Made by a program: the position numbers and the translations under genes. A stretch of DNA of 5,337 nucleotides. Origin: Deltaproteobacteria bacterium. GTDB lineage: Bacteria > Desulfobacterota > DSM-4660 > Desulfatiglandales > Desulfatiglandaceae. Below are positions 1 through 5,337 of the stretch, piece after piece. The notes under the pieces were generated by a model. It made no database searches, was not told the origin of the DNA, and saw nothing but the letters and a program-made list of their open reading frames with translations. Location of the stretch: NCBI GenBank assembly GCA_003646995.1, contig QMLZ01000220.1:1-5337 (forward strand). The letters run 5' to 3'. How positions within the stretch are numbered: the stretch's first letter is position 1; each line of letters begins with the position of its first letter.

Positions 1-2120
1 TCCTCGTATTCTTTGAGCTTCTTGGGATCTATCCGGTCGATCTGGTCGATATACTCATCCAGCCTCCGCGGGTCATAGGCTGCCTCTCGAAGCATTTCGG
101 TGAGATTCACGTCATTAAGTGAAAGAACCTCGCCAATGACATCGAAAACGCGTCCTTCGAGGGCTTCGTTCATCTGGTCCAGTTTTTCAAGAAGACGATG
201 TAGAATACGGCCTTCGATGATAGGTTGACCTTCTTCAGAGTCAGTGGCTACGAAGTTGAAGACATAAACATCCCTTTCTTGCCCAATCCGATGGATACGC
301 CCCAACCGCTGCTCTAAACGGGTCGGGTTCCAAGGCATATCGTAATTGATCATGAGGTGGCAGAATTGCAGATTGATTCCTTCGCCTGCAGCCTCAGTAG
401 CCACGCACACTTGAGCCTGCGTCCTGAATATCTCTTGGGCGCGCTTGCGTTCATGGGGGTTCATTCCCCCGTGGATTTCACAGGTGTTGTATCCCCACTT
501 CTCAAGGTGTTCTCGGACATAAGTGAGAGTGTCACGGTGCTCGGTGAAAAGTAGCAGCTTTCCTCTGCCGTCTTTCAGTTCCAGAAACTGAGCTTCGCCA
601 AGGCAGTTTTTTAAAGCCGCCAGTTTGGAATCATTGGCTTGTTCACGCACACGACGGGCCTGCTCGACAAGCTCTTTTAGAGCGACTATTTCGGCACGCA
701 GTTGCTCCAGCTCCAGCGCGGCAGTATATTCATCAACAAGCTGATCGCGGGCCGCATCATCCAGATCGTCCTCTTCTTGCTCTGCGTCTACAAGGCGTCC
801 CTGGATAGCTGTCAAGCGTCTTGCCCTTTGTGTCGGAGATAGCGACTCCAGTTCTTCGAGAAGGTCCTGCTGTTTTCTCAAACGACGCTTCAACGACTCA
901 TGTATTGCACACGTTGAACTGGCAAGACGTCTCTGAAGAACGGTGCGTGTTAGCGCTGCAGATGAACGACGCTGTCCCGTTCGGTGGGGGATGAATTCGT
1001 TGATATAGGCAGTAACAGCTTTGTATAGCGCGTATTCCTCGCTATTAAGGGAAAAAGTAACGGTGTGAGCGTGCCTGTCTGGGAAAAGTCGTCTGCCATT
1101 AAGATCTCTTAGATCCTCCTTCAAGCGACGTAACGCCCAAGGACAGTCCTTTCCTAAGTGAAAAACCTTTTTCCGGATCGCTGTTGCCTCAGTTCCGAGG
1201 CGGTGGGGCTCTGGGAACAAATCTGGATCAATCAATCTCAAAAAGTGTGCAAATTTGTCCTCGTCCCCATGGTGGGGTGTTGCAGTGAGGAGCAACACGT
1301 GGTCTGCCAGAGATGTCAATTGGTAAGCAAGGGTATATCTTTTTGTGGGAGCAACTTTAGGTTCTCTACCCCGACCTCCTGAAGTGGTCCTAGCCGAGCA
1401 CTTGTGTGCTTCATCAATGATGACCAGATTCCACTTACCGCGCCAGACCCGCTCCCGCACGCCATCCTGCTTTGCATAGTCAATCGAGGCAATAACCTGA
1501 TTACACCTCTGCCAGGGATCTGCAAGCTGTTGCTGATCCACTGCTGAAAAAATTATGTCAAAGGGTTCTCCGAACCACCGGAGCATCTCGTCCTGCCACT
1601 GAATGGTAAGAGGTGCGGGACACAGAATCAAAATACGCTCAAATTCATCGGGGGCCCGAAGTTTTAGTTCCTTGATTAGCAGGCCTGCCATAATGGTCTT
1701 CCCTGCACCGGGATCATCTGCCAAAAGAAAGCGTAAACGTGGTTGAGGGAGCATCTTTTGGTAGACGGCCTCAATCTGGTGAGGTAAAGTACGAATGCCA
1801 GAAAGACTTACGGCGAATTGCTGGTCATGTGTATAAGCCAATCTTATCCGGGTGGATTCTATTAAAAGGCGGAGCTTTTCTGCATCTACAGGCCTTATTA
1901 CTTCAGAGCTTTTTCGGTCCTGGCCGGAAATTAATGCTATTTCTTCCGTGGAAATTACTGCTTCATCTAGTTTGCCATCAGGAAGCCGAACGCGACATTC
2001 ATAACATGCTGGGGCATGAGAGCCTAATGGCCTTGCCTCTTCCAGCACCACAGGGACATCAAAATGTCCAGGCAAAAAAATACGCTGCCCGATATAATCG
2101 GTCAGTAGATCGTCACTCAT
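1..2120 (-). CDS. SNF2/RapA-like DEAH-box helicase, DrmD-like, 3' end beyond window
   Basis: This is a large superfamily 2 ATPase that would move along or remodel DNA in the cytoplasm. Reading from the ATG at 2120, 706 codons are open to the window edge. Visible motifs are LPHQ (Q115), Walker A GAGKT (K141, preceded by ADDP), DEAH (residues 236-239), TATP (279-282), a motif IV region LLLFTEHRD (about 521-530), EAAGEGINLQ (576-585) and the arginine-finger motif QRLGRIHRIGQ (604-614). Between the two RecA lobes, residues about 405-510 form a charged, probably coiled-coil insertion. About 110 residues precede the core. The ADDPGAGKT form, insertion and layout match the helicase family that includes DrmD of DISARM and similar helicases near DNA methylases. 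Such proteins are usually about 950-1200 residues, so a C-terminal portion is missing. The start overlaps the upstream HTH gene by 8 nt (ATGAGTGA) and follows an AAGG motif, indicating translational coupling. SNF2-type helicase is near certain; the defence role is inference, because the partner genes lie outside. Confidence 0.9.
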   Translation of the reverse strand, partial: MSDDLLTDYIGQRIFLPGHFDVPVVLEEARPLGSHAPACYECRVRLPDGKLDEAVISTEEIALISGQDRKSSEVIRPVDAEKLRLLIESTRIRLAYTHDQQFAVSLSGIRTLPHQIEAVYQKMLPQPRLRFLLADDPGAGKTIMAGLLIKELKLRAPDEFERILILCPAPLTIQWQDEMLRWFGEPFDIIFSAVDQQQLADPWQRCNQVIASIDYAKQDGVRERVWRGKWNLVIIDEAHKCSARTTSGGRGREPKVAPTKRYTLAYQLTSLADHVLLLTATPHHGDEDKFAHFLRLIDPDLFPEPHRLGTEATAIRKKVFHLGKDCPWALRRLKEDLRDLNGRRLFPDRHAHTVTFSLNSEEYALYKAVTAYINEFIPHRTGQRRSSAALTRTVLQRRLASSTCAIHESLKRRLRKQQDLLEELESLSPTQRARRLTAIQGRLVDAEQEEDDLDDAARDQLVDEYTAALELEQLRAEIVALKELVEQARRVREQANDSKLAALKNCLGEAQFLELKDGRGKLLLFTEHRDTLTYVREHLEKWGYNTCEIHGGMNPHERKRAQEIFRTQAQVCVATEAAGEGINLQFCHLMINYDMPWNPTRLEQRLGRIHRIGQERDVYVFNFVATDSEEGQPIIEGRILHRLLEKLDQMNEALEGRVFDVIGEVLSLNDVNLTEMLREAAYDPRRLDEYIDQIDRIDPKKLKEYE

Positions 2121-2397
2121 TCTTGGCCTTTTTAGTCTTGTTTATGCGGATTTTTTGATTAAGCTGTTTTCTTTCCACCTTAGACTCGTTCCGTTTACGA
2201 ACTTTAGGCCTTTTAGCATCGCCTTGGCTACCATGATGAACCCATTCATCTACTTCGGAAAGCTTGAAGCGAAGAAGGCGTCCTACTCGATGAGCCGGAA
2301 GCCCCCTTTCGTCAATCCACCTATAAACCGAGTCCTTAGCCACTCCTAGGTGGGCGGCTACGTCTTCAACACAGACCCAGCGTTCTTCGGTCGCCAT
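2113..2397 (-). CDS. excisionase/MerR-type helix-turn-helix protein
   Basis: A 94-residue DNA-binding protein. Residues about 7-53 form a winged helix-turn-helix of the excisionase type (HTH_17-like): a first segment WVCVEDVAAHLGVAKDSVYRW, cut here to its core residues V10-W27, then the wing GLPAHRVGRLLRFKLSEVDEW (core R37-V49). The tail from about residue 57 is very rich in Lys and Arg and looks disordered, possibly adding non-specific DNA contact. The ATG at 2397 has an AGAGG ribosome binding site six bases upstream. It is the first gene of the leftward unit and overlaps the helicase start by 8 nt, so the two are almost certainly co-transcribed. Small HTH proteins of this kind often sit at the head of restriction or defence operons and may regulate them. 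A true phage excisionase role is less likely because no integrase is visible. HTH assignment is firm; the target is unknown. Confidence 0.9.
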   Translation of the reverse strand: MATEERWVCVEDVAAHLGVAKDSVYRWIDERGLPAHRVGRLLRFKLSEVDEWVHHGSQGDAKRPKVRKRNESKVERKQLNQKIRINKTKKAKNE

Positions 2398-2441
2398 ATG
2401 TTGCCTCTACTTCTATTCTACAGAAATACCTATTGTTTCCG

Positions 2442-2471
2442 ATGAAACTGGATAAAAACCTATGAAACTGG
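2442..2471 (-). promoter_or_regulatory. tandem direct repeat, candidate operator of the HTH-helicase unit
   Basis: The decamer CCAGTTTCAT (minus-strand reading) occurs twice, at 2471-2462 and 2451-2442, with repeat units spaced exactly 20 bp apart, about two helical turns. It ends 45 bp upstream of the HTH start codon. A weak -10-like TAGAAT lies at 2420-2415 on the minus strand, which would place the repeats at and upstream of the -35 region; no good -35 hexamer is visible. This suggests a site for a protein binding the same DNA face, plausibly the HTH protein itself. The repeats are seen directly; the operator role is inference. Confidence 0.4.
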
Positions 2472-2676
2472 CTTAGATTTGTCAAAAAAAATCTCAGGAG
2501 TTTTCTTGAAGTGGCCCCCTTTTATAAATCATCCTATAAAATTGTAGCTTCCAGGATAGAATCTCTCGAAATGGTAAGTGCCACAGCAGATCATTGTGGC
2601 CTTTGTGACCATTTTCTTGTCTATATGTGTCAACCTTTGCCTGCCTTCCTTGATTTTCCTGCCATAGGCTACGTAT

Positions 2677-2704
2677 CCTTGCACTGATTGATTATTGCAA
2701 GGAG
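2677..2704 (+). promoter_or_regulatory. inverted repeat overlapping the ribosome binding site
   Basis: CCTTGCA (2677-2683) and TGCAAGG (2696-2702) are a perfect 7-bp inverted repeat with a 12-nt spacer. The right arm overlaps the Shine-Dalgarno AAGGAG at 2699-2704, ten bases before the ATG at 2715. If it forms in mRNA it would partly hide the ribosome binding site; in DNA it could be a dimeric repressor site. The repeat is seen directly, its role is inferred. Confidence 0.35.
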
Positions 2705-2714
2705 CGCTGATTAA

Positions 2715-2912
2715 ATGTCTCTCAAGAAAGTCAAAAAATCTAAACACAAATCCAGGATACCCGGGGTGGACGTTGGAGAAGTAGTCGATACGAGCCTTGG
2801 TCCAAAGAAGAAAGTCTGCTTTAACATCGGAGGCAAGTGGTACTTCAGGATGGTCGATCCCGATTGGAAGGCACCGGGAAGACCACCTAAAAAGAAAGGG
2901 AATAGGGACTAG
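2715..2912 (+). CDS. small basic protein with AT-hook-like C-terminus, unknown function
   Basis: A 65-residue, strongly basic protein that I do not recognise. The first 15 residues are mostly Lys, Ser and Arg (MSLKKVKKSKHKSR). A middle part (residues about 16-50) has a regular hydrophobic pattern with KKKVCFNIGGKWYFRMVD, which could form a small beta fold. The end, APGRPPKKKGNRD, resembles an AT-hook (GRP core flanked by lysines), suggesting nucleic-acid binding. The ATG follows AAGGAG at 2699-2704 with a ten-base spacer. It ends at TAG 2910-2912 with further in-frame stops at 2925 (TAG) and 2958 (TGA). The peptidase gene starts 44 bp downstream on the same strand, so they may share a transcript. 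A 140-codon frame on the opposite strand overlaps it but is less convincing. Existence is moderately sure; the DNA-binding idea is weak. Confidence 0.6.
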   Translation: MSLKKVKKSKHKSRIPGVDVGEVVDTSLGPKKKVCFNIGGKWYFRMVDPDWKAPGRPPKKKGNRD

Positions 2913-2956
2913 GGTTGTAGGGGTTAGGAGATTAAGGGATTGAGAAAACAAGGATT

Positions 2957-3895
2957 ATGAAAGCAAAGGCAACGATGAAGAAATGGACGGTAATGGTCTA
3001 TATGGCAGCAGATAACAACCTGGATCGGGCTGCCTTGAAGGACATTGCAGAGATGGCAAAGGTGGGATCAACTGAAAAGGTTCACCCCGTGAAATCCCCG
3101 AAGGGGGGCAGCAAAGCTGCATTTCACGGGGTAAATATCCTTGTTCAGCTTGACAGGGAAGCAGACGAGAAAACTCGAAGGTTTTTCATCACCAAGGGCG
3201 GAGGATACTGGAAGGATTGCGTCGAGACCTTTGAGGAGACCAATACTGGTAATCCCCAGGTCCTTGAGAATTTCATGCTCTGGGCGATAGAGAAATACCC
3301 TGCCAAGAGATATTTCCTTATACTCTGGAACCACGGGGGCGGATGGTGGGAAGATCCCAGGAGACTTGCCTGTCTACCAGACAGGAGCATTGCATACGAT
3401 GATTCCTCAAATGGCGATGCTCTGGACAACGGAGAACTCAAGACTGCCCTCTCGAGCATTGCCAGCAAACTTGGAAGACCTATCGATATCCTTGGTATGG
3501 ATGCCTGTCTAATGAACATGGTGGAGGTGGCTTATCAGCTCAAGGATTGTGTGTATGTCATGGTAGGCTCGGAGGAAGAGGAACCCTTTGATGGATGGCC
3601 GTATGACAGGGTTCTCCAGGTCATCAAAAACAGACCGGGAAGACATCCCAAGACCATAGGAAAAGAGATTGTCAGGGAATACATCAAGTCTTACCAAGGC
3701 AATGGAGAGGACTTGCCCGCCAGTAGTGTGGAGGGCGTGACTCAATCTGCCATAGATCTCAGGAGAATAGATGATGTTGTGCGAAACCTGGATTGCCTCT
3801 CATGTGAGCTTATCCGGTCCATCAATGATGACTGGGTACTTGGTGCAATTACCTATTCTTGGGAGCATAGCCCGAAGTTCTTCTACAAGAACTAG
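2957..3895 (+). CDS. clostripain-family (C11) cysteine peptidase, ended early by TAG
   Basis: A cysteine peptidase of the clostripain (C11, caspase-like clan CD) family, which typically cleaves after basic residues. It starts with the family hallmark KKWTVMVYMAADNNLD. The catalytic histidine is H126 in LILWNHGGGW and the nucleophile is C184 in DILGMDACLMNMVEV; the family segment GSEEEEPFDGWPYD follows at about 202-215. No signal peptide is visible, so it is probably cytoplasmic. The frame stops at TAG 3893-3895 after 312 residues, but the same frame continues with family-like sequence to 4189; the full-length family is roughly 380-420 residues, so this copy lacks its C-terminal portion unless the TAG is read through. 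The start could also be the ATG at 2975, which has AAAGG five bases upstream, better placed than the AAGGA only two bases before 2957. Two palindromic stretches lie in frame (residues 43-58 and 138-143). Both catalytic residues are intact. Confidence 0.85.
   Translation: MKAKATMKKWTVMVYMAADNNLDRAALKDIAEMAKVGSTEKVHPVKSPKGGSKAAFHGVNILVQLDREADEKTRRFFITKGGGYWKDCVETFEETNTGNPQVLENFMLWAIEKYPAKRYFLILWNHGGGWWEDPRRLACLPDRSIAYDDSSNGDALDNGELKTALSSIASKLGRPIDILGMDACLMNMVEVAYQLKDCVYVMVGSEEEEPFDGWPYDRVLQVIKNRPGRHPKTIGKEIVREYIKSYQGNGEDLPASSVEGVTQSAIDLRRIDDVVRNLDCLSCELIRSINDDWVLGAITYSWEHSPKFFYKN
3084..3132. repeat. palindromic element inserted in frame in the peptidase gene
   Basis: Perfect 12-bp arms ACCCCGTGAAAT (3084-3095) and ATTTCACGGGGT (3121-3132) enclose two further hairpins, CCCC-GAA-GGGG (3096-3106) and GCAGC-AAA-GCTGC (3108-3120), leaving one unpaired base. 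The whole folds as a compact three-way junction. It encodes HPVKSPKGGSKAAFHG (residues 43-58) between VGSTEKV and VNILVQLDRE, which join directly in the usual family sequence, so a 48-bp insertion (16 codons) keeping the frame is the best explanation. This is comparable to Rickettsia palindromic elements, which also insert in frame in genes. Confidence 0.7.
3369..3385. repeat. perfect 17-bp palindrome inside the peptidase gene
   Basis: CCTGTCT (3369-3375), spacer ACC, AGACAGG (3379-3385). It encodes ACLPDR (residues 138-143) in the variable stretch between the catalytic-histidine segment and AYDDSS. The same type of short CCTGTCT/AGACAGG palindrome is, as I recall, repeated in some uncultured bacterial genomes, but no second copy lies in this window. 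A chance palindrome in coding sequence cannot be excluded. Confidence 0.5.
3893..3895 (+). other. in-frame TAG inside the clostripain-like gene
   Basis: The codons before and after read FFYKN-TAG-IDLYRFIKLL in one frame. In this family I recall an aromatic residue, commonly Tyr, before the xDLY-F segment, so TAG most simply arose from TAT or TAC by one change. Alternatives are suppressor or pyrrolysine readthrough, or a sequencing error. Nothing downstream resembles a readthrough signal that I can identify. Confidence 0.85.
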
Positions 3896-4189
3896 ATTGA
3901 CCTTTACAGGTTCATAAAGCTGCTCAAGGGCAGGTGCAGGAATAAACGCATAAAGGAAAAGGCAGTGGAACTGCTTCGGAGTTTGAGACCAGGGCGCAAG
4001 AAAGCGATCCTTTATCACCGTCATCTTGGAAAAAGAATGAGACACACCCACGGAATGTCCATTTACTTCCCCCGATCGCATATCAATCCCAGGTACCAAG
4101 AGCTTGATTTTTACAAGGATTGCCGGTGGGGAGAATTTCTGGAGAAGTATCTTGACTCACCACGGAGACGCAGAGCCCACGGAGATTAA
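3896..4189 (+). pseudogene. C-terminal remainder of the clostripain-like peptidase, same frame after TAG
   Basis: These 97 codons continue the peptidase frame without shift and end at TAA 4187-4189. They hold typical C-terminal features of the family: IDLYRFIKLLKG directly after the TAG, then THGMSIYFPRSHINPRYQEL (core GMSIYFPR), then a WGEFLEKYL segment. Because the sequence stays family-like, the stop is either recent or read through. A GTG at 3965 in the same frame has AAGGA seven bases upstream, so independent re-initiation giving a 74-residue fragment is possible; such a fragment would lack all catalytic residues. The last residues, DSPRRRRAHGD, are not family-like: they and the stop codon are encoded by the left end of repeat element A, so the original C-terminus was probably replaced by an insertion. 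Confidence 0.75.
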
Positions 4190-4371
4190 TGAATGGTTAA
4201 CCTCAATTTACAAGGCAGATCAATCAGGATGTGCATCGGACATTCCCGGAACAGACATATTGGCTATCCGCAGGATTGAGTTCTTTTTGCTTTCCGTCCT
4301 CTCCACGGAAAGCAAAAAATTAGCTCGGCGGACTCTGTGGCTCAAGCGAACAAAGTGAGCGGGTGTGAGAT
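4156..4371. repeat. repeat-like element A with imperfect terminal inverted repeats
   Basis: The left end reads CTCACCACGGAGACGCAGAG (4156-4175). The right part, reverse-complemented, contains CCACAGAGTCCGCCGAGC (4341-4324), an imperfect match to CCACGGAGACGCAGAGC with one gap, and its outer edge reads ATCTCACACCCGCTCAC (4371-4355), resembling CTCACCAC. A strong central-right hairpin lies at 4284-4318. Accumulated CACGGAG/CTCTGTG motifs like this are widespread in intergenic repeats of environmental bacteria. Boundaries are approximate. No transposase is encoded, so it would be MITE-like if mobile. It covers the end of the peptidase frame and most of the gap before the coiled-coil gene. Confidence 0.5.
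4284..4318. repeat. 14-bp perfect hairpin within element A
   Basis: TTTTTGCTTTCCGT (4284-4297) pairs perfectly with ACGGAAAGCAAAAA (4305-4318) around a 7-nt loop. The T run and A run are both inside the stem, so no U tract follows the stem on either strand; it is not a standard intrinsic terminator, though it could still stabilise the 3' end of the peptidase transcript. Confidence 0.75.
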
Positions 4372-4389
4372 TTGAAACATGGGTGACCA

Positions 4390-4752
4390 ATGACAGGTAT
4401 GAATCTGGAAAATTGCATCATAGAGATCAAGAAGGCCATTGCCCGCATAGAGGAGCAGATAAAAACCATTTTCAAGGTCATTACAGAACAGAAGGAGTTA
4501 TCAGACAGGCTCCATAAGGAGCACTTTGATGATGCACAGGCAGCGGACAATTCGATCGAAAGCCTCGAGATAGCTGTTACACGCCATGACGTGGAGCTAT
4601 CTACTATGAAAGAGAGCATAGATCATCTGATGAATGTTATTGAGGAGCAGGCACAGATCATCTCAAGGACAAAAGGTATTGCAATAGGCCTGGGTATGGC
4701 AGGAGGAGCAATAGTTTCCATCCTGACCATTCTGGTGGGAATAATCAAATGA
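4390..4752 (+). CDS. coiled-coil protein with C-terminal membrane segment
   Basis: A 120-residue protein of unknown function. Residues about 8-92 are charged, with regularly spaced Ile, Leu and Val and few helix breakers, typical of a long helical coiled coil that would oligomerise. Residues about 96-119 (IAIGLGMAGGAIVSILTILVGIIK) are a glycine-containing transmembrane helix ending right at the C-terminus, giving a tail-anchored layout with the coiled coil probably in the cytoplasm. Layout and size recall phage XhlA/haemolysin-type accessory proteins of lysis modules, but no holin or lysin is nearby, so this is only a resemblance. A second ATG at 4399 is possible; the ribosome binding site of either is weak (GGGTGA before 4390, AGG before 4399). 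It begins just after element A, and element B begins four bases after its TGA stop. The coding call is likely from its protein-like composition. Confidence 0.7.
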   Translation: MTGMNLENCIIEIKKAIARIEEQIKTIFKVITEQKELSDRLHKEHFDDAQAADNSIESLEIAVTRHDVELSTMKESIDHLMNVIEEQAQIISRTKGIAIGLGMAGGAIVSILTILVGIIK

Positions 4753-4756
4753 TATC

Positions 4757-5037
4757 TCACCACCCGTTCGTAAACTCACTCGAGGTACAGGGGACATTGA
4801 GTCAGGGGACAAGAGGAGCAGCTCTAGTGAGGATGGGCGGTAGCCTAAAAGCTACAGGGAAGTCATTGAATGGAAAAATATGCTCGCATATTTTTCACAT
4901 TGCAAGACTTCCTGTTGTCCACAATGGCGTTACATGTGAGACCGGCTGTGCCGGGTTTTAGGCGACCTATCATGCCAAAATAGAGATCTTTCTCCGTTCG
5001 CTCTGAGTCTCTAAGGAGCCAAGCGACTGGGTGGTGA
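4757..5037. repeat. MITE-like element B with terminal inverted repeats
   Basis: The ends TCACCACCCGTTCG (4757-4770) and, reverse-complemented, TCACCACCCAGTCG (5037-5024) match at 12 of 14 positions. The element of about 281 bp fills nearly all of the 312-bp gap between the coiled-coil gene and HU and has no convincing gene. Near the left end CAGGGGACA is directly repeated (4788-4796 and 4803-4811). The centre holds an elaborate fold (4839-4967). The right end shares CAAGCGA and GGGTG-TGA motifs with the right end of element A, so the two may be related. Any promoter for HU would have to lie within it or further upstream. Confidence 0.55.
4839..4967. other. three-way-junction fold within element B, possible structured RNA
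   Basis: Outer arms GGTAGCCTAAAA (4839-4850) and TTTTAGGCGACC (4956-4967) pair with one mismatch. Inside, a long hairpin spans 4854-4915: ACAGGGAAGTC pairs with GACTTCCTGT (one bulged G), a middle part pairs with one bulge, and GAAAAATATG-CTCG-CATATTTTTC (4873-4896) is a perfect 10-bp tip. A second hairpin CCGGC-TGT-GCCGG lies at 4942-4954. An alternative hairpin GTAGC-CTAAAA-GCTAC (4840-4855) has a loop complementary to TTTTAG at 4956-4961, so a switch or pseudoknot is possible. I recognise no known RNA family. Confidence 0.45.
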
Positions 5038-5064
5038 ATTCAAACGTGAAAGGAGGGATAAGAG

Positions 5065-5337
5065 ATGTCCAACAGAAAGGAAATTATCAACAAGGTTGCA
5101 AGAAAGGCTAATGTGTCCAAGAGGACTGCTGCCATGTACCTTGGGATCCTCCTGGAGGTGATCCAGCTCATACTGGCAAGGACGGGGGAGGTAAAGCTCC
5201 CTGGCTTTGGTTCCTTCAGGGCAAAGGCCGTTCCTGAGCGAAAAGGTATCAATCCACTGACAGGTAAGAAGACCGCCTTTGCACCTGGTGTACGGGTAAG
5301 CTTCAAGCCTGGAAAGCCACTGAAGGAGACCGTGGAA
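5065..5337 (+). CDS. HU/IHF-family DNA-binding protein, C-terminal end at window edge
   Basis: A nucleoid-associated protein that binds and bends DNA as a dimer. The 91 visible residues cover essentially the whole family length of about 90-100, with no stop before the edge. An N-terminal helical part (residues 1-40, starting MSNRKEIINKVARKANVSKR) is followed by the family signature GEVKLPGFGSFRAK (41-54), then the DNA-contacting arm RKGINPLTGKK (59-69), with the intercalating proline at P64, and FKPGKPLKETV at the end. The ATG at 5065 has a consensus AGGAGG at 5051-5056 with an eight-base spacer, so efficient translation is expected. Its upstream region is repeat element B. HU and IHF subunits cannot be separated here with certainty; the sequence reads more like an HU-type protein. 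Homologues of this kind also occur as extra copies on mobile DNA. Confidence 0.95.
   Translation, partial: MSNRKEIINKVARKANVSKRTAAMYLGILLEVIQLILARTGEVKLPGFGSFRAKAVPERKGINPLTGKKTAFAPGVRVSFKPGKPLKETVE

Follow-up and report, generated by a model that had tools for sequence, protein, structure and literature searches.

The window, i.e. the whole 5,337-nt stretch of DNA analyzed, carries a peptidase gene into which a compact palindrome is inserted in frame, which raises the question of what kind of element such a protein-coding palindrome represents and how it came to lie there. It is likely that this insert is a non-autonomous, MITE-like copy of a mobile element that encodes a GIY-YIG nuclease and has inverted half-sites of approximately 16 nt (RYTYRCCCCGTKAAAT and variants). 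The locus comprises the following features:

2957..3895, plus strand: open reading frame of the host gene, a Peptidase_C11 member (clostripain family), closed by an in-frame TAG (frame and domain match)
3080..3136, no strand: whole palindromic element, two 16-nt half-sites and a 25-nt interior (sequence, folding and family flanks)
3080..3095, plus strand: left half-site GTTCACCCCGTGAAAT, matching the family half-site RYTYRCCCCGTKAAAT
3096..3107, no strand: inner hairpin 1, CCCC-GAAG-GGGG (folding)
3108..3120, no strand: inner hairpin 2, GCAGC-AAA-GCTGC (folding)
3121..3136, minus strand: right half-site, inverted, reading ATTTCACGGGGTAAAT on the plus strand (family comparison and window sequence)
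3080..3130, plus strand: in-frame insert coding for VHPVKSPKGGSKAAFHG, 51 nt, equal to the 47-nt core CCCC..GGGG plus 4 (alignment with the 120 listed homologues)
3132..3135, plus strand: TAAA flank, most likely the old target tetramer (protein alignment together with filled and empty rplR sites)

The perfect 12-bp outer stem and the two perfect inner hairpins, originally predicted over 49 nt (3084-3132), are borne out by both sequence and folding. Positions 3084-3095 (ACCCCGTGAAAT) pair with 3121-3132 (ATTTCACGGGGT), and the two hairpins follow one another between these arms, leaving no spare base at the junction. The fold of 3078-3138 has an MFE of -33.8 kcal/mol (z = -5.98), with none of 200 dinucleotide shuffles equally stable, and the palindrome has no match in Rfam at E-values up to 1. 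Outward, the stem is prolonged by GTTC / AAAT, where one C.A mismatch occurs and the last pair is G.T, so that the family half-site spans 16 nt and the window unit approximately 3080-3136; these limits are taken from the flanks of the family, in which position -6 is random. Neither a second exact half-site pair nor a GIY-YIG gene is present in the window.

The host open reading frame matches Peptidase_C11 with an E-value of 1e-53, and the insert occupies residues 42-58 of the peptidase, its placement at the nucleotide level being ambiguous by a few nt. Alignment with homologues gives the insert a length of 17 codons (51 nt), and the figure of 16 codons in the original prediction has to be corrected accordingly. 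Among the 120 homologues listed of 1940 found, the insert is present in five (P0001, P0003, P0004, P0005, and P0012), P0020 keeps a single residue at its position, and 114 have none; several peptidase homologues carry deltaproteobacterial NCBI names. P0002, 89.3% identical outside the insert region, lacks the insert, and P0004 (with insert) and P0011 (without insert) share 90.3% identity outside it. On a 34-row tree built with the insert columns omitted, five changes are needed, and the starred branches force at least three gains or losses. This patchy distribution fits either one gain followed by clean losses or repeated gains, the former being preferred because the insert sequences of the homologues are related. 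A search of the G040 phylum (395 genomes) found no relative of the peptidase at an E-value of 1e-50, so that a DNA-level empty site is lacking for the window gene, and plasmids gave no match to the peptidase DNA. The in-frame TAG at 3893-3895 is an early end; longer homologues exist (e.g., P0001, P0003, and P0004), and the window copy is therefore truncated or affected by a sequencing error.

The palindrome belongs to a dispersed protein-coding family, as had been anticipated. The arm pair CCCCGTKAAAT..ATTTMACGGGG, far from being unique in nature, was matched in at least 120 stretches of genome contigs holding 129 copies; viral contigs gave no match to two arm patterns, this one included. By record title, the carriers belong to Bacteroidales, Cloacimonadota, Stahlbacteria/WOR-3, Patescibacteria groups, Omnitrophota, Verrucomicrobia, Deltaproteobacteria and further groups, and almost all are MAGs. 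Exact copies, 1-19 per genome, were found in all 40 re-searched carriers, which were picked from the arm-pair loci themselves, and the backwards control gave none. In several carriers the same interior occurs at different places of one genome. Part of the arm conservation among the palindromes follows from the search pattern itself; the outer tetramers lie outside this pattern and read TTTA, TTCA, CTTG, CTCG or CCTG in 173 of 250 cases, usually with a purine before them and random sequence beyond. These recurring tetramers indicate that each palindrome end is a half-site RYTYRCCCCGTKAAAT, represented in the window by GTTCACCCCGTGAAAT on the left and ATTTCACGGGGTAAAT on the right. The left and right flanks of the copies are inverted rather than direct repeats, and no target duplication is therefore apparent. 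Neither the GTAG tag nor the CGTC tag occurs within 6 nt of the ends in any of the 129 copies. The interiors contain two hairpins in 48 copies, one in 69 and none in 12. The predicted three-way junction thus holds for the window copy but is not family-defining, and it was dropped as a defining trait. Clustered copies, tandem arrays and nested elements were also observed (L236 1246-1453, with a 51-nt period; L211, L215, L229, and L216).

Nineteen of the 129 copies lie within frames open for at least 40 codons on each side. Fourteen of them read xPVK...FxG, two TPLN and three PREI, the PREI frames coming from high-GC Verrucomicrobia and being possibly spurious. All ten hosts submitted to NCBIfam match core families: L18 (rplR), EF-G (fusA), PurF (purF), YchF (ychF), DNA polymerase I (polA), ATP synthase gamma (atpG), RpoC (rpoC), RsmI (rsmI), TsaE (tsaE), and RecG (recG). 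Eight exceed the cut-off, while the RpoC and RecG pieces, incomplete because the fetched stretches end within them, fall below it; the RpoC, RsmI, TsaE, and RecG hosts come from regions of genomes G005 and G007. The reading-frame bias of the genic copies is explained by the presence of TAA in one frame of GTTAAAT. The core length is 2 mod 3 in 64 of 124 distinct interiors, against one third expected (p 3e-5, the interiors not being independent). As judged from open frames and homology, palindromic DNA would thus be read in frame within conserved genes in the manner of Rickettsia palindromic elements (RPE) with another sequence and build, in agreement with the original prediction. A further type of short insert, encoding the peptide LPTGQ(A/I)G in frame, was noticed in palindrome-bearing genes (L181, the rplR gene of G005, and L074).

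Comparison of filled and empty sites shows that the insert equals the core plus 4 nt in six of nine sites assessed. For the window peptidase, where it relies on the protein alignment alone, the relation is 51 = 47 + 4. Among 12 genomes with a match for L18 (rplR), three are filled, one contains a shortened remnant and eight are empty (57 = 53 + 4). The RsmI gene has a single insert in G007 and G006 and two in tandem in G005 (60 = 56 + 4), and five of its relatives are empty or have 4-5 unrelated residues at the insert site. The same relation holds for a second, different insertion in YchF of L170 (54 = 50 + 4), for EF-G (fusA) of L260 with arms TCCCGTTAGA (69 = 65 + 4), and for yhcG of L366 (net insert 294 = 290 + 4). 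It fails in fusA of L258 (57, core 50), at the first ychF site (39, core 44) and in L325 (282, core 280), and a rule covering all inserts was accordingly abandoned. The empty peptidase homologues mostly read V-N or V-H at the TAAA flank of the window. Since the right TNAA fits the empty relatives both of L18 and of the window gene, the original target is probably preserved in the right flank, and the left flank is probably the addition. The rplR gene of G007 (L184) retains a shortened palindrome remnant in the L18 reading frame, which captures an intermediate stage of decay.

Members of approximately 280-290 bp with the same ends as the palindromes encode one GIY-YIG nuclease of about 84 aa. 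The first three members of about 290 bp were found in G005 and G006, the G006 copy containing in-frame stops. The start of the GIY-YIG frame lies just inward of the left half-site and its end, LKSYFTG-stop, within the right one. In the first gene set, both arms were present in nine of nine GIY-YIG genes ending in TG vs. one of 18 others (L327, ending in FTGQAS). Because the arm itself codes for the TG end, the genes were re-classed by the arm-free core; among 81 distinct GIY-YIG genes, both arms occur in 22 of 31 at 60% identity or above, in 3 of 22 at 50-60% and in none of 28 below, nine of the 31 close genes having no detectable arms. Random placement gave both arms in 16 of 2981 cases, and a stricter arm test on control ORFs in none of 1463. 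The left arm is the exact reverse complement of the right one in 20 of the 25 arm-bearing elements and within one base of it in 24; these elements have 12 different left-arm sequences, and their arm matching was equalled by none of 10000 permutations. Their outer tetramers fall into the five classes of the palindromes in 47 of 50 cases. The most frequent flank pair, TTCA on the left and TAAA on the right (11 of 25 elements), is also that of the window, and TTCACCCCGTGAAAT of the window left half-site is also the left end of the GIY-YIG elements L221 and L239. Short palindromes and the longer coding element thus have terminal inverted repeats in common, as do MITEs and their parents. Common termini and frames ending in the right repeat are in this way observed directly, as are dispersed copies, insertion in frame into core genes, and filled and empty sites.

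The 25 arm-bearing elements come from Patescibacteria groups, Bacteroidota, Omnitrophota, Verrucomicrobia, Deltaproteobacteria and the phyla of G018 and G029, four of them from the phylum of the deltaproteobacterial carrier G029. Two elements split recognizable genes: in L366 a yhcG-type gene is divided, with PF06250 positions 2-92 upstream and 90-152 downstream, and in L325 a 23S_rRNA_IVP gene (1-45 / 49-105). Arm-bearing GIY-YIG genes were seen in 9 of 22 carriers (53 loci examined, of 123 matches). No intact small GIY-YIG gene was found in G001, G004, G035, and G019, all MAGs, with 19, 11, 8, and 3 copies of the palindrome, respectively; the search there either came back empty or gave frames of UvrC size or a single fragment below the cut-off. 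Around GIY-YIG genes, sister arms of the types CCCCGTTAGAG/A and TCCCGTTAGAG also occur, and there are palindromes with CCCCGTTAGA arms (L340, L346, L339, L342, and L361; G515); these findings suggest several subfamilies.

One small GIY-YIG protein has 6344 relatives, with a TG end in 106 of the 120 listed. GIY-YIG enzymes are expected to have the two motif tyrosines, an arginine and a glutamate at the active site, and all of these are invariant in 30 aligned members. The AlphaFold model of the nuclease has a pLDDT of 84.9. No solved structure matches it at an E-value of 0.001, the best structural match being UPF0213 BH0048 (1zg2; E 0.004), with the catalytic domain of I-TevI at rank 4 (E 0.36). 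Plasmids and phages gave no match to the nuclease. Co-occurrence was assessed in 145 genomes of the G018 phylum, with palindromes defined by CCCCGTKARA arms and GIY-YIG relatives by an E-value of 1e-12; nine genomes have palindromes and 59 have a relative. The relative is present in 7 of 9 palindrome carriers vs. 52 of 136 other genomes (one-sided p 0.02; 0.05 without G588), and an arm-bearing GIY-YIG gene, counted from fetched loci, in 3 of 9 vs. 6 of 136 (p 0.01; 0.06 without G588). Six of the nine genomes of this phylum with an arm-bearing gene gave no palindrome match, and in G588 the palindrome belongs to a GIY-YIG element of the same genome, of which it forms the tail. Since p rises to the values given once G588 is removed, co-occurrence is weak support for the link.

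We infer that the GIY-YIG nuclease acts as the mobilizer, and the way in which it may recognize structure, cut, and copy the element or cut it out is inferred likewise. The inverted ends, which may be extruded into a hairpin, a cruciform or a three-way junction, would be recognized by the nuclease; recognition of an extruded structure is suggested because other GIY-YIG enzymes, e.g., Slx1, cut branched DNA. The cut would fall beside a short YRAR-type tetramer (TAAA, TGAA, CAAG or CGAG), and a copy would be set in there, adding the core plus 4 nt. With a core of 2 mod 3 and a frame avoiding the TAA of GTTAAAT, a translated insert of the form HPVK...F[NH]GV could result, which may survive even in essential genes. 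The window copy would go back to an insertion next to a TRAA site in the peptidase gene of an ancestor shared by some members of the lineage. A broader interpretation, favoured slightly on balance, is that the family represents a new transposable-element superfamily, in which a stand-alone nuclease of about 84 aa would be the sole enzyme, acting on palindromic or branched ends, inserting beside a non-duplicated YRAR and seeding frame-compatible palindromes in ribosomal-protein, polymerase and elongation-factor genes of many phyla.

Other origins of the palindromes have to be weighed against this one. The original prediction had pointed to RAYT genes, and the repeats could be of REP type, moved by a RAYT (HUH Y1) transposase, with the GIY-YIG genes merely bearing such repeats at their ends. 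PF01797 (RAYT) genes do occur in 17 of 20 carriers examined (101 matches), and IS200/IS605 elements likewise insert at a fixed position relative to a short sequence and leave no clear target duplication. In L124 two degraded palindromes in direct orientation flank a RAYT gene, and on contig C77 of G007 (L216) another such gene lies approximately 1.8 kb from two tandem palindromes; both arrangements were provisionally taken as chance. Some RAYT-gene TIRs carry GGGGWSAS according to passages of PMC3733652, loosely like GGGGTGAA. However, PF01797 was not matched in G001, G005, and G006, which have 19, 11, and 6 palindrome copies, and among the 30 RAYT loci fetched of the 101, any arm lies within the flanks in two and an inverted arm pair forms the gene's own ends in none. 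Together with the lack of GTAG and CGTC in the 6-nt flanks of the 129 copies, this makes mobilization by RAYT quite unlikely; it is supported neither by the carrier search nor by the fetched loci. The inverted repeats of 16 bp and the dispersed short derivatives could also be those of MITEs of an unseen DDE-type transposon, the GIY-YIG gene being cargo caught between two copies, and several carriers indeed lack a small GIY-YIG gene. This origin is very unlikely: visual inspection of the 25 largest clusters of proteins encoded near the copies (each of at most six loci) revealed no transposase, the inverted flanks give no sign of target duplication, and the frame of a cargo gene is not expected to end in the right repeat across several phyla.

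It is unlikely, too, that we are dealing with a free-standing homing endonuclease gene of the GIY-YIG type whose dead copies have left the short palindromes as remnants that are not separately mobile. GIY-YIG nucleases are classic homing enzymes, the right repeat encodes the protein tail, so that internal deletion would leave a palindrome, and the shortened rplR remnant of G007 shows decay in frame; yet insertions in many unrelated genes and identical dispersed copies differ from single-site homing, and many interiors consist of two neat hairpins rather than pieces of a deleted gene. Persistence of the insert in five homologues with related sequence might be expected of an ordinary host-selected peptidase loop or RNA signal, palindromic by chance. 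This is hardly credible in view of the fold z-score and the lack of an Rfam match given above, the gains or losses forced on the starred branches, and the same peptide frame in unrelated proteins, and the family of copies largely refutes it.

The non-autonomous copy of a GIY-YIG-encoding element, as which the window insert is interpreted here, resembles several known systems in part. Free-standing GIY-YIG homing genes consist of a single small nuclease acting as a selfish gene, but the present elements end in palindromes, occupy many unrelated sites and are accompanied by numerous short derivatives. IS200/IS605 elements insert next to a short fixed sequence and have hairpins at their ends, whereas the present element has neither TnpA nor TnpB, a terminal palindrome and an unrelated enzyme. 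Like MITEs, the palindromes are short non-autonomous inverted-repeat derivatives of a longer element; unlike them, they show no direct target duplication, and the enzyme of the parent is no known transposase. RPE, as described in parts of PMC2229807 and PMC3733652, are Rickettsia-specific and 105-146 bp long, with a CGTC tag in RPE-4 and RPE-6. Like the present family, they are palindromic, translated in frame inside conserved genes and selfish-looking, according to passages of the same sources. The present family differs in its length of mostly 40-70 bp, its symmetric ACCCC..GGGGT ends, its occurrence in many phyla and its longer nuclease-coding relative; from the RPE families proper it is set apart by description rather than by alignment, the 129 copies having no CGTC tag within 6 nt of their ends. 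With REP/REPtron and CGTC repeats, as presented in passages of PMC3733652, it has in common short dispersed palindromes, dimers, clusters and intragenic copies, among them copies in DNA polymerase I, and with REPtrons also one small nuclease-type enzyme encoded between repeats. It differs from REP/REPtron in being symmetric, in having neither GTAG nor CGTC tag, and in its enzyme, which is GIY-YIG and not HUH Y1. Because the GTAG tag, the CGTC tag and the RAYT link all fail, the family was filed as neither RPE nor REPtron.

Protein-coding palindromes are known chiefly from Rickettsia, a Wolbachia kind and intragenic REPs also being reported in parts of PMC2229807 and PMC3733652, and for CGTC repeats, two RPE families included, passages of PMC3733652 give no known transposase. 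The present family provides such palindromes with a plausible parent and a concrete enzyme, in lineages in which they occupy such central genes as rplR, rpoC, and fusA, and suggests a poorly known type of mobile DNA that can come to lie even in essential bacterial genes. If a GIY-YIG nuclease alone does move DNA, it would be a new class of enzyme driving transposition. This could also help to explain the numerous small GIY-YIG genes, such as the relatives of one protein counted above, and the prediction, in a passage of PMC12455944, of a small GIY-YIG gene among genes donated by Patescibacteria. Among the open-licence PMC papers listed, considered by title and opening of the abstract, nothing ties GIY-YIG nucleases to dispersed palindromic repeats, and six arm strings gave, by title and among the matches listed, unrelated papers only.

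Several other features of the window were observed. After the peptidase gene, positions 4284-4318 form a second perfect hairpin of another sequence type, with 14-bp arms and a 7-nt loop (TTTTTGCTTTCCGT/ACGGAAAGCAAAAA). Positions 4757-5037 are bounded by an inverted pair, TCACCACCCGTTCG / CGACTGGGTGGTGA, 86% complementary and 281 nt end to end, which is approximately the length of a GIY-YIG element. On the minus strand, a SNF2/Helicase_C protein encoded at 3-2397 adjoins a small gene of the HTH_17 type that weakly matches AlpA, and this pair could be part of a defence or mobile island.
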